Positions 1 through 64,000 of a DNA stretch of 64,000 bases are shown here, piece after piece. The stretch is taken from the NCBI GenBank assembly GCA_900155405.1, contig LT700188.1, positions 1,054,001 to 1,118,000 of the forward strand, read 5' to 3'. The position numbers were made by a program, and so were the translations under genes. The DNA is from Negativicoccus massiliensis (GTDB taxonomy: Bacteria > Bacillota > Negativicutes > Veillonellales > Negativicoccaceae). Positions within the stretch are counted from its first letter, which is position 1, and every line of letters begins with the position of its first letter. Below the pieces are notes generated by a model. The model did not search any database. It saw nothing but the letters and a program-made list of their open reading frames with translations, and was not told the DNA's origin.

Positions 1-1
1 G

Positions 2-874
2 CTCGAAATCGGGTACCTCACGGCGCCGAAAGGAACGATTATCGACAGCGATGAAATTAATCGCTACGGCGCGGACCAGCTTTGCATTTTGACGACCGGC
101 AGCCAGGGCGAACCGATGGCGGGGCTTTCACGGATGGCGGATGGCGCGCATCGACAGATCCAAATCCATCCGAACGATACGGTCATTCTCTCGGCGTCGC
201 CGATTCCGGGTAACGAAACGAGCGTCGGCCGCACGATTGATAAATTGGTGAAACTGGGCGCGCATGTGGTGCACGGTTCGGATAAGAAAGTTCACGTATC
301 CGGCCACGGCTCGCAGGAAGAATTGAAGATGATGTTGTCGCTGATTCGCCCGCGCTTCTTTATTCCGATGCACGGAGAATATCGCATGCTGCATAAACAC
401 GCGGAAATCGCGGAGAGTTTGGGCGTGAAGCGCGACAATATTTTAATCGGTGAAAACGGACAGATATTTGAATTCACCGGTCGCAAAGGCCGGCTCGCGG
501 ACAAAGTGCAGGCGGGCAAAGTGTATGTGGACGGCTTGGGCGTCGGCGATGTCGGCAATATTGTCATCCGCGATCGTCAGCAACTGTCGCAGGACGGTAT
601 GGTCATAGTGACCATGGTGCTCGAAAAAGGATCCGCGCAAGTGCTCGCCGGACCGGATATCGTGTCCCGCGGCTTCATTTACATGCGCGATTCGGAAGCG
701 TTGATCCGCGAAATGACGCGGCGCGTCGACGCGGTGATCGAGCGCTGCGCGGACAACAATATCACGGAATGGAATGTGATTAAAACGCAGATCCGCGATA
801 CCTTGTCGCGTTACATCTTTGAAAAGACGCGTCGGCGTCCGATGATTCTGCCGATTATTCAGGAGGTTCATTAA
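2..874 (+). CDS. rnj: Ribonuclease J, C-terminal part (5' end outside window)
   Basis: This is the last 290 residues of an RNase J, the metallo-beta-lactamase/beta-CASP 5'-3' exo- and endoribonuclease that matures and degrades RNA in Firmicutes. The frame is open from base 2, so the start lies upstream. Family blocks seen: TTGSQGEP followed by LSRMA, SGHGSQEELKMML, and the beta-CASP/MBL motif PMHGEYRML. The C-terminal domain with VSRGFIYMR and a basic tail follows. The first half, with the HxHxDH metal site, is not in the window. The stop TAA shares its last A with the ATG of the next gene, and an AGGAGG at 861-866 lies inside the 3' end, so the two are translationally coupled. I cannot tell RNase J1 from J2. 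Confidence 0.95.
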   Translation, partial: LEIGYLTAPKGTIIDSDEINRYGADQLCILTTGSQGEPMAGLSRMADGAHRQIQIHPNDTVILSASPIPGNETSVGRTIDKLVKLGAHVVHGSDKKVHVSGHGSQEELKMMLSLIRPRFFIPMHGEYRMLHKHAEIAESLGVKRDNILIGENGQIFEFTGRKGRLADKVQAGKVYVDGLGVGDVGNIVIRDRQQLSQDGMVIVTMVLEKGSAQVLAGPDIVSRGFIYMRDSEALIREMTRRVDAVIERCADNNITEWNVIKTQIRDTLSRYIFEKTRRRPMILPIIQEVH

Positions 875-1845
875 TGCCGCAACGATCTACCCGCGCGCTT
901 ACGGAAGCGGGCCTGCTCGTCGGTCTCACGGTGGTGTTGTCGCTGGTGGGGACGTACGTGCCGATCCTCTCGGCGGTAGCGCTGTTGTTGTGGCCGGTAC
1001 CGATCGCCTATTTGGGCGTTCGGTACGGCATGCGTTGGTCGCTGCTGGCAACGGTGGCGACTTTATTTATCTTGACGCTTTTCACGGGACCGGTGGTGGC
1101 GGCCGGCATCGGACTCACATTCGGCTCGATGGCGTTGACGTTGGGCGAGGGATTTCGTCAGAAGTGGTCGGCGGGACGCATCTTAACGGTCGCGACGATT
1201 GTTTTTCTGCTCGGTTTCGGGATTCAGTTCCTGCTGTCCTTTTACGTTATGGGCGTGAACGTTTTCGCGATGTACGAAGACGCGATGCGCCAATCGACGG
1301 AACAGGCGTTCCGAACCTTGGAAGGCATGGGTTACAATTCGATTGACCTGGCCGAGGCGAAGTCGCAATACTTGGCGCAACAGGCGCAAATCCGTCAGGT
1401 GGCGCCGTTCATTGTGGTGTCGGCGGGATTGCTGCTGTCGTACCTTGACATCGTTATCGCGCGGGCGATTTTACGTCGTTTGCAGATTGATTTACCGAAA
1501 TTTCCGCCGGTCGCGGAATGGGAAATGCCGCGGGCGGCGCTGTACCTGTATGTATTCGCGTTATTGCTCGGTTGGTTCGGACCGCAATATTTCCCGCAAC
1601 TGCCGGTGGAAATCGCGATGAATATCCAGGTCGCGGCGATGTACCTGATTTGGCTGCAGGGGATCGCGGTCGTTTTCTGGTGGGCCCGACGCCATCCGCG
1701 CTTGGCTTTCATGCGCTGGGTGATCGTGATCGGAAGCTTTATCATTCCGACATTTTTAGGATTTTTATTTTTAATCGGTTTAATTGATATGGGCATCAAT
1801 TATCGTAAGCGGAAAGGATATACTCCGACGAATGGAATATCGTAA
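874..1845 (+). CDS. DUF2232 (YybS-like) integral membrane protein
   Basis: A 323-residue polytopic membrane protein that fits the DUF2232/YybS family by length, by hydrophobic segments throughout, and by position directly upstream of gdpP and rplI, the usual place for this gene in Firmicutes. Hydrophobic helices lie at about residues 10-60, 65-85, 105-130, 175-200, 222-240, 250-270 and 280-305, with a soluble stretch near 135-170. The family function is not established; it resembles ECF-type substrate components in overall character. The start ATG overlaps the RNase J stop and has AGGAGG 8 bases before it. The 3' end overlaps gdpP by 14 bases. Confidence 0.85.
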   Translation: MPQRSTRALTEAGLLVGLTVVLSLVGTYVPILSAVALLLWPVPIAYLGVRYGMRWSLLATVATLFILTLFTGPVVAAGIGLTFGSMALTLGEGFRQKWSAGRILTVATIVFLLGFGIQFLLSFYVMGVNVFAMYEDAMRQSTEQAFRTLEGMGYNSIDLAEAKSQYLAQQAQIRQVAPFIVVSAGLLLSYLDIVIARAILRRLQIDLPKFPPVAEWEMPRAALYLYVFALLLGWFGPQYFPQLPVEIAMNIQVAAMYLIWLQGIAVVFWWARRHPRLAFMRWVIVIGSFIIPTFLGFLFLIGLIDMGINYRKRKGYTPTNGIS

Positions 1846-3841
1846 TTTCTGGTTCAAAAATCGCAGTGACCGCGTATACGCGGCGATTGTGATCCTGCTC
1901 CTTGCGGTGCTGGCCTGGTTCAATCCGATCGTGGCGGGCTTGTGCGCTCTGGTCGCGTTCGGCGTGTACCTCGTGTTGCGCAAAACGGAGATCGAGCAGG
2001 AACGCGTGTGGCGGCATTACCTGAATGCGGTGTCCGCCTCGGTGACGGAAGCGTCTTTATACGCGACGCAAAATTTGCCGATCGGGATCGCGATTATTGA
2101 TGAAAAAAGCATGCTCGTCTGGAGCAACTCGGTGTTTCGCGACTGGGTGCAGGAGCTGAAAGAGGGCGACCGCCTGCAAAAGTTGTTGCCGCAAACGCAA
2201 CTGGCCAAACTGTGGGGAAAATCGGGCTATTTTTCCGCGCGGATCGGCGACAGTTACTACCGCGTCATCTATAAATTCCTCGACCGCGCCAACGGCATTA
2301 ATGCCGGGGAGGGCGAGGATACCGCCGAAGCCTACATGGTGCTGTATTTTGACGATGTGACGGCGGCGGAGCGCAGTAAGCAGGAAAGCGTGGCGGCGTT
2401 GCCGGTGTTCTGCTATGTGCAGCTGGACAACTTGGGCGAAGTTTCGTCCGATTTGACGGAAGTGCAGCGTTCGGAACTCTGGTCGGAAGTCAATACGATC
2501 GTGCTCGACGAATTCGGCAAGCTCGACGGCTTTATCAAGAGTTACGAACGCAATAACTATATCGCCTGCATCAGCCGTAAGTCGTTGCAGCGATTGATTG
2601 ACGATAACTTCAAAATATTGGAAAAAGTGCGTTCGATTCACACGATGAACCGGATTCCGGTGACGCTTTCGATCGGTTGCGCCTATGGGGAAAAATCCTT
2701 CGCCGAGCAGGAAGAGGAAGCGCGCTTGGCGCTCGATTTGGCATTGGGCCGCGGCGGCGATCAGGTCGTCATTCGGGCGGACGGTGAAACGCAGGCCTTC
2801 GGCGGCAAGAGTCAGGCCCTGGCGAAAAATACGCGTGTGCGCGCCCGCGTGGTGGCGCAGGCGATTCACGAACTGATCAGCCAGGCGGACATGGTGCTCG
2901 TCATGGGGCACGCGAAAGAAGATTACGATGCGCTCGGGGCGGCGTTGGGCGTCGCGTACATGGCGACTTCGGAAGGCGTGCCGGCGCATGTCGTCATCAG
3001 CGAAGATCAGGACACGGTCGAAAAGCTGGTGGATCAGGTGCGCGCGACACCGGGTATGGAGGACTTGCTGGTTTCGGAAGAGGCCGCGCAAGCATTGGTG
3101 ACGCCGCAGACGGTACTCTTTGTAGTGGATACGCATAAACCGGAACTGACGGCGGCGCCGAGTTTGGTGGAAATGATTCAAAACCGCGTCGTCATTGATC
3201 ACCATCGACGCAGCAATACTTTTATTCCCGATCCGCTGCTCGTCTATCTCGAACCTTCCAGTTCCTCGACATGTGAACTTGTCACCGAGCTTTTACAGTA
3301 CTATTCCGATGCGATCGAATTGAATGAAACACAGGCCTCGGCGCTGTACGCCGGTATCGTCGTCGATACGAAGAACTTCGCCGTGCAGACCGGCATTCGC
3401 ACGTTCGACGCGGCCAGTTACTTGCGCCGCAGCGGCGCCGCGACGGAACTCGTCCGCGATCTGTTCGCGCTCGATTTCGAGACCATTTTGACGCGGGCGG
3501 ACGTGCTGACACGCGCCGAAAAAATTGACGGCGACATCGTGTGCGCGACCATTCCCGACGATGCGGAAAACGCGCAGATTCTCGCGGGACAAGTGGCCGA
3601 TATGATGGTCAACATTGAAAATATACATACGAGCATTGCCATTTACTACAATGGCGAAGGTTACAGCGCGTCCGTGCGTTCCGACGGCGAAGTCAATGTC
3701 CAGCGCGTGATGGAAGAGCTGGGCGGTGGCGGTCACCAGACGGTGGCGGGCGGACAATTCGCGCCGGAAGAAACGCCGGAAGAAATCAAAAATAAAATTG
3801 TCGCGCAGATTCGCGCGCAAAAAGAGGAGAATGCGAAATGA
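1832..3841 (+). CDS. gdpP: Cyclic-di-AMP phosphodiesterase GdpP
   Basis: A 669-residue membrane-bound phosphodiesterase that hydrolyses c-di-AMP, controlling potassium, osmotic and cell-wall homeostasis. Order of parts: two N-terminal transmembrane helices (about 15-50), a degenerate PAS region, a degenerate GGDEF domain (about 170-300), then DHH and DHHA1 domains. Seen motifs are [15 protein letters not shown] near residue 360 (metal-binding His and Asp), VVDTHKPE, the DHH motif at D456-H457-H458, and GGGGHQ in DHHA1. The open frame extends upstream to 1784, but the ATG at 1832 follows a GGAAAGGA box and gives the canonical start, [10 protein letters not shown]. It overlaps rplI by 4 bases (ATGA). 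Confidence 0.95.
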
Positions 3842-4287
3842 AAGTGATCTTATTACAGGACGTCAAAAAAGTCGGTAAAAAAGGGGAAATCATCGAAGTG
3901 GCCGACGGCTACGGCCGCAACTACCTGATGCGCCGCGGCTTAGCGCTGGAAGGCACACCGGAAAACTTGAACAACGCGCGCCAGAAAAACGCCGCGCAGG
4001 AACATAAAGATCAGGTCGCGGAGGACGAAGCCAAAGTTCTCGCGGCGCAATTAAAAAAAGTAACGGTCGAAGTGCCGTTGAAACTCGGCGCCGACGGACG
4101 CGCGTTCAGTTCCGTCACCGCGCAGACGATCAGTGAAGCGCTCGCGGCGAAACATGAACTCACCGTAGATAAAAAGAAAATCGAATTGAAAGAACCGATT
4201 CGCACCGTGGGACGTTTTCCCGTCGCCATCCGGATTCATCCGAAGATGACCGCGGAAATCCAAGTGCATGTAGTTCCGGAGGAATAA
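3838..4287 (+). CDS. rplI: 50S ribosomal protein L9
   Basis: A 149-residue L9 that binds 23S rRNA and helps maintain reading frame. The N-terminal domain is textbook: [17 protein letters not shown], then [17 protein letters not shown]. It is followed by the long charged connecting helix and the C-terminal domain ending in [17 protein letters not shown]. The start codon overlaps the gdpP stop (ATGA) and an AGAGGAG box precedes it. The gdpP-rplI-lon-dnaB order is common in Firmicutes. Confidence 0.98.
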
Positions 4288-4294
4288 TTACACA

Positions 4295-6208
4295 ATGAAA
4301 GATATCTGGCGGCGGTTGTGGAGTCGCAACTCGCAGACCGGCGCCGAGAGCGAAGCGGAATTCGGACGGCAAATCGCCGTCCTTTCGGGCGTGTATTCGG
4401 GCCTCATCGGCACGGAACGTTTTTTGCTGGCGGGCAGCCATTATAACGCGCTTTCCTACCTGCACGCGGAAGATCCCCAAAAACGGCTGGCGGGTTTGGC
4501 GCGCATCGTGCTGGAAGATCCGGATATTCCCGTGCCCGGTGAAGAGCAGTCGCAGGCGTTGCTGGAGCGAACAGAAAATCGTATCAGCGATCTCTTGGCG
4601 CGGCAGGCGGTCGAAGAGCGGCTGGAACAAAAAATTAATGATGCGCTGGAAGAAAAGCATCAGGAATATGTGAATGATTTACGCCTGGAACTTTTGAATG
4701 AAGAGACAGGCGATTTTGAAACGCCGCAATCCCGTGAAAAATTGGCGCAGCTGGACAAACTGGACCACATTCGTCTGACGGATACGATCGCCGCCCAAGT
4801 GCGGCCGCAAACCTTGGCGGATATTGTCGGTCAAAAAGACGCGGTGGAAGCCTTGCTCGCGAAACTCGCGACGAAGTATCCGCAGCACCTGCTTTTATAC
4901 GGACCGCCGGGCGTCGGCAAGACGACGGCGGCGCGCGTCGTGCTGGAGGCGGCGAAGCAATTTGATTTCACGCCGTTTCAAAAGGACGCGCCGTTTGTGG
5001 AAACGGACGGCACGACGTTGCGTTGGGATAATCGCGACATGACGAATCCGCTGATCGGTTCCGTGCACGATCCGATCTACCAGGGGGCGCAGCGCGACCT
5101 CGCCGATAAGGGAATTCCCGAACCGAAACCTGGACTCGTGACCAAAGCGCACGGCGGCGTTTTGTTTATCGATGAGATCGGGGAAATGGATCCGCTGCTG
5201 CTGAATAAACTTCTGAAAGTGTTGGAAGATAAGCGGGTGTACTTCGAGTCGTCGTACTATGATGAAGACGATCCGCAGGTGGCGGCGTATATTAAAAAAC
5301 TATTCCGTGACGGCGCGCCGGCCGATTTTATTTTGATCGGCGCGACAACGCGCGCGCCGGAAGAGATCAATCCGGCGATCCGTTCGCGTTGCGCGGAAGT
5401 CTTTTTCGCGCCATTGGCGACGGATGATGTCGCGCGAATCGTCACGGACGCGGCGCAAAAACTCGGCGTGGCATTGGAGGACGGTGTCGCGGCGGCGATT
5501 GCCGAATACACCGGCGAAGGACGCAAAGCGGTGCAGCTGCTGGCGGACGCGTACGGTTTGGCGATGTACCATGCGGGACGCGCCGACGGCTTGACCGTTA
5601 CCTTGCAGGATTTACGACGGGTGGCGCAGGCGGCGCATCTCGTGCCGCAACGTCATGATCAGGCTTCAGCGCAGCCGCGGGTCGGACATATTTTCGGCCT
5701 GGGCGTGGCGGGCTATATCGGCTCGGTGATTGAAGTGGAAGCCGTCGCTTTTCCCGCGCGCATTCCCGGCAAAGGCGAATTGCGTTTCAACGATACGGCG
5801 GGCTCGATGGCGAAAGACTCCGTGTTCAACGCTTCAGCGGCGGTACGTCGCGTCGCGGGCGCGGATGCGCGTGAATATGATTTGCATGTGAATGTGATCG
5901 GCGGCGGTCAAATTGACGGCCCTTCGGCGGGCGTGGCGGTGACTTGCGCGCTGCTTTCGGCGATTACGGGCATTCCGTTGCGGCAGGATATCGCCGTCAC
6001 GGGAGAAGTCGCGCTGAACGGCGCGATCAAACCGATCGGCGGCGTACACGCGAAAGCGTACGGAGCGAAACAGGCCGGCATGAAAAAAATGCTCATTCCG
6101 GATGAAAACCGGGATGATATCGGCACGGAGTACGCGGGATTGCCGATTGTTCGCGTCAAAACCATCGAAGACGCGTGGCGGGAAATGACCGCGGGAGGTA
6201 TGGCATGA
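4295..6208 (+). CDS. lonC: Lon-family ATP-dependent protease LonC
   Basis: A 637-residue AAA+ protease of the LonC type, which lacks the large N-terminal substrate domain of LonA. An N-terminal helical region (1-160) precedes the AAA+ module. Walker A is YGPPGVGKTT with K209, and Walker B is GGVLFIDEIGEMD. The protease domain has the catalytic serine in DGPSAGVAV (S544) and the paired lysine 43 residues later in PIGGVHAK (K587), the spacing found in E. coli Lon. A GGAGG box lies about 12 bases before the ATG. In the family this protease is linked to sporulating or formerly sporulating Firmicutes; its substrates are unknown. The stop overlaps the dnaB start (ATGA). Confidence 0.93.
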   Translation: MKDIWRRLWSRNSQTGAESEAEFGRQIAVLSGVYSGLIGTERFLLAGSHYNALSYLHAEDPQKRLAGLARIVLEDPDIPVPGEEQSQALLERTENRISDLLARQAVEERLEQKINDALEEKHQEYVNDLRLELLNEETGDFETPQSREKLAQLDKLDHIRLTDTIAAQVRPQTLADIVGQKDAVEALLAKLATKYPQHLLLYGPPGVGKTTAARVVLEAAKQFDFTPFQKDAPFVETDGTTLRWDNRDMTNPLIGSVHDPIYQGAQRDLADKGIPEPKPGLVTKAHGGVLFIDEIGEMDPLLLNKLLKVLEDKRVYFESSYYDEDDPQVAAYIKKLFRDGAPADFILIGATTRAPEEINPAIRSRCAEVFFAPLATDDVARIVTDAAQKLGVALEDGVAAAIAEYTGEGRKAVQLLADAYGLAMYHAGRADGLTVTLQDLRRVAQAAHLVPQRHDQASAQPRVGHIFGLGVAGYIGSVIEVEAVAFPARIPGKGELRFNDTAGSMAKDSVFNASAAVRRVAGADAREYDLHVNVIGGGQIDGPSAGVAVTCALLSAITGIPLRQDIAVTGEVALNGAIKPIGGVHAKAYGAKQAGMKKMLIPDENRDDIGTEYAGLPIVRVKTIEDAWREMTAGGMA

Positions 6209-7563
6209 TCGAACGGATTCCACCGCAAAATGTGGACGCGGAACTGTCCGTCTTAGGGGCGGCGGTGACCAACAAAGAAGCGGCGATTAAAGCGACCGAC
6301 GTACTACAGGCGGCCGATTTTTATCGGGAAGCCAACGCGGTCGTTTTTGAAGCGATCAATAATCTGATTTTTCACAACCAAAATGTCGACGTCTTGACGG
6401 TGACGGAAGAACTGCGCCGCATGGGGCAACTGGATAATGTCGGCGGCGTCAGCTATGTGACGGATTTACCGAACCATCTCGTTTCCTCCCTCGACGTGGA
6501 ACGGCATGCGCAGATCGTGCTGGAAAAAGCGCGCTTGCGCCGCCTGATTCTCGCCGCGGATACGATCGCGGGGGAAGCGTACGCCGGCGAAGGCGAAGTG
6601 ACGGATATCGTCGATGCCGCCGAACGACGCATTTTGGAAGTGGCGAAAGATGAACGTCGTCAGGAGATGACGGCGATCGGTGAGATCGTCCAGGGACAGT
6701 TGGACGATATCGCCAATAAATATACGAATAAAAGCGGGATTACCGGTTTACCGACCGGATTTTCCGGTTTCGATAATATTACGAGCGGGTTGCAGCCGTC
6801 CGATCTGATTTTGGTGGCGGCGCGTCCGTCCATGGGCAAAACGGCGTTGACGCTTAACATCGCGCAGCACGTGGCGTTGAAAGAGAACAAAAATGTGGCG
6901 TTCTTTTCCTTGGAAATGTCGCAGGAACAGCTGGGCTTGCGCATGATCTGCTCGACCGCGCTTGTCGATTCGCAAAAATTGCGCACGGGCCGCATCACTT
7001 CGCAGGATGAATGGTCGCGTATTATGCAGGCGGCGACGGCTTTATACGACGCGCCGCTGTTCATTGATGATACGCCGGGGATTACGGTCGCGGAAATGCG
7101 TTCCAAGGCGCGACGCTTGCAGGCGGAAAAAGGACTCGATTTAATCATCGTCGATTACTTGCAATTAATGCAGGGCAGTCAGGGCCGTCGACAGGCGGAA
7201 AATCGGCAGCAGGAAATTTCCGAAATTTCGCGCTCGCTGAAAAGCTTGGCGCGTGAACTCAAAGTGCCGGTGATCGCACTTTCGCAGTTGAGCCGAAGCG
7301 TCGAATCACGCCAAGTGAAACGTCCGATGCTTTCCGATTTGCGTGAATCCGGTTCCTTGGAGCAGGACGCGGATATCGTCGCGTTTCTCTATCGGGAAGG
7401 TTACTACCAGCAGGAAATTGAAGATTCCAGTAAAAATATCACGGAAGTCATCATCGCCAAGCATAGAAACGGCGCCACGGGCACGATTCAGTTGTACTTC
7501 CATGGTCAGTGGACGCGCTTTGTCGATATGACGAACCGCAACGACGAGGCGGAGGCGCAGTAA
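6205..7563 (+). CDS. dnaB: Replicative DNA helicase
   Basis: A 452-residue hexameric 5'-3' helicase of the replication fork. The N-terminal domain (MIERIPPQNVDAELSVLGAA) and the RecA-like domain are both complete. Motifs seen include Walker A ARPSMGKTALTLNIA, FSLEMSQEQLGLRM, LIIVDYLQLMQG, and SDLRESGSLEQDADIVAFLYR. The open frame extends to 6175, but the ATG at 6205 has GGGAGG 7 bases upstream and gives the normal DnaB start. No intein or insertion is visible. Confidence 0.97.
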   Translation: MIERIPPQNVDAELSVLGAAVTNKEAAIKATDVLQAADFYREANAVVFEAINNLIFHNQNVDVLTVTEELRRMGQLDNVGGVSYVTDLPNHLVSSLDVERHAQIVLEKARLRRLILAADTIAGEAYAGEGEVTDIVDAAERRILEVAKDERRQEMTAIGEIVQGQLDDIANKYTNKSGITGLPTGFSGFDNITSGLQPSDLILVAARPSMGKTALTLNIAQHVALKENKNVAFFSLEMSQEQLGLRMICSTALVDSQKLRTGRITSQDEWSRIMQAATALYDAPLFIDDTPGITVAEMRSKARRLQAEKGLDLIIVDYLQLMQGSQGRRQAENRQQEISEISRSLKSLARELKVPVIALSQLSRSVESRQVKRPMLSDLRESGSLEQDADIVAFLYREGYYQQEIEDSSKNITEVIIAKHRNGATGTIQLYFHGQWTRFVDMTNRNDEAEAQ

Positions 7564-7566
7564 TTC

Positions 7567-8322
7567 ATGACGGACGGGACGAGCGAAATCGATTTGTGGC
7601 AGGACAACGCGCCGATGAATTGGCGGTCCTTGCCGGACAGCGCGGAGCCGTTTACGGAACATTGGTATGAAACGGCGCAGCATTGCCGTCATTGTCGTCT
7701 CGGCGCGGAACCGAATCACGGTCCGACCGGCGCGACCGGTCCGATTGATGCGCCGTTGATGCTGGTCGGCGAGGGACCGGGCGGCGTGGAAGATACGTAC
7801 GGCGTGCCGTTGGTCGGTCCGAGCGGGCAACTTTTAGATCGCGCGCTTTGGTCGGTCGGCATCACGCGCGATCGCGTGTACGTGACGAATATCGTCAAGT
7901 GTCGGCCGCGCAACAATCGTACGCCACAGGCCGCGGAGGCGGATATTTGCGCCGCGCGCTGGCTCTGTCGCGAAATTACGTTAGTGAAGCCACGCGCGAT
8001 TGTCGCTTTGGGAAAAGTCGCGCTGCGTTTTTTCGCCGGTCGCGAATTGGGCATCGTACGTTCGCGCGGCCAATGGTTGCAGTGGACGCTGCCGGGCACG
8101 AACGAAGTCTATCCCGTCATGCCGACGTTTCATCCCGCGTACCTGTTGCGTTTGACGGGGCAGGCGGAAAAAGAAGCGAAGTGGCAGGTATACTACGATT
8201 TACTGGCGGCCAAAGAAAAAGCGGCGGCCGCCGTTCCCGCATACCGCTGGCAAGCGGCGACGCCGCCGGATCTCAAGGGTCTGTTTGATGAGAGACGTCA
8301 GGAACGCGCGCAGAGGCGCTGA
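7567..8322 (+). CDS. Uracil-DNA glycosylase, iron-sulfur (family 4 type)
   Basis: A 251-residue uracil-DNA glycosylase that removes uracil from DNA to start base-excision repair. Motif 1 is GEGPGGVEDTYGVPLVG, followed by GPSGQLLDRAL. The block YVTNIVKCRPRNNRTP and the C-terminal motif PTFHPAYLLR are also present. Cysteines in CRHCRLG (39 and 42), VKCRP and the following Ala-rich helix are placed to bind the 4Fe-4S cluster of family 4/5 enzymes. An N-terminal leader of about 30 residues and a C-terminal tail of about 40 residues extend beyond the core. The gene starts 3 bases after the dnaB stop. Confidence 0.9.
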   Translation: MTDGTSEIDLWQDNAPMNWRSLPDSAEPFTEHWYETAQHCRHCRLGAEPNHGPTGATGPIDAPLMLVGEGPGGVEDTYGVPLVGPSGQLLDRALWSVGITRDRVYVTNIVKCRPRNNRTPQAAEADICAARWLCREITLVKPRAIVALGKVALRFFAGRELGIVRSRGQWLQWTLPGTNEVYPVMPTFHPAYLLRLTGQAEKEAKWQVYYDLLAAKEKAAAAVPAYRWQAATPPDLKGLFDERRQERAQRR

Positions 8323-8333
8323 AGGAGGCTATT

Positions 8334-9101
8334 GTGCAAGAACCGATTTTATTTAATCCGCGCGTGGCCGCGCAGAAACCGCGCAGCGTTTTGCATGATC
8401 CCTGTCCGTTTTGCGCCCGCGAGCATCTGACCGATATCCTCGCACAAAAAGACGAGATGATTTGGCTCGTCAACAAATATCCCGTCATGGAAAAAACCTG
8501 GCAGACTGTGTTGATCGAAACGGCGAAACATGACAGCGATATCGCGACGTACGCGCCGGAAGAATGGGAAAATATTTTACGCTTCAGCATGGAAAAATGG
8601 CGTGAAACGATTGCGCGTCGCAGATTCCGTTCCGTGATTTATTACCGCAACTTCGGTCCGACTTCGGGCGGTTCTATTCGGCATCCGCATTCGCAAATTA
8701 TCGGTTGCGAATCGTTTGACTACATGCAAAATGTGCGGTTGGATCAGCTTGACGGCGAAGTTTTGCATGAAACGAACGGCGTGCGCGTGACGCTGTCGGA
8801 TCATCCTATCTGCGGGTTGCGTGAATTTAATGTACGGCTGAAAGATCCGGAACGACTGGATGAATTCGCCGACAGTATTCAAAAACTTGTGAAAGTGATT
8901 GTCGATCCGAACGGCTGGGGATATGCCAGCTATAATTTATTTTTCTACGCGGCCGATTATGAATACTGTAAAATTATCGCGCGCGGCGTGACGAGTCCGC
9001 TCTTTCTGGGCTACATGCTCACGCAAGCGCCCGATGCGAAGGCGCGGCAAGCGATTCGTGAGGAACTTATGCCGCTTTGGACGGCGACAAGGAGACGATA
9101 G
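8334..9101 (+). CDS. DUF4931 / GalT-like HIT-superfamily protein
   Basis: A 255-residue protein that resembles galactose-1-phosphate uridylyltransferase. It has a Cys pair, DPCPFCAREHL, near residue 23, and the nucleotide-transferase signature RHPHSQIIG, where the HxH histidine would carry the nucleotidyl group. It is shorter than true GalT (about 350 residues), and no galK or galE lies nearby, so a role in galactose metabolism is not supported. DUF4931 is the closest named family. The GTG start at 8334 has AAGGAGG 5 bases upstream. It lies in one transcription unit with the glycosylase and the phosphoesterase. Confidence 0.75.
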   Translation: MQEPILFNPRVAAQKPRSVLHDPCPFCAREHLTDILAQKDEMIWLVNKYPVMEKTWQTVLIETAKHDSDIATYAPEEWENILRFSMEKWRETIARRRFRSVIYYRNFGPTSGGSIRHPHSQIIGCESFDYMQNVRLDQLDGEVLHETNGVRVTLSDHPICGLREFNVRLKDPERLDEFADSIQKLVKVIVDPNGWGYASYNLFFYAADYEYCKIIARGVTSPLFLGYMLTQAPDAKARQAIREELMPLWTATRRR

Positions 9102-9806
9102 ATGCGATTTTGGGCATTAAGTGATTTGCACCTGTCGGGTGATCCGCCGCAAAAGCCGATGGATGTATTCGGCGATCGCTGGCGGAACCATCGGCAGAAA
9201 GTGGAAACGAATTGGCGTACGCAGGTGGCACCGGAAGATACGGTCTTGATTGGCGGCGATGTTTCGTGGGCGATGAAACTCGAAGAAGCCGCTCCCGATT
9301 TGGATTTTATTCGGGCGCTGCCGGGACGTAAAATCATTTTGCGGGGCAATCATGATTATTGGTGGGCGGGACTTGCGAAAATGCAACGCGCGACCGATCA
9401 TGAATTGCTTTTTTTACACAATAACTTTATCCCGCTGACCGACGCGGTGGCTATCGCCGGCACGCGCGGCTGGATCGCGCCGGGCGATACGAAGTGGCAG
9501 GCGGAAGACGAAGTCGTTTGGGTGCGCGAATTACAACGCCTGGAACGTTCGTTGACGTTGGCGTGGGAGGCCGGTTTTACCAAGCTGCTCGTGGCCACGC
9601 ATTATCCGCCGTTCAATGAAGCGCGCGAACCGACCGAGATGGCGGACATCGCGAAGCGATACGGAGCGCTCGGATATATTTACGGACATATTCATGACGA
9701 GCAAAATTTCCGCTATTTACCGCGGGAAATCCACGGCGTGCCTCTTTATCTCACGAGCGCGGATTACTTGCAATTCAGTCCCTTGGAAATTCCTTTGCCG
9801 TTGTGA
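9102..9806 (+). CDS. Calcineurin-like metallophosphoesterase
   Basis: A 234-residue metallophosphoesterase with every metal-binding motif of the family: SDLHLSGD, GGDVSW, RGNHDYWW, ATHYPPFNE and GHIHDEQ. These bind a two-metal centre that hydrolyses a phosphodiester or phosphomonoester. The substrate cannot be read from the sequence. The ATG follows the upstream stop codon with no gap. A strong hairpin terminator follows at 9822, so this is probably the last gene of the operon that starts before the window. Confidence 0.88.
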   Translation: MRFWALSDLHLSGDPPQKPMDVFGDRWRNHRQKVETNWRTQVAPEDTVLIGGDVSWAMKLEEAAPDLDFIRALPGRKIILRGNHDYWWAGLAKMQRATDHELLFLHNNFIPLTDAVAIAGTRGWIAPGDTKWQAEDEVVWVRELQRLERSLTLAWEAGFTKLLVATHYPPFNEAREPTEMADIAKRYGALGYIYGHIHDEQNFRYLPREIHGVPLYLTSADYLQFSPLEIPLPL

Positions 9807-9821
9807 GAAAAAACGACAAAG

Positions 9822-9855
9822 AAAAAAGACGAAATCATTTCGATTTCGTCTTTTT
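9822..9855. terminator. Bidirectional intrinsic terminator
   Basis: An inverted repeat (AAAAAGACGAAATC with its reverse complement) with a short loop is flanked by A and T runs, so it can end transcripts from both sides. It sits between convergent genes, the phosphoesterase (+) and the ABC permease (-). Confidence 0.85.
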
Positions 9856-9870
9856 GATTGCGTGGACTGC

Positions 9871-11253
9871 TTACAGTTTAGAAAGCGTATCTTTACGCGC
9901 CAAAAGCCATGCGGGAATTAATGAAGCCAGCAAGCCGATGGCCATGGTACCCAGCGCGATCAACAGCGGCTCTTTCAGGAAGGTTAGCGGCAAAGCGATC
10001 GCCGTATTCGTCGCCATCAGCGAACGGACGCCGAGATAGCCGGCGTAACCGAGAGCGTAGCCGAGAATTCCGCCGAGGACCATAATCAAACCGTTTTGCC
10101 AGAGCGTCACGGTCAAAAGTTCCGAACGTTTGGCGCCCAGTACGCGCAGAATCGCGCGTTCCGGTAAACGCTGCAGACCGGAGAGGTAGAGCGTGGAAAG
10201 AACGACCAACAGAGCGGCGGCGATGAAGAAGGCTCCGATGTACCACCACATTTTTTCGCCTTGGCCCATTAGGGAGAAAAGCTGAATAATGACCTGCGCC
10301 GGAAAGACCAGTTGCGCGTCGTCGCGCTGTTGGAACTCCATGGCGAGTTTCAACGCCTGACCGTAGCCTTGCGGCTGAATCAATACGGCCGTCACCTGTC
10401 CCGCGGTCGCGGCGTGCTCACCGTCGTTCACGGCTTGCGCGGCGGGCTTACCCGCGGCGGCAATCGGGAGATGTTCGTGCTCATGCTCATGTTCTTCTTC
10501 GTGCACGGCAGCTTCGTGCTCATGCTCATGTTCTTCTTCGTGCGCATCAGCGGCATGTTCGTGCTCGTGTTCATGTTCATCTTCGTGCACGGCGGCATGG
10601 TCGTGTTCGTGATCATGATGATCTTCATGCGCCATCCAGACGCTGCGGATATCCGTTAAAACGGCGTGATCGTACGGGCCTTCCACCGGCGCCAAAATGC
10701 CGACGATCGTGTAGCTTTGATCTTTGTGGACATGACCGTGCGCGGTCGCGCCGTGAATGGATTGGAATGTGTCGCCGATTTTAGCGCCCAAAAGTTTCGC
10801 GGCGCCGTCGCCGATGACCGCTTCAAAAGGCGCGTTGAAACGGCGACCCTCTGCGACTTTCAGCCATGGTTCGCTTTGCGGCTTGACGCGATAGTCGAAA
10901 ATCGTATTTTCGGTGCCGACGATGCGAAAGCCGCGCCAGTTATCGCCGAACGCCAGCGGGATCGCCTGTTTCACCAAAGGATTGGCTTTTACCTCTTGAA
11001 AAACATCGCCGGTGACGTTACCGATCGGTCGGTCTTTCAAATATACCGTGTTGAGTACCAACTGGTTAGCGCTGCCTTTGGCGCCGACAATTTGTTGGAA
11101 CGGTTCGGTCGCTTTCGTGAGTCCGTAATGCATGCCGAACGAAAGCGCGGCGATAAATACGGAGGAGGCGATCGCCAGCGCGATTAAAAGCGTCAGCAAA
11201 AGCGTTTGCCACGGCCGGTGGCGCAGTTCGCTCCAAGCTATTTGGCGCAGCAT
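9871..11253 (-). CDS. FtsX/MacB-type ABC transporter permease with His-rich loop (ZrgB-like)
   Basis: A 460-residue permease with one N-terminal membrane helix (about 16-38), a large extracytoplasmic domain, and three C-terminal helices (about 335-357, 385-408, 428-450), the MacB/FtsX topology. Residues 209-261 form a loop dominated by His, Glu and Asp (HEHEHEH repeats), a likely metal-binding stretch. With the ATPase and the DUF3299-like protein directly upstream, this matches the Vibrio zinc-regulated zrgBCD set in gene types; the zinc role is inferred. The ATG has AAGGAGG 9 bases upstream and overlaps the ATPase gene by 16 bases. The gene ends just before the terminator at 9822-9855. Confidence 0.85.
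   Translation of the reverse strand: MLRQIAWSELRHRPWQTLLLTLLIALAIASSVFIAALSFGMHYGLTKATEPFQQIVGAKGSANQLVLNTVYLKDRPIGNVTGDVFQEVKANPLVKQAIPLAFGDNWRGFRIVGTENTIFDYRVKPQSEPWLKVAEGRRFNAPFEAVIGDGAAKLLGAKIGDTFQSIHGATAHGHVHKDQSYTIVGILAPVEGPYDHAVLTDIRSVWMAHEDHHDHEHDHAAVHEDEHEHEHEHAADAHEEEHEHEHEAAVHEEEHEHEHEHLPIAAAGKPAAQAVNDGEHAATAGQVTAVLIQPQGYGQALKLAMEFQQRDDAQLVFPAQVIIQLFSLMGQGEKMWWYIGAFFIAAALLVVLSTLYLSGLQRLPERAILRVLGAKRSELLTVTLWQNGLIMVLGGILGYALGYAGYLGVRSLMATNTAIALPLTFLKEPLLIALGTMAIGLLASLIPAWLLARKDTLSKL
10470..10625. repeat. Imperfect tandem repeats encoding the His/Glu-rich loop
   Basis: On the plus strand the unit is close to TTCGTGCTCATGCTCATG followed by a TTCTTC-rich stretch. It recurs about every 39 bases in at least three degenerate copies. 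The translation on the minus strand is the HEHEHEH segment of the permease. The copy number could change by slippage or recombination without breaking the frame, because the unit is a multiple of three. Confidence 0.75.
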
Positions 11254-11909
11254 AGGCGGCCTCCTTCCAAACGAATCGTGCCATCGAGCTTCGCCGCGAC
11301 GTCTTTATCATGGGTCGCCACAATCAGCGTGGCGCCCGCCGCGCGCGCGCGTTGCTGTAAAAGTTCGATCACGGCCATACCCGTGGCGCGATCCAGGCTG
11401 GCGGTGGGCTCATCGGCGAAAATATAATCGGGATTTTTGATGAGCGCGCGCGCCACCGCTACGCGTTGCTGTTCTCCCATGCTGAGTTCGCGCGGCAACT
11501 GATGACCGCGTTCCGGTAAACCGACCGAGCGTAAAAGTTCTTCCGCCGCGTCGGCACGGTCGCGTTCGGAGGTGCGGGCGAAAAAAGCGCCGGCCAGGAT
11601 ATTATCCCGCGCGCGTAAAGTCGGCAATAAAGAAAAGTTTTGCATGACGTAGCCGACACGCGCCGCGCGAAATTCATCGAGTTGGGATTCACGGCAAGCC
11701 GTAAGATCCGTGCCGTCGATCTGAATGACGCCTTCCTGCGCGCGCGTTAACCCCGCCAGTAAGTGCAGTAACGTCGACTTGCCGCTGCCGCTGGGACCGA
11801 CCAATGCCCATTGGCTGCAGTCACCAAGCTCCAGAGCGTCGATCGCCAACACGGTGCGTTCGTGATCGCCGTCGTGATATGTTTTTTTCACATTGCGTAA
11901 AGTGATCAT
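11238..11909 (-). CDS. ABC transporter ATP-binding protein (LolD/MacB class; ZrgC-like)
   Basis: A 223-residue ATPase that powers the adjacent permease. Walker A is GPSGSGKSTLLHLLAG, the signature is LSMGEQQRVAVARAL, Walker B is YIFADEPTASLD, and the H-loop is VATHDKDVA. The size and TASLDRATG motif are typical of the LolD/MacB/FtsE group. The frame is open back to 12047, but that would run into the upstream gene. The ATG at 11909, preceded by AGGAAGGA, gives the normal start MITLRNVKKTY. It lies 10 bases after the DUF3299-like gene. Confidence 0.9.
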   Translation of the reverse strand: MITLRNVKKTYHDGDHERTVLAIDALELGDCSQWALVGPSGSGKSTLLHLLAGLTRAQEGVIQIDGTDLTACRESQLDEFRAARVGYVMQNFSLLPTLRARDNILAGAFFARTSERDRADAAEELLRSVGLPERGHQLPRELSMGEQQRVAVARALIKNPDYIFADEPTASLDRATGMAVIELLQQRARAAGATLIVATHDKDVAAKLDGTIRLEGGRLCCAK

Positions 11910-11919
11910 ACATTCCTTC

Positions 11920-12363
11920 CTATTGCGCGGTAACGCTGTGGGCGTTAATGCGAACCAATGATACAAAGCCCGTTTCCGCGTCGACCGCCGAACCGAGTTC
12001 GAGCGAACCGCGCACCGTGATAGGCGCGTCAAAAGGCAACGCGACAACGGGTTCCTGTAATTTTACGACAACGATATTGTTCGGCCAATCGGCATCTGTC
12101 GAACAGAACGGACAAACAGACATCGGCACTTCCGTCAACACGAAAAAATTAATGGTCGGCGTTAACGGCGGGGCCATAAAGCCTGTCATCTCCACTTCCT
12201 GCCCGGCGAGACTTTGCAAATAATCGGACAAAACCAAACCGCGAACGGTAGAGCCCGCGTACATTTGCCCAAAAGAAAGCGAAGCAGCGGCGTGAACCAC
12301 TCCGCTGCTTGCGCCTAAAGCCACAACCAGAGCAAGAACGAGATGCAATAATTTACGTTGCAT
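11920..12363 (-). CDS. Exported DUF3299-like protein (ZrgD-like)
   Basis: A 147-residue secreted protein with a signal peptide of about 25 residues that ends at VVHAA. The mature part has TGFMAPP, FFVLTEVPMSVCPFCS and a C-terminal beta-rich region, the features of DUF3299 proteins, which are encoded next to MacB-like ABC systems. The CPFC pair could bind metal or be redox active; this is inference. Two in-frame ATGs exist. The one at 12363 is chosen because it lies 7 bases from AAGGAG; the one at 12369 is only 1-2 bases from it. The gene lies 30 bases downstream of the alkaline phosphatase. Confidence 0.75.
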   Translation of the reverse strand: MQRKLLHLVLALVVALGASSGVVHAAASLSFGQMYAGSTVRGLVLSDYLQSLAGQEVEMTGFMAPPLTPTINFFVLTEVPMSVCPFCSTDADWPNNIVVVKLQEPVVALPFDAPITVRGSLELGSAVDAETGFVSLVRINAHSVTAQ

Positions 12364-12393
12364 GGTCATGCTCCTTTCGTACTATGTTGTTTA

Positions 12394-14259
12394 TTACTTC
12401 GTTGCGTCAATACCCAGAGCGCGCATGATCGCAAAGAAGATTTCGGTGTTGTCCATCAGACCGTGGAATTCTTCCGAGCCCGGACCGCCGGCCATGACGA
12501 CGATGTCATCCGCGGAGTGGACTTCCTGCGTTTCCTTGGTCGAAGGCAACGAACCTTCAATGTAGCGAGCGCCTTTCGGTGCGCGATACGGGTTGCCGAT
12601 AATCTTGCCGTTCTCGCCGGTAATCGCCGGTGCCGTCGGTTTCGCCTGGAAACGATAGTTTTCGTAGTGGTCCGGGAAGTTGGCGTATTGCAGAGCGAGT
12701 GTTACGTCAGCATCGGGATCATCCGGGTAGCCGTCGGCGTTGCGATCCGCGAATGTCGGCCAGCCGGCTGCCGCGTACGTGCGAACCGCGTCGCGGCCTT
12801 TCGCGCCGTCATGTTCGTGGTACGTGCCGGTCAGCGATACGCCGTGCGAGTGGTCGGCAATGACGACGATCAAGGTATCGTCGCCGTTGGCTTTCGCCCA
12901 GTCGGTGGCGTAAGCTACGGCCTGGTCCAATTCGATCGTGTCGTAGGCGGCGCGCTGCCAATCCATCGTGTGCAATTGTTTATCAATGCAGGCGCCTTCG
13001 GACATCAGGTAGAAGCCGTTCGGGTTTTTCGAGAGAATATCGATCGCTTTCGCGGTCATTTCAATCAAGTTCGGCTGATCCGGGAAGTTTTTCAGAACTT
13101 CCGGATTCTTTTTGAATTCACGATCCATGTAGACGTTCATATGGCTCATCGTGAAGAGGCCGAGCAGAGGTTTATTGTCGTTGGCCGCCAACATTTCCTG
13201 ACGGTTGCCGGCGAATTGGAAACCCGCTTTTTCAAAATCGGCGATGACGTTCTGTTCGTCTTTCCGTTTCGAACCGTTGGTGGAAAGCGGCAGGAAGAAC
13301 TGCGCGCCGCCGCCGAGGATGACATCCGGACGATGGTATTCGGCGAGGTAGTCGGCGGCGATCGCCGGCTGTTCCGCGCGACGACGTGTGTGGGCAGTTA
13401 CCGCGGCCGGTGTCGCGTCCGTAATGGCGGCCGTGGATACGATGCCGACGCCCATGTCTTTGGTTCGTTTAACAATCTCGGCAATCGTTTCGACTTTCGG
13501 ATCATCCATCGGATCTTTGGTGCGGTTTTCATACACGCCCATCGCGTTGACGACGGATTTGTGACCCGTATTGTAGGCCGATGCCGAGTTCGCGGAGTCG
13601 GTGACCAGGGAGTCATAACCCGATGTGGTGACAAAGGCCATGTTCGGCAAGTTTTCCATGGACAGATGACCGTTGTAGCGGCCTTCGTAAATGCCTTTGG
13701 AAAGAATGCGCGCCGCTTCTTTGATCTGCGGGCTCATGCCGTCGCCGACAAAGAGAATGACATTTTTCGCTTTTTTCTTCGCTTTTTCATCGACTACTTT
13801 GTAGTTGATTTGGCGTTTGAGCGCGCCTTTGGAAGTAGTAGCGGTGACAGAGATGTCGATTTCGCCGCGCTCTTTGAAGCTGACGTTGTCGATCCGGTAC
13901 GACGTGTAGTCGTCATGTACCGTAACTACCGGCTTTTTGCCGAAGTATTTGGCGGCGTCTTTGCCGTTGACGGTAACGTTTAACGCCGTCGGATTATTGC
14001 CGTTGACTTCGACTTCAAAGTCAAAGCGTTGCCCCTTTAAAAATTTCGCCTGATCGATCGGCATGATCGCGATTCCCGTGCGGGCTGCGCTGCGGGATGC
14101 GAGCTTTTGACCGTGCTGCCAGTCCGCTTTGGCCTGCTGCGACATGTAAGTCGGCATCGGTTCGGACGCGAAACTTACATCGGCGGGCATCGCCAACGAG
14201 AAGATTCCCGCGGCCAGGAACAGGCGCAAAGTGCATTTGGTAATACTGCGTGCGTTCAT
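12394..14259 (-). CDS. phoA: Alkaline phosphatase with N-terminal extra domain
   Basis: A 621-residue exported alkaline phosphatase that releases phosphate from organic monoesters. The signal peptide (about 1-31) ends at DVSFA. Residues 60-155 form an Ig-like beta domain not present in E. coli PhoA. The catalytic domain begins with NVILFVGDGMSPQ (D173 metal ligand). The nucleophile is S222 in VTDSANSASAYNTG, and later metal motifs include VIADHSHG and an HSADDI segment. The ATG has GGGGAGG upstream. A short palindrome (AATGGACAATCCATT, 14274-14288) lies in the leader and might be an operator. This is the first gene of a four-gene operon with the putative zinc-type ABC set; the enzyme itself needs zinc. 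Confidence 0.92.
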   Translation of the reverse strand: MNARSITKCTLRLFLAAGIFSLAMPADVSFASEPMPTYMSQQAKADWQHGQKLASRSAARTGIAIMPIDQAKFLKGQRFDFEVEVNGNNPTALNVTVNGKDAAKYFGKKPVVTVHDDYTSYRIDNVSFKERGEIDISVTATTSKGALKRQINYKVVDEKAKKKAKNVILFVGDGMSPQIKEAARILSKGIYEGRYNGHLSMENLPNMAFVTTSGYDSLVTDSANSASAYNTGHKSVVNAMGVYENRTKDPMDDPKVETIAEIVKRTKDMGVGIVSTAAITDATPAAVTAHTRRRAEQPAIAADYLAEYHRPDVILGGGAQFFLPLSTNGSKRKDEQNVIADFEKAGFQFAGNRQEMLAANDNKPLLGLFTMSHMNVYMDREFKKNPEVLKNFPDQPNLIEMTAKAIDILSKNPNGFYLMSEGACIDKQLHTMDWQRAAYDTIELDQAVAYATDWAKANGDDTLIVVIADHSHGVSLTGTYHEHDGAKGRDAVRTYAAAGWPTFADRNADGYPDDPDADVTLALQYANFPDHYENYRFQAKPTAPAITGENGKIIGNPYRAPKGARYIEGSLPSTKETQEVHSADDIVVMAGGPGSEEFHGLMDNTEIFFAIMRALGIDATK

Positions 14260-14477
14260 AGTAACCTCCCCTTAATGGACAATCCATTTTAGCTAAACGT
14301 ATAATAGCAATCTGTCACCAAAATACGGTAAAATTTTCGCCGTTTCTGTGTAAACCTGAATGAGTATTCAAAAATGCTTCGTTTTCGCCGGAAACGGCGC
14401 GAATTTCCGCAATGATTTACGCAAGGGGAGAACAGCATTAACCAAAAAATGTATTGTTTTGTAAAATCCGCGTAAGC

Positions 14478-14505
14478 AAAAAGGCAGTCCGAGGACTGCC
14501 TTTTC
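14478..14505 (-). terminator. Intrinsic terminator of the alcohol dehydrogenase gene
   Basis: AAAAGGCAGTCC and its reverse complement form a perfect 12-bp stem with a minimal loop, followed on the minus strand by a T run. It lies just after the adh stop codon. Confidence 0.85.
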
Positions 14506-14516
14506 ATGGTTGTTTT

Positions 14517-15587
14517 TTATTTATCGGCTTCGTCGATCAAAACGACGGGTTTAATCAAGTCTTTCGGCTTGTCGTGCATCAACTCAAGCGCTTCCGGCAA
14601 ATGTTCCATGCCGTGGAATACGTGAGTGACGAGTTCGGCGATGCGTAAGCGTCCCGATTCGACCATGTCCAAAAGCTGTTCCATGCGCAGACGACCGCCC
14701 GGCGTGAGACCGCCGCGGATCTGTTTGTGCGCCATGCCGGCGCCCCACGCTTCGCGCGGGATTTCGAGATAATCGGCGCCGCTGTAGTAGTTGACGGTGC
14801 TGACGATGCCGCCCGGTTTGACCATTTCAATCGCCTGACCGAGCGTTTTCGTTGTGCCGCCCGCGATGATGACGCGATCGACGCCCGCGCCGTTCGTCAG
14901 TTTGAGGATCTGTTCGGCGATCGGACCTTCTTTATAGTTCACGATGGTGTTGGCGCCGAACGCTTGCGCCACTTTGACCGAAATGGGTCGCGAACCGACG
15001 GCGTAGATGTGACCGGCACCGCGCAGCGCGGCGCCCTGCAGGGCCATCAAGCCGACGGCGCCGATGCCGATGACAGCGACGGAATGACCGAAACCGATAT
15101 CGGCGAGTTCCGCGCCGTGCAGACCGGTAGTGGCCATGTCGCAGAGCATGACGGCGTGTTCCGGAGCGAGCCAATCCGGCAAGAAAGCGAGGTTGGCGTC
15201 CGCGTCGTTCACGTGGAAAACATCGGCGAAAACGCCGTCTTTAAAGTTGGAGAATTTCCAACCGGCGAGCATGCCGCCCGAATGCATCGGGAATCCCGCC
15301 TGCGAGCGTTCCGCGCCCCAGTCCGGAGTAATCGCGGGCACGATGACGCGGTCGCCCGGCTTAAAGTCCTTGACCTCCGCGCCGACTTCGACGATCACGC
15401 CGACCGCTTCGTGACCTAAAATCATGTCATGGCGATCCCCCAGCGCGCCTTCGTAAACGGTGTGAATATCCGATGTGCAAGGTGATACCGCCAACGGCCG
15501 TACCAACGCGTCTTTGGCGCAGAGCGCGGGACGATCTTTTTCGGTAAAGCCGACTTCGTTCGGGGCGAGCATTGCAAAACCTTTCAT
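14517..15587 (-). CDS. adh: NADP-dependent secondary alcohol dehydrogenase (zinc MDR)
   Basis: A 356-residue medium-chain zinc dehydrogenase very close to the Clostridium beijerinckii and Thermoanaerobacter secondary alcohol dehydrogenases, which interconvert 2-propanol and acetone. Nearly identical blocks include MKGFAML, VRPLAVSPCTSDIHTV, EGALGDRHDMILGHEA, FKPGDRVIVP, GMLAGWKFSNFKDGVF and KPKDLIKPVV. The catalytic zinc ligands Cys37, His59, Glu60 and an Asp near 150 are in place. GSRPI after the GIGAVG nucleotide fold is the NADP-binding triad of that subfamily. It lacks the four-Cys structural zinc loop, as that group does. The start has AAGGAGG 7 bases upstream. It is monocistronic with its own terminator. 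Confidence 0.93.
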   Translation of the reverse strand: MKGFAMLAPNEVGFTEKDRPALCAKDALVRPLAVSPCTSDIHTVYEGALGDRHDMILGHEAVGVIVEVGAEVKDFKPGDRVIVPAITPDWGAERSQAGFPMHSGGMLAGWKFSNFKDGVFADVFHVNDADANLAFLPDWLAPEHAVMLCDMATTGLHGAELADIGFGHSVAVIGIGAVGLMALQGAALRGAGHIYAVGSRPISVKVAQAFGANTIVNYKEGPIAEQILKLTNGAGVDRVIIAGGTTKTLGQAIEMVKPGGIVSTVNYYSGADYLEIPREAWGAGMAHKQIRGGLTPGGRLRMEQLLDMVESGRLRIAELVTHVFHGMEHLPEALELMHDKPKDLIKPVVLIDEADK

Positions 15588-15622
15588 GAAAAATCCTCCT
15601 TATGTGTACAAAATTCTCCTAC

Positions 15623-15634
15623 AAGAGTACTCTT
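15623..15634. promoter_or_regulatory. 12-bp perfect palindrome upstream of adh, possible operator
   Basis: AAGAGTACTCTT is a perfect 12-bp palindrome 36 bases before the adh start codon. It sits where a repressor could block the leftward promoter. The regulator is unknown. Confidence 0.4.
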
Positions 15635-15814
15635 ATTCTATCACAATACATTTTATTTATCATCTGTTGCGTGCGACAGATAGAAAGCGCGATGAGGTTG
15701 CTGTGTTATAATAAATAGAAAAATAAAGTGATATCGCAGGCGGCCGTGGTTTACGCGGCGCGGTGCTTTGCCGCATCCGCGAGAACGCTGGGCGGTTCGT
15801 TATGGAGAAATGGA

Positions 15815-16507
15815 ATGAATATTTATTTATTGGCCCACAGCGGCGTCGCATTGGAAACGGACGATCGCGTGTTGGTGTTTGATCCCTGGCAAGATCCCGA
15901 AAACCATTTGAAAAGGTTGGCGCGGACGGAAAAACCTTTGTATTTTTTTGTCACGCATGCGCACGGCGATCATTTCGCGCCGCGCTACGGGAAAGAATAC
16001 GGCGAACGGGCGGCCCGTTTCGTGCTGGAAAACGATTGCCGCGACGCGGCGTATCCCGAGGCGAAAACGGATTATGTCGGCGCGGGCGATACGCTGACGC
16101 TGGATGATATGACGATCCGCGTGTACGGCTCGACGGACGCGGGCGCGTCGTACCATGTAGCTTGGCCGGAACTGAGCGTGTTTCACGCGGGCGATTTGAA
16201 CTGGTGGCATTGGACCGGCGATACGGACGCGGCAAATCGGGACATGCGCGCGCTTTTCTTCCGCGAATTGGAACCCGCGGTCGAACATGGCGCGGATATC
16301 GTTTTCTTTCCGGTCGATGATCGTCAGGGGCCGGCGCAGGAATGGGGCGTCATTGAATATTTGCAAAAGCAGACGCCGACGCGTTTGCTGGTGCCGATCC
16401 ATCGCAACGGAGCGCCGTGGCAGCCGTCGCTGTATTTTTCCTGGCGCTTTGCCGATGTCGCGGTTTGGACGGGTCTCAACGACGGCGATGTGCGTAAAGG
16501 AGTGTAA
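15815..16507 (+). CDS. MBL-fold metallo-hydrolase (UlaG/L-ascorbate lactonase-like fold)
   Basis: A 230-residue metallo-beta-lactamase-fold hydrolase. The metal motif is THAHGDHF, followed by an HAGDLN motif and a late VPIHRNG histidine. The overall layout matches small predicted Zn-dependent hydrolases of the UlaG/YtkL type. The substrate is unknown. The open frame extends to 15728, but the ATG at 15815 follows GGAG by 7 bases and gives the usual N-terminus MNIYLLAHSG. An extended -10 (TGTTATAAT, to 15712) lies about 100 bases upstream and probably starts the mRNA that also covers the next three genes. Confidence 0.85.
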   Translation: MNIYLLAHSGVALETDDRVLVFDPWQDPENHLKRLARTEKPLYFFVTHAHGDHFAPRYGKEYGERAARFVLENDCRDAAYPEAKTDYVGAGDTLTLDDMTIRVYGSTDAGASYHVAWPELSVFHAGDLNWWHWTGDTDAANRDMRALFFRELEPAVEHGADIVFFPVDDRQGPAQEWGVIEYLQKQTPTRLLVPIHRNGAPWQPSLYFSWRFADVAVWTGLNDGDVRKGV

Positions 16508-16508
16508 G

Positions 16509-16802
16509 ATGACAAACAGTTGGTTATATATTCTGGTCGTCATGCTGGCCGGAAGTTTCATTATTCATATGTACCCGACGCTGGTCGTGGCGATCGGCGT
16601 CAATGTGGGTATTTTTATCGCGAGTTATTTTATTTTACGGCGCGATCCGCGCGTGGATATGCGGGCGGGCATGCTGTTTATTTTCGGTTTGACGGTGATT
16701 AATATTTTGGCGGCGCTCGGCTGGATGTCCAGCATGATGGCCAACCTCGCCTTTATCGCGCTCTTTATCTGGTCGATGGCGGGCGGCGGCAGGAGTCGCT
16801 GA
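16509..16802 (+). CDS. Small membrane protein of unknown function
   Basis: A 97-residue protein with three predicted transmembrane segments (about 5-45 as two short helices or one long one, then about 57-92). There is one charged cytoplasmic-type loop, RRDPRVDMR. I do not recognise a family. The ATG at 16509 starts 1 base after the stop of the MBL gene. The longer upstream frame overlaps that gene and is rejected. The stop overlaps the next ATG, so it is coupled to the DUF445 pair. Confidence 0.7.
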   Translation: MTNSWLYILVVMLAGSFIIHMYPTLVVAIGVNVGIFIASYFILRRDPRVDMRAGMLFIFGLTVINILAALGWMSSMMANLAFIALFIWSMAGGGRSR

Positions 16803-18037
16803 TGACGCGTCGAAGGATCGCGACGGGCACGCTTTTGTTGTGCGCTGTCATCGTGCTTTCCTGCTACCCCGCGCGATTTACGTTTTGGGGCGGTTTTGGC
16901 GTGCATACGGCACTGGCGGCATTAGTGGGCGGTCTGGCGGATTGGTACGCCGTGACCGCCCTTTTTCGTCGTCCTTTAGGCATCCCATGGCAAACGGAGT
17001 GGCTGCCGCGCAGTCGGGAAAAAATCATGACGATGGCGGGCACGATGGTCAGGGATGAATTGTTGACGCCGCGTCATCTCTATCGGGCGCTGAAGGCGCA
17101 TTCTCCGTTGCCGTACCTGCTCACGCTATGGGAACGCGATACGGAACGCTTTGTCCGAGCGCTTACAACGCTTTTTGAAACCCTTCCCGACGGCCTTTCG
17201 ACGGATCTCTTGCAGCATGAATGGGAGCCGCTGCGTAAGCGGATTTTGACCGCGCAATGGCCGGCGGATGTCGCGGCGGAAGCGTTATTGCTCTGGCAAA
17301 AAGAAGACAATGAAAGCGGCCGCGAACGATTGGCGCAATGGTTGCAGTCGCGCATTAACGCGGCGCCGACGGCGGAATTTTTAACCGCGCAATACGAGCA
17401 ATTCATGACGCTTTTGGCGGCGGAACATCCCGTGCGCGCGAAACTTTGGCGGGAAGCGCTGCGCGCGCAGGGAGAAACGCCGAGCACTGTCGGCGTATTC
17501 TTGCAGGAACGACTGGCCCGCGCCGCGGCGGATTTGGCGCGGCCGGCGACGACGATCGGCGCGGCGTTTGACGACATGGTGACGATGGCGGTCGCGCGCC
17601 TGCAAAACGATCGGCGTTTGCGTCAGCAAATCACGGACGCGGTCGCGCCGCTTTTGGCGACCAACATACCGACGGACAGTCAGGTTTTATTTAATCTGAT
17701 TGTTACGCCGAAGCGTCGTCACGCGTTTGCGCAGACGCTCGCGACATTGACGGTACGATGGCTCACCGCGGCGCGGCAGGATCCGGTGCGGATTCGTAAG
17801 TTGGAACGGTTGCTCTTTGCGACGCTTGCCAAAATGTTGCCGCTCGTGCAGCCGTATTTCGGAACATGGGCGCAGGCGGCGTTGGCGCCGTACAGCGCGC
17901 GCGAACTCTCTGACTTGATCGAAGCTAAAGTCAGTGATGATTTACAGATGATCCGCCTCAACGGCACGTTGATCGGCGGCGTGCTCGGGGCGGTTTTCTA
18001 TGTGCTCGGGCACGCGATGTTGGGAGGCGGTTTCTGA
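16802..18037 (+). CDS. DUF445 membrane-anchored protein (copy 1)
   Basis: A 411-residue DUF445 protein. A membrane segment at about 8-45 is followed by the family hallmark GGLADWYAVTALFRRPLGIPW. A long helical, charged soluble region follows, and a final membrane helix near 388-408 lies after the conserved LIEAKVSDDLQMIRLNGTLI-type block. The function of DUF445 is not known; the hairpin-like topology with helices at both ends is typical. It overlaps its neighbours on both sides by one base (TGATG), so the genes form one translational unit. Confidence 0.88.
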   Translation: MTRRRIATGTLLLCAVIVLSCYPARFTFWGGFGVHTALAALVGGLADWYAVTALFRRPLGIPWQTEWLPRSREKIMTMAGTMVRDELLTPRHLYRALKAHSPLPYLLTLWERDTERFVRALTTLFETLPDGLSTDLLQHEWEPLRKRILTAQWPADVAAEALLLWQKEDNESGRERLAQWLQSRINAAPTAEFLTAQYEQFMTLLAAEHPVRAKLWREALRAQGETPSTVGVFLQERLARAAADLARPATTIGAAFDDMVTMAVARLQNDRRLRQQITDAVAPLLATNIPTDSQVLFNLIVTPKRRHAFAQTLATLTVRWLTAARQDPVRIRKLERLLFATLAKMLPLVQPYFGTWAQAALAPYSARELSDLIEAKVSDDLQMIRLNGTLIGGVLGAVFYVLGHAMLGGGF

Positions 18038-19284
18038 TGCGCACATGGCAACTGGCCCGACGATTTTTGTGGGGGAGCGTCATCTTTTTCGCCGCGGCGT
18101 TCGCCGTATTCGCGTGGACGCGGCAATGGTGGAGCGAATGGCTTTACTATATCGCGCAAGCGGCGCTGATCGGCAGCGTCGCTGATTGGTTCGCGGTCAT
18201 GGCGCTTTTCACGAAACCGCTCGGCATACCGTTTCACACGGCGCTGATTCCGCGACAACGGGAAAAATTAATTCGCGGCTTGCGGCAGTTGCTGGAAGAA
18301 AAATTGTTGCGGCGTGAACTTTGGGAAGCGGAACTCAATCAATGGCAACCGACGAACTACCTCGCGCAGTGGTGGCGCGATCCGGAACATCGCCGCGCTT
18401 TTTGGGAGTGCACGCGCAGGAATGTCGAGCAGCGCTTGCCGTCGCCGCAACCGGAGGAATGGGCGCGCACGCTGGCCGCATGGACGCGTCAGGTGCTCGG
18501 AACGGTGCCGATGGCTGCCGCGGCGCTCGCGGAAGTATCGCAAGAGGACGCCGAAAATGTGGTTTGGCAACCCTTGCGCAAGCGTCTGTTGGTTACTGTT
18601 GCGACACCCGCTTTTACCGTGCGGCTGGCCGGCGAATTGCGTCGGCTGGCGCGCGCGGAAACAGAGGGCGTGACGAAGTGGGTGCGCATCGTCGGTGAAG
18701 CGACGGGCATGGTCGATTACGACGCGCTGGCGCAAACCTTGCAGACATTACTGCAGGAGGAATTGAGAAAACGGGACGCGATCCCGTCGGCGGTCTTGCG
18801 CTATTGGTCGCAGTGGCGAACCGAATGGCAAACGCCGGCGCACGCGAACGATTTATTGTTGTGGCAGCGCCAAGCGGCGGCGCTGTTGCCGCTCGAGAAA
18901 TGGTGGGAAGTCATCGGGGACGATTTCGCCGACAAATATCTCGCGCCGAGCGCCTACGGATCACGCTTTTCACAAGTGGTGGCGGATGCGGTTCTGCGCG
19001 GCATCGACCGTTTCTTCGACGACGCGGAGCAACGCGCCCGACTCGATCGCGCGCTGCGCGGATATTTCGCCGAATGGCTGGCGCGCGAACACGGCCGTCT
19101 CGGCGAGGTGGCGGAGCAGGTGCTCAGCGTTTACGACGAAAAAATGCTGAATCGTTTTATTTTCACTAAAGTGGCCGACGAATTGGCGAAGATACGCATC
19201 AACGGCGCGTACGTCGGCGCGGTCATCGGCGCGCTGGCATGGCTGGCGCTGACAGGTTACGGCGCGCTTTTGGAATATTTATAA
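18037..19284 (+). CDS. DUF445 membrane-anchored protein (copy 2)
   Basis: A 415-residue second DUF445 protein. The hallmark reads IGSVADWFAVMALFTKPLGIPF, and the end block reads FIFTKVADELAKIRINGAYVGAVIGAL spread over the last membrane helix. It is a diverged tandem paralogue of the preceding gene, with clear similarity only at the N-terminal and C-terminal blocks. The two could form a heteromeric complex, which is inference from their coupled start and stop. Confidence 0.88.
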   Translation: MRTWQLARRFLWGSVIFFAAAFAVFAWTRQWWSEWLYYIAQAALIGSVADWFAVMALFTKPLGIPFHTALIPRQREKLIRGLRQLLEEKLLRRELWEAELNQWQPTNYLAQWWRDPEHRRAFWECTRRNVEQRLPSPQPEEWARTLAAWTRQVLGTVPMAAAALAEVSQEDAENVVWQPLRKRLLVTVATPAFTVRLAGELRRLARAETEGVTKWVRIVGEATGMVDYDALAQTLQTLLQEELRKRDAIPSAVLRYWSQWRTEWQTPAHANDLLLWQRQAAALLPLEKWWEVIGDDFADKYLAPSAYGSRFSQVVADAVLRGIDRFFDDAEQRARLDRALRGYFAEWLAREHGRLGEVAEQVLSVYDEKMLNRFIFTKVADELAKIRINGAYVGAVIGALAWLALTGYGALLEYL

Positions 19285-19291
19285 AATTCGA

Positions 19292-19320
19292 TTGAAAAGA
19301 TTTCATCAGTACTCTACAAT
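19292..19320 (+). promoter_or_regulatory. Sigma-A promoter of mscL
   Basis: TTGAAA at 19292-19297 and TACAAT at 19315-19320 are separated by 17 bases, just upstream of mscL. Confidence 0.8.
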
Positions 19321-19365
19321 AGGAACATATGATCCTTTTTCGTTCACTTCAAAGGGGGAACTTTT

Positions 19366-19812
19366 ATGTGGAATGATTTTAAAGCGTTTATCATGCGCGG
19401 CAATGTTATCGACATGGCCGTCGGTATCATTATCGGCGGCGCGTTCGGTAAAATCGTCAGCTCGTTCGTCAGCGACATTGTGATGCCGCCGATCGGGCTG
19501 TTTTTGGCGGGCGTCGATTTCAAAGACATGTATGTGAATCTGACGGATGCCAGTTACGCGTCGCTCGCAGACGCGGAAGCCGCCGGCGCGCCGGTGATCA
19601 AGTACGGCCTTTTTATCAATAACTGCATTGATTTCCTGATTATCGCATTGGTTATTTTCCTCGTCTTGCGCGCGTTGATGAAATTCAAAAAGCAGGAAGA
19701 GGTCGAGGAGACGGAAAAAGAATGTCCGTTCTGCAAAACGAAAATCGCCATCGCCGCGACTCGTTGCCCGCACTGCACATCGCAGCTGAATGAACCGACG
19801 GAGGCGCGTTAA
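19366..19812 (+). CDS. mscL: Large-conductance mechanosensitive channel with zinc-ribbon tail
   Basis: A 148-residue MscL that opens on membrane tension to release osmolytes. The N-terminal block [20 protein letters not shown], the first pore helix [19 protein letters not shown], and the second helix at about 82-103 are typical. The C-terminus carries [18 protein letters not shown], a four-Cys zinc-ribbon-like tail found in some Firmicute MscL proteins. The ATG follows AAAGGGGG. The next gene starts 3 bases after the stop. Confidence 0.95.
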
Positions 19813-19815
19813 GAG

Positions 19816-20334
19816 ATGAGTAAAGCGCTGATTGTGATTGATATGCTCGAAGATTTTATCGCGCCGGACGGCAAATTGACTTGCGGACCGGCGGGACAGG
19901 CGATCGTGCCCGCTTTGCAGGCGGAAATCGCGGCGGCGCGCAAAGAGGGCACTCCCGTCATTTATCTGTGTGACAATCACCGGGAAGATGATCCGGAGTT
20001 TGAAATGTTTCCGCCGCATTGCGTGGCGGGTACGCCGGGCGCGGAAATCATCGCGGAACTGGCGCCGCAGGCCGATGATATCGTCTTGCCGAAACGCCGT
20101 TACAGCGGATTTTTCGGCACGAGCTTGGATCTTTGTCTGCGGGAACGCGGCGTGACCGAACTCACGCTGAGCGGCGTTTGCACCAATATCTGCGTCTTTT
20201 TCACCGCCGCCGACGCGCGTAACTTCGGCTATGAGGTGCGCGTGCCGAGCCATTTGGTCGCAAGCTTTGATGCGGAGGCGCACGCCTTTGCGCTTTCTCA
20301 AATGGAATCCGTTTTGGGTTGCCGTGTAGAATAA
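19816..20334 (+). CDS. Isochorismatase-superfamily cysteine hydrolase (nicotinamidase-like)
   Basis: A 172-residue cysteine hydrolase. The catalytic triad is visible as Asp in LIVIDMLEDF, Lys in LPKRRYSGFFGT, and Cys in GVCTNICVFFT. Its size and motifs fit nicotinamidase-like amidases that convert nicotinamide to nicotinate, but isochorismatase-type hydrolases with other substrates look the same at this level. A nicotinate phosphoribosyltransferase is encoded at 33 kb, so an NAD-salvage pair is possible. It shares a promoter with mscL. Confidence 0.8.
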   Translation: MSKALIVIDMLEDFIAPDGKLTCGPAGQAIVPALQAEIAAARKEGTPVIYLCDNHREDDPEFEMFPPHCVAGTPGAEIIAELAPQADDIVLPKRRYSGFFGTSLDLCLRERGVTELTLSGVCTNICVFFTAADARNFGYEVRVPSHLVASFDAEAHAFALSQMESVLGCRVE

Positions 20335-20344
20335 AATACGCAAT

Positions 20345-20373
20345 AAAAAAGCACTCCGAGGAGTGCTTTTTTG
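20345..20373. terminator. Bidirectional intrinsic terminator
   Basis: AAAAAAGCACTCC and GGAGTGCTTTTTT form a near-perfect hairpin between convergent genes (hydrolase + and symporter -), with A and T runs on either side. Confidence 0.88.
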
Positions 20374-20385
20374 GTATTCGGAAAT

Positions 20386-21801
20386 TTATGCGTTGTCGTA
20401 ATCGTATAAGGGCAGACCGTCCTGGCGTTTTTCATCGTAATCGCGCAACACGGCTTTGATTTCCTTATGCAAGAGAATCAGCGCGATCAAGTTCGGGAGC
20501 ACCATGATGCCGTTGAACATATCACTCATATCCCAAACGAGTTCGACTTTGCCCAGCGTGCCGAGAACGATAAAGGCGAGCACGAGCACGCGATAAATAT
20601 TCAGGGCCGCGGACGAACGGAAAAGGAAACGGATATTCGACTCGCCGAAGTAGTACCAGCCGATGACCGTGGTGAAGGCGAAGAACGTGAGGCAAGTCGC
20701 GATGATCATCGGACCGATTTCGCCGAAGGCGGTGTGGAACGCTTCCTGCGTGACGAGCGCGCCGCTGAGTCCGAGCTGATCCGCGCCGGTCAAGAGAATA
20801 ATCAGCGCGGTCGCAGTGCAGACCAACATGGTATCGACAAAGACGCCGATGAACGCGGTAAAGCCTTGCAACACCGGATGCGCGACGAGCGCGGTCGCGT
20901 GCGCGTGCGGCGTAGAGCCCATGCCGGCTTCGTTCGAAAAGAGGCCGCGGGCGACGCCGAAGCGAATCGCTTCTTTCATCGTGACGCCCAAGAGACCGCC
21001 GCCGAGCGCCTGCGGATTGAATGCGCCCACAACGATGTGCTTAATCATCGGCAAGATTTCTCCCGCATAGAGGAAAAGAATCACCAGCGCGCACAAAATG
21101 TAAATCACCGCCATCAACGGCACGATGAGCTGCGCGAAATGCGCGATCCGATGAATGCCGCCGATGAAGATTAAGCCCGCGAAGATCGCGATCACGACGC
21201 CGATCATCAGCGGGTCCAGACCGAAAGCGTTGTTGACGGCGCCCGCGATCGAATTGGACTGCACCATGATGCCGATAAAGCCGAGCGCGATGATAATTGA
21301 AACGGCGAAGAAGCCGGCGAGAAATTTCGCCCAGCTTTTGCCGATGACAGGCGCTAAACCGCGCGAGATATAGAACGCGGGGCCGCCGATAAATTTACCC
21401 GCCACTTCCACGCGATATTTTTGCGCTAAAATCGCTTCGGCGAAGATCGTGCCCATGCCGAACAGCGCGGACACCCACATCCAAAAAATCGCGCCCGGAC
21501 CGCCCGCCATAATCGCGGTCGCGACACCGGCGACGTTGCCCGTGCCGACCTGCGCGGAAATCGCTACCGCCAGCGCCTGGAACGAGGAGATCGTACGACC
21601 GTCGCGATCGGTGTGCTGCTCTTTATACAAGCGACCGAATACCTGCCGCACGGCCGGACCGAAACGAATGAACTGCGGCGCGCCGAGATACACGGTAAAA
21701 AACAGACCGACGCCGACCAACGCGTACATCAGTACGGAACCCCACAAAATTTCGTTGACAGATGCCACGAATTGGGACCAAAGTCCCAAAAGCTCAGCCA
21801 T
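20386..21801 (-). CDS. Sodium:alanine symporter, AGCS family (copy 1)
   Basis: A 471-residue polytopic transporter of the alanine-or-glycine:cation symporter family. Family blocks seen are SSFQALAVAISAQVGTGNVAGV, GGPGAIFWMW, YRVEVAGKFIGGPAFYI and LFSNEAGMGSTPHAHA. The open frame runs back to 21873, but the ATG at 21801 has GGAGG upstream and gives MAELLGLWSQF, which matches the start of the paralogue at 28570-30006. A good leftward promoter lies at 21858-21886. The two copies agree at most positions by eye. It probably imports alanine for the alanine dehydrogenase encoded at 31.8 kb. Confidence 0.93.
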   Translation of the reverse strand: MAELLGLWSQFVASVNEILWGSVLMYALVGVGLFFTVYLGAPQFIRFGPAVRQVFGRLYKEQHTDRDGRTISSFQALAVAISAQVGTGNVAGVATAIMAGGPGAIFWMWVSALFGMGTIFAEAILAQKYRVEVAGKFIGGPAFYISRGLAPVIGKSWAKFLAGFFAVSIIIALGFIGIMVQSNSIAGAVNNAFGLDPLMIGVVIAIFAGLIFIGGIHRIAHFAQLIVPLMAVIYILCALVILFLYAGEILPMIKHIVVGAFNPQALGGGLLGVTMKEAIRFGVARGLFSNEAGMGSTPHAHATALVAHPVLQGFTAFIGVFVDTMLVCTATALIILLTGADQLGLSGALVTQEAFHTAFGEIGPMIIATCLTFFAFTTVIGWYYFGESNIRFLFRSSAALNIYRVLVLAFIVLGTLGKVELVWDMSDMFNGIMVLPNLIALILLHKEIKAVLRDYDEKRQDGLPLYDYDNA

Positions 21802-21857
21802 AATATCTCCTCCATAAAAACAATTGACCGTGTTAAAAACACAAATAAATTGGATTA

Positions 21858-21886
21858 AGTGTACCACGATCATTAAAAAATGGCAA
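21858..21886 (-). promoter_or_regulatory. Sigma-A promoter of AGCS copy 1
   Basis: Read on the minus strand: TTGCCA, 17-base spacer, TACACT. It ends about 57 bases before the start codon. Confidence 0.75.
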
Positions 21887-22065
21887 GGAGGAAATAATTT
21901 ATTTTACTAAATAATTATCGACAGTGTTTTTCATCCGACAGCATTCTTTTTTATTTCATATTCGCAAAACCCGCCTGTATGGAGCGGATCAAGACTAAGG
22001 TGTAAAATAATGGTATGATGTTATCGTTGAATATTTCATCTTTTAGTGAATCTGAGGAGCTAATC

Positions 22066-22275
22066 ATGGCGGTAACATACAGACGACTATTTCACTTATT
22101 AATAGATAAAGATATGAGCGTTTCAGACCTGCAGAAAAAAGCGGGATACAGTGCTAACATATCTACCAAATTAAAAAATGACAGTTACGTATCCTTAGAA
22201 ACCATAGAAAAAATTTGCCGCGCTTTAGGTTGTGACATCGAAGACATTGTAGAAATCAAGGAGAACCGGAAATGA
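22066..22275 (+). CDS. Small XRE-type HTH regulator of the RM locus
   Basis: A 69-residue DNA-binding protein that is almost only a Cro/C1-type helix-turn-helix: MSVSDLQKKAGYSANISTKL, then SLETIEKICRALGCDIEDI. The ATG at 22066 has GAGGAG upstream; the frame open to 22015 is longer only by chance. Its stop overlaps the start of the restriction-modification gene (ATGA), so it is coexpressed with it. Its size and position match controller (C) proteins of restriction-modification systems, but no C-box was identified. Confidence 0.85.
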   Translation: MAVTYRRLFHLLIDKDMSVSDLQKKAGYSANISTKLKNDSYVSLETIEKICRALGCDIEDIVEIKENRK

Positions 22276-25200
22276 TCACAAAATCAAACTTAAAGGAAGT
22301 CCTGCCATTAATCGGATATAAAGAACAAGAAAATTACTTTACGAAACAATACCCGGAGTTTGATTGTCATATTTCTGTTGACTTTGCAAATGAAAAAATA
22401 AATTATCCCGAAGATAAAGGTCTGCGGGTTCATAAAAGAACTACCTGCAACTTTTCGGATCCGGAAAATTTCGTTGTCTTGGAATGCGTCACCAGATTAA
22501 TGGATAAAGGATATCGACCGGAGCATATAGAAATTGAAAAGACATGGTCGTTGGGTCATGATCAAAAAAGCGGCAGAGCGGATATTCTGGTCAAAGAAAG
22601 CACGGGCAAAACATTATTTATTATTGAATGCAAAACATATGGCAGAGAATATGATAAAGCGTTAAAAGACACTATCAATGACGGTGCGCAATTGTTTTCC
22701 TATTGGCAACAGGAAAAATACTGCAAATGGTTGGTGCTTTATGCGTCTACGCTCGATGGAAACAGCATCGATTATAAAACCTGCTCCATCAACTGTAGCG
22801 ATGATAAAAACTTAATCGAACTCGCCAAAAAAGATGCGTCAATTCTTCTGTATAAAAACGCCTACACCGTTCCCGAACTCTACAATGTATGGAAAGAAAC
22901 ATATGAAAGAAGACTGCTGGGCGATATTTTATTCCGAGATGACTCCATCGCTTACCAAGTCGGCGTCAAACCTTTGCGGAAAAAAGATCTTATTGACTTT
23001 ACGGGAAAAGATAGAGTGGTCAATAAGTTTGAAGAAATACTCAGGCATAACAACGTATCGGATAAAGAAAATGCTTTTAACCGATTGATCGCTTTATTCA
23101 TATGCAAACTGGTCGATGAAATACAAAAGACGGATACGGATGTAGTTGATTTTCAATACAAAATCGGAACGGATACGTATGAAAGTTTGCAAGACCGACT
23201 TCAACGCTTGCATAAAGAAGGCATGGAAAAATTCATGAAGGAAGATATCTTCTACATTCCGGAGGACTATGCCCAAAAAACCATTCTGCAATATACGGGA
23301 GACAATCGAAAAGAGTTGATCAAAGAACTCGATAAAACTTTCAAAATATTAAAGTTCTATACGAACAATGACTTCGCTTTTAAAGACGTTCATAATGAAG
23401 AACTGTTTTTACAAAACGGCAAAATTTTAGTGGAAGTAGTTAAACTTTTTGAAAACTACAGAATCATCGGCTCAAACAATTTGCAAATGCTGGGAGATCT
23501 TTTTGAGCAACTTTTAAATAAAGGCTTCAAACAAAATGAAGGTCAATTTTTTACGCCGGTCCCGATAACCCGTTTTATTTGGGACAGTTTGCCGCTGGAA
23601 AAAATTGTCAGGCAAGATGAAAAAACCAATACCCCTAAAATCATAGATTATGCGTGTGGCGCGGGTCATTTTCTCACAGAGGGATTCGAAGCGATCAACG
23701 ATATTTTCATGTGGATTGATCCCGATGCGAAGGTTGACTTTTCATGGGCCAGAGACAATATCTATGGCATTGAAAAGGATTACAGGCTGGCCAGAGTTTC
23801 CAAGATATCTTTATTCATGCACGGCGCCGGTGATGGCAATATCATCTTTGGTGACGGACTGGAAAACTATAAGGAAAAAGGAATTGTCCCGGAAACATTT
23901 GATGTCTTGGTGGCGAATCCGCCGTATTCGGTTTCTGCATTCAAGCCGCATTTAAACTTAAAGAATAATGACTTTAACGTTTTAGATAAAGTTTCAAATA
24001 ACGGATCGGAAATAGAAACGCTCTTCGTGGAACGAATTTCCCAGCTGTTAAAACCGAAAGCTGTCGCGGCGGTCATCCTTCCGTCTTCCATACTCAATAA
24101 AGAAAATGAAAGCTTTATCGCGGCGCGAGAGTCGGTCCTTGAAAACTTCGCGATAAAAGCCATCGTCAGCTTGTCCGATAAAACCTTTGGGGCGACCGGG
24201 ACAAATACGGTGATTTTGTTCTTGGAAAAATATGACGAGCCGCCCAAACGAATCGATTTGATAAAAGACACCGTGGATGCGATCCTCAGCGGGCAATCGT
24301 TAGAACATTGGGAAGACGAAATTGTTTTTGCGGAGTATTTAAAAACAATTGGTCTGACCAAAGAAGACTACTATGACTTCGTTTTAAAAAAGATAAACTA
24401 TACGGATTACACGAGCAAATATTTTAAAAACTATGTTACTGCGTTTTTGAACCTTAGCGCGACCAAGGCGAAGAAAAAACAAAGAATGTTTTCCAAGCTG
24501 ACAAAAGACGAACAGGATACTATTTTAAATAAAATGTTTTATGACTATGTTTTGGAAGTCGAAAGAGAAAAAATAAAATACTTCGCGCTGATCTACAAAA
24601 ACAGAACCCTCATAGCAAACGCGCCCGCTGATAATAAAGCGCAAGAGGCGTTTTTAGGGTACAAATGGTCGAACCGCAAAGGGCAGGAAGGAATACAGAT
24701 AACAAGCCCCGGCGGCAAACTGTATGATGAGACAAATCGGCAAAGCGGAAATACGTTGGCTTCGCTGATTCGGCGCATGTTTAATAGTGAAGAATATTCA
24801 ATAGAAGGTTTGGAAGAATATTACTATTACCTCAATACCAAAGATATGCTGGATTTTAAGAGCGTTAATTTTAATAAGGGCATCAAAACCAGAAAGACAA
24901 GGATTTTAAAAGATGACCCTAATTTAACAACTTACTATCTGTCAGATAAAAAAGTGTTTGATTTATCTATTGGTGACAGGGTTTTAAATGATGAACTTGT
25001 TGAAGATGGAGAAGTACCGGTATATAGTGCCAATGTATTTGAAGAATTTGGCAGGATTAATAAAAACAATATCACTGATTTTTCAAAACCATCCATACTT
25101 TGGGGCATTGATGGCGACTGGATGGTGAACTATTTGCCAGCCAACAAAGAATTTTATCCCACAGACCACTGCGGGGTTTTAAGATTAAAAACAGATCGAA

Positions 25201-25961
25201 TCTTGCCGGATTATTTAGTTCATGCGTTGCAAGTTGAAGGAGAATATGAACGATTTTCAAGAAATTACCGAGCATCCATACAAAAAGTGAGACAACTGGT
25301 TATTCAAGTGCCATCAATTGATGAACAAGAAAGAATTGTTTCAGAAATTGATAAAGTGGATTCTACAATTAAAGAACAAGATTCGATAATTAAAAAATAT
25401 GACGAAGATATCAAATCAAAATTTGCCGAGATGTTTGCGGATTACAGTGCAAAAAAACTTATAGGCGATATAGATGAAATAATTATTTCAAAAGGAACAA
25501 CAATTACAGCGTCACAGACCATTAAAGGCGATATTCCCGTAGTTGCGGCAGGAATTAAACCCGCATACTATCACAATGAAAGCAATTGGCCTGGGAATGT
25601 AATTACGGTTAGTGCTTCAGGAGCAAATGCAGGGTATATCAATTATTGGGATAGACCAATATTTGCGAGTGACTGTAACGTTATAGAATCTACTGATGCA
25701 AATAAAGTCAATATAGTATTTTTGTTCTACGCATTATTGCAAAATCAACAAAAGTTATTTGAATCACAAAAAGGTAATGCACAACCTCATGTCTATGCAG
25801 ATGATATCAAAAGTATATCTATACCTTTTCCAGCAATATTAATGCAGAATCAGTTTGCATCTTATGTAGAAGAAATCGACAAATTGAAATTTGAAGCTAG
25901 CCAAAGAAAGGAAAAAGCCGAAACCGAAAAAGAAAACTTAATAGAGAAATATTTCAGATAA
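22272..25961 (+). CDS. Fused restriction nuclease-methyltransferase-specificity protein (AloI-like Type IIB/IIG)
   Basis: A 1229-residue single-chain RM enzyme. Residues 1-200 form an HsdR_N-type PD-(D/E)xK nuclease with D104, E119-C-K121 and the following Q140-xxx-Y144. Residues 390-760 form a gamma-type N6-adenine methyltransferase with QFFTPVPITR, DYACGAGHF (459-467, AdoMet) and NPPY (549-552). Residues 885-1050 and 1050-1229 are two HsdS-like target-recognition halves. Each ends in a coiled helix (PSIDEQERIVSEIDK and FASYVEEIDKLKF). This R-M-S-S order is that of AloI-type enzymes, which need no HsdR translocase; no helicase domain is present. The gene is A+T-rich compared with the flanks. 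The second recognition half is bounded by repeats that recur downstream of the recombinase. Confidence 0.9.
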   Translation: MITKSNLKEVLPLIGYKEQENYFTKQYPEFDCHISVDFANEKINYPEDKGLRVHKRTTCNFSDPENFVVLECVTRLMDKGYRPEHIEIEKTWSLGHDQKSGRADILVKESTGKTLFIIECKTYGREYDKALKDTINDGAQLFSYWQQEKYCKWLVLYASTLDGNSIDYKTCSINCSDDKNLIELAKKDASILLYKNAYTVPELYNVWKETYERRLLGDILFRDDSIAYQVGVKPLRKKDLIDFTGKDRVVNKFEEILRHNNVSDKENAFNRLIALFICKLVDEIQKTDTDVVDFQYKIGTDTYESLQDRLQRLHKEGMEKFMKEDIFYIPEDYAQKTILQYTGDNRKELIKELDKTFKILKFYTNNDFAFKDVHNEELFLQNGKILVEVVKLFENYRIIGSNNLQMLGDLFEQLLNKGFKQNEGQFFTPVPITRFIWDSLPLEKIVRQDEKTNTPKIIDYACGAGHFLTEGFEAINDIFMWIDPDAKVDFSWARDNIYGIEKDYRLARVSKISLFMHGAGDGNIIFGDGLENYKEKGIVPETFDVLVANPPYSVSAFKPHLNLKNNDFNVLDKVSNNGSEIETLFVERISQLLKPKAVAAVILPSSILNKENESFIAARESVLENFAIKAIVSLSDKTFGATGTNTVILFLEKYDEPPKRIDLIKDTVDAILSGQSLEHWEDEIVFAEYLKTIGLTKEDYYDFVLKKINYTDYTSKYFKNYVTAFLNLSATKAKKKQRMFSKLTKDEQDTILNKMFYDYVLEVEREKIKYFALIYKNRTLIANAPADNKAQEAFLGYKWSNRKGQEGIQITSPGGKLYDETNRQSGNTLASLIRRMFNSEEYSIEGLEEYYYYLNTKDMLDFKSVNFNKGIKTRKTRILKDDPNLTTYYLSDKKVFDLSIGDRVLNDELVEDGEVPVYSANVFEEFGRINKNNITDFSKPSILWGIDGDWMVNYLPANKEFYPTDHCGVLRLKTDRILPDYLVHALQVEGEYERFSRNYRASIQKVRQLVIQVPSIDEQERIVSEIDKVDSTIKEQDSIIKKYDEDIKSKFAEMFADYSAKKLIGDIDEIIISKGTTITASQTIKGDIPVVAAGIKPAYYHNESNWPGNVITVSASGANAGYINYWDRPIFASDCNVIESTDANKVNIVFLFYALLQNQQKLFESQKGNAQPHVYADDIKSISIPFPAILMQNQFASYVEEIDKLKFEASQRKEKAETEKENLIEKYFR
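25410..25437 (+). repeat. Direct repeat A, copy 1 (start of expressed TRD2)
   Basis: 28 bases encoding IKSKFAEMF. They match 26996-27023 with a single mismatch (C versus T at the 17th base). This is the hinge between the two recognition halves of the RM enzyme. Confidence 0.93.
25854..25893 (+). repeat. Direct repeat B, copy 1 (end of expressed TRD2)
   Basis: 40 bases encoding the helix ASYVEEIDKLKF. They match 27494-27533 with a single mismatch. Between repeats A and B lie 416 bases that encode the expressed second target-recognition domain. Confidence 0.93.
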
Positions 25962-26011
25962 AATAAGCCCGCCAATCTTCTATCTGTATACTGATTTTCA
26001 AGGAGGAACGT

Positions 26012-26995
26012 ATGAAAAATTCAGCTATTACAGAAATCATGCAAGAGATGGCGGGCTATTTAAATAATCAGCAACTCGAAAAGCTTGAAAAAACCTTACA
26101 TCACACTTTGTGGAACAAAGAAATTGTCGAGAAGGATGATTTTCAAGCAAGTGATGATACGGATTATTTAGCGGAATTTTTGTCCGCGAAAAAAGTGGAA
26201 GGTTGCTCGGAAAGGACACTTTCCTATTATCAAAGCACTTTACAAAAGATGTTGCATATTTTGAATAAGTCGGTCAAACAAATTGAAACGGGCGATTTAC
26301 GTTCGTATATCGCGTCCTATTCCGATCATCAAAAGGTAAGCAAGACTACTCTGGATAATATAAGGCGGATCATTTCCAGCTTTTTTGCTTGGCTTGAAGA
26401 AGAAAACCACATTATTAAAAGTCCGGCGAGACGTATTCATAAAATCCGAACAGGAAGCACGGTAAAATCCGTTTACACAGATGAAGAATTGGAGATGCTG
26501 CGAGACTCTTGTGACGATATAAGAGACGTGGCGATTATCGATTTTCTCGCTTCCACCGGAGTTCGCATAGGTGAGCTGGTGAAAATAAATATTTCCGATA
26601 TAGATTTTGATAAAAGAGAATGCATCGTTTTAGGCAAAGGAAATAAAGAGAGGATCGTTTATTTTGACGCAAGGAGTAAAATTCATGTGTTAGAGTATCT
26701 TGCTAACAGAAGGGATGACAACCAAGCGCTTTTTGTGTCTTTAAATAAACCTCACAAACGACTGAAAATTTCAGGAATTGAAATCAGGCTCAGAAATTTA
26801 GGTAAAAAACTCAATATTGAAAGAGTCCATCCCCACAAGTTCAGGAGAACGTTAGCCACAAACGCGATTGATAAGGGAATGCCCATAGAGCAAGTCCAAC
26901 TCTTACTGGGACACACTAAAATAGATACCACTTTGCACTATGCGATGGTTAATCAAAACAATGTAAAACAATCCCATAGAAAATACATAGGCTGA
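26012..26995 (+). CDS. Tyrosine recombinase (XerC/D-like integrase)
   Basis: A 327-residue site-specific recombinase. The N-terminal SAM-like DNA-binding domain covers about 50-135. The catalytic domain carries the full residue set: R185 in TGVRIGEL, K209 in GKGNKER, H275-xx-R278 in HPHKFRRT, H301 in LLGHTKIDTT and Y310. It is therefore likely active. The start follows AAGGAGG. Its stop codon directly abuts repeat A copy 2, so it sits between the expressed and the spare recognition cassette. Similar recombinases lie beside phase-variable Type I hsdS genes. It is A+T-rich like the RM gene. Confidence 0.92.
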   Translation: MKNSAITEIMQEMAGYLNNQQLEKLEKTLHHTLWNKEIVEKDDFQASDDTDYLAEFLSAKKVEGCSERTLSYYQSTLQKMLHILNKSVKQIETGDLRSYIASYSDHQKVSKTTLDNIRRIISSFFAWLEEENHIIKSPARRIHKIRTGSTVKSVYTDEELEMLRDSCDDIRDVAIIDFLASTGVRIGELVKINISDIDFDKRECIVLGKGNKERIVYFDARSKIHVLEYLANRRDDNQALFVSLNKPHKRLKISGIEIRLRNLGKKLNIERVHPHKFRRTLATNAIDKGMPIEQVQLLLGHTKIDTTLHYAMVNQNNVKQSHRKYIG

Positions 26996-27023
26996 ATCAA
27001 ATCAAAATTTGTCGAGATGTTTG
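26996..27023 (+). repeat. Direct repeat A, copy 2 (start of silent TRD cassette)
   Basis: Same 28-base element as 25410-25437 with one mismatch. It begins on the base after the recombinase stop codon and is in frame with the spare cassette. Confidence 0.93.
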
Positions 27024-27493
27024 GGGGCAAAAATTTCAAATTAAAAAAATTGTCTGATCTATTCTCATTTCAATTGGGGAAAACGCCTTCAAGATATAAT
27101 AACGAGTATTGGAATAAAAAAGGACATAAGTGGATTTCGGTTGCTGATATGGGGAATTATCATAGATTTACAGGAGATACTTCTGAATTTATAACTGACA
27201 AAGCTATCATCGACACCGGAATAAAACCAGTACCGGCTGGTACTGTTATTATGAGTTTCAAATTAACTATTGGGAGAACAGCCATAACCGCAGAAAATAT
27301 ATTTACAAATGAAGCGATAATCGCCTTTTTGAACAAGGGCGGCGACTACGTTAATAATGATTATTTGCGATTATGCTTATCTCTGCACGATTGGTCTACT
27401 GGAGAAATGAACGCCGTTAAGGGGGCTACCCTTAATCAATCGTCTATAGGAAACGAGACAATAAAAATTCCGCCTAAAGACTTGCAAGACGAA

Positions 27494-27533
27494 TTTGCAT
27501 CGTATGTAGAAGAAATCGACAAATTGAAATTTG
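27494..27533 (+). repeat. Direct repeat B, copy 2 (end of silent TRD cassette)
   Basis: Same 40-base element as 25854-25893 with one mismatch (G for T at 27502). All similarity to the expressed gene ends here. Confidence 0.93.
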
Positions 27534-27630
27534 CCTTTTACGGGAAAAACACGCCTGCAAAAACGCGGCGCGGATGACCGACAGCTTTTTGCAAAGTCTT
27601 TTTTGCGCACTCGGTACATGAAAATAAAAT

Positions 27631-27659
27631 TTGCCAAAATAAAAATAACCCTATATACT
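27631..27659 (+). promoter_or_regulatory. Sigma-A promoter of the formate/nitrite transporter
   Basis: TTGCCA at 27631-27636 and TATACT at 27654-27659 with a 17-base spacer, about 49 bases before the start codon. Confidence 0.8.
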
Positions 27660-27707
27660 TTCACCATGTTCCAGTACAATGGAGTGCAACAGTAAAGGGG
27701 TGATACA

Positions 27708-28499
27708 ATGCGCGTCAGTCAATTTAATGAAAAAGTCGCCGGAGCTTGCGGGAAAAAAGCCGCCCTTATGGATAAGAGTCCGGCCCGGTACCTGGTTCGA
27801 TCCGCGTTTGCCGGAGGATTTTTAACGTTGACTTCCTTGGCGGGTTTTGCCATGGGCGATGTGTTTAATACGCTCCATCCCACCTTGGGAAGATTTATTT
27901 TTCCCTTCGTCTTTTGTTGGGGACTGATTTATATTTTGTTTTTAAACGGAGAGCTTATCACCTCCAATATGATGTACTTGACGGCGGGTCTCTATCGTCG
28001 ATGGATCGCGCCTCGCAAGGCGCTTAAAATGGTGCTTTTGTGCACCGTGGGAAATATTGTCGGCGCGTATTTTGTCGCGTGGCTCGCCTCCTACACGTCG
28101 GCGCTGCAAGTGTACGACGCGACGGGCATGGCGGCGACCATGGTCGGAGGAAAACTCGCGAAATCCGGCGTGGAAATCATCTTCGCGGGGACGATGGCGA
28201 ATCTCCTTGTCAATATTGCCATTCTGTCGTGGCTGTTGATTGAGAACCAGGCGGCGCGCATGACCACCGTCATGTCGGCCATTGTCATGTTCGTGTACCT
28301 GGGATTTGAACACGTGGTCGCCAACTTCGGTTCGTTCGCGCTGCTGTACTTTTCGCCCGCTACGACCGCGGGATTTACCTTCGGCAATATTTTGCGACAG
28401 TGGGGACTGGCCTATCTCGGAAACTATATCGGCGGCGGGCTGCTGATCGGCCTCGTCTACGCCTGGCTCAATCGCGGCGCGAATGAATATGTGGATTAA
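27708..28499 (+). CDS. Formate/nitrite transporter (FNT) family channel
   Basis: A 263-residue FocA/NirC-type pentameric anion channel. Six hydrophobic helices are visible, with the family features GDVFNTLHPTLG, LNGELITSNMMYL, a central FAGTMANLLVNI, and GFEHVVANFGSF. It moves formate, nitrite or hydrosulfide; the substrate cannot be assigned from sequence alone. AAAGGGG precedes the ATG, and a consensus promoter lies just after the RM island. A hairpin terminator follows at 28543. Base composition returns to the G+C-rich host type within this gene. Confidence 0.9.
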   Translation: MRVSQFNEKVAGACGKKAALMDKSPARYLVRSAFAGGFLTLTSLAGFAMGDVFNTLHPTLGRFIFPFVFCWGLIYILFLNGELITSNMMYLTAGLYRRWIAPRKALKMVLLCTVGNIVGAYFVAWLASYTSALQVYDATGMAATMVGGKLAKSGVEIIFAGTMANLLVNIAILSWLLIENQAARMTTVMSAIVMFVYLGFEHVVANFGSFALLYFSPATTAGFTFGNILRQWGLAYLGNYIGGGLLIGLVYAWLNRGANEYVD

Positions 28500-28542
28500 T
28501 TTATAAGCGGAAAAGTAACATGCTGATTGTCAAAAAAGAAAT

Positions 28543-28571
28543 AAAAAACGCCCCGTACGGGGCGTTTTTTT
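28543..28571. terminator. Bidirectional intrinsic terminator
   Basis: AAAAAACGCCCC-GTAC-GGGGCGTTTTTT, a perfect stem between the convergent FNT (+) and AGCS copy 2 (-) genes. Confidence 0.9.
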
Positions 28572-30006
28572 ATGCGACGCTGTCATAATCGTAGAGAGGG
28601 ATGCCGTCCTGCCGTTTTTTATCGTAATCGCGCAAGATGCCTTTGACTTCTTTATGCAGGATGATGAGAGCAATTAAGTTCGGAAGGACCATAATGCCGT
28701 TGAACATGTCAATCATGCTCCAGATCAGGTCGACCGTGCCGAGCGTGCCGAGCACGATGAAGACCAGGACCAGCGCCCGATAGGTGTAGAGAACGGCGTT
28801 TGATTTAAATAAATAGCGGACGTTCGATTCGCCGAAATAATACCAACTGATGACGGTCGTAAAGGCGAAGAACGTGAGGCAGATCGCGATGATTTTCGGT
28901 CCGATGGCGCCGAACGCGATATGAAATGCTTCTTGCGTGACCATCGCGCCGTCTAAACCGAGCTGATCCGCGCCCGTAAGTAAAATAATTAAAGCGGTCG
29001 AGGTGCACACCAGTATGGTGTCCACGAAGACGCCGATGAATGCGGTGAAGCCTTGCAGCACCGGGTGAGCGACCAGCGCCGTCGCGTGCGCGTGCGGCGT
29101 CGTGCCCATGCCGGCTTCGTTCGAAAAGAGGCCGCGGGCGACACCAAAGCGAACGGCTTCTTTCATGGTGACGCCGAGTAAACCGCCGCCCAATGCCTGC
29201 GGATTAAACGCGCCGATGACGATGTGTTGAATCATCGGCAGAATGTGCTCGGCAAACAGGAACAGGATGACGAGTGCGCAGAGAATGTACACTGCCGCCA
29301 TTATCGGTACGATCAGTTGCGCGAAACGCGCGATCCGATGAATGCCGCCGATGAAAATCGCGCCCGCGAATAGAGCGATGAGCAGGCCGCACACGACCGG
29401 CGAAATACCGAACGCGTTGTTCACGGCGGTGGCAATCGAGTTCGACTGCGCCATGCTGCCGATAAAGCCGACGGAGATAATAACAATGACCGCGAAGATA
29501 CCGGCGAATATTTTGGCGTTTGTTCGGCCGATGTAGCTTTGCAGACCGCGCGAGATGTAAAATGCCGGACCGCCGATAAATTTGCCGGCGACTTCCACGC
29601 GATACTTTTGCGCTAAGACAGCTTCGGCGAAAATGGTGCTCATGCCGAAGAGCGCCGATATCCACATCCAGAAAATGGCGCCGGGGCCGCCTGCCATAAT
29701 GGCGGTCGCTACGCCCGCGACGTTACCGGTGCCGACTTGCGCGGAAATCGCGACGGCCAGCGCTTGGAACGAAGAGATCGATTTTCCGTCGCGATCGGTA
29801 TGTTGATATTTATACAACTTACCGAAGACCTGACGCACCGCCGGCCCGAAACGGATAAATTGCGGCGCGCCGAGATACATCGTAAAAAATAATCCCACGG
29901 CCACCAGACCGTACATGAGAACGGAACCCCACAGCACCTCGTTGACGGAATCAACGAATTGGGACCAATACATGAGAAGATCGGATAAAAAGCTCTCTGT
30001 CGTCAT
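28570..30006 (-). CDS. Sodium:alanine symporter, AGCS family (copy 2)
   Basis: A 478-residue transporter, a close paralogue of the gene at 20386-21801. Long identical blocks include SSFQALAVAISAQVGTGNVA, AQKYRVEVAGKFIGGPAFYI and GGGLLGVTMKEA. It has the same C-terminal YDYDS/YDYDN ending. Differences cluster in the loops and near residues 175-215. The start ATG at 30006 follows AGGGAGA. The leftward promoter is at 30049-30077. The pair probably arose by duplication, and the RM island and the FNT gene now lie between the copies. Confidence 0.93.
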   Translation of the reverse strand: MTTESFLSDLLMYWSQFVDSVNEVLWGSVLMYGLVAVGLFFTMYLGAPQFIRFGPAVRQVFGKLYKYQHTDRDGKSISSFQALAVAISAQVGTGNVAGVATAIMAGGPGAIFWMWISALFGMSTIFAEAVLAQKYRVEVAGKFIGGPAFYISRGLQSYIGRTNAKIFAGIFAVIVIISVGFIGSMAQSNSIATAVNNAFGISPVVCGLLIALFAGAIFIGGIHRIARFAQLIVPIMAAVYILCALVILFLFAEHILPMIQHIVIGAFNPQALGGGLLGVTMKEAVRFGVARGLFSNEAGMGTTPHAHATALVAHPVLQGFTAFIGVFVDTILVCTSTALIILLTGADQLGLDGAMVTQEAFHIAFGAIGPKIIAICLTFFAFTTVISWYYFGESNVRYLFKSNAVLYTYRALVLVFIVLGTLGTVDLIWSMIDMFNGIMVLPNLIALIILHKEVKGILRDYDKKRQDGIPLYDYDSVA

Positions 30007-30048
30007 ACGCTCGTCTCCCTGGCAAATACATATGTATAAATCGAATTC

Positions 30049-30077
30049 ATCTTATCACAAAAAATCATACATGACAA
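30049..30077 (-). promoter_or_regulatory. Sigma-A promoter of AGCS copy 2
   Basis: On the minus strand: TTGTCA, 17-base spacer, TAAGAT. It lies divergent from the fumC promoter. Confidence 0.72.
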
Positions 30078-30112
30078 TAAAATAGTAAGCGGTTTTTATA
30101 TTTCTGAAAAAT

Positions 30113-30141
30113 TTGCGAAAAAAATACTTTCTGCGTACAAT
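30113..30141 (+). promoter_or_regulatory. Sigma-A promoter of fumC
   Basis: TTGCGA at 30113-30118 and TACAAT at 30136-30141 with a 17-base spacer. It leaves a leader of about 100 bases before the chosen TTG start. Confidence 0.78.
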
Positions 30142-30245
30142 TAAGCCAAATCAAAATTTTGGTGGTGAAGATCATGCGAGTCCGACCCGTCGTTACGCAG
30201 ATGACGGAACGCGTCGGCGCCGCATGGCTAAAGGGAGTGAAACGA

Positions 30246-31628
30246 TTGGCTTATCGAGTAGAGCATGACACTATGGGCGAAGTGCGGGTTCCCGCGGAAC
30301 GGAAATGGGGCGCGCAAACCGAGCGTTCGTTTGAAAATTTCAAAATCGGTCAGCGAATGCCGCAGGAAATTATTCGGGCGTTTGCGGTATTGAAAAAATG
30401 CGCGGCGAAAGTGAACGCGGATCTCGGCAAGTTGGACGCGAAGAAAGCGGCCGTTATCGAAACAGTGTGCGATGAAATTTTAGCGGGTCAATGGCCTGAT
30501 GAATTTCCGCTGGTCGTGTACCAGACCGGCTCCGGCACGCAATCCAACATGAATGTGAACGAAGTGATCGCGCATATCGCCAATGAAAAATTGGCCACGG
30601 AGGGCAATTCATTGCGGATTCATCCGAATGATGACGTGAACAGTTCGCAGTCTTCGAATGACACGTTCCCGACCGCGATGCATATCGCCGCCGTCGTGGC
30701 CTTGCATGAAAAATTGTATCCGGCGCTGGCGGAACTGCGTCGCATTTTAGAGCAAAAGAGCGCGGACTTCATGGACATTGTCAAAATCGGCCGTACGCAT
30801 TTGCAGGACGCGACGCCCTTGACATTGGGCCAGGAAATTTCCGGCTGGGCGGCGATGCTGGAAGTCGCGGAAAAAATGATTAAGGAAAGCGAAACGCATC
30901 TCTATCCCCTCGCGTTGGGCGGAACTGCTGTCGGCACGGGCCTTAATGCGCCAAAGGGATTCGCGGAAGGCGTCGCGAAAGAAATCGCGCGCGCGACGGG
31001 CTATGATTTCGTTTCGTCCGCCAATAAATTCCATGCGCTGACCGCTCACGATCAGTTCGTGTACAGCCACGGCGCCTTGGAAGCGCTCGCGATGAACTCG
31101 TTTAAAATCGCCAACGACGTGCGTTTGTTGGCATGCGGACCGCGCGCCGGATTGGCGGAAATCACGATTCCGGAAAATGAACCGGGCTCGTCGATCATGC
31201 CGGGTAAAGTGAATCCGACGCAATGCGAAGCGCTCACGATGGTGGCCTGCCGCGTTCACGGCAACAGCGCCGCGATCGCGATGGCCGCAGCGCACGGTCA
31301 GTTTGAGTTGAACGTGTACAAACCGGTACTCGTCGATGCGTATCTCGAATCCGTGCGTCTGCTGGGAGAAGCGTTGCATTCGTTCGCGGTTCATTGCGCG
31401 GAAGGTTTGGAACCGGATCGCAAACGCATCGCGCAAAACGTGCAGAATTCGCTCATGCTCGTCACGGCGCTCGCGCCGAAAATCGGTTACGAAAAAGCCG
31501 CGGAGATCGCCAAAAAGGCGCACCGCGAAGGCACGGACCTCAAGAGCGCCGCGCTCGACCTCGGTTATGTCACCGCGGAAGAGTACGACGAGATCGTCGT
31601 TCCCGCCGATATGGTTCATCCGAAATAA
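30246..31628 (+). CDS. fumC: Class II fumarate hydratase
   Basis: A 460-residue fumarase that interconverts fumarate and malate. The family signature [15 protein letters not shown] is present with its catalytic serine loop, as are [30 protein letters not shown] and [16 protein letters not shown]. The last block favours fumarase over aspartase. The frame is open to 30159, but the TTG at 30246 has AAGGGAG 8 bases upstream and gives the canonical [13 protein letters not shown]-terminus. ATG starts at 30159 or 30174 would add 24-29 unusual residues. A hairpin terminator follows directly. Confidence 0.93.
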
Positions 31629-31634
31629 ATACAT

Positions 31635-31660
31635 AAAAAGCCGCCGCGGCGGCTTTTTTT
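31635..31660 (+). terminator. Intrinsic terminator of fumC
   Basis: AAAAAGCCGCC-GC-GGCGGCTTTTTTT hairpin with a T run, 7 bases after the stop codon. Confidence 0.9.
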
Positions 31661-31669
31661 ATTTAAAAA

Positions 31670-31683
31670 AAATAGAGTATGCT
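31670..31683. repeat. Left arm of 14-bp inverted repeat flanking the ald promoter
   Basis: AAATAGAGTATGCT here is the exact reverse complement of 31806-31819. The ald promoter lies between the arms. They may be paired operator sites or an RNA/DNA loop. Confidence 0.6.
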
Positions 31684-31763
31684 GTTTTTATGGTATGCGT
31701 TTTTATTATACGTCTCACATCGCATGCGAATTTAGAAAATGCCTGAAAAATAATGGTGTCATG

Positions 31764-31793
31764 TTGTTTACGCGCGCGAAATAGTGCTATAAT
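31764..31793 (+). promoter_or_regulatory. Sigma-A promoter of ald
   Basis: TTGTTT at 31764-31769 and TATAAT at 31788-31793, spacer 18. It lies between the two arms of the 14-bp inverted repeat. Confidence 0.72.
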
Positions 31794-31805
31794 AATTTTG
31801 TTAAT

Positions 31806-31819
31806 AGCATACTCTATTT
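31806..31819. repeat. Right arm of 14-bp inverted repeat, in the ald leader
   Basis: AGCATACTCTATTT, the perfect inverse of 31670-31683, lies between the transcription start and the ribosome site of ald. A repressor bound here would block the promoter. Confidence 0.6.
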
Positions 31820-31836
31820 ACTTAGGAGGTCACAAC

Positions 31837-32958
31837 ATGCGTATTGGTGTAGCAAAAGAAATCAAAAATAACGAATTTCGTGTAGGTCTTACTCCGGCCG
31901 GCGCGCACGCGTTAGTAGATGCGGGACATGAAGTATTCGTCGAAAAGGGAGCGGGCCTCGGTTCGTTCATTGAAGACAGCGAATACGAAGCGGTCGGCGC
32001 CAAAATCGTCGCGGATAAAAAGAAACTGTTCGACGATTCCGAAATGATCATTAAAGTAAAAGAACCGATCGCGGAAGAATACGATCTCTTCCACGAAGGT
32101 CAGATCTTGTACACGTACCTGCACTTGGCGGCGGAACCGGCATTGACCGAAGCGCTGTTGAAACATAAAGTCATCAGTATCGCGTATGAAACGGTTCTCG
32201 GTCGTGACGGCCGCAGCTTGCCGCTCTTGCAACCGATGAGTGAAGTCGCGGGTCGCATGTCGATCCAGGTAGCGGCGCATTTCCTCGAAAAAATCAACGG
32301 CGGCAAGGGTAAATTAATGGGCGGCGTCGCCGGCGTGTTACCGGCCAAAGTCACCATCGTCGGCGGCGGCACGGTAGGCACGAACGCGGCGAAAATGGCG
32401 GTCGGCATGGGCGCGATCGTCACCATCATTGATAACAACCTCGACCGTCTGCGTCAGTTGGACGACATCTTTGGACCGCGCGTACATACGCTCGCGTCGA
32501 ACCCGCTCAACATTGCGCAGGCCGTTAAAGAATCGGACGTTGTCATCGGTTCGGTATTGATTCCGGGCGCGAAAACACCGCAGCTCATCACCACGGAAAT
32601 GGTCAAAGAAATGAGCCCGGGTTCGGTCATCGTCGACGTGGCGATCGACCAAGGCGGCGCGGTGCAATCGGTTGACGGTCCGACCACGCACGATGATCCG
32701 ATCCGCATGAAATACGGCGTAGTTCACTACTCGGTGGCCAACATGCCGGGCGCGGTAGCCAACACCTCGACCTACGCGTTGACGAACGCGACGCTGCCGT
32801 ATGCGATCTCGATTGCCAACAAAGGTTGGAAACAGGCGCTCAAAGACGACAAGGGTCTGGCGAACGGTTTGAACACGTTGGACGGATACGTTACGTTCAA
32901 AGGCGTAGCGGAAGCGCTCAACAAAGAATATAAAGACGCTAACGATCTTTTGAAATAA
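31837..32958 (+). CDS. ald: Alanine dehydrogenase
   Basis: A 373-residue NAD-dependent alanine dehydrogenase, which converts L-alanine to pyruvate and ammonia. [20 protein letters not shown], the substrate/acid-base region with K75-type VKVKEP and H96-type YTYLHLA, and the nucleotide fold [14 protein letters not shown] are all present. The start at 31837 is set by AGGAGGT 7 bases upstream. With two alanine symporters within 12 kb, the region forms an alanine-use group. The flanking inverted repeat suggests local control of this gene. A terminator follows. Confidence 0.96.
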
Positions 32959-32967
32959 AAAGCGCAT

Positions 32968-33000
32968 AAAAAAATCCCCTTGCATAAGGGGATTTTTTTT
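32968..33000 (+). terminator. Intrinsic terminator of ald
   Basis: AAAAAAATCCCCTT-GCAT-AAGGGGATTTTTTTT, a strong symmetric hairpin 10 bases after the stop. Confidence 0.9.
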
Positions 33001-33009
33001 ACTTGCGTT

Positions 33010-33038
33010 TTGTGAAAACGCGCGCAGACGGTTATAAT
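33010..33038 (+). promoter_or_regulatory. Sigma-A promoter of the nicotinate phosphoribosyltransferase gene
   Basis: TTGTGA at 33010-33015 and TATAAT at 33033-33038, spacer 17, about 25 bases before the start codon. Confidence 0.78.
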
Positions 33039-33063
33039 AAGTGAAACATGTGGAGGGGATATG

Positions 33064-34509
33064 ATGAATACAGGCTTGGTCACTGATTTTTATCAATTGA
33101 CAATGGCGCAGGGACTTTGGCGCATCGGCGCGCATGATGTGCCCTGCGTATTTGACCGCACGTACCGCAACAATCCGTTCGGCGGCGGGTATACCGTCGT
33201 CGCGGGCTTGGAGCACCTGGTCGATTTCATTCAAAATTTCCGGTACGGTGAAAGTGAAATCGCGTACTTGCGCTCGTTGCATACTTTTGACGAGGGCTTT
33301 TTACAATGGCTCGCCGATTTTCGTTTTACGGGAGATATTTACGCGATGACGGAAGGAACGATCGCGTTCCCCGGCGAAGTGCTGCTGCGAATTGAAGCGC
33401 CGAAAGCGCAAGCGCTGTTGATCGAAACGGGTCTGACGATGATCATGAATCACGAATCGTTGATCGCGACCAAAGCGCGCCGCGTGCGTTCGGTGGCGGG
33501 CGATGACTTTTTGATGGAATTCGGTTTGCGGCGGGCGCAGGGCGAATCCGCCGGCCATTACGGCGCGCGCGCGTCCATTGTCGGCGGCTTCAACGCGACC
33601 AGTAACGTGGAAGCGGCACGGCGTTTCGGTTTGTCGGCGGTCGGCACGATGGCGCACAGCTGGATCATGAGCTTTCCCGATGAACTCACCGCGTTCCGCG
33701 AATACGCGCGGCAGTACGATAACGCGACGTTGCTCGCCGACACGTACAACACGCTCGAGTCAGGCGTGCCGAATGCCATCACCGTCTTTAGGGAATTGCA
33801 GGAAGCGAACCGTTTGCCGGAGAAATACGGTATCCGTCTGGACAGCGGCGACATCGCTTACCTCTCCCGCAAGGCGCGTGAAATGCTTGATGCGGCGGGA
33901 TTTACCACGGCCGGCATCACCGCATCGAACGACATTGATGAACATACCGTGTTGAGTTTGAAACAGCAGGGGGCGGCGATCAATTCCTGGGGCATCGGCA
34001 CCAAGATTATTACCGCGGACGGCACCTCGGCGTTGGGCGGCATTTATAAATTGGCGGGACAGGAAGAAAACGGCGCGTTGATTCCGAAAATGAAATTCTC
34101 GGATCAGCCGGAAAAAATGACGGACCCGGGGCGCAAGGAAGTGTTCCGCATTTCCCATCGCGACAACGGGAAATTGATCACCGACGTGTTGACGTTGGCG
34201 GATGAAGACATTTCTTCGGCGGAGGATTACGAACTGATTACGTACGAATATCCGTGGCGGCGCAAAAAATTGGCGGCGAATTCGTTCGACGTGCGTCGCA
34301 TGCTGGAACCGATCATGCAAGGCGGCGAACTCGTGTACGAACTGCCGAGCCTCGACGCGATCAAGGCGTATGCCGACGCGCAATTCAAGCAACTTTGGCC
34401 GGAATATACGCGCTTGGACAGTCCCGAGATACTGGAAATTAACCGCTCGCCGAAATTGCAACAATTGAAAGAGAAATTGATTCACGAACAGGTTGACATC
34501 CTGCACTGA
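33064..34509 (+). CDS. pncB: Nicotinate phosphoribosyltransferase
   Basis: A 481-residue enzyme of NAD salvage that joins nicotinate and PRPP to form nicotinate mononucleotide. N-terminal LVTDFYQLTMAQG, FDRTYRNNPFGGGY, the phosphate-binding region AVGTMAHSWIMSF, and RLDSGDIAYLSRKAR followed by ASNDIDE are diagnostic. ATGs occur at 33061 and 33064; the second has better spacing (7 bases) from GGAGG. The gene stands alone between its own promoter and terminator. The hydrolase at 19816 could supply nicotinate. Confidence 0.95.
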   Translation: MNTGLVTDFYQLTMAQGLWRIGAHDVPCVFDRTYRNNPFGGGYTVVAGLEHLVDFIQNFRYGESEIAYLRSLHTFDEGFLQWLADFRFTGDIYAMTEGTIAFPGEVLLRIEAPKAQALLIETGLTMIMNHESLIATKARRVRSVAGDDFLMEFGLRRAQGESAGHYGARASIVGGFNATSNVEAARRFGLSAVGTMAHSWIMSFPDELTAFREYARQYDNATLLADTYNTLESGVPNAITVFRELQEANRLPEKYGIRLDSGDIAYLSRKAREMLDAAGFTTAGITASNDIDEHTVLSLKQQGAAINSWGIGTKIITADGTSALGGIYKLAGQEENGALIPKMKFSDQPEKMTDPGRKEVFRISHRDNGKLITDVLTLADEDISSAEDYELITYEYPWRRKKLAANSFDVRRMLEPIMQGGELVYELPSLDAIKAYADAQFKQLWPEYTRLDSPEILEINRSPKLQQLKEKLIHEQVDILH

Positions 34510-34540
34510 AAAAGGCGTTGCCGTGCGGCAACGCTTTTTT
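34510..34540 (+). terminator. Intrinsic terminator of pncB
   Basis: AAAAGGCGTTGCCG-TG-CGGCAACGCTTTTTT, a long perfect stem followed by a T run. Confidence 0.9.
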
Positions 34541-34579
34541 CGTTCGCGGAATGGTAAAATTCTGTATAATGAAGACAAA

Positions 34580-34654
34580 ATAATAGACCTTGTAACATCA
34601 ATAATTAGCTTGGCAACTGCAGTACTGATATACAAGGTCACGAAACGGAAGTAA
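34580..34654 (+). other. Open frame for a tiny membrane peptide without a normal start codon
   Basis: The frame reads IIDLVTSIISLATAVLIYKVTKRK and then TAA. This is a single hydrophobic helix with a Lys/Arg tail, as in type I toxin peptides (Fst/TxpA class). No ATG, GTG or TTG precedes the hydrophobic part in frame, and no clear ribosome site is seen. A TATAAT at 34565-34570 lies just upstream. A 9-bp inverted repeat (GACCTTGTA at 34586-34594 with its complement at 34631-34639) spans the frame. It may be an RNA element, a decayed toxin or chance. Confidence 0.3.
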
Positions 34655-34689
34655 CTACTTCCACCCAGTGGCGAGGGTAAAACCGCCAC
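34647..34689 (+). ncRNA. Two adjacent RNA hairpins in the 34.5-34.8 kb gap
   Basis: GGAAGTA-AC-TACTTCC (34647-34662) and GTGGCG with CGCCAC around a 10-base loop (34668-34689) can each form perfect stems in RNA. They lie between the two tiny peptide frames and could regulate translation or stability. No known RNA family is recognised. Confidence 0.35.
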
Positions 34690-34718
34690 ACTTCTAACCT
34701 AATAATACCACTGACATA

Positions 34719-34805
34719 ATGGGCATGCAAATATGGATCTTTATTGTACAAATAATAACTCCTGCTGTGTTGATCATGGCATTGTATGAATGGAGGAGAA
34801 AATAA
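34719..34805 (+). CDS. Possible 28-residue membrane peptide upstream of an HTH gene
   Basis: The frame begins MGMQIWIFIVQIITPAV and ends ALYEWRRK: one membrane helix and a basic tail. The stop TAA shares its last A with the ATG of the HTH gene, and the peptide's own 3' end contains that gene's ribosome site (GGAGGAG), so translation would be coupled. No good ribosome site precedes its own ATG. The segment also contains a 16-base sequence repeated at 35149-35164, which may instead be promoter-related. A toxin-like role is inferred from composition only. Confidence 0.35.
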   Translation: MGMQIWIFIVQIITPAVLIMALYEWRRK

Positions 34806-35011
34806 TGAAGCTTGATGATGTGATGGGCTTGGGTGAAGCCGCCGAACGTTGGAATATGGCGCGTATCACGCTAAAAAAAGCCTGCGCAGGACAAAACGGA
34901 AACGCGCCGCGCTTTATTGTGGGAGAAGAGTGTAAAAAATCGGGCGGAATATGGCTTGTTACGCGCGCCGGTATGGAACGTTTATACGGAGAAGAGGAAA
35001 ACTCGCTTTGA
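34805..35011 (+). CDS. Small HTH-domain protein (antitoxin/excisionase-like)
   Basis: A 68-residue protein with GLGEAAERWNMARITLKKAC, a MerR/excisionase-type helix-turn-helix, followed by CKKSGGIWLVTRAGMERLYG. This two-part pattern recurs in small Firmicute DNA-binding proteins that often act with a toxin or a mobile element. The start at 34805 lies 6 bases after GGAGGAG; the in-frame ATG at 34790 would overlap that site. A hairpin terminator follows at 35031. Confidence 0.75.
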   Translation: MKLDDVMGLGEAAERWNMARITLKKACAGQNGNAPRFIVGEECKKSGGIWLVTRAGMERLYGEEENSL

Positions 35012-35030
35012 AAGGCTGAGTTGACAAAAT

Positions 35031-35060
35031 AAAAAGAGTTGGAAAACACCGGCTCTTTTT
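35031..35060 (+). terminator. Intrinsic terminator
   Basis: AAAAAGAGTTGG pairs with CCGGCTCTTTTT (two G-U pairs) around a short A-rich loop, 20 bases after the small HTH gene. Confidence 0.75.
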
Positions 35061-35185
35061 ATTAATACTCGTATTGAAATAATATCCCCAAACTTTTCCC
35101 GAGCGATATTTTATCATGGAAAGCGCCTGTTTGTGGGGGTTCTTTATGATCTTTATTGTACAATGAAAGAAAAAGGAGGCAATGT

Positions 35186-36088
35186 ATGGCAAAGCATTTG
35201 ACATATCTTACCGCGGCGCTGCTGGCGGCCTTGACGGTCACGACAAACGCTGGTTACGCGGCGGCGTCTGTCGTTGCGAGTGAACCCGCGGCGCTTATGA
35301 ACGCGACCGAAAACGCGACGGCGCTGAACGTCTGGCAAGCCGCTTGGCAAGCGCAACGACCGCAAGTCGTAACGCGTAAACAGGACATGAAAGCGACCTA
35401 TTTTCAATCGGCGTGGCGGGGATCCGACGCGGGTAAAGAGTTGGCCCGCGCGCTGGCGGAATATGCCGACAGCGGCTTGTTGCCGCCGCAGCAATACATG
35501 ACGACGGCGCAACGCGAAACCTTTTGGCAAAACGCCGAGGTATTTCAAGCCGCATTCGCCGACGGCAACGTGGCGGATGTATTTGTGATGCGCATGACGA
35601 CCGCGGAATTTCAGCGGGCGTTGGGCAAACGCTCTGCGCAGGCATTGCGCGACGGCTTGGGCCCGGCGCCGAGCGCATCCGCGAAGCAGGTGCTCGCGAC
35701 GCTTGCGCCCAGTCGCGACGACGTGCAGAAACAACTGGACCGCGTGGTGCGGCGCCTTAATGAACGGTTGACGGAGGATCTTTTCGCCGCCGCGCTCATG
35801 CAGGTCCGAGCCGAAGGAAAAATATTGCAAATGCGCGCCGATTTCGCGCCGATAGCGGATGCGAAAATCACGGCGTATACGCCGCTGACGCGCCGCTTGG
35901 CAAACGGTCAGCCGTATTGGGAGCAAAGCGTGCGCTACCGTGAGCGGGTGATCACAGAACCGGGCGCGCCGCCGACGGAAGCGGTCGTGACATGTATTGC
36001 GCAACTGTTCCCGCGAGAAGACGGCTGGGATATTGCGTATACCCTCATTGACGGCGACAGTAAGGAAAAATCAGTAAATAAAACGTAA
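35186..36088 (+). CDS. Exported protein of unknown function (family copy 1)
   Basis: A 300-residue secreted protein with a signal peptide of about 26 residues (LTAALLAALTV, cut near GYAAA). The mature part is mostly helical and charged. A C-terminal beta-rich block contains YTPLTRRLANGQPYWEQSVRY-type residues around position 240. The next two exported genes share the late pattern of a ...YxPLxRxxxGQxY... block and a terminal stretch around a D-G/D-T element, so I read the three as distant relatives. I recognise no named family. The ATG at 35186 has AAGGAGG 6 bases upstream. The last codons lie within a duplicated segment (see 36056). Confidence 0.7.
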   Translation: MAKHLTYLTAALLAALTVTTNAGYAAASVVASEPAALMNATENATALNVWQAAWQAQRPQVVTRKQDMKATYFQSAWRGSDAGKELARALAEYADSGLLPPQQYMTTAQRETFWQNAEVFQAAFADGNVADVFVMRMTTAEFQRALGKRSAQALRDGLGPAPSASAKQVLATLAPSRDDVQKQLDRVVRRLNERLTEDLFAAALMQVRAEGKILQMRADFAPIADAKITAYTPLTRRLANGQPYWEQSVRYRERVITEPGAPPTEAVVTCIAQLFPREDGWDIAYTLIDGDSKEKSVNKT

Positions 36089-36097
36089 TCGGACAAC

Positions 36098-36162
36098 AAA
36101 AAAAGAGGCGACCACTCGGAAAGTGGGTTTTAAACCACCTGATCGAGCCGGTCGCCTCTAGT
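36098..36162 (-). ncRNA. Putative small RNA, copy 1
   Basis: On the minus strand a consensus promoter leads into a sequence of about 65 bases that is nearly one hairpin. The 10-bp outer stem is AGAGGCGACC/GGTCGCCTCT (36150-36159 with 36104-36113), then GCTCG/CGAGT, then an inner GTGG/CCAC stem. Seven T residues (36104-36098) end it. No reading frame or gene lies downstream on that strand, so the product is taken as a noncoding RNA. Confidence 0.65.
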
Positions 36163-36168
36163 ACCATT

Positions 36169-36197
36169 ACTATACACGGATTGTTGAAAGGTGTCAA
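36169..36197 (-). promoter_or_regulatory. Consensus promoter of small RNA copy 1
   Basis: Minus strand: TTGACA (perfect -35, 36197-36192), 17-base spacer, TATAGT (36174-36169). It is among the best promoters in the window. Confidence 0.82.
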
Positions 36198-36265
36198 TGG
36201 ACATTCCCTGACGTGACAGTAAGGAAAAGGCAAAACAAACGGGTAAATAAAACGTAATCGGACAA

Positions 36266-36330
36266 CAAGAAAGAGGCGACCACTCGGGAAGCGGTTTTTA
36301 AGCCGCATTATCGAGCCGGTCGCCTCTATT
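36266..36330 (-). ncRNA. Putative small RNA, copy 2
   Basis: Same layout as copy 1. The outer 10-bp stem is identical (36318-36327 with 36272-36281). The inner stem is GCGG/CCGC instead of GTGG/CCAC, a compensatory U-A to C-G change that preserves pairing. The loop differs, so the two RNAs may have different targets. The T run is interrupted (TTTCTT), so termination may be weaker. Confidence 0.62.
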
Positions 36331-36336
36331 AGCATT

Positions 36337-36365
36337 ACTATACACGGATTGGTAAAAGGTGTCAA
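36337..36365 (-). promoter_or_regulatory. Consensus promoter of small RNA copy 2
   Basis: Minus strand: TTGACA (36365-36360), 17-base spacer, TATAGT (36342-36337). Both hexamers are unchanged from copy 1 although the spacer has diverged. Confidence 0.82.
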
Positions 36366-36453
36366 GAGATATTCCCTGACGTGAGAATGAAAAACATCAA
36401 CACCAAGAGGTAAGCGGCTCGTTTTTATTTTTTTCTCATTGCATGCATTATAT

Positions 36454-36482
36454 TTGCGATGTGAAACGCGATAGAGTATGAT
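36454..36482 (+). promoter_or_regulatory. Promoter of the 36573-38082 gene pair
   Basis: TTGCGA at 36454-36459 and TATGAT at 36477-36482, spacer 17, with a leader of about 80 bases. Confidence 0.62.
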
Positions 36483-36572
36483 GAAAGCGCTGAGAGACGG
36501 ATAGTATGCAGGGGTTGATTATCCTGCGGAACGGAATTCAATCAAAGAATATCGCATAAAGGAGGAGCGGGC

Positions 36573-37361
36573 ATGCATCGGATATTGTGGAGCGTGAGCT
36601 TGGCGCTGGCGCTGTTGGGCAACGGTTGCGCGCAGGCGGCGTTGCCGAAAGACGCGCCGACGCCGGTGAAAACGTATGCCGTGACGGACGGCTATTGGGG
36701 TAAACAACTGTGGCAAAGCGACGTATTTAAAATGGCGTACGCGTCGGCGCTTTCATCCGCCGCCGCGGCCAGTGGAGAAATAGGCCAGGACGAAGTTACG
36801 CCGCGTATCGTCAAGGCGGTAATGGATTCGTTGATGTTGACGCAGTGGCAGGCGGAGGATCATCGCGGCGTGCATGTGGCGTACGTGGTGACGGCGCAGG
36901 TGCCGTTGGATCTCATGGCGCAGAGCCAAGCCGCGAAAGAAAATCGCGCGGCCGAGTTTTGGGCCACCGCGTTTGAAAATACCGACGCGCGGGAGTTGCC
37001 GGAATATCTCTTGACGCAACCGCGCACGAAAGAAGAGGTGCAGGCGCAAATAGATCGGGCGAAGGCTTCGCTTGTCGCGGAAAACGCCGAGGCGGCGGCG
37101 TTCGTGCCGACATTGACACTGCGTTCGTACCAGCCGCTGATTCGTTATCGTGACGGGCAGGGCGGCGTTTACTACGGACAACATATGCGCTTCGTCATCG
37201 AAACGGGCGGAATCGTTTGGCCGATCGCCGTATTTTCCGATGTTCGCAAGACGGCGGACAATATTCAGTGCGCGTGGCTGATTACGGCGGATACGGAGTA
37301 CGCGTATTTCGCGCGAATTTGGAACCGATATGTGGGAATAGGAGGCGATCGCGATGCGTAA
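36573..37361 (+). CDS. Exported protein of unknown function (family copy 2)
   Basis: A 262-residue secreted protein. The signal peptide (about 1-22) contains LALALLGNGCAQA; the Cys does not sit in a standard lipobox, so lipidation is uncertain. The mature part is helical to about residue 175, then has LRSYQPLIRYRDGQGGVYYG and a C-terminal beta block that ends with DTEYAYFARIW. The next gene has a matching DTDREYFARYL end. The ATG has AAAGGAGG upstream. It overlaps the next gene by 8 bases. No named family is recognised. Confidence 0.7.
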   Translation: MHRILWSVSLALALLGNGCAQAALPKDAPTPVKTYAVTDGYWGKQLWQSDVFKMAYASALSSAAAASGEIGQDEVTPRIVKAVMDSLMLTQWQAEDHRGVHVAYVVTAQVPLDLMAQSQAAKENRAAEFWATAFENTDARELPEYLLTQPRTKEEVQAQIDRAKASLVAENAEAAAFVPTLTLRSYQPLIRYRDGQGGVYYGQHMRFVIETGGIVWPIAVFSDVRKTADNIQCAWLITADTEYAYFARIWNRYVGIGGDRDA

Positions 37362-38082
37362 AGTGGCATGGTTGGTCAGCGGCTTGCTCGCGCTGACGAC
37401 GGTCGCGTACGCGGCGACGCCCATCGCGGTGCCGCCGATGGGCACATTGCAATGGCCGGATACGATCACGGCGGCGTCCCTTACGGATGGTTTCATGGAT
37501 TCGCAGAAAGGTTCGGTTGCGCAGGAGCCAATGGCGGCAGTGGATGAAAATTTGACGCCAATGGAGGATGGGTCCGTTTACCAGTTGCAGGCGGAACGGC
37601 CGGAAGGATTGGCGACGGCGTGGCTGGTCAGCTTTGCCGTGCCGATGGACGACCCCGCTGAGTTCGAGCCGTTTTTCCGTTCGTCATTGGGCGATGAGGA
37701 GCGCGCGACATTGGCGCATTTTAATGTCATGCTCTACGGCTTGGAAGCGAAATTAAATCAGAAAATCGCCGCGCATTGGGAGAGCATGGTGAAAGACAAT
37801 CCGCAGTTACGCGGCGCGAACGCAATGCAAAAACAGCCGCCTCTTTATGTGCGTATTCGCGAGATCGATTCGCTCGTGCGGGTCACGCAGGCGCATGAAG
37901 TGATGTACCGCGTGGGCGCGCGACTGGCGCCGGAGATCGACGGCGGCTGGGTGCTGCCGTACTATGCGCAGCTTTACGTCGTGCGCCGCGACGATCAGCT
38001 GGCGGGCGTGCTGCTCCTGGTAAGCGATACGGATCGTGAATATTTTGCCCGTTATTTGGCGAAAGCCGTTCTGACTTTATAG
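37354..38082 (+). CDS. Exported protein of unknown function (family copy 3)
   Basis: A 242-residue secreted protein with a signal peptide (about 1-20, cut near VAYAA). A proline-rich start (IAVPPMGTLQWPDT) leads to a helical middle and a C-terminal part with WVLPYYAQLYVVRRDDQLAG and DTDREYFARYL. It is translationally coupled to the previous gene, and the shared ends suggest that the pair act together at the envelope. A terminator follows at 38106. Confidence 0.7.
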   Translation: MRKVAWLVSGLLALTTVAYAATPIAVPPMGTLQWPDTITAASLTDGFMDSQKGSVAQEPMAAVDENLTPMEDGSVYQLQAERPEGLATAWLVSFAVPMDDPAEFEPFFRSSLGDEERATLAHFNVMLYGLEAKLNQKIAAHWESMVKDNPQLRGANAMQKQPPLYVRIREIDSLVRVTQAHEVMYRVGARLAPEIDGGWVLPYYAQLYVVRRDDQLAGVLLLVSDTDREYFARYLAKAVLTL

Positions 38083-38105
38083 TTTGTTACATAAAAAAGC
38101 CAAAT

Positions 38106-38133
38106 AAAAAAGACCGCGTTGCGGTCTTTTTTT
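38106..38133. terminator. Bidirectional intrinsic terminator
   Basis: AAAAAAGACCGC-GTT-GCGGTCTTTTTTT between the exported-protein pair (+) and folA (-). It overlaps the first base of the folA stop region. Confidence 0.88.
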
Positions 38134-38624
38134 CATGCGCGGCGCACGTAGGTCACGAAACGATGCGCCAATAGATTTTTGGCATTTACTTCTCCCTCTT
38201 CGACACGCGTTTTTTCCCAGGCGGTTTCATCTATCACGGGGAAATATGTGTCCGCCTCCGGTTCGCTGTCCACTTCGGTGATGTGCAGTTGCTCCGCGTA
38301 CGGGAAAAAGGCGCGATAAATTTCGCCGCCGCCGATGACGAAGTAATCCTCGTCTTGCCGCAACGCCTGCAGCACTTCAGCGACGCTCGCGAAACACCGG
38401 GCTTCAGGATGCGCCGCGGCCCAGTCGCGGTCGCGGGTGAGCACCCAGTGCGCGCGACCCGGGAGCATGCCCGGCAGACTTTCAAAGGTTTTGCGACCCA
38501 TGATGATCGGGTGCCCGGTCGTTATTTTTTGAAAGCGTTTCAAATCATCGCGTAAGTGCCAAAGCAGTTGATTGTCTTTGCCGATCGCCTGATTTTTCGC
38601 GACCGCGACGATGATGTGCAACAT
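38133..38624 (-). CDS. folA: Dihydrofolate reductase
   Basis: A 163-residue DHFR that regenerates tetrahydrofolate with NADPH. Family blocks: IIVAVAKNQAIGKDNQLLWH, the substrate acid D27-type residue in HLRDDLKRF, PIIMGRKTFESLP, and FVIGGGEIYRAFFPYAE. It lies directly downstream of thyA with TGATG overlap, the usual pairing because ThyA consumes the folate that FolA recycles. Confidence 0.96.
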   Translation of the reverse strand: MLHIIVAVAKNQAIGKDNQLLWHLRDDLKRFQKITTGHPIIMGRKTFESLPGMLPGRAHWVLTRDRDWAAAHPEARCFASVAEVLQALRQDEDYFVIGGGEIYRAFFPYAEQLHITEVDSEPEADTYFPVIDETAWEKTRVEEGEVNAKNLLAHRFVTYVRRA

Positions 38625-39415
38625 CAGACGGACACCTCCATGGCCAATTTGCCGAGATGCTCATAATTTTCCAAATAAATATCGTCCGGCGTAAACTCAT
38701 AGAAATTTTTCACGTCGGGATTGAGAACCAGCCGCGGCGCCGCCAGCGCCTGATCCCGGCGCGCGAGTTGCGCGGTGAGCGCGTCGACATGGTTATCGTA
38801 AATATGCGCGTTGTTGATGACGTGCGTGAACAAGCCCGGCTGCAAGCCCGCGTGCCGCGCGATTAAGTGCACGAGCACGGCGTACTGCGTGAGGTTGAAC
38901 GGCACGCCGAGGCCCATGTCGCCCGACCGTTGCACGAGCATGCAATTCAGGCGACCGTCGGCGACATCCCACATGGTGAGAAACGCGCAGGGATATAATG
39001 CCATTTCCGGCAGATCTTCCACGTTCCAAAGCGACACGACCATGCGGCGGCTCTCCGGATCTTCGCGGAGCGTTTGCAATAGCGTGTCGACTTGACCGTA
39101 TTTTTTTAACTGGTAGCCGTAGGCTTTACCGATCGTGCCGTCGGGTTGCATCCATTCATCCCAAATGTGGCAGTTCCAATCCTGCAAAACGCGCACATCG
39201 TTTGACTGCTTCTGCCAAATCCAGAGCAGTTCTTTGACGGCGGTTTTGAATGCGACAAACTTTGTCGTGAGAATCGGAAATTCCTGCGCCAGATCAAATT
39301 GCATGATTTGGTGCGGCAATTTATAGGCCGGCATGCCGGTACGGTTGTTGCCGTGCGCGCCGGTTTTCAAAATGGCTTCGACAATGTTTAGGTATTGCTG
39401 ATCGGCAAGGCTCAT
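38624..39415 (-). CDS. thyA: Thymidylate synthase, ThyA type
   Basis: A 263-residue thymidylate synthase that methylates dUMP to dTMP. The dUMP/folate region [19 protein letters not shown] and the C-terminal block are conserved. The catalytic cysteine lies in [12 protein letters not shown], where E. coli ThyA has PCHAFFQF, so the His after the Cys is Ala. This variation is also known from other Firmicute ThyA proteins. RSGDMGLG replaces RS-CD-FLG. The start overlaps the recQ stop, making a recQ-thyA-folA operon. Confidence 0.93.
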
Positions 39416-41226
39416 AGGGATTCCTCCGGATGGTTTTGAATAAGATCGAGAAAGACGGGTGCGTAGTTAATCAGTTTAAACGGACCGACGCCGCTGACTT
39501 GCGCCATGTCGTTCAGCGTTTGCGGACGCTTTTCGCACATTTCGAGCAGCGTCGCGTCGCTGAAAATGACATAGGGCGGCACGTTGCGTTTTTCGGCCAG
39601 CGTTTTGCGCGCCGCGGCGAGACGGATGAAAAGCCGATCTTTACGCGGCGCGGTGTGCGTTTTCGGCAAAGCCGTTGCGCCGCGCCGGCGCGGACTTTGC
39701 GGGATCGGCATGGTTACCGTCTGCGTGCCGCGCAATACTTCTTCGCCGCTTACGGTCAGCGCCAGCAGTGGGTACTTGGCGCCGCGCTTATATAAATAAC
39801 CGTCGGCGATATACTGCTCGATTTCACGGCGCAAATCGCGTTCGCTTTCCCCGCTGCGCGCGCCGTAGTAGCGGCAGTATTCAAATTCGCGGGCGCGATC
39901 TTTGGCCTGTAACGCGCCGCGTAAAATGCGAACTACGGTCGCGATGCCGTAGCGCTCTTTGATTTCTTCGACGGTTTTGAAAACCGTGCGCGCGTCGCCC
40001 GTCACATCGCAGGTTTCCGTCGGAATTTCGCACTGACTGCAATGACCGCAAGGCGCGGTGTCGGTCGCGCCGAAGTGTTGGAGAATCTGCGCGCGCAGGC
40101 AGCGGTTCGTCTGGCAATACATTTCCATTTCCTCCAGACGATCGCGGGCGGCGGTATCGGTGACGCCGGTTTCCTGTTCCGTCTGTTCGATTAAAAATCG
40201 TTGCGTGCGCACGTCCTGACCGCTGTATAAAAGAATGCATTCCGCCGGCGCGCCGTCACGTCCGGCGCGACCCGCTTCCTGGTAATACGCCTCAATGCTT
40301 TTCGGCAATTGGTAATGGAGCACGTACCGCACATCGGGTTTGTCGATGCCCATGCCGAACGCGTTCGTCGCTACGATCACGGACGCTTTGTCACGCACGA
40401 ACGCGTTTTGCGCGCGCGTGCGCACCGTCTCGCTTAAGCCGGCGTGGTAGCGCACACAGGGCACATTGGCGCGGGTGAGGTCATGGTACACTTCATCGAC
40501 GGCTTTGCGCGTCGCGCAATAAATAATGCCCGCTTCCCCTTGATGCGCCGCGACGTACATGCGCACGTAATCTTTTTTCTTCGCGCCCCGCACCACGCCG
40601 AAATACAGATTGGGTCGGTCAAAACCGGTCACGAAAATCGCCGGCTTCTCCAACTGCAGAAACGTCATGATGTCCTGTTGCACCTGCGGCGTCGCCGTGG
40701 CCGTAAAGGCACCGATGACCGGCCGCGCGGGCAACGTTTGCAAGGCGGCGGCGATGGTGCGATAGCTCGGCCGAAAATCATGCCCCCATTCGCTGATGCA
40801 ATGGGCTTCATCGACGACGCACATCGTCACCTTGAGTTTACTGAGAAAATTGAGAAATGATGATGAGGTCAGCCGTTCCGGCGCGATATAGAGCAGCCGA
40901 TACGCGCCGCGCAACAACGCGCGCATGCGTTCCCGATACGTTTCATCGTCCAAGCTGGAATTCAAATATGTCGCGGGAATTTCGTTGGCGACCAAGGCGT
41001 CGACTTGGTCTTTCATCAGCGCGATTAACGGCGAGATGACAAGCGTCAGCCCGTTTTGCACGAGCGCCGGCAATTGGTAGCAAAGCGACTTGCCGCCGCC
41101 GGTCGGTAAAATCGCGAGCGTGTCGCGTCGCGCGAGGAGCGATTGCACGATATCGGCCTGCGCCGGACGAAATGATGTGAAGCCGAAATAGTGTTGCAGA
41201 TATTGATGCAAAGTTGTGGTACTCAT
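39412..41226 (-). CDS. recQ: ATP-dependent DNA helicase RecQ
   Basis: A 604-residue 3'-5' DNA helicase of recombination and repair. Motif 0 [18 protein letters not shown], Walker [16 protein letters not shown], the DEAH box [16 protein letters not shown], motif [12 protein letters not shown], an RQC zinc-binding set (CQTNRCLR followed by CGHCSQC), and a C-terminal HRDC domain are present. The frame is open to 41373, but the ATG at 41226 has AAAGGAGG upstream and starts at the usual [10 protein letters not shown]. Confidence 0.96.
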
Positions 41227-41295
41227 CGCTCCTCCTTTCGAAATTATTATAGCAGACAAAAAAGCGAAATCTTTTTCGTTTTCATTGCTCGTAAT

Positions 41296-41318
41296 AAAAA
41301 ACACGCCGCAGGCGGCGT
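41296..41318 (-). terminator. Minus-strand intrinsic terminator upstream of recQ
   Basis: ACGCCGC-CT-GCGGCGT on the minus strand is followed by GTTTTTT. It lies before the recQ start, so it would end a transcript arriving from the 41.4-41.9 kb gap. Confidence 0.65.
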
Positions 41319-41339
41319 TCAAGGAAAAATCGGGACAGA

Positions 41340-41367
41340 AAAAAAGAGCACATACATGCTCTTTTTT
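41340..41367. terminator. Bidirectional hairpin with T runs
   Basis: AAAAAAGAGCA-CATACA-TGCTCTTTTTT, a second terminator-like hairpin next to the first, with T runs in both directions. Confidence 0.65.
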
Positions 41368-41887
41368 CTCCACTTACCTTCTGCCCACAGTTATAATAAC
41401 ACGGCAAATATAATAATGCAATTATATTCAGGTAATAATATATAATATTACATAAATATATAAGGGAAGCGAATGATGCCGTTTTTCGCAAGTTAAAAAT
41501 GACGGCGGCAACGTCGGCGGCGAAAAACGCTTGACGCTTGAAACGGAAGCGGAATGAAGCGGAACGGGAGCGGATGCTTCGTCTCCCAAACGGTTACGCG
41601 TCGAGGCGGGGACGGTGGAAAGCGCACGTGAGCGCGTCAAATATAGGCGGTCGCTGCGGTAAATAAATTTTTTATCGTAAAATAAAATAAAAAGTCAAAA
41701 ATATTTTTCTGAGAAAAAACGCTCATTATACGCCGGTCAATTTGCCTCGCGGGATAAAAATACATCCGGAAAAAGTCCGCGGCGCTTATTTTTGGCACGT
41801 AATATAGGGAATGAAAGGGGTACACATTGCTTTTTTATAAAAATATTGTCAACATATATTTTTTAATAAACAAACGAATTTTAAAAA
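41368..41887. other. Long gap with no convincing gene
   Basis: This 520-base gap is A+T-rich at both ends and has a G+C-rich, purine-biased island at about 41465-41640 (GAAACGGAAGCGGAATGAAG and similar). No frame with a good ribosome site and protein-like composition is seen on either strand. Two minus-strand terminators at its left edge hint at an unrecognised leftward transcript. Confidence 0.5.
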
Positions 41888-41893
41888 ATGCGA

Positions 41894-41922
41894 TTGAATT
41901 ATCGGCGGCGGTTCGGTATAGT
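41894..41922 (+). promoter_or_regulatory. Sigma-A promoter of the two-component operon
   Basis: TTGAAT at 41894-41899 and TATAGT at 41917-41922, spacer 17, about 100 bases before the response regulator. Confidence 0.78.
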
Positions 41923-42022
41923 AAACACAGATGCGGCATTTCGCAGGAGATGCCCTGACTATTATCGAACCATTGCTATTACTTATTCGGAACGGAGTAG
42001 GAACCTGTTAGGAGGAACCGAA

Positions 42023-42703
42023 ATGAACGGAAAAATTTTAATTGTAGAAGACGAAAAGAAAATCGCCCGCTTTTTACAGCTGGAATTGGAGCACGACGGC
42101 TATGAATGCGTGCTCGACTTTACCGGCGGCGGTGTCATCGACCATATCGGTCAGGGGCACTTCGATTTGATTTTGCTGGATTTAATGTTGCCGGAGGAAG
42201 ACGGTTTTTCGATTATCAAACGCGTGCGCGAGATGAGCAATATACCGATTCTCGTGCTTTCGGCGAAAGACGATGTTGACTCCAAGGTGAAAGGTTTGGA
42301 TCTCGGCGCGGATGATTATCTCACCAAGCCGTTCTCGAGCAAAGAACTTTTGGCGCGCATTCGCGCGTTGCTGCGTAAAAAAGTCGGCGGCGATAAACTC
42401 AACGAATCTTCGTACCACATCAAAGATCTGTATATTTTCCCGGATCGGCATGAAGTGCAGGTCGGCACGACGATCATCAATTTGACGAAAAAAGAATTCG
42501 AATTGCTGACGTATCTTGCGAAAAACAAAAACATCGTGTTGGGACGCGATCGTATTCTGGAAGATGTTTGGGGTTATGATTATGTCGGCGACACCAATAT
42601 CGTCGATGTCTATATCCGTTATCTGCGCAGCAAGGTGGATGAAGTAGTCGGCAAGAAGTACATCCACACGGTGCGGGGCATCGGCTATGTCGCCCGCGAT
42701 TAA
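42023..42703 (+). CDS. OmpR-family response regulator
   Basis: A 226-residue response regulator. The receiver domain has the acidic pair VEDEKKI, phospho-acceptor D53 in LILLDLMLPEEDG, and the switch lysine in LTKPFSSKEL. The C-terminal winged-helix DNA-binding domain has TKKEFELLTYLAKN and YIHTVRGIGYVAR. The start at 42023 follows AGGAGGA; the longer frame (from 41888) overlaps the promoter and is rejected. It pairs with the kinase immediately downstream. Confidence 0.93.
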   Translation: MNGKILIVEDEKKIARFLQLELEHDGYECVLDFTGGGVIDHIGQGHFDLILLDLMLPEEDGFSIIKRVREMSNIPILVLSAKDDVDSKVKGLDLGADDYLTKPFSSKELLARIRALLRKKVGGDKLNESSYHIKDLYIFPDRHEVQVGTTIINLTKKEFELLTYLAKNKNIVLGRDRILEDVWGYDYVGDTNIVDVYIRYLRSKVDEVVGKKYIHTVRGIGYVARD

Positions 42704-44156
42704 GAAGTGGCTGCGTAAACTTCAAAAATTCAATCAATCGTTGTCCGTCAAGTTGACGTTTATGTACGGCGGGATGATGTTTCTCATCCTGATTTTTACC
42801 GCGTTTCTCGCGATCGGTAGCGTTCATTACCTCTTGATGCGACAGCTTCAATTTGACGTGCGCATGAGCGCACGTCAAACTGTTTTTTACCTGGATCATC
42901 ACGGCCAGGTGGACGCGAGTATTTTTCAGGGACAAAACGTGCTGACGTACGTTGATCTTGTGGTGTACAACGATAAAGGGCGGCCGATTCTTGACAATAT
43001 TACCCGCTACGAGCCCGGGCCGTCGCTGACGCCGGAGCAACTGCATCAGTTGAATGAAACGGATCCCGACGGCGCTCACTTTGAGGTCATTGATACGGAA
43101 AATGAACTGACCTATCGCTATCTCAAACGCTGGGAATCCGCGGACGGCAGGGTCTACTACCTGCAATTTATTCGCGGCGCGAAACGCGAACGCTTTTTCA
43201 TCGAGCTTTTGGTCCGTCAGATTCTCGTGACGGTGCTCGCCAGCTTGGGCGTCACGATTTTAGCGGGCGTGGTGCTGACGAATAAAGTGCTCGCTCCGTT
43301 GCGCGCGATGAAAGAACCGCTGAAACATATCGAAGTCAATGAAATGGGCTACCGTATTCCGTTGCCGGAATCGCGGGATGAGCAGTACGAACTGGCGGTG
43401 ACGATTAACCGCACGCTCGATCGTATCGAGCACGGGGTCGCGCAGCAGCGGCAGTTCGTCAGCGACGCGTCGCATGAGTTGCGTACGCCGATTACGGTGA
43501 TTAACGGGTATACGGACCTGTTAATTCGCTGGGGCGCGCAAGATCCCGAGACGCTTTCGGAATCGTTGGCGGCGATTCAGGCGGAAACGGAATACATGCG
43601 GCAGCTGATTGATCATTTGCTCTTTATCGCGCGCGCGAGCGCCGGCGAACTCAATATTCGCTTGCGACCGTTGGAAACATCGGAGATTGTGCGGGAAGTG
43701 TGGAACGGTTTGCAGATAGCGGATCGACAGGGACCGCATCACGAGCTGTATTTGGCGGCGAATGAATCGGCGCTGATTGAGGCGGACGATGCGCTTTTCA
43801 AACAATTGCTGCGCATTTTCCTCGACAACGCGGTGAAGTACACGCCGGAGGGTCGACGGATCATGCTTTCGGCAACCGTCACGGGCGCGCAATACATTGT
43901 CTCGATTATGGACGAAGGCGTCGGCATTTCGGAAAAAGATTTGCCGAATATCTTCACGCGTTTCTATCGCGTCGACTCCTCCCGTACCAAAGCGACAGGC
44001 GGCACCGGTTTGGGATTGGCGATCGCGCGCGATATCATTGATATGCATCACGCGGCGATTGAAGTCACGTCGGAGCTCGGTTCCGGCACGACATTCACAA
44101 TCACGTTCCCGCTGCTTTCCGAAAAAGACTCGGCGGAAATGTCGCCGGAGGACTGA
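42687..44156 (+). CDS. Membrane sensor histidine kinase
   Basis: A 489-residue sensor kinase. Transmembrane helices at about 23-47 and 172-196 enclose an extracytoplasmic sensor domain of about 120 residues. A HAMP linker, HisKA with H263 in SDASHELRTPITVING, and HATPase_c with the N box FLDNAVKYTPEG, the G1 box MDEGVGI, and GGTGLGLAIARD follow. Its layout resembles ArlS/CiaH-type kinases. The signal it senses is unknown. It overlaps the regulator gene by 17 bases. Confidence 0.92.
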   Translation: MSPAIKKWLRKLQKFNQSLSVKLTFMYGGMMFLILIFTAFLAIGSVHYLLMRQLQFDVRMSARQTVFYLDHHGQVDASIFQGQNVLTYVDLVVYNDKGRPILDNITRYEPGPSLTPEQLHQLNETDPDGAHFEVIDTENELTYRYLKRWESADGRVYYLQFIRGAKRERFFIELLVRQILVTVLASLGVTILAGVVLTNKVLAPLRAMKEPLKHIEVNEMGYRIPLPESRDEQYELAVTINRTLDRIEHGVAQQRQFVSDASHELRTPITVINGYTDLLIRWGAQDPETLSESLAAIQAETEYMRQLIDHLLFIARASAGELNIRLRPLETSEIVREVWNGLQIADRQGPHHELYLAANESALIEADDALFKQLLRIFLDNAVKYTPEGRRIMLSATVTGAQYIVSIMDEGVGISEKDLPNIFTRFYRVDSSRTKATGGTGLGLAIARDIIDMHHAAIEVTSELGSGTTFTITFPLLSEKDSAEMSPED

Positions 44157-44192
44157 AAAAGAACGGAGGTCGCGACCTCCGTTCTTTTTTTA
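44156..44192 (+). terminator. Intrinsic terminator of the two-component operon
   Basis: AAAAAGAACGGAGGTCG-CGACCTCCGTTCTTTTTTT, a long perfect hairpin right after the kinase stop. Confidence 0.92.
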
Positions 44193-44280
44193 TTTCAATT
44201 GTTATCTTTTGTAACTTTTCAATGTTGATTGTGGTAGAATAGATGAGATGTAATTTTATCGTTACGAGGAAAGGAACGGT

Positions 44281-45135
44281 ATGGAACAACCGTTAATGTT
44301 TGATATCCGTCATATGGCGCATGCCTATGTCGATGAAGACGGCAACACGGGGTACGCGCTCCGTGATGTCAGCGTGCAAATCAAACGCGGCGAATTTGTG
44401 GCTGTCATCGGCACGAACGGCAGCGGCAAGTCGACGTTCGCCAAGCATTTGAACGCGCTCTTGCTGCCCACGGAAGGAGACGTTTTGGTGGACGGCATTT
44501 CGGTGCGCGATGAAGCGAGGGTTTGGGATATTCGCAGCCGCGTCGGCATGGTTTTTCAAAATCCGGACAACCAAATTGTCGCGGCGGTCGTCGAAGAAGA
44601 TGTGGCCTTCGGTCCGGAAAATCTCGGCGTGCCGCGCGAAGAACTGCAGGAGCGCGTCGATGCGGCGCTGGCGGCGGTCGATATGACGGCGTACCGCAAA
44701 CACGCGCCGCACATGCTTTCGGGCGGGCAAAAACAGCGCGTGGCGATCGCGGGCGTATTGGCGATGCGTCCGGAATGCATCGTGCTGGACGAACCGACGG
44801 CGATGCTCGATCCGCGCGGTCGCGAAGAAGTCATGCGTACGGTGCAGGCCTTGCACGACGAACGCGGTATGACCGTCGTGTACATTACGCATTTTATGGA
44901 AGAAGCCGCGCAAGCGGATCGCATTCTCGTCATGATTAAAGGCGAACTGGTCATGGACGGCACGCCGCGTGAAATTTTCAGCGATGTCGCCCGCTTAAAA
45001 GAGCTCGGGCTCGATGTTCCGGTCGCCTCCGAAGTGGCGCACGATTTGCGCGCGGCGGGCCTGCCTTTGCGGGAAGACATCATCACGGATGAAGAGTTGG
45101 GAGAGGCGCTATGTCAATACAAATCAAAGCGGTAA
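44281..45135 (+). CDS. ecfA1: ECF transporter ATPase EcfA1
   Basis: A 284-residue ATPase of the energy-coupling factor module, which drives vitamin or metal S-components. Walker A GTNGSGKSTFAKHLNAL, the Q-loop FQNPDNQIVA, signature MLSGGQKQRVAIAGVLA, Walker B CIVLDEPTAMLD, and the H-loop YITHFMEEA are present. The D-N in the Q-loop and the order with a second ATPase and EcfT identify it as EcfA1. It overlaps ecfA2 by 25 bases. An extended -10 (TGGTAGAAT) precedes it. Confidence 0.94.
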   Translation: MEQPLMFDIRHMAHAYVDEDGNTGYALRDVSVQIKRGEFVAVIGTNGSGKSTFAKHLNALLLPTEGDVLVDGISVRDEARVWDIRSRVGMVFQNPDNQIVAAVVEEDVAFGPENLGVPREELQERVDAALAAVDMTAYRKHAPHMLSGGQKQRVAIAGVLAMRPECIVLDEPTAMLDPRGREEVMRTVQALHDERGMTVVYITHFMEEAAQADRILVMIKGELVMDGTPREIFSDVARLKELGLDVPVASEVAHDLRAAGLPLREDIITDEELGEALCQYKSKR

Positions 45136-46010
45136 ATTATACCTACGGCGCCGGCACTCCTTACGAAAAGCAGGCCTTGCGCAATATTAATCTGGAAATT
45201 AAAGAAGGCGAATTCGTCGGCATTATCGGGCATACCGGCTCGGGAAAATCGACATTGGTGCAACATCTGAACGGTTTGCTGTCGCCGACGTCGGGGACGG
45301 TCACGGTGGACGGCGTCAACCTCGCGGGCAAAGATGCGGCCGCGCGCAAGGCGCGACACAGCGTCGGCATGGTGTTTCAATATCCGGAGCACCAGCTCTT
45401 TGAAGAAACGATTCGCGCCGATATTGCGTTCGGCCCGACGAACCTGGGTCTTTCGGCGGCGAAGATTGATGAACGGGTCCGCGTGGCGATGCATTTTGTG
45501 GGGTTACCTTATGATGAATTCGCGGAACGCTCGCCGTTTCATCTTTCCGGCGGTCAACAACGCCGCGTGGCGATCGCGGGCGTGATTGCGATGCACCCGC
45601 GTTACCTCGTTTTGGACGAACCGTCGGCGGGTTTGGATCCGATCGGCCGACAGGCGATTTTCGATCGCGTGAAAGAGTGGCATGAAGATCGGCGCTTTAC
45701 GGTGATTTTGGTGTCTCACAATATGGAAGATATTTCCCGCTTGGCGTCGCGCGTGATTGTCTTGAATAAAGGGGAAATCATGCTCGACGGCAACCCGTTG
45801 GACATTTTTATCAATCGTCGCGCGGAACTCGCCGCGGCGGGCGTGGAAGCGCCTCCGGTGTCGAGACTTTTAGCGCGTATTAATGAGTGCGGTTGCGCGG
45901 TCGATGAACGCGCGATTGAGCCGGAAGAGGCGACGGCCAATATTTTGGCGGCGCTCGGCCAAACGCCGCGGACCAAAGCGGCGCGCGGCGCGCGACAGGG
46001 GAGACAATGA
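45111..46010 (+). CDS. ecfA2: ECF transporter ATPase EcfA2
   Basis: A 299-residue partner ATPase. Walker A GHTGSGKSTLVQHLNGLL, the EcfA2-type Q-loop FQYPEHQLFEETI, signature HLSGGQQRRVAIAGVIA, Walker B YLVLDEPSAGLDP, and the H-loop VSHNMEDI are present. It forms a heterodimer with EcfA1. Its stop overlaps the ecfT start region. No S-component is encoded nearby, so this is probably a group II module shared by scattered S-components. Confidence 0.95.
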   Translation: MSIQIKAVNYTYGAGTPYEKQALRNINLEIKEGEFVGIIGHTGSGKSTLVQHLNGLLSPTSGTVTVDGVNLAGKDAAARKARHSVGMVFQYPEHQLFEETIRADIAFGPTNLGLSAAKIDERVRVAMHFVGLPYDEFAERSPFHLSGGQQRRVAIAGVIAMHPRYLVLDEPSAGLDPIGRQAIFDRVKEWHEDRRFTVILVSHNMEDISRLASRVIVLNKGEIMLDGNPLDIFINRRAELAAAGVEAPPVSRLLARINECGCAVDERAIEPEEATANILAALGQTPRTKAARGARQGRQ

Positions 46011-46810
46011 TGCTGGGCAATATTACATTGGGACAATACTATCCGACAACATCATTCATGCACAGTCTCGATCCGCGAACGAAGCTTCTCTGCACGATGA
46101 TTTTCATCGTCGGCATTTTTCTCGCCGATACCTGGGTCGCGTACGGCGTGGTGACGGCATTTGTACTGCTGGGCATCGCGCTTTCGAATTTGCCGCTTTC
46201 CCTCGTGTGGAAGGCGGTCAAACCGCTTTGGATTATTATCGTCTTCACGATGGTGATCCATGTCTTCACTACTCCGGGCACGCTCGTTTGGCAATGGGGC
46301 TGGCTGCATGTGACGGAAGAAGGCTTGCGGCAAGGTGCGATGATGACGATGCGACTGGTTTACTTAATCACTTTTTCCGCGCTGCTCACGTACACCACGA
46401 GCCCGATTGTTTTGACCGACGGCATTGAACAATTGCTGAATCCGTTCCGCGGCATCGGCGTGCCGGCGCATGAATTGGCGATGATGATGACGATCGCGTT
46501 ACGGTTTATCCCGACATTGCTGCAGGAAACGGAACGCATCATGAAAGCGCAAAAAGCGCGCGGGGCGGATTTTGAATCCGGCAATCTGATCCGCCGCGGC
46601 AAAGCCTTGGTGCCGCTGATGGTGCCGCTGTTTGTGAGCGCTTTTCGGCGCGCGGATGAACTCGCGACCGCGATGGAAGCGCGTTGCTATCGCGGCGGTG
46701 AAAATCGGACGCGGCTGCATGAACTGCATTACGAAAAGGTGGACATGGTCGCGTTTGCGGCTACGGTCGCGGTCGTTTTGGTGCTTGCGGTTTTGCGATG
46801 GCTGCACTGA
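46010..46810 (+). CDS. ecfT: ECF transporter transmembrane protein EcfT
   Basis: A 266-residue membrane scaffold that links the ATPase pair to the S-component. N-terminal MLGNITLGQYYPTTSFMHSL, then LDPRTKLLCTM, five hydrophobic helices, and the coupling-helix motifs QKARGADF and AMEARCYRGG (the two Ala-Arg-Gly-type signatures) are typical. ATGs occur at 46007 and 46010; the second has better spacing from GGGGAG and matches the usual ML start. It overlaps truA by 13 bases. Confidence 0.94.
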   Translation: MLGNITLGQYYPTTSFMHSLDPRTKLLCTMIFIVGIFLADTWVAYGVVTAFVLLGIALSNLPLSLVWKAVKPLWIIIVFTMVIHVFTTPGTLVWQWGWLHVTEEGLRQGAMMTMRLVYLITFSALLTYTTSPIVLTDGIEQLLNPFRGIGVPAHELAMMMTIALRFIPTLLQETERIMKAQKARGADFESGNLIRRGKALVPLMVPLFVSAFRRADELATAMEARCYRGGENRTRLHELHYEKVDMVAFAATVAVVLVLAVLRWLH

Positions 46811-47604
46811 GAAATATTCACATCACCGTCGCGTATGACGGTAGCCCCTTTGTCGGTTTTCAGCGACAGTTGAACGGCATGGCGGTGCAGGAAGTGATCG
46901 AAGACGTACTGCGCCGCATCTTGGGACAAAAAACGACGCTGTACTTCGTGGCGCGCACCGACTCGGGCGTGCACGCGTGGGCGCAGGAGTGCACGTTCTA
47001 TACGACCGGCACGATTCCCGGCGAACGGTTCGCGTCCGCGATGAACGCGCTTTTGCCGCCGGCCGTGCGCGTGCGAAAAAGCCGCGAAGTGCCGGAAGAT
47101 TACAGCGTGCGTCGGCAAAATACGGGCAAGACCTATCTTTACCAGATTTTACGCGGTCGCGATGACGACCCGTTTCGTTATCGCTACGTCTGGCGGCTCG
47201 GTTACGCGCTTGACGTGGCGACCGTGCGCGCGGCGGCGCAAGTATTATGCGGCACGCATGACTTTACGGCGTATCGCGGCAATAATTCCGTGCCGAGCAA
47301 TCCGGTGCGCACGATTTACGATATTCATATCGAGGAAGCGGACGACCTGCTGAAAATTTACGTGACGGGCGACGGCTTCCTGTACAAAATGGTGCGCAAT
47401 ATTGTCGGGGCGCTTGTCGATTGCGGACGCGGCCGCAAAACGCCGGCCGATCTTGTCGCGATCGGGGAGAGTAAAGATCGCCGCCGACTCGGCATGACCG
47501 CGCCGGCGCAGGGGCTCTGCCTTTTGCATGTGTATTTCGAGGCCGTCACGCCGGAGGCGATCGCTGAAGCGCGGACGCTTGCCGTGCCGTTATGGCAAAT
47601 GTAA
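46798..47604 (+). CDS. truA: tRNA pseudouridine(38-40) synthase
   Basis: A 268-residue TruA that isomerises uridines 38-40 in tRNA anticodon arms. The catalytic Asp is in ARTDSGVHAWAQ, with VAYDGSPFVGFQRQ before it and a C-terminal FLYKMVRNIVGAL block. The ecfA1-ecfA2-ecfT-truA order is widespread in Firmicutes. A terminator follows. Confidence 0.96.
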   Translation: MAALRNIHITVAYDGSPFVGFQRQLNGMAVQEVIEDVLRRILGQKTTLYFVARTDSGVHAWAQECTFYTTGTIPGERFASAMNALLPPAVRVRKSREVPEDYSVRRQNTGKTYLYQILRGRDDDPFRYRYVWRLGYALDVATVRAAAQVLCGTHDFTAYRGNNSVPSNPVRTIYDIHIEEADDLLKIYVTGDGFLYKMVRNIVGALVDCGRGRKTPADLVAIGESKDRRRLGMTAPAQGLCLLHVYFEAVTPEAIAEARTLAVPLWQM

Positions 47605-47636
47605 ATGCCAACCGATGCGGCGATATGGATTTGCAA

Positions 47637-47675
47637 ATAAAAAGAAACAGACCGTAAGGGTCTGTTTCTTTTTAT
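47637..47675 (+). terminator. Intrinsic terminator of the ecf-truA operon
   Basis: AAAAAGAAACAGACC-GTAA-GGGTCTGTTTCTTTTTA, a long hairpin and T run. The following stretch to 47903 holds no gene that I can support; a -10-like TTATAA lies near 47868. Confidence 0.9.
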
Positions 47676-47903
47676 TTTCGGCTGTTTTCGCGCGTCCGAT
47701 CATGAGCCGCGTCGCCATGAACAGCGGCCAACGGTCCGTTTTTCGAAAAATGCATCATGGCAATGCGTGTCATGCGATTCGACCTTATATTGGGGTAAGG
47801 AGTGCGTAAAAATTTTTTTCACAGCATTTCTTTAGGGTGGCATACCTGCTTCAAATAGCGTACACTTATAAGAGAAGGTTTTGTAAAAGAACGGAGGAAT
47901 CCC

Positions 47904-48540
47904 ATGAAAAATCTACGTAAATTAACTTTACTTTGCGGTTTACTGACCGCGGTTTCACTCAGCGTCTGCGCGATGCCGACGACTACGACGACATGGAGTC
48001 AGAGCGAGGTAAAAATCTCCGGGCAACCGGTCGCTTCCGCGCGCATTAATAAAGCATTGGCTCATTATACGAGTGAAGCGCGCCAAAATGGTGAAAAAAA
48101 TTCAGGCCGAAGCGCAAAGCATGCAGGAACGCAGCTGGTCGTACGAACATAACTACACGCAAAAAGCGACGTACTGCAGCGATCAATATATTTCCTTTTT
48201 GACGGAGGAATATACGTACGAAGGCGGTCCGCACGGCTACACCGAAACGCGCGGACTCGTGTTCGCCACGAAGACGGGCGAGAAAGTCACGCTGGAACAA
48301 TATCTCGGCCGCTCCCGCACGGAGTTGCGGACGCTGCTGGGAGATATAGTGCGCAACGATTTGGACGCGCGCGATATAGTGTACTTTGAAGACGAGTTGC
48401 CGGCGGCGCTGGCGACGGATGCGCCGTACAATTATTACATCGATCAGGCGGGACACGCGATGTTGCTGTTCAATCAGTATGAAATCGCGCCGTACTCCTC
48501 GGGATTGATCAGCATCGACGTATCGTCGCTGCGCAAATAA
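47904..48540 (+). pseudogene. Exported DUF3298/DUF4163-type protein, frameshifted at an A7 run
   Basis: The first frame (47904-48152) gives a signal peptide and the start of the mature protein (WSQSEVKISGQPVASARINKA) and then runs into an out-of-frame tail. The second frame carries the rest to 48540, including YTYEGGPHGYTETRG and the DUF3298-type LVFATKTGEKVTLEQYLG. Removing one A from the run of seven at 48094-48100 joins them. The repaired segment from IN(K/A) to SDQYIS then aligns without gaps over 50 residues with the paralogue at 48610. So this is a recent frameshift, a slippage-prone switch or a sequencing error. DUF3298 domains occur in RsiV and PdaC, which bind lysozyme or peptidoglycan. 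Confidence 0.78.
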
Positions 48541-48609
48541 ATCGGACAGATACGCTGCCTGTTGGCGGCGATCATTAATAAATAGAATGAGAGAAAGTGG
48601 GAGGACTTT

Positions 48610-49242
48610 ATGAAAAAATTATTTCTTTTGGCAGGCGTCATGATGACGCTCGCGCTCGGCACGGTGAGCGCCAACGATTACAGTGATGTGGCGGGAGTCA
48701 GCGTAAGCCTTTCCGAACGTCCGCGCGTGGAAGCGAAGATCAACGCGACGCTCGCGAAAGACGTGGCGCGCGCGCAGCATGCGGGTACGCAGTTGTTGGC
48801 GAAAGAAGCACCGACGACGGGGCCCGTGTTGCCTCACTGGCAGATCTACAGTCAGCAGGTGACTTACCAGAGCGACCGCTATCTTTCCGTTGTGGCGAAA
48901 GGCAGCACGTTTAACGGCGGCGCGCATCCCGATACGCAATGGCGAGCTTGGGTGTTTGATAAACAAAACGGTCAAACGGTTAAATTGGCGGACTTTTTAG
49001 GGGAACGCTCCAATGCCGCGACGAATCGCCTGGTACGCGCTTACGTGCAACGCGCGCTGGCGGCGCGGGCGATCGAATACTGGCCGGAAGAACTTGCCAA
49101 AGCGACGGCCGTTTACAATGATTTGCCGTACTATTTGAATGATCATGGCGACGCCGTGGTGATTTTCAATCCGGCGCAAATTGCTCCGTACGCGACGGGC
49201 GTGTTGGAAGTCGTCGTACCGGCGCGCTTGCAACATAACTGA
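48610..49242 (+). CDS. Exported DUF3298-type protein
   Basis: A 210-residue secreted protein with a signal peptide of about 21 residues (LAGVMMTLALGTVSA). The mature part contains YQSDRYLSVVAKGSTFNGGA, WVFDKQNGQTVKLADFLG and a C-terminal VIFNPAQIAPYATGVLEV, the DUF3298 layout. It is an intact paralogue of the frameshifted gene just upstream. The ATG follows GGGAGGA. A role at the cell envelope is likely but not specified by the sequence. Confidence 0.78.
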   Translation: MKKLFLLAGVMMTLALGTVSANDYSDVAGVSVSLSERPRVEAKINATLAKDVARAQHAGTQLLAKEAPTTGPVLPHWQIYSQQVTYQSDRYLSVVAKGSTFNGGAHPDTQWRAWVFDKQNGQTVKLADFLGERSNAATNRLVRAYVQRALAARAIEYWPEELAKATAVYNDLPYYLNDHGDAVVIFNPAQIAPYATGVLEVVVPARLQHN

Positions 49243-49273
49243 AGCATAGCAGTCAGTGAAGGAGGGTTTTACT

Positions 49274-51022
49274 TTGCAGACGAGAGAAGATTTTGTCTGG
49301 AAGATGGGCGGCCAGCAGGGCGAAGGAATTGAATCCGGCGGTGAAATTCTCGCCAAAGTGCTCGCCGCGCTCGGCTATTCACTGTTTTCCCAGCGTTTAT
49401 TCGCTTCGCGCATCAAGGGCGGGCATACGACCTTCGCATTGCGGATCGCGAGCCACCAGCTGGGAACGATCGGCGAAGGCGTGGACAACCTGATCGCGCT
49501 TGATCAGGAAACGATTGATCAGCACGGTCACGAATTGCGTTCGGGCGGCGTGTTGATCGCCGATACGAAATTCGCGCCGAAAGGCGATAGCTTGCCGGCG
49601 GGCGTCACGCTTCTGGCGTTGCCGATCACAGATACCGCCAAAGAATGCGGCTCGCTGCAAATGAAAAATATTGTGGCGCTCGGCATGTCGGTCGCGTACT
49701 TGGGCTTCCCGCGCGAACGTTTCATCGCGGCGATTTCGGATCGCTTCGCGAAAAAGACGCAGGAAGTGATCGCGGCCAACGTGCGCGCGTTCAACGAGGG
49801 GGCGCGTCTGGTCGATGAGCAGAAAGATAATTTTGCGGCGCCCGGAAGCTTGCCCGAACCGCCGGATGCCGATCTGCTGTTTTTGATGGGGAACGAAGCG
49901 ATCGCGCTCGGCGCTCTCGCGGCGGGTGCCCGCTTCATGGCGAGCTACCCGATTACGCCGGCGTCCGAAATCATGGAATACATGATTCAGGCGATTGACC
50001 GTGTGCACGGCGCCGTTGTGCAAACAGAAGATGAACTGGCGTCCTGCATGATGGCGATCGGCGCGAACTTCGCCGGCGTCCGCGCGTTCACCGCGACATC
50101 GGGCCCGGGCTTGTCGCTGATGGCGGAATCGATTTCGCTGGCGACGATCGCGGAAATTCCGATGGTCATTATTGATGTCATGCGAGCCGGCCCGTCGACG
50201 GGCATGGCGACCAAGGTCGAACAAAGCGATATCATGGCGGCGATTTACAGCGCGCACGGCGACGTGGGCAAAATTGTCGTCGCGCCGACCTCCACCGAGG
50301 AATGTTTTTACGTGACGGCGGAAGCATTCAATCTCGCGGAACAATACCAATGTCCGGTCATTGTCTTGGCCGATTTGCAGCAGGGTTTGAATAAACAAAG
50401 CGTACCGGCGCTCGATCTCAGCCGCGTCAAAATTGAACGCGGTAATTTGCAGACGAAGGATTTGCCGGAACTGATTCGACCGGATTATTTCGCGCGTTTC
50501 GCCGATACCGAATCGGGCATTTCGCCGCGAACGATTCCGGGCACGCCGAACGGCATGTTCCTGTCCACCGGTTTGGAACACGACACGGTCGGTAAGCCGG
50601 CGGAAGCGCCGTCGAATCGCGTCGTGCAGACGGATAAACGTTTGCGTAAATTCACGACAGTGGCCGATCATTTCGCGCCGCTCGCCGTCGATGCGCCGAC
50701 GGAAGAGGCCGACGTGCTGCTGATTTCGATCAATTCCGCCTGCGGCGCGGCCGCGGAGGCGGCGGAGCCTTTACGCAAGGAAGGCGTTAAAGTTAATCGC
50801 ATCGGTTTGCGACTCCTGGAACCGTTCCCGGCCGAAGCGTTGCGCCCGTATGTCGAAAAGGCGAAAAAAGTGCTCGTACTCGAACAAAATGCGACGGGAC
50901 AACTTACTAAGCTCCTGACGATGCATTTGCCCGAATTGGCACCGTTTTTCATGTTAAAACGTTATGACGGACTGACACTGACGCCGAGTCAGATTGTAGC
51001 CCGCGTCAAGGAGGTGCTCTGA
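49274..51022 (+). CDS. korA: 2-oxoacid:ferredoxin oxidoreductase, fused gamma-alpha subunit
   Basis: A 582-residue subunit of a 2-oxoacid ferredoxin oxidoreductase (2-oxoglutarate type most likely). The N-terminal gamma domain (about 1-185) has GQQGEGIESGGEILAK, then SRIKGGHT. The alpha domain starts near 205 with LLFLMGNEAIALGALAAGAR and has YPITPASEIMEYM, TATSGPGLSLMAE and the VEQSDIMAA motif. A C-terminal domain begins near 475. The TTG at 49274 is chosen because GGAGGG lies 7 bases upstream; a GTG at 49256 would precede that site. It acts with KorB, coupled by a one-base overlap. Confidence 0.9.
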   Translation: MQTREDFVWKMGGQQGEGIESGGEILAKVLAALGYSLFSQRLFASRIKGGHTTFALRIASHQLGTIGEGVDNLIALDQETIDQHGHELRSGGVLIADTKFAPKGDSLPAGVTLLALPITDTAKECGSLQMKNIVALGMSVAYLGFPRERFIAAISDRFAKKTQEVIAANVRAFNEGARLVDEQKDNFAAPGSLPEPPDADLLFLMGNEAIALGALAAGARFMASYPITPASEIMEYMIQAIDRVHGAVVQTEDELASCMMAIGANFAGVRAFTATSGPGLSLMAESISLATIAEIPMVIIDVMRAGPSTGMATKVEQSDIMAAIYSAHGDVGKIVVAPTSTEECFYVTAEAFNLAEQYQCPVIVLADLQQGLNKQSVPALDLSRVKIERGNLQTKDLPELIRPDYFARFADTESGISPRTIPGTPNGMFLSTGLEHDTVGKPAEAPSNRVVQTDKRLRKFTTVADHFAPLAVDAPTEEADVLLISINSACGAAAEAAEPLRKEGVKVNRIGLRLLEPFPAEALRPYVEKAKKVLVLEQNATGQLTKLLTMHLPELAPFFMLKRYDGLTLTPSQIVARVKEVL

Positions 51023-51885
51023 TGGCGAACGCACGGGAGTATAAAAACGCGATTCAGCCGAACTGGTGCCCCGGCTGCGGCGACTTCGGCATTCAGATGG
51101 CGATTCAGGAAGCCGCTTCGAAACGCGATATTCCTTTTGAAAAATTAATGCTGATTTCCGGTATCGGTTGTTCGAGCCGCATCGGCGGTTACCTGTACTG
51201 CTACGGCGCGCATACGACGCACGGCCGCGCATTACCGTTCGCGCAGGGCGTGAAATTGGCGAACCGCGACTTGGAAGTGGTGGTCTGCTCGGGCGACGGC
51301 GACGCGTACGCGATCGGCATGGGACACACCATCCATGCGATTAAGCGTAATTTGAATATTACCTACATCGTTTTCGATAACCATGTCTATGGTCTTACCA
51401 AAGGCCAGACCAGTCCGCGCAGCTCGCTCGGCTTCGTGACGAAGACGACGCCGCACGGCAATGTGGAAACGCCGCTGGCGGTATCGTCGATGGCGCTGGC
51501 CGCCGGCGCGGGATTTGTGGCGCAGGGATACGCGCTGGACCGGCGCGGGCTCGTGGATATCATCATGCGCGGCATGGATTACCACGGTTTCTCTTTCATC
51601 AATGTCTTTACGCCTTGCGTTACGTACAATAAATACAATACGTACGAATGGTTCAAAGAACATCTCACCGATGTGAGCGATGTGGCCGATTACGATCCCG
51701 CCGATAAAGCGCGCGCGTTGACGCTGTTGAACGAACGGGAAGGTTTGGTTACCGGCGTGCTCTACGAAGAAAAAGATCGTCCGAGTTATGAAGATTTGAT
51801 TGATCTTGCGGAAGAGCCGTTAGCCGCCAAGGTCGAAACGATTAATGAAAAAACGTTTACCGACCTCATTGCGGCATTTCGTTAA
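51022..51885 (+). CDS. korB: 2-oxoacid:ferredoxin oxidoreductase, TPP-binding beta subunit
   Basis: A 287-residue subunit that binds thiamine diphosphate. The N-terminal WCPGCGDFGIQM, GIGCSSRIGGYLYCYGAHTTH, and TPP motif CSGDGDAYAIGMGH with the following DNHVYGLTKGQTSPRS identify KorB. With KorA it oxidatively decarboxylates 2-oxoglutarate (or a related acid) to the CoA ester and reduces ferredoxin, as expected in an anaerobe. A short hairpin follows the stop. Confidence 0.93.
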   Translation: MANAREYKNAIQPNWCPGCGDFGIQMAIQEAASKRDIPFEKLMLISGIGCSSRIGGYLYCYGAHTTHGRALPFAQGVKLANRDLEVVVCSGDGDAYAIGMGHTIHAIKRNLNITYIVFDNHVYGLTKGQTSPRSSLGFVTKTTPHGNVETPLAVSSMALAAGAGFVAQGYALDRRGLVDIIMRGMDYHGFSFINVFTPCVTYNKYNTYEWFKEHLTDVSDVADYDPADKARALTLLNEREGLVTGVLYEEKDRPSYEDLIDLAEEPLAAKVETINEKTFTDLIAAFR

Positions 51886-51912
51886 TCTCCTGAAACGGGG
51901 ACAAAATAATAC

Positions 51913-51943
51913 AAAAGCAGCTGGTATTACGCAGCTGCTTTTA
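51913..51943 (+). terminator. Probable terminator after korB
   Basis: AAAAGCAGCTG-GTATTACG-CAGCTGCTTTT hairpin. The T run is short, so termination may be partial. Confidence 0.6.
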
Positions 51944-52065
51944 AAATTTCGAAAAAACGGCTGGCGCGCCGGCCTGAAAAATGAAAAGTGCGCTTTATAC
52001 GGGGACGTCGGGGCGTTAAATGTGCTAAAATAAATCATAATAGTATCTTTAGGAGGAAGCGCGTT

Positions 52066-52830
52066 GTGAACGAAATTCTGACCTCGCTCGGACGTTCAAC
52101 GATATATGTTTTGGCGCAGATCGGCGCCGCCGTTCAATTGTTGATCGCGGCATGGCAGCGCATTACTTCGCTCAATGTGCGTCAAACGACAAAACAGATG
52201 GCGCTGCTGGGCGTCGGCTCCTTTCCGATTGTCGCGCTGACGTTGCTTTTTACCGGCATGGTGCTGACCTTGCAGATCGCCACCGAACTGTCGCGTTTCG
52301 GCGCGCAATTTTCGATCGGCGCGATCGTCTCGCTCGGGATGGGCCGCGAATTGGGGCCGGTATTATGCGGCGTCGTCTTAGCGGGCCGCGGCGGTGCGGC
52401 GATCACGGCCGAGATCGGCACGATGAAAGTCACCGAGCAGATCGACGCTTTGCGCGTGCTGGCGACCGATCCGATCAGTTACCTCGTGGTGCCGCGCATG
52501 GCGGCGTGCATGATTATGCTGCCGCTTTTAAATGTCTTGGGACTGATCATCGGCACTTTCGGCGGCGTTTTGGTCTGCACATTGAATAACGGTATTTCCG
52601 CTTACACGTTTTGGCGTTCGATTGAGATGTTTGTCACGCCGAGCGATGTCTATCTCGGCATGATTAAAGCGGTCGTCTTCGGGATGATTGTCGCGATCGT
52701 CGGCTGCAGCCGCGGCATGCTCGCGACCGCCGGCGCGGAAGGCGTCGGTAAAGCGGCGACCGAAACCGTAATGTATTCCATTATGATGATTTTTGCCGTC
52801 AACTATTTGTTGTCGAGCATTCTGTTTTAA
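52066..52830 (+). CDS. mlaE: MlaE-family lipid ABC permease
   Basis: A 254-residue MlaE-type permease for phospholipid transport between the two membranes. Family blocks are GMVLTLQIATELSRFG, VSLGMGRELGPVLCGVVLAGR and AEIGTMKVTEQIDALRVLATDP. The GTG at 52066 has AGGAGG 9 bases upstream; the longer frame to 51988 runs into noncoding sequence. It begins the outer-membrane gene cluster and is followed by mlaF and mlaD. Confidence 0.94.
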   Translation: MNEILTSLGRSTIYVLAQIGAAVQLLIAAWQRITSLNVRQTTKQMALLGVGSFPIVALTLLFTGMVLTLQIATELSRFGAQFSIGAIVSLGMGRELGPVLCGVVLAGRGGAAITAEIGTMKVTEQIDALRVLATDPISYLVVPRMAACMIMLPLLNVLGLIIGTFGGVLVCTLNNGISAYTFWRSIEMFVTPSDVYLGMIKAVVFGMIVAIVGCSRGMLATAGAEGVGKAATETVMYSIMMIFAVNYLLSSILF

Positions 52831-52839
52831 GAGGCGAAG

Positions 52840-53592
52840 ATGATTGAATTACAGGACGTGACGGTGCGCTTCGGCGAACGCGAAATCCTGCGCGGCGTGG
52901 ATCTGACCGTGGCGGCGGGAGAAACGCTCGTCATTTTGGGCGCATCCGGCTCGGGCAAATCGACGATTCTCCGCGTCCTCATCGGTTTGATCAAACCGAC
53001 TTCGGGACGCGTTTTGATCGACGGGGTCGATGTGACGGATTACAGCGAACGGCAATGGAATGAAGTGCGCCGTCACATGGGCTATGTATTCCAATATTCC
53101 GCGTTGTTTGATTCCATGACCGTCGGTGAAAATGTCGCCTTCGGTCTGGTGCGGCAAAATGAATTGAGCAAAGATGAAATCGCAGCGCATGTGCGCGAAC
53201 GTTTGCAACTGGTGGGACTCGCGGACTGGCAAGATGCGTTGCCGCAGCAGTTGTCCGGCGGCATGAAAAAACGCGTCGCGTTGGCGCGCGCGCTGGCGAC
53301 CGAACCGAAAGTCGTTTTATATGACGAACCGACGGCGGGGCTCGATCCGATCAGCGCGGCGACCGTCGATCGCCTGATCTGCCGCGCGCAGCGGCAATAC
53401 GGCACGAGCGGCGTGGTCGTTACGCACGAGCTCGATTCGGCGCGAACCGTCGCCGATCGACTCGCGTTTTTACATCAGGGGCGTTTTATCGCGGATGCTC
53501 CGGCCGATACGTTTTGGCAATCGGACAATCCGCTCGTACAGAATTTTTTACAGGGCAAGAGCGAATTGGATGAGGAGGAGCGGCGCCCATGA
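52840..53592 (+). CDS. mlaF: MlaF-family ABC ATPase
   Basis: A 250-residue ATPase for the lipid transporter. Walker A GASGSGKSTILRVLIGL, signature QLSGGMKKRVALARALA (the GGMKKR form typical of MlaF), Walker B VVLYDEPTAGLDP and the H-loop VVTHELDS are present. It overlaps mlaD by 4 bases. Confidence 0.95.
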   Translation: MIELQDVTVRFGEREILRGVDLTVAAGETLVILGASGSGKSTILRVLIGLIKPTSGRVLIDGVDVTDYSERQWNEVRRHMGYVFQYSALFDSMTVGENVAFGLVRQNELSKDEIAAHVRERLQLVGLADWQDALPQQLSGGMKKRVALARALATEPKVVLYDEPTAGLDPISAATVDRLICRAQRQYGTSGVVVTHELDSARTVADRLAFLHQGRFIADAPADTFWQSDNPLVQNFLQGKSELDEEERRP

Positions 53593-54701
53593 AGTGGTCA
53601 ACGGAGGCCAAGGTCGGAGCGTTTACCTTAGCGGGTCTGATCGCGACGGCGATCGTCTTGGCACAACTTTCGAACTTTGTGTTTTTCGGTAAAAAGGGCT
53701 ACGACATCTACGGCATTTTTCCGGAAGTGAACGGTTTGGCGCAAGGCAATCAGGTGCGCTATTCCGGCGTGGAAGTCGGGAAAGTCGAAGAGGTGTCGTC
53801 ATTGCCGCACGGCGCGAAAGTGCGGCTGCGCATTTACGAAGGCATTTCGATTCCGAGAGATTCTTATTTCGCGGTCGAAGCGGACGGCGTAATGGGCGAA
53901 AAATTTATTCGCATTACGCCCGGCGATTTGAAAAACGGCGCGCTGCAACCGGGGGATACGATCACGGGCGGCATGCCCGGCGGCATTGATGCGATCATGC
54001 GGGAAACCAATCGCCTGCTGGCCAAGACGCAGGAAGCCATGGACAGCGTCAACAAAGTGATCGGCGATCCCGTCATGCAGGAACAGCTGCGCGCTACGGT
54101 GGCCAACGCCAATGACATGTCGGCGCGGATGATCGTGCTGACATCTTCATTGCAGCAGATGACGAACGATGTGAATTTGTTGCTCGCGCGGCTGGATGCC
54201 GACGGTAAATTAACCGACGATTTGCGGGCGACCGCGGAAAACTTTCGCGTGACGAGCGAAAACGCGCGACGGATTTCCAGTCGCATCGGCGGACTCAAAC
54301 GGTCGTCACTCGCCATGCCCGGCGAAGTCGAGATGTTATATAATACGGATAAGCATAAAACCACACTGAACGCCAATTGGCGCATCGGTAACGAAAATGC
54401 GTTCGGCCTGATCGGCGCGGAAGATATCGGTAAAGGTACGCTGGCCAGCTTGCAATACGGTAAACATAACGGCCGCTGGTCGGTACGGGCCGGTTTAATT
54501 CGCGGCGAGATCGGAGCGGGGGCTGATTATGAGATCGGCAAAGGCCTGCTCACGGTTGATGCGTATAATTTAGAGGATTCCGAATACCGGTTGCGCGCGC
54601 GTTGGCCGGTAGCGGAGGACTGGTCGGCAGTCGCCCAGTCGATTTTCCCGGAAAGCGCGCCTAACGGCGGTTACTATTTCGGTGTCAACCATACTTTTTA
54701 A
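53589..54701 (+). CDS. mlaD: MlaD-type MCE protein with C-terminal beta-barrel-like extension
   Basis: A 370-residue MCE-domain protein. One N-terminal membrane helix (about 10-32) is followed by the MCE domain (about 37-115: YDIYGIFPEVNGLAQGNQVR, GVMGEKFIRITPG), a long helical region (130-240), and a C-terminal beta-rich part (about 250-370) ending in YYFGVNHTF. A terminal Phe and alternating hydrophobic strands suit an outer-membrane barrel. Fusion of MlaD to a barrel has been described in Veillonella parvula as a transenvelope lipid bridge; this gene has the same plan and is much longer than E. coli MlaD (183 residues). Confidence 0.93.
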   Translation: MKWSTEAKVGAFTLAGLIATAIVLAQLSNFVFFGKKGYDIYGIFPEVNGLAQGNQVRYSGVEVGKVEEVSSLPHGAKVRLRIYEGISIPRDSYFAVEADGVMGEKFIRITPGDLKNGALQPGDTITGGMPGGIDAIMRETNRLLAKTQEAMDSVNKVIGDPVMQEQLRATVANANDMSARMIVLTSSLQQMTNDVNLLLARLDADGKLTDDLRATAENFRVTSENARRISSRIGGLKRSSLAMPGEVEMLYNTDKHKTTLNANWRIGNENAFGLIGAEDIGKGTLASLQYGKHNGRWSVRAGLIRGEIGAGADYEIGKGLLTVDAYNLEDSEYRLRARWPVAEDWSAVAQSIFPESAPNGGYYFGVNHTF

Positions 54702-54729
54702 AAGTGTAGAGAGTTAAGAGGAGATCAAC

Positions 54730-56382
54730 ATGAACTATGTAAAAATTGCCGCGGTACTCGCGGCTGTCGCTTTAGTCGGACAAGGATCGGTATTCGCGAC
54801 TGATAATCCGCTTTTGGCGACGAAGAAGATCGTCAACACGACGGACGCGCTGCAACGGGAAAGCGTCCCGACGCTTGTCGATCCGAACGAAGAGCTGGCG
54901 CCGCAGACGCTGGAACTGTCTTTATCGGAAGCGGTACAGATCGCCGTGGTCAATCATTATGCCGTGCATATCGCGGAAGCGAAATGGCAGGCGGCCAATG
55001 CGGCCGTCAGTGAAATAGCGGCGAAAAAGAATCCGAGTTTTGACTTCCAGTTCGGCGCGTCGAAGTTTAAAGAGAAAAGCCAGACGGTCGCCGTGCCGCG
55101 TCCGCTCGGACCGGAGCATGCCGCTAAAGTCGACGCGACCGCGCAGGCCGCGTTGAACGCGTTGCAGCTGGTGAACCCGGGAGCGAATTTGACGCTTGAA
55201 GATCTGAAAAAAACCGACTTGTATAAAGCTCTCACAACGCAAACGGTACCGATGACTTTTGCGCAGGATCACGGTTTTCAAAATACGCTTTCGGTCACCT
55301 GGCCGATTTGGACGGGCGGTCGTGTCGAAAGCGCGGTAGCGGCGGCGCGTTACGGTCGTGACGCGGCGGAGTGGGGAATCTATAAAGAAGAAGCGGATTT
55401 GAAATATAAAGTCACGCAAGGCTACTACCAATTGATGGAAGCGCAACATTTTGCCGACATCGCCGACACCGCCGTGAAAAATCTGACGGAACACGTCAAA
55501 AACGTTACGCAGATTTATAATGCGGGCGTGGTGGCGCGAATTGACGTGCTTTCGTCCGAAGTCGCTTTAGCGGATGCGCGGGAAAAACAAATTAAAGCGC
55601 AAAACGCCGTGCAACTCGCGCGCGCTAACATGAGCAATCTTTTGCGCCTGCCGACGGTCACGACAGTCGTACCGGATACCAATGAGCTGCCGCATCGCGC
55701 GATTACGATCCAACGTGCGCAGGCTATCGACTATGCATTGGCGCATCGTTGGGAATTACAGCAGGCGGCACTGAATGTCAAAGCCAGTGAAGAAAAATTG
55801 AATGTGGCGAAGGCCGGCAACAAACCGACCGTCGCGCTGACGGCGAACATGAGCTGGCAGGACAAAGATTTTCCGGGCTTTGAAAATGAAGACTGGAAAG
55901 TCGCCGGCGGCGTGAGCTGGCCACTCTATGACGGCGGCGCCACTACGGGAAAAGTGAAAGGCGCGAAAGCGGACCTCGCCGCGGCGGAAGAAACCTACTT
56001 GCAGGCGCGCGGCCAAATCGAATTGGATGTGACGCAGGCCTACTTGAATATCGGCAGCGCGGAAGAACGGATTCAATCCACCGCGCAGGCGGTAGAGCAG
56101 GCGCAGGAAGCGTACAAGATCGCACGCATTCGTTACCGCGCCGGCGTCGGCATCAACTTGGATGTCCTGGATGCGCAGCTCGCGTTGGATCAGGCGCGCA
56201 CGAATTACATCACCGCGTTGTACGATTACAACACGGGTCTCGCCCGCTTGGAACAGGCGATGGGCGTACCGGCTGTCGTGCGTTACGATGAAAGCGGCAA
56301 GGTGATCGCGCCGATCGAACCGATTACGCTGAGCAATGATGAAGCCATCCTGGCGACGCACAAACGACAGGCAGAACAATAA
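54730..56382 (+). CDS. tolC: TolC-family outer membrane channel protein
   Basis: A 550-residue outer membrane factor with a signal peptide (about 1-24). Two TolC repeats are seen. The first has LSLSEAVQIAVVNHYAVHIAE and NVTQIYNAGVVARIDVLSSE; the second has LNVKASEEKLNVAKAGNKPT and ARIRYRAGVGINLDVLDAQLALDQ. These helices form the periplasmic tunnel. An insert at about 105-175 carries extra charged residues. It lies between mlaD and tamB. Whether it serves an exporter or an Mla function is open. Confidence 0.92.
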   Translation: MNYVKIAAVLAAVALVGQGSVFATDNPLLATKKIVNTTDALQRESVPTLVDPNEELAPQTLELSLSEAVQIAVVNHYAVHIAEAKWQAANAAVSEIAAKKNPSFDFQFGASKFKEKSQTVAVPRPLGPEHAAKVDATAQAALNALQLVNPGANLTLEDLKKTDLYKALTTQTVPMTFAQDHGFQNTLSVTWPIWTGGRVESAVAAARYGRDAAEWGIYKEEADLKYKVTQGYYQLMEAQHFADIADTAVKNLTEHVKNVTQIYNAGVVARIDVLSSEVALADAREKQIKAQNAVQLARANMSNLLRLPTVTTVVPDTNELPHRAITIQRAQAIDYALAHRWELQQAALNVKASEEKLNVAKAGNKPTVALTANMSWQDKDFPGFENEDWKVAGGVSWPLYDGGATTGKVKGAKADLAAAEETYLQARGQIELDVTQAYLNIGSAEERIQSTAQAVEQAQEAYKIARIRYRAGVGINLDVLDAQLALDQARTNYITALYDYNTGLARLEQAMGVPAVVRYDESGKVIAPIEPITLSNDEAILATHKRQAEQ

Positions 56383-56419
56383 TTTTTGTAAAACAATACA
56401 TGGACAATAGCGAGGGGGC

Positions 56420-59400
56420 ATGTCCGTGCGACGTTGGCTTTTGACGGGAGCCACGGTACTCGCCATCGGTGCGGGCGCGTTCGAGTTCTATGTGAAACCG
56501 ACCGTGCTCGAGCAGGCGCCGGCACTTGTGGACGAGGCCTTGGCGACGACCGTCAACGGCACAGTCCGTTACGATAAACTGGATATAGACTGGGCTTGGA
56601 ACGCGCATGTGAAAAATGCGACGGTAACCGATGCCAAGGGACTCACGGTAGCGCGTGTTCCGGATATCGAAGTCAGCTGGAATCTTTGGCGGGCGCTCGA
56701 ATACGCGATGGGTAAGCGCGCCGCTTTGGGCGTCCTCGACGGCATTACGCTCGAACAACCGGAGGTTTGGTTGCGGGAAGAACCGGACCGTTCCTGGAAT
56801 GTTTCTCATTTGATCCGTCCGCAGGAAACGCAGACGGAGTTCTCTTTGCGTGCCAAAATCATGGTCAATCGCGGTTTGGCGCATTTGGAATTTTTACAGG
56901 ATCCCACCATCCATCTGACCGATGTCACGTGCGGGATGGATTTAAATGATTATCCGACCGTCACCGGCAGAGCGAAATTTTTATATAATAACGAACCTGT
57001 CACGCTGACCGGAAACTATACTTCGGCGGACGATTTTAACGCGCACGTGACGGCGAAACGTTTGCCGATTACGCTCGCGAATTACGTGCTGCGCGACGCG
57101 GCGCCGGACATCGCGTTGCGGGCGGGTGAGATTCACAACACGGATTTGAACGTCAGCGCCGATTCTACCGGTTTGCGCTATGACGGCACTACGGAATTGC
57201 GCGCCGGCGCGTTGCAATACGACCGGTATAACGTCACCGACGCCAAGGCCGTTATGCGTCTGGCGACGAATCGCCTGTCCTTTGCCGATGCGCAGGCGCA
57301 AGTGAACGGACAACCGCTGACGGCTAACGGTACGATATTACTTAATGACGATCCGGCGCTGGATCTGCATTTGGCGACGACGGGCGCGGAAGTGGCGACG
57401 CTTGCCGATGTGCCTCTTTACGGGCCGGTCGCGGCCAACATGCATGTGGGCGGCACGGTGGCGGCGCCGACGGCGGAAGGCGTCGCGATGCTGCAACAGG
57501 GCAGCTACGGTGCGACGCCGCTGCAAAATGTCTTTACCAAGTTTGTCTATCGCGGAGACGTCGTGAACCTGCCGGAAATAGTGGCGGGAATCGGTGAGGG
57601 ACGAGTCCGCGGCAGCGGTTACTATAATGTGGCGACGAATACCGGCGCCGGCGAATATACGGCGGACAATATTAATTTGGCGCAGCTTCCGGAAACGGAC
57701 GGCGCGTACGCCGGTACAGTGAACGGCCGCGGCGCGGTTGAAATTCACGACGGGGAAATGGCGCTCGCGACGTTTACCGGCTCCGGAACGGGCGTCAGCG
57801 GCGCGGGCATCATGACTGATTCGCTGCGCGCGTCGTTGCGCTATGAAGCGGGCGCGCTTGCGTTACATTATCTGAACGGCACTATGGGTGACGGTACATT
57901 TACGGCGTTCGGCAGCATGGATACGCCGCAGGGTATTCAAGTAGCCGCGCATCAATTACCGCTTTCGTATCTTTCCGGCTTGGCCGGTGTCACTATGTCG
58001 GGGGCGGCGGATCTTACAGGACAACTTACCGGCAGCGTCGCGGCGCCGCAATTCGTCGGCACGGTGAGCGCGCGTGACGGCGCTGTGCACGGTCTCGCGT
58101 ATACGTCGATTCACGGCGATGTGGCGTACGTCGACGATACGTTTACCACAGATCGTCTTGTCTGGCAGGATGCCGAAGGCGGTCATGTCATTTCCGGCAG
58201 CGCGCAGCTGACCGGCGCGAAAGCGCTGGATCTTACGGTTCAAAGCGATAACATCCGCCTTGAATCGTTACTGCGGGCGGCCGACTTGCCGTTGGACGCC
58301 ACCGGCTGGGCCACCAATTCGCTGACCGTGCGCGGCACGCTCGATCAACCGGAAGCGAGCGGTGAACTGCATCTTTGGGACGGTTCGGTGATGGGCGAAC
58401 TCTATCAGGATGTAATCGCCCGTTACCGTTATGACGGCGATATTTTATATTTGGATGAGGCGCTGGCCTCGATGTACAACGGTACTTTGTACGCGTCAGG
58501 CACGATCGCGCCGAACGCGTTGAATGTTCAGTTGAAGGCAAGTGAAATTGATATTGATCGCGTATTGCGCGAAAAAAATACGAACCGACTGGCGGGTACC
58601 GTATCCGCCGAGGGAATATTGCGCGGCACGCCGGCCGATCCGCGTTTGGAAGCCGACTTCTGGGGCCATAATTTATATGCCAACGGCGAACCGATCGACG
58701 GTTTGCGCGGTCATTTAGCTTACGCCGAAGGCGTAGCGGCTTTGACCGATACGACGCTGACGCAGCGCGACGGCGTCTATCGTTTGAACGGCACATATCG
58801 CTTGGACGGCGGCGTGTTCCGCGGAGCGGGCGACGTGGAGGGAGCGGACATTGCGCGGCTCTTGCGTCTGGCGAATATTCCGTACGAGAACTTGGCCGGT
58901 CAGGTGACGGGGCATGTCGAACTCAACGGTACAGCCGCGAACCCGAGCTTGCGCATCAACGGCAAATTGGAAAACGGCAGCATTGACGGCAAACCTTTCG
59001 GTACGACGGAAATTGACGCGGATTACGCCAATCGCGTGGCGACCGTCCGCAAGTTGCATATGCCGATCGGCGCGGGCGTGCTCGCCGCCGCCGGCACGGC
59101 TGATCTCGACGGTGAAATCGATATGCAGCTGGCGGCGAAAGATGTCGATGTCACCTACGTCACGGCACTGGCGGGACAACCGCTTGATCTCACGGGCAAT
59201 TTGAATGTGAGCGCGGTCTTCACCGGTCCAACAAAAACACCGGTGATGGATATGTCGTTCGAACTTTCGAACGGCGCATTCGCAGGTGTTGCCTTTGATC
59301 GTTTCATCGGCTTGTTGAATATGCGCGATCAAATCATCGAAGTCAACCAGACCTTGCTGCAACGTGAACCGTATCAATTAAGCATGTACGGTAAAGTTCC

Positions 59401-60688
59401 GGTCGCCGCGTTGACGAAAGCGGGACGGGCGACGCAATCGAATGAATCAATGAATCTGGAAATCCACCTGGATAAAGCGGATTTGGAACTGTTGCGCGCG
59501 CTATCACCCGCGGTTCTTTCCGCCACAGGCGAAACCAAAGGCGGCATCACGGTCACCGGCACGCTTGCGGATCCGCACATCAACGGACGCATTTTTGTCG
59601 CGGACGGCGCGGCGACGATAGAAACGATGAAAAGTCCGCTGGAACATATTCACGCGGAATTGGAATTTAACGGTAAATCCGCCACCTGGCGCGGCCAAAC
59701 GACCATCGGTGAAGGCGATCTTACCACTGCGGGCGAAGTTCGCTGGACCGACTTTACCGATACGCGCTATGAAGGGACGCTGGACGCCGACGCGATCAAT
59801 CCGCAGAGCTCGTACTACTCCGGTCCTTTGACGGCGCATTTACAACTTACGCAACAGGCGGGCATGCCGTATCTGACCGGCGATGTTCTGGTGGAAAAAT
59901 CCCGCTTCGATGTGCCGCTGACATTTACGGAGGGCGGCACGCCGCTGTTGATGGGATTTGATGTGAACGTCAGCATCGGTGAAAAGACACGCCTTTATAA
60001 CAGCTATCTCTATGATTTGACATTGGCCGGCGATTTGCACGTCGGCGGCACGACCGCGGCGCCGGACGTTGACGGCAAAGTAGTCGTGAACCACGGGTAC
60101 TTGCGGTACCTGAGCAATAAATTCAAGGTCGAGGAAGGCGTGGCCGATTTCAATCGCACGCAGAGTTTCCTGCCGAATCTGCACGTGCTCGCGACGACAA
60201 AATTTAATCGTTACCGCATTCATATGCAGGCGGATGGTTTACCGACGGAGCTCGATCTGAAACTTACTTCGGAACCGGCGTTAAGCCAGGAAGAAATCGT
60301 CATGATGCTTACCTTGCACACGCAGGGCGATATCAACGATCTCGGCCGGGCGGACGCCAACGCGGCCTTGGCGTCGGCGGCGCAGACATTGGTTTTCGGC
60401 ACGCTCGAAAATCGTCTGCAGGATGTATTGGGCCTCGATATGATCCAGGTCACGACCGGTTCGGTCGATCCCTTTGAAACATCCACAGTCGCCAACCAAA
60501 GCTTTTACAACCTGCAAATCGGCAAATATCTGTTCGACGACTTCATGTTGGTGCTGACAACCGGCGTCAACAACGAACAGCAAAGCGCCGGTTTCCGTTA
60601 CGACATTAACCGGAGTTTCCAAGCGGAAGCGTGGATGAATAATGAAGACAATTACTATATCGGCGGTAATTGGCAGTATCGATTCTAA
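56420..60688 (+). CDS. tamB: TamB/AsmA-like translocation and lipid-transfer protein
   Basis: A 1422-residue envelope protein with an N-terminal anchor (about 5-24) and a very long, repetitive beta-rich body. The C-terminal DUF490 (TamB) domain is clear from the block NKFKVEEGVADFNRTQSFLP, followed by TSEPALSQEEIVMMLTLH and a terminal WQYRF. TamB-like proteins form a periplasm-spanning groove that carries phospholipid to the outer membrane. With MlaEFD upstream and BamA downstream, this is the transport and assembly core of the outer membrane. Start: GAGGGGG lies 5 bases before the ATG. Confidence 0.93.
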   Translation: MSVRRWLLTGATVLAIGAGAFEFYVKPTVLEQAPALVDEALATTVNGTVRYDKLDIDWAWNAHVKNATVTDAKGLTVARVPDIEVSWNLWRALEYAMGKRAALGVLDGITLEQPEVWLREEPDRSWNVSHLIRPQETQTEFSLRAKIMVNRGLAHLEFLQDPTIHLTDVTCGMDLNDYPTVTGRAKFLYNNEPVTLTGNYTSADDFNAHVTAKRLPITLANYVLRDAAPDIALRAGEIHNTDLNVSADSTGLRYDGTTELRAGALQYDRYNVTDAKAVMRLATNRLSFADAQAQVNGQPLTANGTILLNDDPALDLHLATTGAEVATLADVPLYGPVAANMHVGGTVAAPTAEGVAMLQQGSYGATPLQNVFTKFVYRGDVVNLPEIVAGIGEGRVRGSGYYNVATNTGAGEYTADNINLAQLPETDGAYAGTVNGRGAVEIHDGEMALATFTGSGTGVSGAGIMTDSLRASLRYEAGALALHYLNGTMGDGTFTAFGSMDTPQGIQVAAHQLPLSYLSGLAGVTMSGAADLTGQLTGSVAAPQFVGTVSARDGAVHGLAYTSIHGDVAYVDDTFTTDRLVWQDAEGGHVISGSAQLTGAKALDLTVQSDNIRLESLLRAADLPLDATGWATNSLTVRGTLDQPEASGELHLWDGSVMGELYQDVIARYRYDGDILYLDEALASMYNGTLYASGTIAPNALNVQLKASEIDIDRVLREKNTNRLAGTVSAEGILRGTPADPRLEADFWGHNLYANGEPIDGLRGHLAYAEGVAALTDTTLTQRDGVYRLNGTYRLDGGVFRGAGDVEGADIARLLRLANIPYENLAGQVTGHVELNGTAANPSLRINGKLENGSIDGKPFGTTEIDADYANRVATVRKLHMPIGAGVLAAAGTADLDGEIDMQLAAKDVDVTYVTALAGQPLDLTGNLNVSAVFTGPTKTPVMDMSFELSNGAFAGVAFDRFIGLLNMRDQIIEVNQTLLQREPYQLSMYGKVPVAALTKAGRATQSNESMNLEIHLDKADLELLRALSPAVLSATGETKGGITVTGTLADPHINGRIFVADGAATIETMKSPLEHIHAELEFNGKSATWRGQTTIGEGDLTTAGEVRWTDFTDTRYEGTLDADAINPQSSYYSGPLTAHLQLTQQAGMPYLTGDVLVEKSRFDVPLTFTEGGTPLLMGFDVNVSIGEKTRLYNSYLYDLTLAGDLHVGGTTAAPDVDGKVVVNHGYLRYLSNKFKVEEGVADFNRTQSFLPNLHVLATTKFNRYRIHMQADGLPTELDLKLTSEPALSQEEIVMMLTLHTQGDINDLGRADANAALASAAQTLVFGTLENRLQDVLGLDMIQVTTGSVDPFETSTVANQSFYNLQIGKYLFDDFMLVLTTGVNNEQQSAGFRYDINRSFQAEAWMNNEDNYYIGGNWQYRF

Positions 60689-60697
60689 AGGAGCGCC

Positions 60698-61330
60698 ATG
60701 TTAAAAGAATATTTTCAGGAACTTGCCAAAATTGAATTATTGGATCCCGAAACGGAAGCTTCTTTGTGGCGCGCCTATAAAGAAAAACAAGATCGCGGCG
60801 CCCGCCAGACATTGATCGAGCATTACCAGCCTTTGGTCGTCAAAGAAGCGATGCGCTGGCAACTGCAGGAAGCGACTTTACTGGATCTTTTACAGGAGGG
60901 CACCGTCGGTTTGATGGAAGCCGCGGAGCGGTATGATCCGGCGCGGTCGGTCGCGTTTTCCCTTTTTGCGCGGCACCGCATCCGCGGGCGCATGCTCGAT
61001 TACATTTATAAAAACGGAACCGATATCCCGGTGGAAGACAGCGCCTGGGCCGAAAGTCGCGCGCAATTCAACAGCCTCGTGACGGAGGCGACGGATGCGT
61101 TTGAGGCGGCGGATCGGACGTTTTTGTGGGAAGCGGTACGTAACGCCGTGCATCGTTTGCCGCCGAAAGAACAGCAGGTGGTCGACGGCATTTACATGCA
61201 AAATCGCGAGCCGAAAGAGCTGGCGCTCGAATTACAAGTTTCTAAAACTTACATTTATAAATTGCAAAAAACCGGTATACGCCGTCTGCGCGGCATGTTG
61301 TCGCGCTTGATGCACGAACGACGCGAGTAA
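60698..61330 (+). CDS. Sigma-70 family RNA polymerase sigma factor (FliA/SigF-like)
   Basis: A 210-residue alternative sigma factor. Region 2 is seen as LIEHYQPLVVKEAMR, LLDLLQEGTVGLMEAAERYD, and ARSVAFSLFARHRIRGRMLDY. Region 4 is seen as VHRLPPKEQQVVDGIYMQ, then KELALELQVSKTYIYKLQK. Region 1 is absent, so it belongs to the group 3 type. Its place 10 bases after tamB and before bamA suggests a role in expression of envelope genes, which is inference. No anti-sigma factor is recognised next to it, although the next gene is a single-pass membrane protein. Confidence 0.9.
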   Translation: MLKEYFQELAKIELLDPETEASLWRAYKEKQDRGARQTLIEHYQPLVVKEAMRWQLQEATLLDLLQEGTVGLMEAAERYDPARSVAFSLFARHRIRGRMLDYIYKNGTDIPVEDSAWAESRAQFNSLVTEATDAFEAADRTFLWEAVRNAVHRLPPKEQQVVDGIYMQNREPKELALELQVSKTYIYKLQKTGIRRLRGMLSRLMHERRE

Positions 61331-61476
61331 ACGAAGATACATCGGTTATGATTTGCGAGAATTCGCTCAAAAACTCGAGTATTATTCAGAAAAAGAATGC
61401 GGAATGCGGTTGCAAAGAGAATTCAAAAAACCGATTTTAAATTGATTAGGAAATTTTACAAGAAAGGAGCACACGC

Positions 61477-61998
61477 ATGAGTCTTTCCCGAGATGAGCTT
61501 GTTCGTCGCGTTGAAACGGCGCGTCGCTGGTTGGAACAGGCGGAGCATTCATTTCATGACGAAACGCCTCTGAAAGGCGAATTGAACTTGCTTTTAGCCC
61601 AAGCCGAAATGCAAAAACTTCGGGAAGACCGCGGCATGTCCCGACAGTGGCAACATTGGCAACGCGCTCTCGCGTTGGTGACGGCGATCGTCATGGTGAG
61701 CGGTTTCAGCTGGTGGTGGCAAAAGGGTGATGACGCTCCCGCGCCGGTTACGGCTCCTGCAACGGTAGTGAAAACGGTTCCTTTGGAATCCTCGGCGACA
61801 TGGCCGCAAGCAGCCGCTCCGCAAGTCGCGCAACCGACGCCGGCGGCAAGCGTAGCGGTACCGGAGGCTCGTGAGCCGGCAGTGCATGCGGCGCCGTCAC
61901 CGGTCAAAACGGCAACGGCAACGCCGGCAGTGACACTTGCTCCGGACGAAATGCAGTCGGTGGTCAGTGATGCGGCGAAGGTATTGCGCACACCGTAA
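61477..61998 (+). CDS. Single-pass membrane protein with Pro/Ala-rich periplasmic tail
   Basis: A 173-residue protein of unknown family. Residues 1-60 are charged and probably cytoplasmic (MSLSRDELVRRVETARRW). A single membrane helix spans about 67-84 (ALVTAIVMVSGFSWWW). The rest is rich in Pro, Ala, Val and Thr, like the spacer of TonB-type or anti-sigma proteins. Its position directly after a sigma factor makes a membrane-bound anti-sigma factor one option, but the cytoplasmic part shows no recognisable anti-sigma fold. The ATG follows AAAGGAG. Confidence 0.7.
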   Translation: MSLSRDELVRRVETARRWLEQAEHSFHDETPLKGELNLLLAQAEMQKLREDRGMSRQWQHWQRALALVTAIVMVSGFSWWWQKGDDAPAPVTAPATVVKTVPLESSATWPQAAAPQVAQPTPAASVAVPEAREPAVHAAPSPVKTATATPAVTLAPDEMQSVVSDAAKVLRTP

Positions 61999-62066
61999 TT
62001 ATCAAGTAAACTAAACCTATCATTCAAATGAATGGATACCATTTGCAATTAGGAGGATATGACTAT

Positions 62067-64000
62067 ATGAAACATGGTAAACAGGCGCGGCAATGGCTTG
62101 TCGCCGCAGTCACGCTGGCAACGCTGGGAGTGACTCAGGGATTCGCAGCGGATGCGCCGACGACGGTTTCCGATCAGCATATGCCGTACAATGAAGCGGC
62201 TATCTCAACGACGGTGACGCCGGGCGCAAAAGACTCGCTTGCGGAGCAAGGATTAATCGACAATCCGGCGCTGACCGTCGGTCAGACGACTCAGACGAGC
62301 AATGTACAGGCGCTGTATGTAGCCAAAGCGGATCAGGCAGCGATCGATGCGCAGGTCGGCAAAACGGTCACAAACGTAGCGTTGGCAGGCGTTCCGGACG
62401 GAGTCGCGCAGCAGATACTGCCGCGTTTGACGACCAAAGTCGGCGACAAAGTATCGTCGGAAGCGATCGCGGCCGACATCAAAGCCATTGGCGACAGCGG
62501 TATTTTTGCGCAAATCGCGCCGGTTTTCACCGCCGTTCCGGAAGGCGTGCAGTTGACGTATCAGGTCGCGACGAACCCGGTGGTCAATCAGGTTCGCGTG
62601 GAAGGCGTGTCGGCGTTTGATGCCGAGTACCTTGCGCAGATGTTGGCCATTCCGCAAGGCAGCGTTTTGAATACGGTGGAAGTGGGCGAAAAAGTTCGCG
62701 CGATTGAAGATCTCTACGTGAAGCAGGGTTACATTTTGGCCTCCGTTTCCGATGTGCAGGTCGCGCCGGACGGGACGCTGACGGTCAAAGTCGATGAAGG
62801 CATTGTCGAAGACATTGTCATCAAAGGCAACAAAAAGACCAAGGATTACGTCATCACTCGCGAACTGCGCTTCAAAGAAGGGGATCCTTTCAATAAATAT
62901 CTGGCGCAACGCAGCTTGGAACGTCTTTACAACCTGGGTTACTTTGAAGACGTCAACGTGCGTTTGCTGCCGGGCAAAGTCGATCACCAAGTCGTTGTGG
63001 AAATCGACGTGCTCGAACAAAAAACGGGCGTTGTTACTTTGGGCGCCGGTTACTCGAAGTCGGACGGCTTTGTCGGGATCGTGGAATTCGGTGAAAACAA
63101 CTTCCGCGGCACGGGCGACAAGATCAATGTCCATTGGGAATTCGGCGGCAAGGGCAGTGACAAGAACTACCAGATTTCGTACACGCGTCCGTGGCTTGAC
63201 GATAAAGGTACGTCGCTCGGTTTCTCGTTCTACAACCGCGTGGTGGAATATGATGATTACAACGAAGACGGCAGCACTGTCGCCACTTATGACAAGCGTC
63301 GCAAAGGTTACAACCTGACCCTGGGACGCGCGCATGGCGAATACCGCACGACTTCGATCACATGGGAAAGCCGCGACGATAAATATGATGAATATAAAGG
63401 CGGCTTCAACTACGGCGAAAACGCGGTCATTCCGCTGGTCGGCATGCAGCGCACGGAAGAAGGCAAGCTGAAGCTGGATGCCAACGGCAAACCGATTCCG
63501 GTCGTTAACTTCGCGTTGAACGCGCCGGAACCGACGCTTTTGGAACCGGGCGCGGCGGCCTCCCTGCTTACCGGTGTAACGCTTCCGGAAGCACCGAAAC
63601 TGACCGGTGACGAGAACGCGGATATCGAAGCGCTTAATCAATGGCGCGATGCCTTGCGCACGGCGGTGGCCACTGTCACTCCGCAGGGCTACTACAATTT
63701 CAAAGACATGGACTACATCGGCAAAAACTTCGGTAGAACGAACAGCCTGTCCGTTACTCATGTGTTTGATAATCGCGACAATTACTTCAACCCGACCCGC
63801 GGCTACCGTTACTCGGTAACCGGCCAATGGGCGGGCCACGGCTTGGGCGGCGATTTCGACTTCTATAAAGTCAACGCCGAAGGACGTTTTTATAAGAAAC
63901 TGAAAAATAACCACGTCTTGGCGCTGCGCGTCATGGGCGGTTACGCCAACGGTGAAATCGGCTACTCCGAACTCTTCAGTTTGGGCGGCGCATACAATTT
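62067..64000 (+). CDS. bamA: Outer membrane assembly protein BamA (3' end outside window)
   Basis: The first 644 residues of an Omp85 protein that inserts beta-barrel proteins into the outer membrane. A signal peptide (about 1-28) precedes a low-complexity linker and three POTRA domains (about 93-170, 171-250, 250-330; for example VRVEGVSAFDAEYLAQMLAI and IVIKGNKKTKDYVITRELR). E. coli BamA has five. The barrel begins with GAGYSKSDGFVGIVEFGENN and has VFDNRDNYFNPTRGYRYSV. The window ends within the barrel, at LGGAYN. The ATG at 62067 follows AGGAGGAT by about 10 bases. Confidence 0.95.
   Translation, partial: MKHGKQARQWLVAAVTLATLGVTQGFAADAPTTVSDQHMPYNEAAISTTVTPGAKDSLAEQGLIDNPALTVGQTTQTSNVQALYVAKADQAAIDAQVGKTVTNVALAGVPDGVAQQILPRLTTKVGDKVSSEAIAADIKAIGDSGIFAQIAPVFTAVPEGVQLTYQVATNPVVNQVRVEGVSAFDAEYLAQMLAIPQGSVLNTVEVGEKVRAIEDLYVKQGYILASVSDVQVAPDGTLTVKVDEGIVEDIVIKGNKKTKDYVITRELRFKEGDPFNKYLAQRSLERLYNLGYFEDVNVRLLPGKVDHQVVVEIDVLEQKTGVVTLGAGYSKSDGFVGIVEFGENNFRGTGDKINVHWEFGGKGSDKNYQISYTRPWLDDKGTSLGFSFYNRVVEYDDYNEDGSTVATYDKRRKGYNLTLGRAHGEYRTTSITWESRDDKYDEYKGGFNYGENAVIPLVGMQRTEEGKLKLDANGKPIPVVNFALNAPEPTLLEPGAAASLLTGVTLPEAPKLTGDENADIEALNQWRDALRTAVATVTPQGYYNFKDMDYIGKNFGRTNSLSVTHVFDNRDNYFNPTRGYRYSVTGQWAGHGLGGDFDFYKVNAEGRFYKKLKNNHVLALRVMGGYANGEIGYSELFSLGGAYN

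Follow-up and report, generated by a model that had tools for sequence, protein, structure and literature searches.

Among the closest described systems is the pneumococcal tvr locus (SpnIV), which has been shown to work by excision and reintegration on two kinds of direct repeat and which has a '2+1' layout of two recognition halves, a recombinase and a spare half, all in one direction (PMC6265443). It is a Type I system with separate hsdR, hsdM and hsdS genes, and it carries in addition a tvrAT toxin-antitoxin pair and an attenuator. In the invertible hsdS loci, which include pneumococcal PsrA/SpnIII and a large number of Type I loci, the sites are inverted and carry reverse-complement spacers, and these loci therefore flip without excision. 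Recognition halves also move at flanking repeats in Helicobacter pylori (DOMO, in Type I and Type IIG systems), where the S subunit is separate, the movement was deduced from comparisons between strains and there is neither a linked recombinase nor a silent cassette (PMC3077401). AloI, PpiI and TstI, finally, each combine a nuclease, two recognition halves and a gamma-type methylase in one chain of about 1250 aa (PMC3874165, PMC4027205); functional TRD swaps have been reported for this class. In a 64,000-nucleotide stretch of Negativicoccus massiliensis DNA (the window, to which all positions refer) we found what is very probably a tvr-like specificity switch that acts on an R-M-S enzyme made as a single chain.

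The whole system lies inside an acquired island of about 5.6 kb (approximately 21960-27539), which is low in G+C within a window of 53.6% G+C and is missing from another genome of the genus (G003) that matches both flanks with 94% identity. The sequence-only reading had delimited the unit as 22272-27577; its parts are present, but the extent had to be corrected to that of the island, which also includes a small HTH regulator gene (22066-22275; Pfam HTH_26, 8.1e-19) overlapping the start of the enzyme gene by 4 bases. The ORF list begins this HTH gene at 22015; we read it from 22066, where the start codon follows GAGGAG. The locus occurs once in its genome, and all genes, recognition halves and repeats given here are on the forward strand. 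The enzyme itself (22272-25961, 1229 aa) matched PADLOC PDLC03624 with 968 bits and, in Pfam, N6_Mtase (3.2e-33) and two stretches of Methylase_S (3.1e-27). Its nuclease part, of PD-ExK type with the motif GRADILV...FIIECK, covers residues 1-300 (22272-23171), with an HSDR_N_2 match at residues 75-134 that falls just below the cut-off, and its N6-adenine methyltransferase part, with DYACGAG and NPPY motifs, covers residues 405-656 (23484-24239). The first recognition half, TRD1 (24957-25406), is 57-72% identical across the R-M-S enzymes of the class; the expressed second half, TRD2 (25438-25853), has a Methylase_S match and is 42% identical to a half of a Lactobacillus gasseri R-M-S enzyme, and is followed by the native C-terminal tail (25894-25961). 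ORF and Pfam thus agree with the earlier view that one protein of 1229 residues carries a nuclease, a methyltransferase and two recognition halves, an organization like that of the Type IIB/IIG enzymes (AloI/TstI kind). Helicase families, the helicase/translocase being a Type I or ISP part, were absent from its Pfam matches at 0.001, and no R-M-S match was found in phages. The label 'AloI-like' given before holds for the architecture, while cutting on both sides of a bipartite site would be a further likeness; AloI, PpiI and TstI have a known cutting pattern and, unlike this locus, have not been described with a recombinase or a spare half.

Behind the enzyme gene, after a gap of 50 bp in which we found no gene and no terminator-like site, lies the gene of an XerA-like tyrosine recombinase of 327 aa (26012-26995; NF040815, 250 bits). 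Residues R185, K209, H275 and R278 were invariant in all 76 alignment rows, and H301 and Y310 were matched in each of the 73 rows that extend that far; alignment and family model therefore bear out the claim that a tyrosine recombinase with complete catalytic residues lies between the expressed and the spare half. The R-K-H-R-H-Y set, full-length similarity (relatives are 54-66% identical along the greater part of the protein) and AAAT-N4-ATTT sites flanking the S halves place it in the hsdS-linked XerA-like family. Those sites lie in two repeats, A (25410-25437 and 26996-27023, 27 of 28 bases identical) and B (25854-25893 and 27494-27533, 39 of 40), both direct, and as had been reported they bound the second half and the spare half in the same order and direction, the second copy of A starting one base past the recombinase stop TGA (26993-26995). 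The core reads AAAT-CAAA-ATTT in A (25413-25424 and 26999-27010) and AAAT-TGAA-ATTT in B (25881-25892 and 27521-27532), so that A and B are related and differ in the spacer. A and B also match each other in inverted orientation, but we discarded this match as a candidate inversion site, as it is the palindromic core common to both, with differing spacers. The three S halves and four sites are all direct, an orientation other than the inverted one of the PsrA/SpnIII kind. Upstream of 25413 the R-M-S gene has no AAAT-N4-ATTT, and TRD1, which no core site precedes, is therefore predicted to be fixed.

The spare recognition half, TRD3 (27024-27493; Methylase_S 4.6e-14 in the spare frame), is silent and shows 61% identity to the second half that a different R-M-S enzyme (L162) expresses. 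Its frame is intact and open from repeat to repeat, and all predicted recombination products are in frame. It had been described as lacking a ribosome site and a normal start; a ribosome site is indeed not evident, but an in-frame ATG is present at 27017 within repeat A. Chromosomal sequence closes the frame with a different tail of 14 codons (27534-27577), and from 27540 onward it matches the empty site in G003. This tail, and the want of a ribosome site of its own, would suit a spare half that is a decaying duplicate or a relic of island acquisition, in which nothing moves. However, the frame has stayed open between the repeats with a good Methylase_S match, TRD3 is a different recognition core and no copy of TRD2, and the repeats are 96-98% identical whereas the cores between them are not; we regard such a relic as very unlikely, also in view of the related species described below.

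In layout the locus corresponds to SpnIV/tvr, with two halves, a recombinase and a spare half in one direction, direct repeats with a common short core at midpoint and tail, and a linked tyrosine recombinase; the comparison with tvr is one of layout and gene content. Unlike in tvr, R, M and S are one polypeptide here, and neither a toxin-antitoxin pair nor an attenuator was seen before the recombinase. Since R, M and both halves form one 1229-aa frame, the locus would work in a tvr-like manner and yet is no SpnIV Type I system. It also resembles the Type I hsdM-hsdS-recombinase-hsdS' loci L007, L011 and L059 of Clostridia, whose recombinase is 61% identical and which have one A site at the corresponding position of the S half and another directly after the stop of the recombinase gene, with B at the tail; L007 and L011 likewise have a single spare half each. 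These loci differ in their separate Type I subunits and in their spacers, CACA/TAAA as against CAAA/TGAA here. The same recombinase family and AAAT-N4-ATTT core were found at the invertible hsdS loci compared here, those of Bacteroidota, Bifidobacterium and lactic-acid-bacterial plasmids.

Across the recombinase family, AAAT-N4-ATTT occurred at recognition halves 242 times in 58 loci, where 36.8 sites were expected, and the sites are conserved. Inverted loci carry one spacer and its reverse complement, while direct loci have a fixed layout and two site types with different spacers. Direct repeats had been taken as an exception to the usual inverted ones; this did not hold, as S halves of a single direction are common here (33 of the 58 loci) and the tvr locus is likewise direct (PMC6265443). 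Among Lactococcus plasmids the same cassettes appear in differing orders, with breakpoints within 15-19 bp on the core. These observations bear on the view that homologous recombination or transformation swaps cassettes between strains, as in the domain movement of Helicobacter pylori, and that the recombinase is incidental. TRDs are indeed described as moving at repeats where no recombinase is linked (PMC3077401), and in one locus without a recombinase (L080) the second position is taken by a relative of the TRD1 found in the window. Yet the exchange windows, 15-26 bp, lie on a palindromic core of recombinase type, spacer matching tracks geometry family-wide, and in 17 R-M-S loci without the recombinase a core is present at B but not at A, the core being missing even where the peptide is identical. 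We therefore hold this view to be highly improbable. R-M-S relatives on Lactobacillus gasseri plasmids and in Mycoplasmopsis cynos are without a recombinase annotated in the neighbourhood.

The sequence-only reading had proposed a search of related genomes for the same recombinase with other cassettes. Family-wide and phylum-wide searches with recombinase and enzyme gave nothing further at the thresholds used, and the decisive relatives came only from class-wide searches. Two further species, G738 and G740, have the same design of R-M-S enzyme, recombinase and spare half, and the half that one of them expresses recurs, with 99.2% identity, as the silent cassette in the other; the edges of the exchange fall in windows of 24 bp on core A and 26 bp on core B. 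A natural exchange between silent and expressed halves at these sites is thus shown for these two species, and a decaying duplicate is therefore unlikely: the place of the spare half holds, in one species, a cassette that the other expresses. With products in frame, this supports direct-repeat exchange of the second recognition half in a single-chain R-M-S enzyme, as proposed. Each species also holds a cassette missing from the other and, the two being different species, more than one event is needed between them. The direct Type I relatives likewise show silent/expressed exchange (L011 versus L059).

We further considered capture in the manner of integrons, in which the recombinase mainly gains cassettes behind itself and only occasionally moves one into the gene, a slow ratchet in place of reversible phase variation. 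G740 and G738 have one cassette in common and a second that differs in each, L059 has extra and duplicated cassettes, the family model that fits the recombinase best also covers integron integrase-like proteins, and an excision by A x A alone would be irreversible once the circle is lost. Against this, the window has a single spare cassette, direct loci are fixed in layout with spacers differing between site types, and the analogous tvr locus shuffles within cultures (PMC6265443), and we consider capture of this kind unlikely, though less so than the two other explanations above. The most likely mechanism is that of SpnIV tvr in pneumococcus, excision with subsequent reintegration. The recombinase would act at the palindromic core AAAT-N4-ATTT in A and B, and the 4-base spacer would set the choice of partner, A x A (CAAA) or B x B (TGAA). 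Recombination of A with A would excise a circle carrying TRD2 and the recombinase and leave R-M-TRD1-TRD3, an enzyme with the different 14-codon tail as long as the circle does not reintegrate. Reintegration at B would put TRD2 in the silent place and restore the native tail, which would make the swap reversible. The earlier proposal of a swap at both repeats is thus supported as to the exchange, but a simultaneous double exchange is unnecessary, since it is enough that a circle excised at A reintegrates at B. We infer that the recombinase performs this exchange via circles in the present strain and that both halves are functional. Of the bipartite recognition sequence only the second half would change, and cutting and methylation would change together because both are on one chain.

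Shuffling on direct repeats is already known; what appears new, within the literature we searched, is its use on a Type II enzyme made as a single chain. Type II phase variation is typically on/off only, as the specificities of methylase and nuclease must change together, and one exception, based on frameshift, is named in Helicobacter pylori (PMC6265443). A single-chain R-M-S enzyme escapes this constraint, as one cassette exchange would alter both activities. In sister species a spare and a working half have changed places, so such an enzyme should be able to switch the DNA target that it attacks and marks. This raises the question of how the cell survives when a nuclease inseparable from its methylase gains a new target while the chromosome is unmethylated; for TstI, also a single chain, methylation and cleavage of unmodified sites proceed at similar rates (PMC4027205), and the risk is therefore measurable. 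For the family as a whole we lean towards an address code, in which the spacer in AAAT-N4-ATTT chooses the partners, one spacer giving inversion and two incompatible ones natural cassette exchange, which here would drive a reversible change of specificity, and not a mere on/off switch, in a Type II single-chain enzyme. If the AAAT-N4-ATTT rule is true, recombination partners would be predictable from sequence at many loci.

The enzyme gene (22272-25961), encoding 1229 residues in a single chain, is preceded by a small HTH gene (22066-22275) and followed by a gene for a tyrosine recombinase of 327 residues (26012-26995) and an intact spare recognition half (TRD3) starting one base past the recombinase stop, all on the plus strand. 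N6_Mtase and two stretches of Methylase_S matched the enzyme, HSDR_N_2 fell just under the cut-off, the PADLOC Type IIG model scored 968 bits, and, by sequence, the BsaXI RM subunit is the solved protein closest to it. A Methylase_S half is encoded by the spare frame (4.6e-14). Both direct repeats reported by the sequence-only reading were recovered at the same positions, repeat A at 25410-25437 and 26996-27023 (27/28 identical) and repeat B at 25854-25893 and 27494-27533 (39/40). The locus is real, and is probably a functional specificity-switching R-M-S island. The sole other genome of the genus compared is 94% identical on each flank and lacks ~21960-27539, and we regard this stretch as an acquired island. 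Its G+C content is 30-48% per 250 bases versus 53.6% in the window, and its right end lies within ~6 bp of the second copy of repeat B, so that the spare half forms the last part of the island. Two sodium:alanine-type symporter genes on the minus strand (20386-21873 and 28570-30006; 78% identical DNA) bracket the island plus a formate/nitrite transporter gene.

When one genome of each named species was scanned, 76 recombinase loci emerged from Bacteroidota, Bacillota, Actinomycetota and other groups, the majority with 54-62% identity along the full length. Wherever the context was readable the recombinases were placed among Type I recognition (S) halves, and none of the 76 loci matched the R part of the window enzyme. 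The catalytic residues were conserved in the tree alignment, and the window recombinase fell inside a 16-row group without any mixed locus (support 87/96), its fork drawn open and with a long end branch; S halves all point the same way in 33 of 58 loci, the window included, and are mixed in 25. In L062 (8001-10563) a 1.6-kb gap lies ahead of the final 39 recombinase residues, and frame breaks were noticed in the recombinase region of L060 and L065; these three are perhaps locked loci. A viral contig (L097, 586-8249) carries four related tyrosine recombinases in two pairs, 39-43% identical to that of the window.

Both window repeats, and those of nearly all loci analysed, contain the core AAAT-N4-ATTT (242 sites observed versus 36.8 expected from sequences with equal neighbour frequencies). 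Mixed loci showed paired sites with reverse-complement spacers (GATA/TATC, CGCA/TGCG, GATT/AATC). Where direct loci have two paired classes, the mid-S spacer differs from that of the other site and each is directly repeated: CAAA and TGAA in the window, CACA and TAAA in three Clostridia Type I loci (L007, L011, L059), TTAG and CCCG in L071, and GATA and TCTC in Bacteroides. We read the spacer as an address setting partner choice, and infer that it may be the strand-exchange overlap. Four Lactococcus plasmids (pJM2A, pJM1A, pUC073A and pUCCL627F; loci L089, L090, L091 and L094, ~4500-8400) carry identical S cassettes, differently arranged about a recombinase from this family, with breakpoints falling within 15-19 bp on AAAT-CATC-ATTT / AAAT-GATG-ATTT, and are natural isomers of one Type I locus. 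Halves silent in one direct-type Type I locus are expressed in another: L011 carries as its spare the half that L059 expresses (98.6%), and L053 keeps as its spare the half expressed in L043 (97%). Such comparisons mark the recombinase family as active, with crossovers at the core. L059 (8700-10312) has two copies of its spare cassette (537 bp, >99% identical), separated by a further S half.

Among 17 recombinase-free R-M-S loci the core was present at A in none and at B in one (exact test of core against recombinase, 0.0009 for A and 0.0035 for B, G738 and G740 not being independent). Several of them encode nearly the same KSRFVEMFG peptide at A, so coding does not explain the core. A ~60% identical R-M-S without recombinase on a viral contig (L080, 8001-11763) has an interrupted S-part frame, and its second half resembles the first half of the window enzyme, a likeness that we take as domain movement.

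In 380 genomes of the host's class we found an R-M-S homologue in 39 and the recombinase in 30, the one directly followed by the other in two, G740 and G738, which belong to one genus of the host's order. Their recombinase is 66% identical to that of the window, a spare half lies behind it, and cores occupy the expected places (AAAT-CCAA-ATTT at A, AAAT-TGAA-ATTT at B). The silent half of G740 (L144, 9703-10207) matches the expressed half of G738 (L145, reverse complement 1659-2163) at 99.2%, in otherwise collinear loci (98.6% in the enzyme up to A, 98.0% in tail plus recombinase); the exchange is bounded within 24 bp at A and 26 bp at B, and this being a comparison between species, more than one event is required. 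A T or C distinguishing G740 from G738 is common to both A copies inside each species, as expected if both copies recombine. Between recombinase stop and second A copy, both loci hold an extra A core fused to an old S tail (FKSKFDAKKRIATLIAERNSLVDKYFR; L144 9623-9702, L145 reverse complement 3266-3345), as if left by past A-type by B-type recombination or cassette loss.

Codon phase is equal for the two copies of A and likewise for those of B. In silico, excision between the A copies gave a 1239-aa enzyme with TRD3, excision between the B copies a 1221-aa enzyme with the present second half (TRD2), and reintegration at B after excision at A a 1247-aa enzyme with TRD3 that ends in the native tail. 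A swap would thus follow the scheme of pneumococcal tvr, excision at A and then reintegration at B; in that locus a linked tyrosine recombinase is known to shuffle S halves at direct repeats, with circular intermediates demonstrated and a ~11-bp core shared by midpoint and tail repeats (PMC6265443). According to the review PMC3874165, AloI-type enzymes have had domains swapped experimentally, and phase-variable Type II systems are described as typically toggling between on and off, one frameshift-based exception aside (PMC6265443); in an incomplete coverage of the literature we met no account of a recombinase switching the specificity of a single-chain Type II enzyme. The function of TRD3 is supported by its 61% identity to the second half that another R-M-S expresses (L162, genome G559). 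No core lies ahead of the first half (TRD1) of the window enzyme, and TRD1 is 57-72% identical in the best R-M-S relatives of the class; hence we predict that the first half-site is fixed and the second switches. Second halves differ across the R-M-S homologues of the class (L144-L162), unlike the strongly conserved TRD1, and the R-M-S enzymes of the class may share one half-site.

Follow-up and report, generated by a model that had tools for sequence, protein, structure and literature searches.

A probable recombinase-driven specificity switch for a fused Type IIG restriction-methyltransferase in Negativicoccus massiliensis

The tvr locus (SpnIV) of Streptococcus pneumoniae exchanges recognition domains (TRDs) by excision and reintegration, as shown experimentally by Kwun et al. 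(2018, PMC6265443). According to their account, circular forms were detected by PCR and shuffling was reduced in tvrR deletants. The cod/ivr loci (SpnD39III/Spn556II) with PsrA, as described in PMC4948785 and PMC7096588, are Type I systems with a tyrosine recombinase beside silent hsdS parts and a short repeat (15 bp), and they rearrange by DNA inversion between inverted repeats. In the REBASE survey of Type I loci with duplicated hsdS, silent TRDs are likewise described as exchangeable via repeats (Atack et al. 2020, PMC7394358). For Type II systems, Kwun et al. state that phase variation is usually on/off since both activities must change together, and they treat specificity switching as exceptional, citing a frameshifting H. 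pylori Type IIG enzyme (PMC6265443). In their telling, this single-chain enzyme varies its target by frameshifting and not by recombinase-driven TRD exchange. Phase-variable Campylobacter Type IIG enzymes (PMC4889913), also single-chain, vary on/off or by frameshift, again not through recombinase-driven TRD exchange. Within the open-access literature, represented mostly by titles and the opening lines of abstracts, we recognized neither recombinase-driven TRD exchange in a Type IIG enzyme nor a palindrome-core rule of the kind considered below.

Here we describe a locus in a 64,000-nucleotide stretch of the Negativicoccus massiliensis genome (the window) that is very likely a recombinase-driven specificity switch for a Type IIG enzyme, working by excision-reintegration TRD exchange, as read from one genome of the species in one state. 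The locus is a block of 34-41% GC, against 50-61% in its surroundings (Table 1). In the sister species G032 the two flanks (95.2% and 93.7% identical) adjoin each other, with no such block at the same place; this comparison puts the right edge of the block just beyond the B2 palindrome. The block was probably gained as one unit, or else lost in the sister species. Promoter-like sites numbered 24, against 16.9 in shuffles, and were not used as evidence. No tRNA or Rfam family was found in the window.

Table 1 Features of the Type IIG locus, in positions of the window.
Feature	Position	Strand	Evidence or remark
Low-GC block (regulator, Type IIG gene, recombinase, silent TRD)	21960..27533	+	left end approximate
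Small Cro/C1-type HTH regulator, overlaps enzyme gene start	22015..22275	+	HTH_26 8.1e-19
Fused Type IIG restriction-methyltransferase, 1229 aa, two TRDs	22272..25961	+	N6_Mtase, Methylase_S x2; PADLOC
Repeat A1, 28 bp, palindrome 25412-25425, core CAAA, encodes IKSKFAEMF	25410..25437	+	
TRD2a core, expressed position, 416 bp	25438..25853	+	domain search, repeat mapping
Repeat B1, 40 bp, palindrome 25880-25893, core TGAA, encodes DKLKFE	25854..25893	+	
Constant C-terminal enzyme tail, past B site	25894..25961	+	retained with either TRD in the swap model
XerA-like tyrosine recombinase, 327 aa	26012..26995	+	NF040815, 249.7 bits against cut-off 220
Repeat A2, 28 bp, palindrome 26998-27011, core CAAA, directly 3' of recombinase stop codon	26996..27023	+	
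Silent TRD2b open frame, in register with A1, without tail	26996..27577	+	Methylase_S 5.2e-14
Repeat B2, 40 bp, palindrome 27520-27533, core TGAA, near block right edge	27494..27533	+	

The enzyme gene matches PADLOC model PDLC03624 at 1.7e-291 over residues 1-874, and the solved structure with the best sequence match is RM.BsaXI, which covers the methylase part. Endonuclease, adenine methylase, and recognition domains lie in one chain, as in Type IIG enzymes; the nuclease-like N-terminal region scores just below the cut-off (HSDR_N_2, 22.9 vs 25). The enzyme carries the motifs ECK and NPPY, which we take to have their usual functional roles in a Type IIG enzyme. The recombinase gene sits between the expressed and the silent TRD. 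Its motif positions hold R185, K209, H275, R278, H301, and Y310, in agreement with the XerA alignment, and these are presumably the catalytic residues. The protein has the residues expected in an active enzyme, and it is predicted to be one.

The position of the recombinase gene between expressed and silent TRDs is shared with tvr, as is the single orientation of the TRD-boundary repeats (PMC6265443). However, tvr as described there is a Type I system with separate hsdM, hsdS, and hsdR, whereas the window locus encodes one 1229-aa Type IIG protein. tvr also carries toxin-antitoxin-like tvrAT genes and an attenuator; the window locus lacks tvrAT, the gap from the enzyme stop to the recombinase start being 50 nt. 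The two tvr repeat types share an 11-bp core, whereas here the arms are common and the cores differ (CAAA/TGAA). By analogy the locus would work like tvr/SpnIV, but strictly it is not a tvr locus: the excision-reintegration mechanism is known, and here it would serve a Type IIG enzyme and use two different site cores. Inverted repeats of the PsrA/ivr type between active and silent parts are absent at the window locus, which has direct repeats and no inverted core pair. Since the survey of Atack et al. sought inverted repeats of Type I hsdS, loci like this one fall outside it (PMC7394358).

Both TRDs are bounded by the same two repeats, A and B, each pair in direct orientation. The sequence-only reading had reported repeats with one mismatch each enclosing unrelated cores of 416 and 470 bp, and its coordinates proved exact. 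A1 and A2 differ at 25426 (C vs T; codon position 2, Ala/Val), and B1 and B2 at 25862 (T vs G; codon position 3, synonymous Ser), so that the mention of third-position mismatches holds for B and not for A. By an analytic estimate with uniform bases, chance alone would yield about 1e-7 pairs of 28 bp with at most one mismatch in a 14-kb stretch. The TRD2a core and the TRD2b core (27024-27493, 470 bp) have no DNA match past chance 9-mers, and the encoded TRD cores gave no BLASTP match at E<10. The repeats encode conserved HsdS helices, as had been proposed, and in the predicted S-region structure their motifs, KSKFxEMF and DKLKF, fall on the two long helices. In this model (mean pLDDT 68.2 from 14 sequences, with the TRD between A and B partly poorly predicted), A falls at residues 160-165 of helix 129-168 and B at residues 316-321 of helix 302-341, with local pLDDT of 90-93. 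The model indicates that a cassette is the TRD plus one end of each long helix.

Embedded in each of the four repeats is a 14-bp palindrome, CAAAT-N4-ATTTG, whose core is CAAA in the A copies and TGAA in the B copies. The window has four such palindromes, one per TRD boundary, and the 1.36-Mb genome has nine, against two for a reversed-pattern control. On the outer side, identity between the A copies ends 2 bp away from the palindrome, and that between the B copies at its last base; both mismatches are on the inner side. We propose that the XerA-like recombinase acts on these four palindromic sites. Direct recombination of A1 with A2 would cut out a 1586-bp circle holding TRD2a, the enzyme tail, and the recombinase gene, and recombination between B sites would put the circle back, leaving TRD2b expressed and TRD2a stored. 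The alternative order, excision at B (1640 bp) followed by reinsertion at A, would have the same outcome. The core mismatch, CAAA vs TGAA, should block recombination of A with B and keep the exchange exact. When A excision and B reintegration are modeled on the sequence, frame and total length are kept: the enzyme, now 1247 aa long, gains TRD2b and retains the constant tail, the recombinase stays intact, and TRD2a moves to the silent slot. If the model stops after excision, the recombinase is lost and the enzyme, at 1239 aa, ends in a short foreign tail. The target sequence would thereby change, and methylation and cleavage specificity would switch together because both use the same TRDs.

Identical products could come from homologous recombination or short-repeat slippage at the near-identical 28- and 40-bp repeats, with the recombinase incidental or minor. 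We regard this as unlikely: a 28-bp repeat is short for homologous recombination, and the outer edges of identity fall within 2 bp of palindromes that are found repeatedly close to this recombinase family, with a coding sense that varies. In tvr, a recombinase-independent route works at longer repeats (about 70 bp), but the short repeats needed the recombinase for efficient excision (PMC6265443). The sequence-only reading had proposed conversion; its DNA exchange is retained, but a site-specific route fits better than a generic one because the recombinase gene lies between the copies and the outer repeat ends are at most 2 bp from the palindrome. Exchange within a locus predicts likeness of the copies inside one genome and not between genomes, so the lower divergence across homologous loci that the sequence-only reading had proposed as a test is not what it predicts. 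Across 12 loci, synonymous codons differed at 5 of 83 within loci and at 222 of 1272 between loci. When each clade is represented by a single locus (9 loci), the permutation P is 0.077, so homogenization is not used as proof, and the low synonymous divergence of the repeats does no more than suggest exchange.

Related recombinases occur in 8 of 61 genomes of the order, including this one, and at 76 loci of named genomes, where they are mostly 54-71% identical. The family is met mainly in Bacillota, Bacteroidota, and Actinomycetota. We analyzed 75 loci: the window, seven of the order, and 67 of the 76, leaving out nine with weak or partial matches (L070, L073, L078, L080, and L082-L086). The tree and the orientation labels omit a further four of the 75 with short matches, and the tree places of L068, with stops inside the region used, and of L069, which is out of frame, are meaningless. 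Within 2.5 kb of the 75 recombinases there are 208 strict palindromes in 405,891 bp, against 13.8 expected (mean of ten Markov simulations); the farther regions of the loci hold 22 in 477,884 bp. Where the palindrome is coding, one frame reads KSKF, KARF, or KLKF and another INDNL or INRNL, sometimes on the opposite strand, and in L044, L051, L061, and L064 one site lies just outside the S reading frame. Since the palindrome is kept in different frames and outside S frames, protein constraint alone cannot account for it. The combination of this recombinase family and palindrome with direct cassettes is also found at Type I loci such as L015, L019, L052, L061, L067, and L079, which differ from the window locus in having a separate S subunit.

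These observations bear on the reading that the silent TRD is a dead remnant of a duplicated gene, with the repeats preserved as conserved helices and no switching. The helix motifs encoded by A and B on the two long predicted helices are what that reading expects, and with one genome of the species in one state the silent TRD could be inert in this strain. We nevertheless find it quite improbable, because the synonymous B stretch is almost identical as DNA, the palindrome is independent of reading frame, and the silent frame is open and in register. Furthermore, near a recombinase 25 of 28 motifs of the KSRFxEMF type are palindromic, against 2 of 6 at control loci whose fetched flanks hold no recombinase (Fisher P=0.0096, with related loci treated as independent). 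Such flanks were found at 13 of the 22 control loci; the control is small and is supporting only.

TRDs in exchanged slots among relatives speak against a dead remnant as well, and for the excision-reintegration switch. A Type IIG body beside this recombinase was found at only three of the 75 loci, in the window, G035, and G037, the latter two from the order-level search; their recombinases form one clade (support 99/98). Among 398 genomes of the phylum, the Type IIG body was found at 1e-100 in the N. massiliensis genome only. In G035 (locus L087; enzyme gene split across two contigs) and G037 (L088), the enzyme and recombinase sequence flanking the TRD is 98-99% identical, but different TRDs are expressed. 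The expressed TRD of L087 is the silent TRD of L088 (99.2% over 505 nt), and the alignment falls off at the palindromes on both sides. The silent TRD of L087 and the expressed TRD of L088 have no match to each other among those listed, so this is not a clean two-way swap, and cassettes are also gained from elsewhere. Among Type I loci, the expressed TRD of L067 is silent in L019 (98.6% over 563 nt, with edges at palindromes), that of L051 is silent in L061 (96.3% over 728 nt), and the TRDs of L051 and L064 match across slots both ways at 77-80%. TRDs expressed in one genome and silent in a relative are thus found in three clades, with edges drawn for two pairs, both at palindromes. The interchangeable cores of the sequence-only reading are borne out in this way, and its argument for DNA exchange over protein constraint alone gains from both the exchanged slots and the frame-independent palindrome. 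One detail favors homologous recombination: a GTC/GCC difference beside A is the same in both copies within L087 and within L088 and differs between the two loci, showing that tracts can extend past the palindrome.

Sites with slightly relaxed arms near the recombinases share their core, or its reverse complement, within the locus in 200 of 259 cases, against a mean of 58 and a maximum of 77 after shuffling cores among loci. Paired cores would also result from duplication of hsdS halves. We counted cores at 62 loci with at least two S domains, of which 27 have them oppositely oriented and 35 direct. The inverted loci have one paired core in 26 of 27 and an inverted core pair in all 27. Of the direct loci, 17 have at least two paired cores, 13 have one, and 5 have none; an inverted core pair is absent in 31 of the 35 and present in four, three of which (L024, L033, and L046) are short contigs. 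Leaving out the five direct loci with no paired core, at least two paired cores are found in 17 of 30 direct loci vs 1 of 27 inverted loci. The P-values of these counts (1e-5 and 2e-13) overstate the association, since inverted sites follow almost automatically from inverted cassettes, and the related loci, counted separately, are not independent.

The same counts bear on inversion at the window locus, in which pairing of the A and B palindromes would flip the cassettes as in inverting Type I loci. The palindromic arms are common to A and B, and S domains are oppositely oriented in 27 of the 71 classified related loci. Yet the core of A is neither the same as that of B nor its reverse complement, every inverted-S locus has one core facing both ways (27 of 27) where the window locus has no inverted core, and an in-place flip of the TRD would only break the gene. 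Inversion here is thus highly improbable.

With regard to the excision-reintegration switch, the core patterns suggest that the 4-bp core may decide whether a locus inverts or swaps; this rule is a hypothesis, since the association is partly geometric and related loci were counted separately. Taken together, the core within the shared palindrome could be an address: one core both ways would invert, and two or more direct cores would swap, as a natural recombinase-mediated cassette exchange. At this locus that address would set Type IIG specificity, with methylation and cleavage changing in one step. We put this joint reading forward tentatively, as a possibility toward which we do not yet lean. 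If the rule is true, sequence could tell an inverting restriction locus from a swapping one and reveal which of its parts pair, and the sites would give orthogonal addresses for one recombinase. Surveys restricted to inverted repeats miss such direct-repeat switches. Recombinase-based switching of recognition has been documented for Type I systems, in which one S subunit serves methylation and cleavage. With a swappable TRD in a fused Type IIG enzyme, the need for both activities to change together is satisfied by construction.

The genome of the sister species lacks the entire low-GC block, and comparison with it places the right edge of the block immediately beyond the palindrome of the direct repeat B2. 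The block is flanked by a pair of paralogous genes, one on each side, with 75-83% identity among the matching stretches listed. Both are putative alanine/sodium symporter genes.

Coordinates of the low-GC block and its flanking genes (window positions)
Feature	Position	Strand
Flanking paralogue, left	20386-21873	minus
Low-GC block absent from the sister species	21960-27539	
Flanking paralogue, right	28570-30006	minus

Both relatives with the same Type IIG system (L087 and L088) contain an additional palindrome with the core CCAA between the recombinase stop codon and the A2 site, followed by an orphan copy of an S-protein tail. The palindrome and the orphan tail are perhaps the relic of a previous exchange. 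At the Type I locus L067, a 532-nt exact direct repeat lies downstream of the recombinase and contains a silent target recognition domain; the stored cassette thus seems to be present as a tandem duplication.

In the Bacteroidota loci L035, L049, and their relatives, the recombinase is followed by specificity (S) domains that all point in the same direction, with sites alternating between two cores (GAGA and GACA in canonical form for L035). This arrangement is a tandem version of the direct-type locus. The recombinases of L076 and L077 are more remote, at 40% identity, and no S domains were detected at these two recombinase loci. The surroundings of the L076 recombinase contain an exact direct repeat of 540 nt together with shorter inverted repeats, and this locus is perhaps a different kind of switch.

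The recombinase family found in the window also occurs on plasmids of lactic acid bacteria (plasmid records H2-H13) and in Methanosphaera. Locus L068, from a methanogen, also belongs to this family and has stop codons within the stretch analysed. On these plasmids and in Methanosphaera, family members often adjoin genes for restriction subunit S.

What the first reader, a model, noticed from the sequence alone, without database searches (positions are those of the whole stretch)
36056..36380. Twin tandem small-RNA genes with perfect promoters and compensatory stem change
Seen: on the minus strand, two copies of TTGACA-N17-TATAGT each run into a sequence of about 65 bases that folds into one long hairpin ending in a T-rich run. 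The outer stems are identical. The inner stem changes from GTGG/CCAC to GCGG/CCGC, which keeps pairing. The loops differ. No protein gene lies downstream on that strand. Promoter hexamers are preserved while spacers have drifted. Inference: these are expressed, selected noncoding RNAs, perhaps with different targets. I recognise no known RNA family.
Basis: partly seen in the sequence, partly recalled or inferred. Interest (0 to 1): 0.8.

Follow-up and report, generated by a model that had tools for sequence, protein, structure and literature searches.

The report
Hairpin RNA genes behind phage toxin domains
Two strongly promoted, tightly folded small-RNA genes in this bacterium belong to a large undescribed RNA family that sits, on the opposite strand, directly behind predicted RNA-cutting domains of phage proteins, so they look like leftover RNA antidotes or silencers against phage toxins (the antidote role is inferred, not shown).

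Summary
In detail: two minus-strand cassettes (TTGACA-17-TATAGT, hairpin RNA of about 65 nt, T-run) at 36.10-36.20 and 36.26-36.37 kb, with a compensatory inner-stem change. They are not an isolated pair. The same cassette lies antisense inside, or just behind, phage large polyvalent proteins, directly downstream of the domains LPD3 (PF18798) and MuF_C (PF18819, a predicted RNase). It is present behind 28 of 29 such domains tested, against about 3% of random windows, 1 of 29 upstream controls and 3 of 29 sense-strand controls. Stem sequences are mostly unrelated between members, yet pairing, promoter, spacing and T-run persist. The host genome has no LPD3 or MuF_C gene but carries at least six detached cassettes; three of the four sites are empty in a congener, one is shared. 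Rfam has no such family, and the polyvalent-protein and MuF-toxin papers mention no such RNA. A predicted LPD3 model weakly resembles CDI and MqsR-type RNase toxins (Z 6.2). Best explanation: a constitutive hairpin RNA that silences or neutralises its neighbouring RNase toxin domain, the window pair being orphan copies. Expression and function are untested.

The parts
36337..36365 (-). promoter of distal copy: TTGACA-N17-TATAGT
   Evidence: hexamers recur in all members
36264..36331 (-). distal small-RNA gene (predicted RNA; hairpin 36327-36272, then TTCTTGTT)
   Evidence: fold z -5.76; covariance model 52 bits, E 1.8e-9 (it is in the training set)
36169..36197 (-). promoter of proximal copy: TTGACA-N17-TATAGT
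36096..36163 (-). proximal small-RNA gene (predicted RNA; hairpin 36159-36104, then TTTTTTGT)
   Evidence: fold z -5.70; 56 bits, E 2.3e-10 (in the training set)
36166..36201 (+). relic of the phage linker peptide (ITIHGLLKGVNG) opposite the proximal promoter; frame broken nearby
36334..36369 (+). relic of the phage linker peptide (ITIHGLVKGVKR) opposite the distal promoter; frame broken nearby
36053..36433 (.). stretch in which a sequence of about 40-45 bp, single at the empty site of the congener G001, occurs on both sides of and between the two copies

Best explanation
The cassette is a gene for a constitutively transcribed, self-terminating RNA of about 60-120 nt that folds into one two-tiered hairpin. 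It forms a module with a predicted RNase toxin domain (LPD3, MuF_C) of phage polyvalent proteins and lies antisense immediately behind that domain. It most likely works as an RNA antitoxin or silencer: in a lysogen it keeps the embedded toxin domain in check, either by pairing with the complementary mRNA (antisense, duplex decay) or by binding the RNase domain as a hairpin substrate mimic. Detached copies in host chromosomes, such as the window pair, would act in trans as orphan RNA immunity against related phages, or are remnants being lost. Shown here: the cassette, its pairing, its association with the domains, its orientation, its recurrence and its detached copies. Inferred: transcription, the antitoxin or silencing role, and action in trans.
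For: 28 of 29 LPD3/MuF_C domains have the cassette at near-fixed distance on the antisense strand, controls about 3%. Stems of 29 members: 365 of 408 positions Watson-Crick although sequences are mostly unrelated; G.T 28 against A.C 9. All 29 fold into one compact hairpin with the T-rich tail on the promoter strand. A covariance model found untrained members. Detached copies with broken frames keep promoter, hairpin and T-run; one is at the same place in two species. MuF-C is a predicted BECR RNase (PMC5512222). The LPD3 model's best structural matches are CDI toxin-immunity and MqsR-MqsA entries.
Against: No expression data. Neither toxicity nor neutralisation has been tested. The LPD3-RNase match is weak (Z 6.2; no confident Foldseek hit). 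The cassette was found behind only 4 of 9 LPD3 homologues outside Bacillota, by looser criteria. The window hairpin type has no intact phage counterpart in the collections searched. The member list used for stems and codons was chosen by promoter and hairpin, so those counts are biased; only the domain-anchored test is not.
Confidence: 0.55

Rival explanations
1. Cis-only antisense device: the RNA, or merely its transcription, dampens leaky expression of the polyvalent gene in the prophage by collision or duplex formation, with no antitoxin role; solo copies are non-functional debris.
For: Antisense position inside the frame in most phage copies; constitutive-type promoter; solo copies come and go between species.
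Against: Does not explain one cassette per RNase-like domain at fixed distance rather than one per gene, nor hypervariable yet fully paired stems, nor intact promoter and hairpin in decayed copies. In L402/L403 the frame ends before the cassette.
Confidence: 0.25
2. DNA-level element: the hairpin is a recombination or mobility site (attC-like or MITE-like) that shuffles toxin modules and jumps into intergenic DNA; the promoter is incidental.
For: Presence/absence polymorphism with flanking repeats of about 45 bp at two sites; modular shuffling of polyvalent domains reported in PMC5512222; hairpins variable in sequence but conserved in structure.
Against: Conserved promoter at fixed spacing, T-run only on the promoter strand, and G.T over A.C bias point to a transcribed RNA. 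No conserved ends or integron-type boxes in the stems.
Confidence: 0.1
3. Independent trans-acting regulatory RNAs of the host, exapted from phage sequence, with ordinary chromosomal mRNA targets.
For: Detached copies with intact promoter and hairpin; one conserved at the same place in two species.
Against: No convincing target in a 14-mer scan of the genome; three of the four sites are empty in the congener.
Confidence: 0.08
4. Chance coincidence of promoter-like and terminator-like sequence.
For: Such consensus matches do occur by chance elsewhere.
Against: Rates in shuffles and in domain-anchored controls; recurrence across genera.
Confidence: 0.02

Closest known systems
Type I toxin-antitoxin systems (antisense RNA antitoxins; reviewed in PMC6563280, prophage cases in PMC7699646)
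   Same: Small structured RNA on the strand opposite a toxin-like gene, own promoter and terminator, frequent on prophages.
   Different: The toxin is not a small hydrophobic peptide but a predicted RNase domain inside a polyprotein of up to thousands of residues; the RNA lies behind the domain, inside the frame or beyond the stop; one RNA per domain; detached copies.
Type III toxin-antitoxin systems (ToxIN-like; from general knowledge and PMC4147584)
   Same: A structured RNA associated with an endoribonuclease.
   Different: Type III antitoxin RNAs are repeats upstream of, and co-transcribed with, the toxin gene; here a single hairpin on the opposite strand, downstream, with its own promoter.
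Antisense control hairpins (IS10 RNA-OUT, ColE1 RNAI, CopA; from general knowledge)
   Same: Short constitutive stable hairpin antisense to a control target, with variable loops.
   Different: No plasmid or transposase context; target is a toxin-like phage domain; hairpin differs in almost every member.
Polyvalent proteins and MuF polymorphic toxins (PMC5512222, PMC5576092)
   Same: The protein context.
   Different: Term searches of these papers found no antisense or noncoding RNA attached to LPD3 or MuF-C.

Membership tests
Any Rfam family | Covariance-model match at the curated threshold | tested here: not met
   No match; best relaxed matches far below threshold
Type I TA antitoxin | RNA encoded opposite the toxin gene | tested here: met
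   Antisense behind LPD3/MuF_C domains; in L402/L403 beyond the stop codon
Type I TA antitoxin | Toxin is a small hydrophobic protein | tested here: not met
   Domains lie in frames of 175 to 4599 aa and are not hydrophobic peptides
Type III TA antitoxin | Tandem RNA repeats upstream of and co-transcribed with the toxin | tested here: not met
   Single hairpin on the opposite strand, downstream
RNA antitoxin function (any type) | RNA neutralises a toxic partner | not testable with these tools
   Needs expression experiments
BECR RNase fold for LPD3 | Structural match to BECR/RelE-type RNase toxins | tested here: inconclusive
   Top re-ranked entries 6cp9 Z 6.2 (rmsd 3.2, 89 aligned), 7m5f 5.6 (3.1, 81), 3hi2 4.8 (3.4, 73); no confident Foldseek hit
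BECR RNase for MuF_C | Classified as PBECR domain | not tested
   Stated in PMC5512222
Integron attC site | Terminal RYYYAAC/GTTRRRY boxes | tested here: not met
   Read from the stem ends: members start mostly with purine-rich A/G runs, no such boxes

The most novel reading that the evidence does not exclude
Phage polyvalent toxins carry, nested antisense behind each RNase domain, a dedicated hairpin RNA antidote, and bacteria keep and accumulate detached copies of these RNA genes (six in this genome, five decayed ones in a row at one G003 locus) as RNA-based orphan immunity against such phages.
Probability: 0.3. Interest if true: 0.95.

Novelty: new variant of a known kind. Interest (0 to 1): 0.82.

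Why it matters
If right, it supplies a missing partner for a large, mostly uncharacterised group of phage proteins: predicted RNase domains would come with their own nested RNA gene, which could explain how lysogens tolerate them without immunity proteins. Orphan copies in host genomes would be a new form of RNA-based phage immunity. It also shows phage coding sequence shaped by an embedded antisense gene. Each step can be tested with cloned domains and RNAs in laboratory strains.

Tried and rejected
Rfam and phage DNA searches for the window hairpin found nothing. A promoter-only scan of viral contigs gave mostly unrelated promoters. The sense peptide ITIxELLxGVKD was first taken as the conserved feature; other cassettes share little beyond residues under the two hexamers, so it is probably a by-product. 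A CRISPR-like reading of the flanking repeats was dropped: the middle copy at the 807-kb site scores 28 against a shuffled 95% value of 25, and the repeats may be relics of the domain end. Gain in G000 versus loss in G001 could not be decided. A 16-nt identity with an SDR gene end has the same sense as the RNA, hence is not a target. Weaker covariance-model hits (E 1e-5 to 1e-3 in G040, G023, G014, G045, G037, G001:C2) lie outside antisense frames and include plain short-loop terminators; not counted. A phage-collection search with one polyvalent region found nothing. No colicin D/E5 entry was listed in the structural re-ranking (no conclusion drawn).

Full report
Observation. Both minus-strand units exist as described: TTGACA-17-TATAGT, 9 nt, a two-tiered hairpin, a T-rich run. 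Folding z-scores are -5.70 and -5.76. The copies differ by a compensatory inner-stem change. Rfam has nothing there, even at relaxed thresholds. In the whole genome (1.36 Mb, read in stretches) 75 sites match TTGAC-N18-TAnAnT and 7 are followed by a long-loop hairpin with T-run; five dinucleotide shuffles gave 7-12 matches and 0 or 1.

Origin of the cassette. A DNA search of relatives found the same hairpin type in G003 and, in G002, G009 and G056, the promoter with quite different hairpins. In G002 and G056 the cassette lies antisense inside a long open frame of a phage large polyvalent protein with LPD3 (and MuF_C) domains; in G009 and G003 it lies in fragments of such genes. In the first cases the sense peptide under the promoter was ITIxELLxGVKD. 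The window copies retain it as a relic (ITIHGLLKGVNG, ITIHGLVKGVKR) in a broken frame. The window pair is therefore a detached descendant of such a cassette. The genome itself has no LPD3 or MuF_C match.

The association is systematic. Anchoring on the protein domains rather than on the DNA, I took 17 LPD3 domains from Veillonellales and other Bacillota, 8 MuF_C domains and 4 further viral LPD3 domains. In 28 of 29 the antisense strand carries, within 330 nt behind the domain, a promoter-like site (at least 8 of 12 positions), then a hairpin and a T-run. The distance from domain end to the -10 is 91-138 nt for LPD3 and 63-81 nt for MuF_C (225 in one). The same test was positive in 28 of 1000 random windows of the genome, 29 of 1000 in the polyvalent loci, 1 of 29 upstream of the domains and 3 of 29 on the sense strand. 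The one failure has the hairpin with a weaker promoter. With the strict promoter TTGAC-N18-TAnAnT, 9 of 17 LPD3 domains qualify where chance gives 0.014 per domain. In two viral contigs the LPD3 frame ends before the cassette, so the cassette does not depend on being coding.

It is an RNA gene on the promoter strand. In 29 collected members the stem sequences are mostly unrelated, but 365 of 408 stem positions are Watson-Crick; the others are 28 G.T, 9 A.C and 6 mismatches, as expected if the promoter-strand RNA is what folds (the collecting step favoured G.T, so this supports rather than proves). Predicted RNAs are 60-120 nt with -22 to -46 kcal/mol, and T-rich tails are on the antisense side. 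In a 14-sequence alignment 94.6% of cells pair and 11 of 12 pairs show changes on both sides (partly by construction, since stems were placed by pairing and loops shortened). A covariance model from it found untrained members in G001, G024, G033 and G034. In intact frames the peptides over the promoter differ between phages while the codons under the hexamers are GTC and xTA (biased, because those members were chosen by promoter).

Detached copies. Besides the window pair, this genome has cassettes near 211, 807 (two, with different hairpins) and 872 kb, all with broken frames. G003 has five in one decayed stretch. The 872-kb copy is at the same place in the congener G001, so it predates the split of these two species. 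The window, 211 and 807 sites are empty in G001. At the window and 807 sites a sequence of about 45 bp, single in G001, flanks the insert on both sides. Whether this is gain or loss is open.

Mechanism. MuF-C is a predicted BECR-fold RNase according to PMC5512222. An AlphaFold2 model of a viral LPD3 (pLDDT 87.9, but only one of five models was good) gives no confident Foldseek match. In the structural re-ranking the top entries are CDI toxin-immunity complexes 6cp9 (Z 6.2) and 7m5f (5.6), an MqsR-MqsA entry (4.8) and CDI 6vek (3.9), above an NTF2-like background near 3; which chain is the toxin was not checked, and Z under 8 is only suggestive. One RNA gene per predicted RNase domain, at fixed distance, moving with it and kept without it, fits an RNA antitoxin or silencer best. 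Whether it pairs with mRNA or binds the enzyme cannot be decided from sequence. None of this has been shown by experiment.

Known or new. Searches of open-access papers found polyvalent proteins and MuF toxins described without such an RNA; only that library was searched. The nearest known kinds are type I and type III RNA antitoxins and antisense control hairpins. A defining feature of type I and of type III is not met, so this is filed as a new variant. Outside Bacillota the association is partial: 4 of 9 LPD3 homologues by looser criteria (Achromobacter and Ochrobactrum phages, a Helicobacter prophage, a Parabacteroides plasmid), the Ochrobactrum one without a T-run.

Organism. Among public genomes the closest records for a neighbouring gene are Veillonellaceae metagenome bins at 73-77% and Veillonella at about 60% protein identity. 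The small genome suggests Negativicoccus (inference).

Noticed in passing
L243:9275-10194 (G003): Five cassettes with different hairpins in a row within about 900 bp of decayed polyvalent-protein DNA between chromosomal genes; all five keep promoter and hairpin.
   Followed up: partly
L326:6709-7129 and window 36053-36433: Cassette inserts are flanked by imperfect direct repeats of about 45 bp that are single at the empty site in G001; mechanism of gain or loss unknown.
   Followed up: partly
L242:9829-12011 (G009); L241:7725-10847 (G056): Polyvalent-protein fragments stand between ordinary chromosomal genes (pyrE and plsX side in G009) without an evident prophage around them.
   Followed up: no
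window 35156-38082 (+): Three consecutive plus-strand genes with signal-like N-termini and similar-looking C-termini, perhaps tandem paralogues; the cassette pair lies between the first and second.
   Followed up: no
L322:9895-9910: A 16-nt stretch AGGCGACCGGCTCGAT of the window RNAs recurs, same sense, at the end of an SDR-family gene (G000 about 729.9 kb); probably chance.
   Followed up: yes
L384:4898 (G001): A second, degenerate cassette (-10 TACACG, 9-bp stem) lies beside the conserved 872-kb-type copy in G001 and is missing in this genome.
   Followed up: partly
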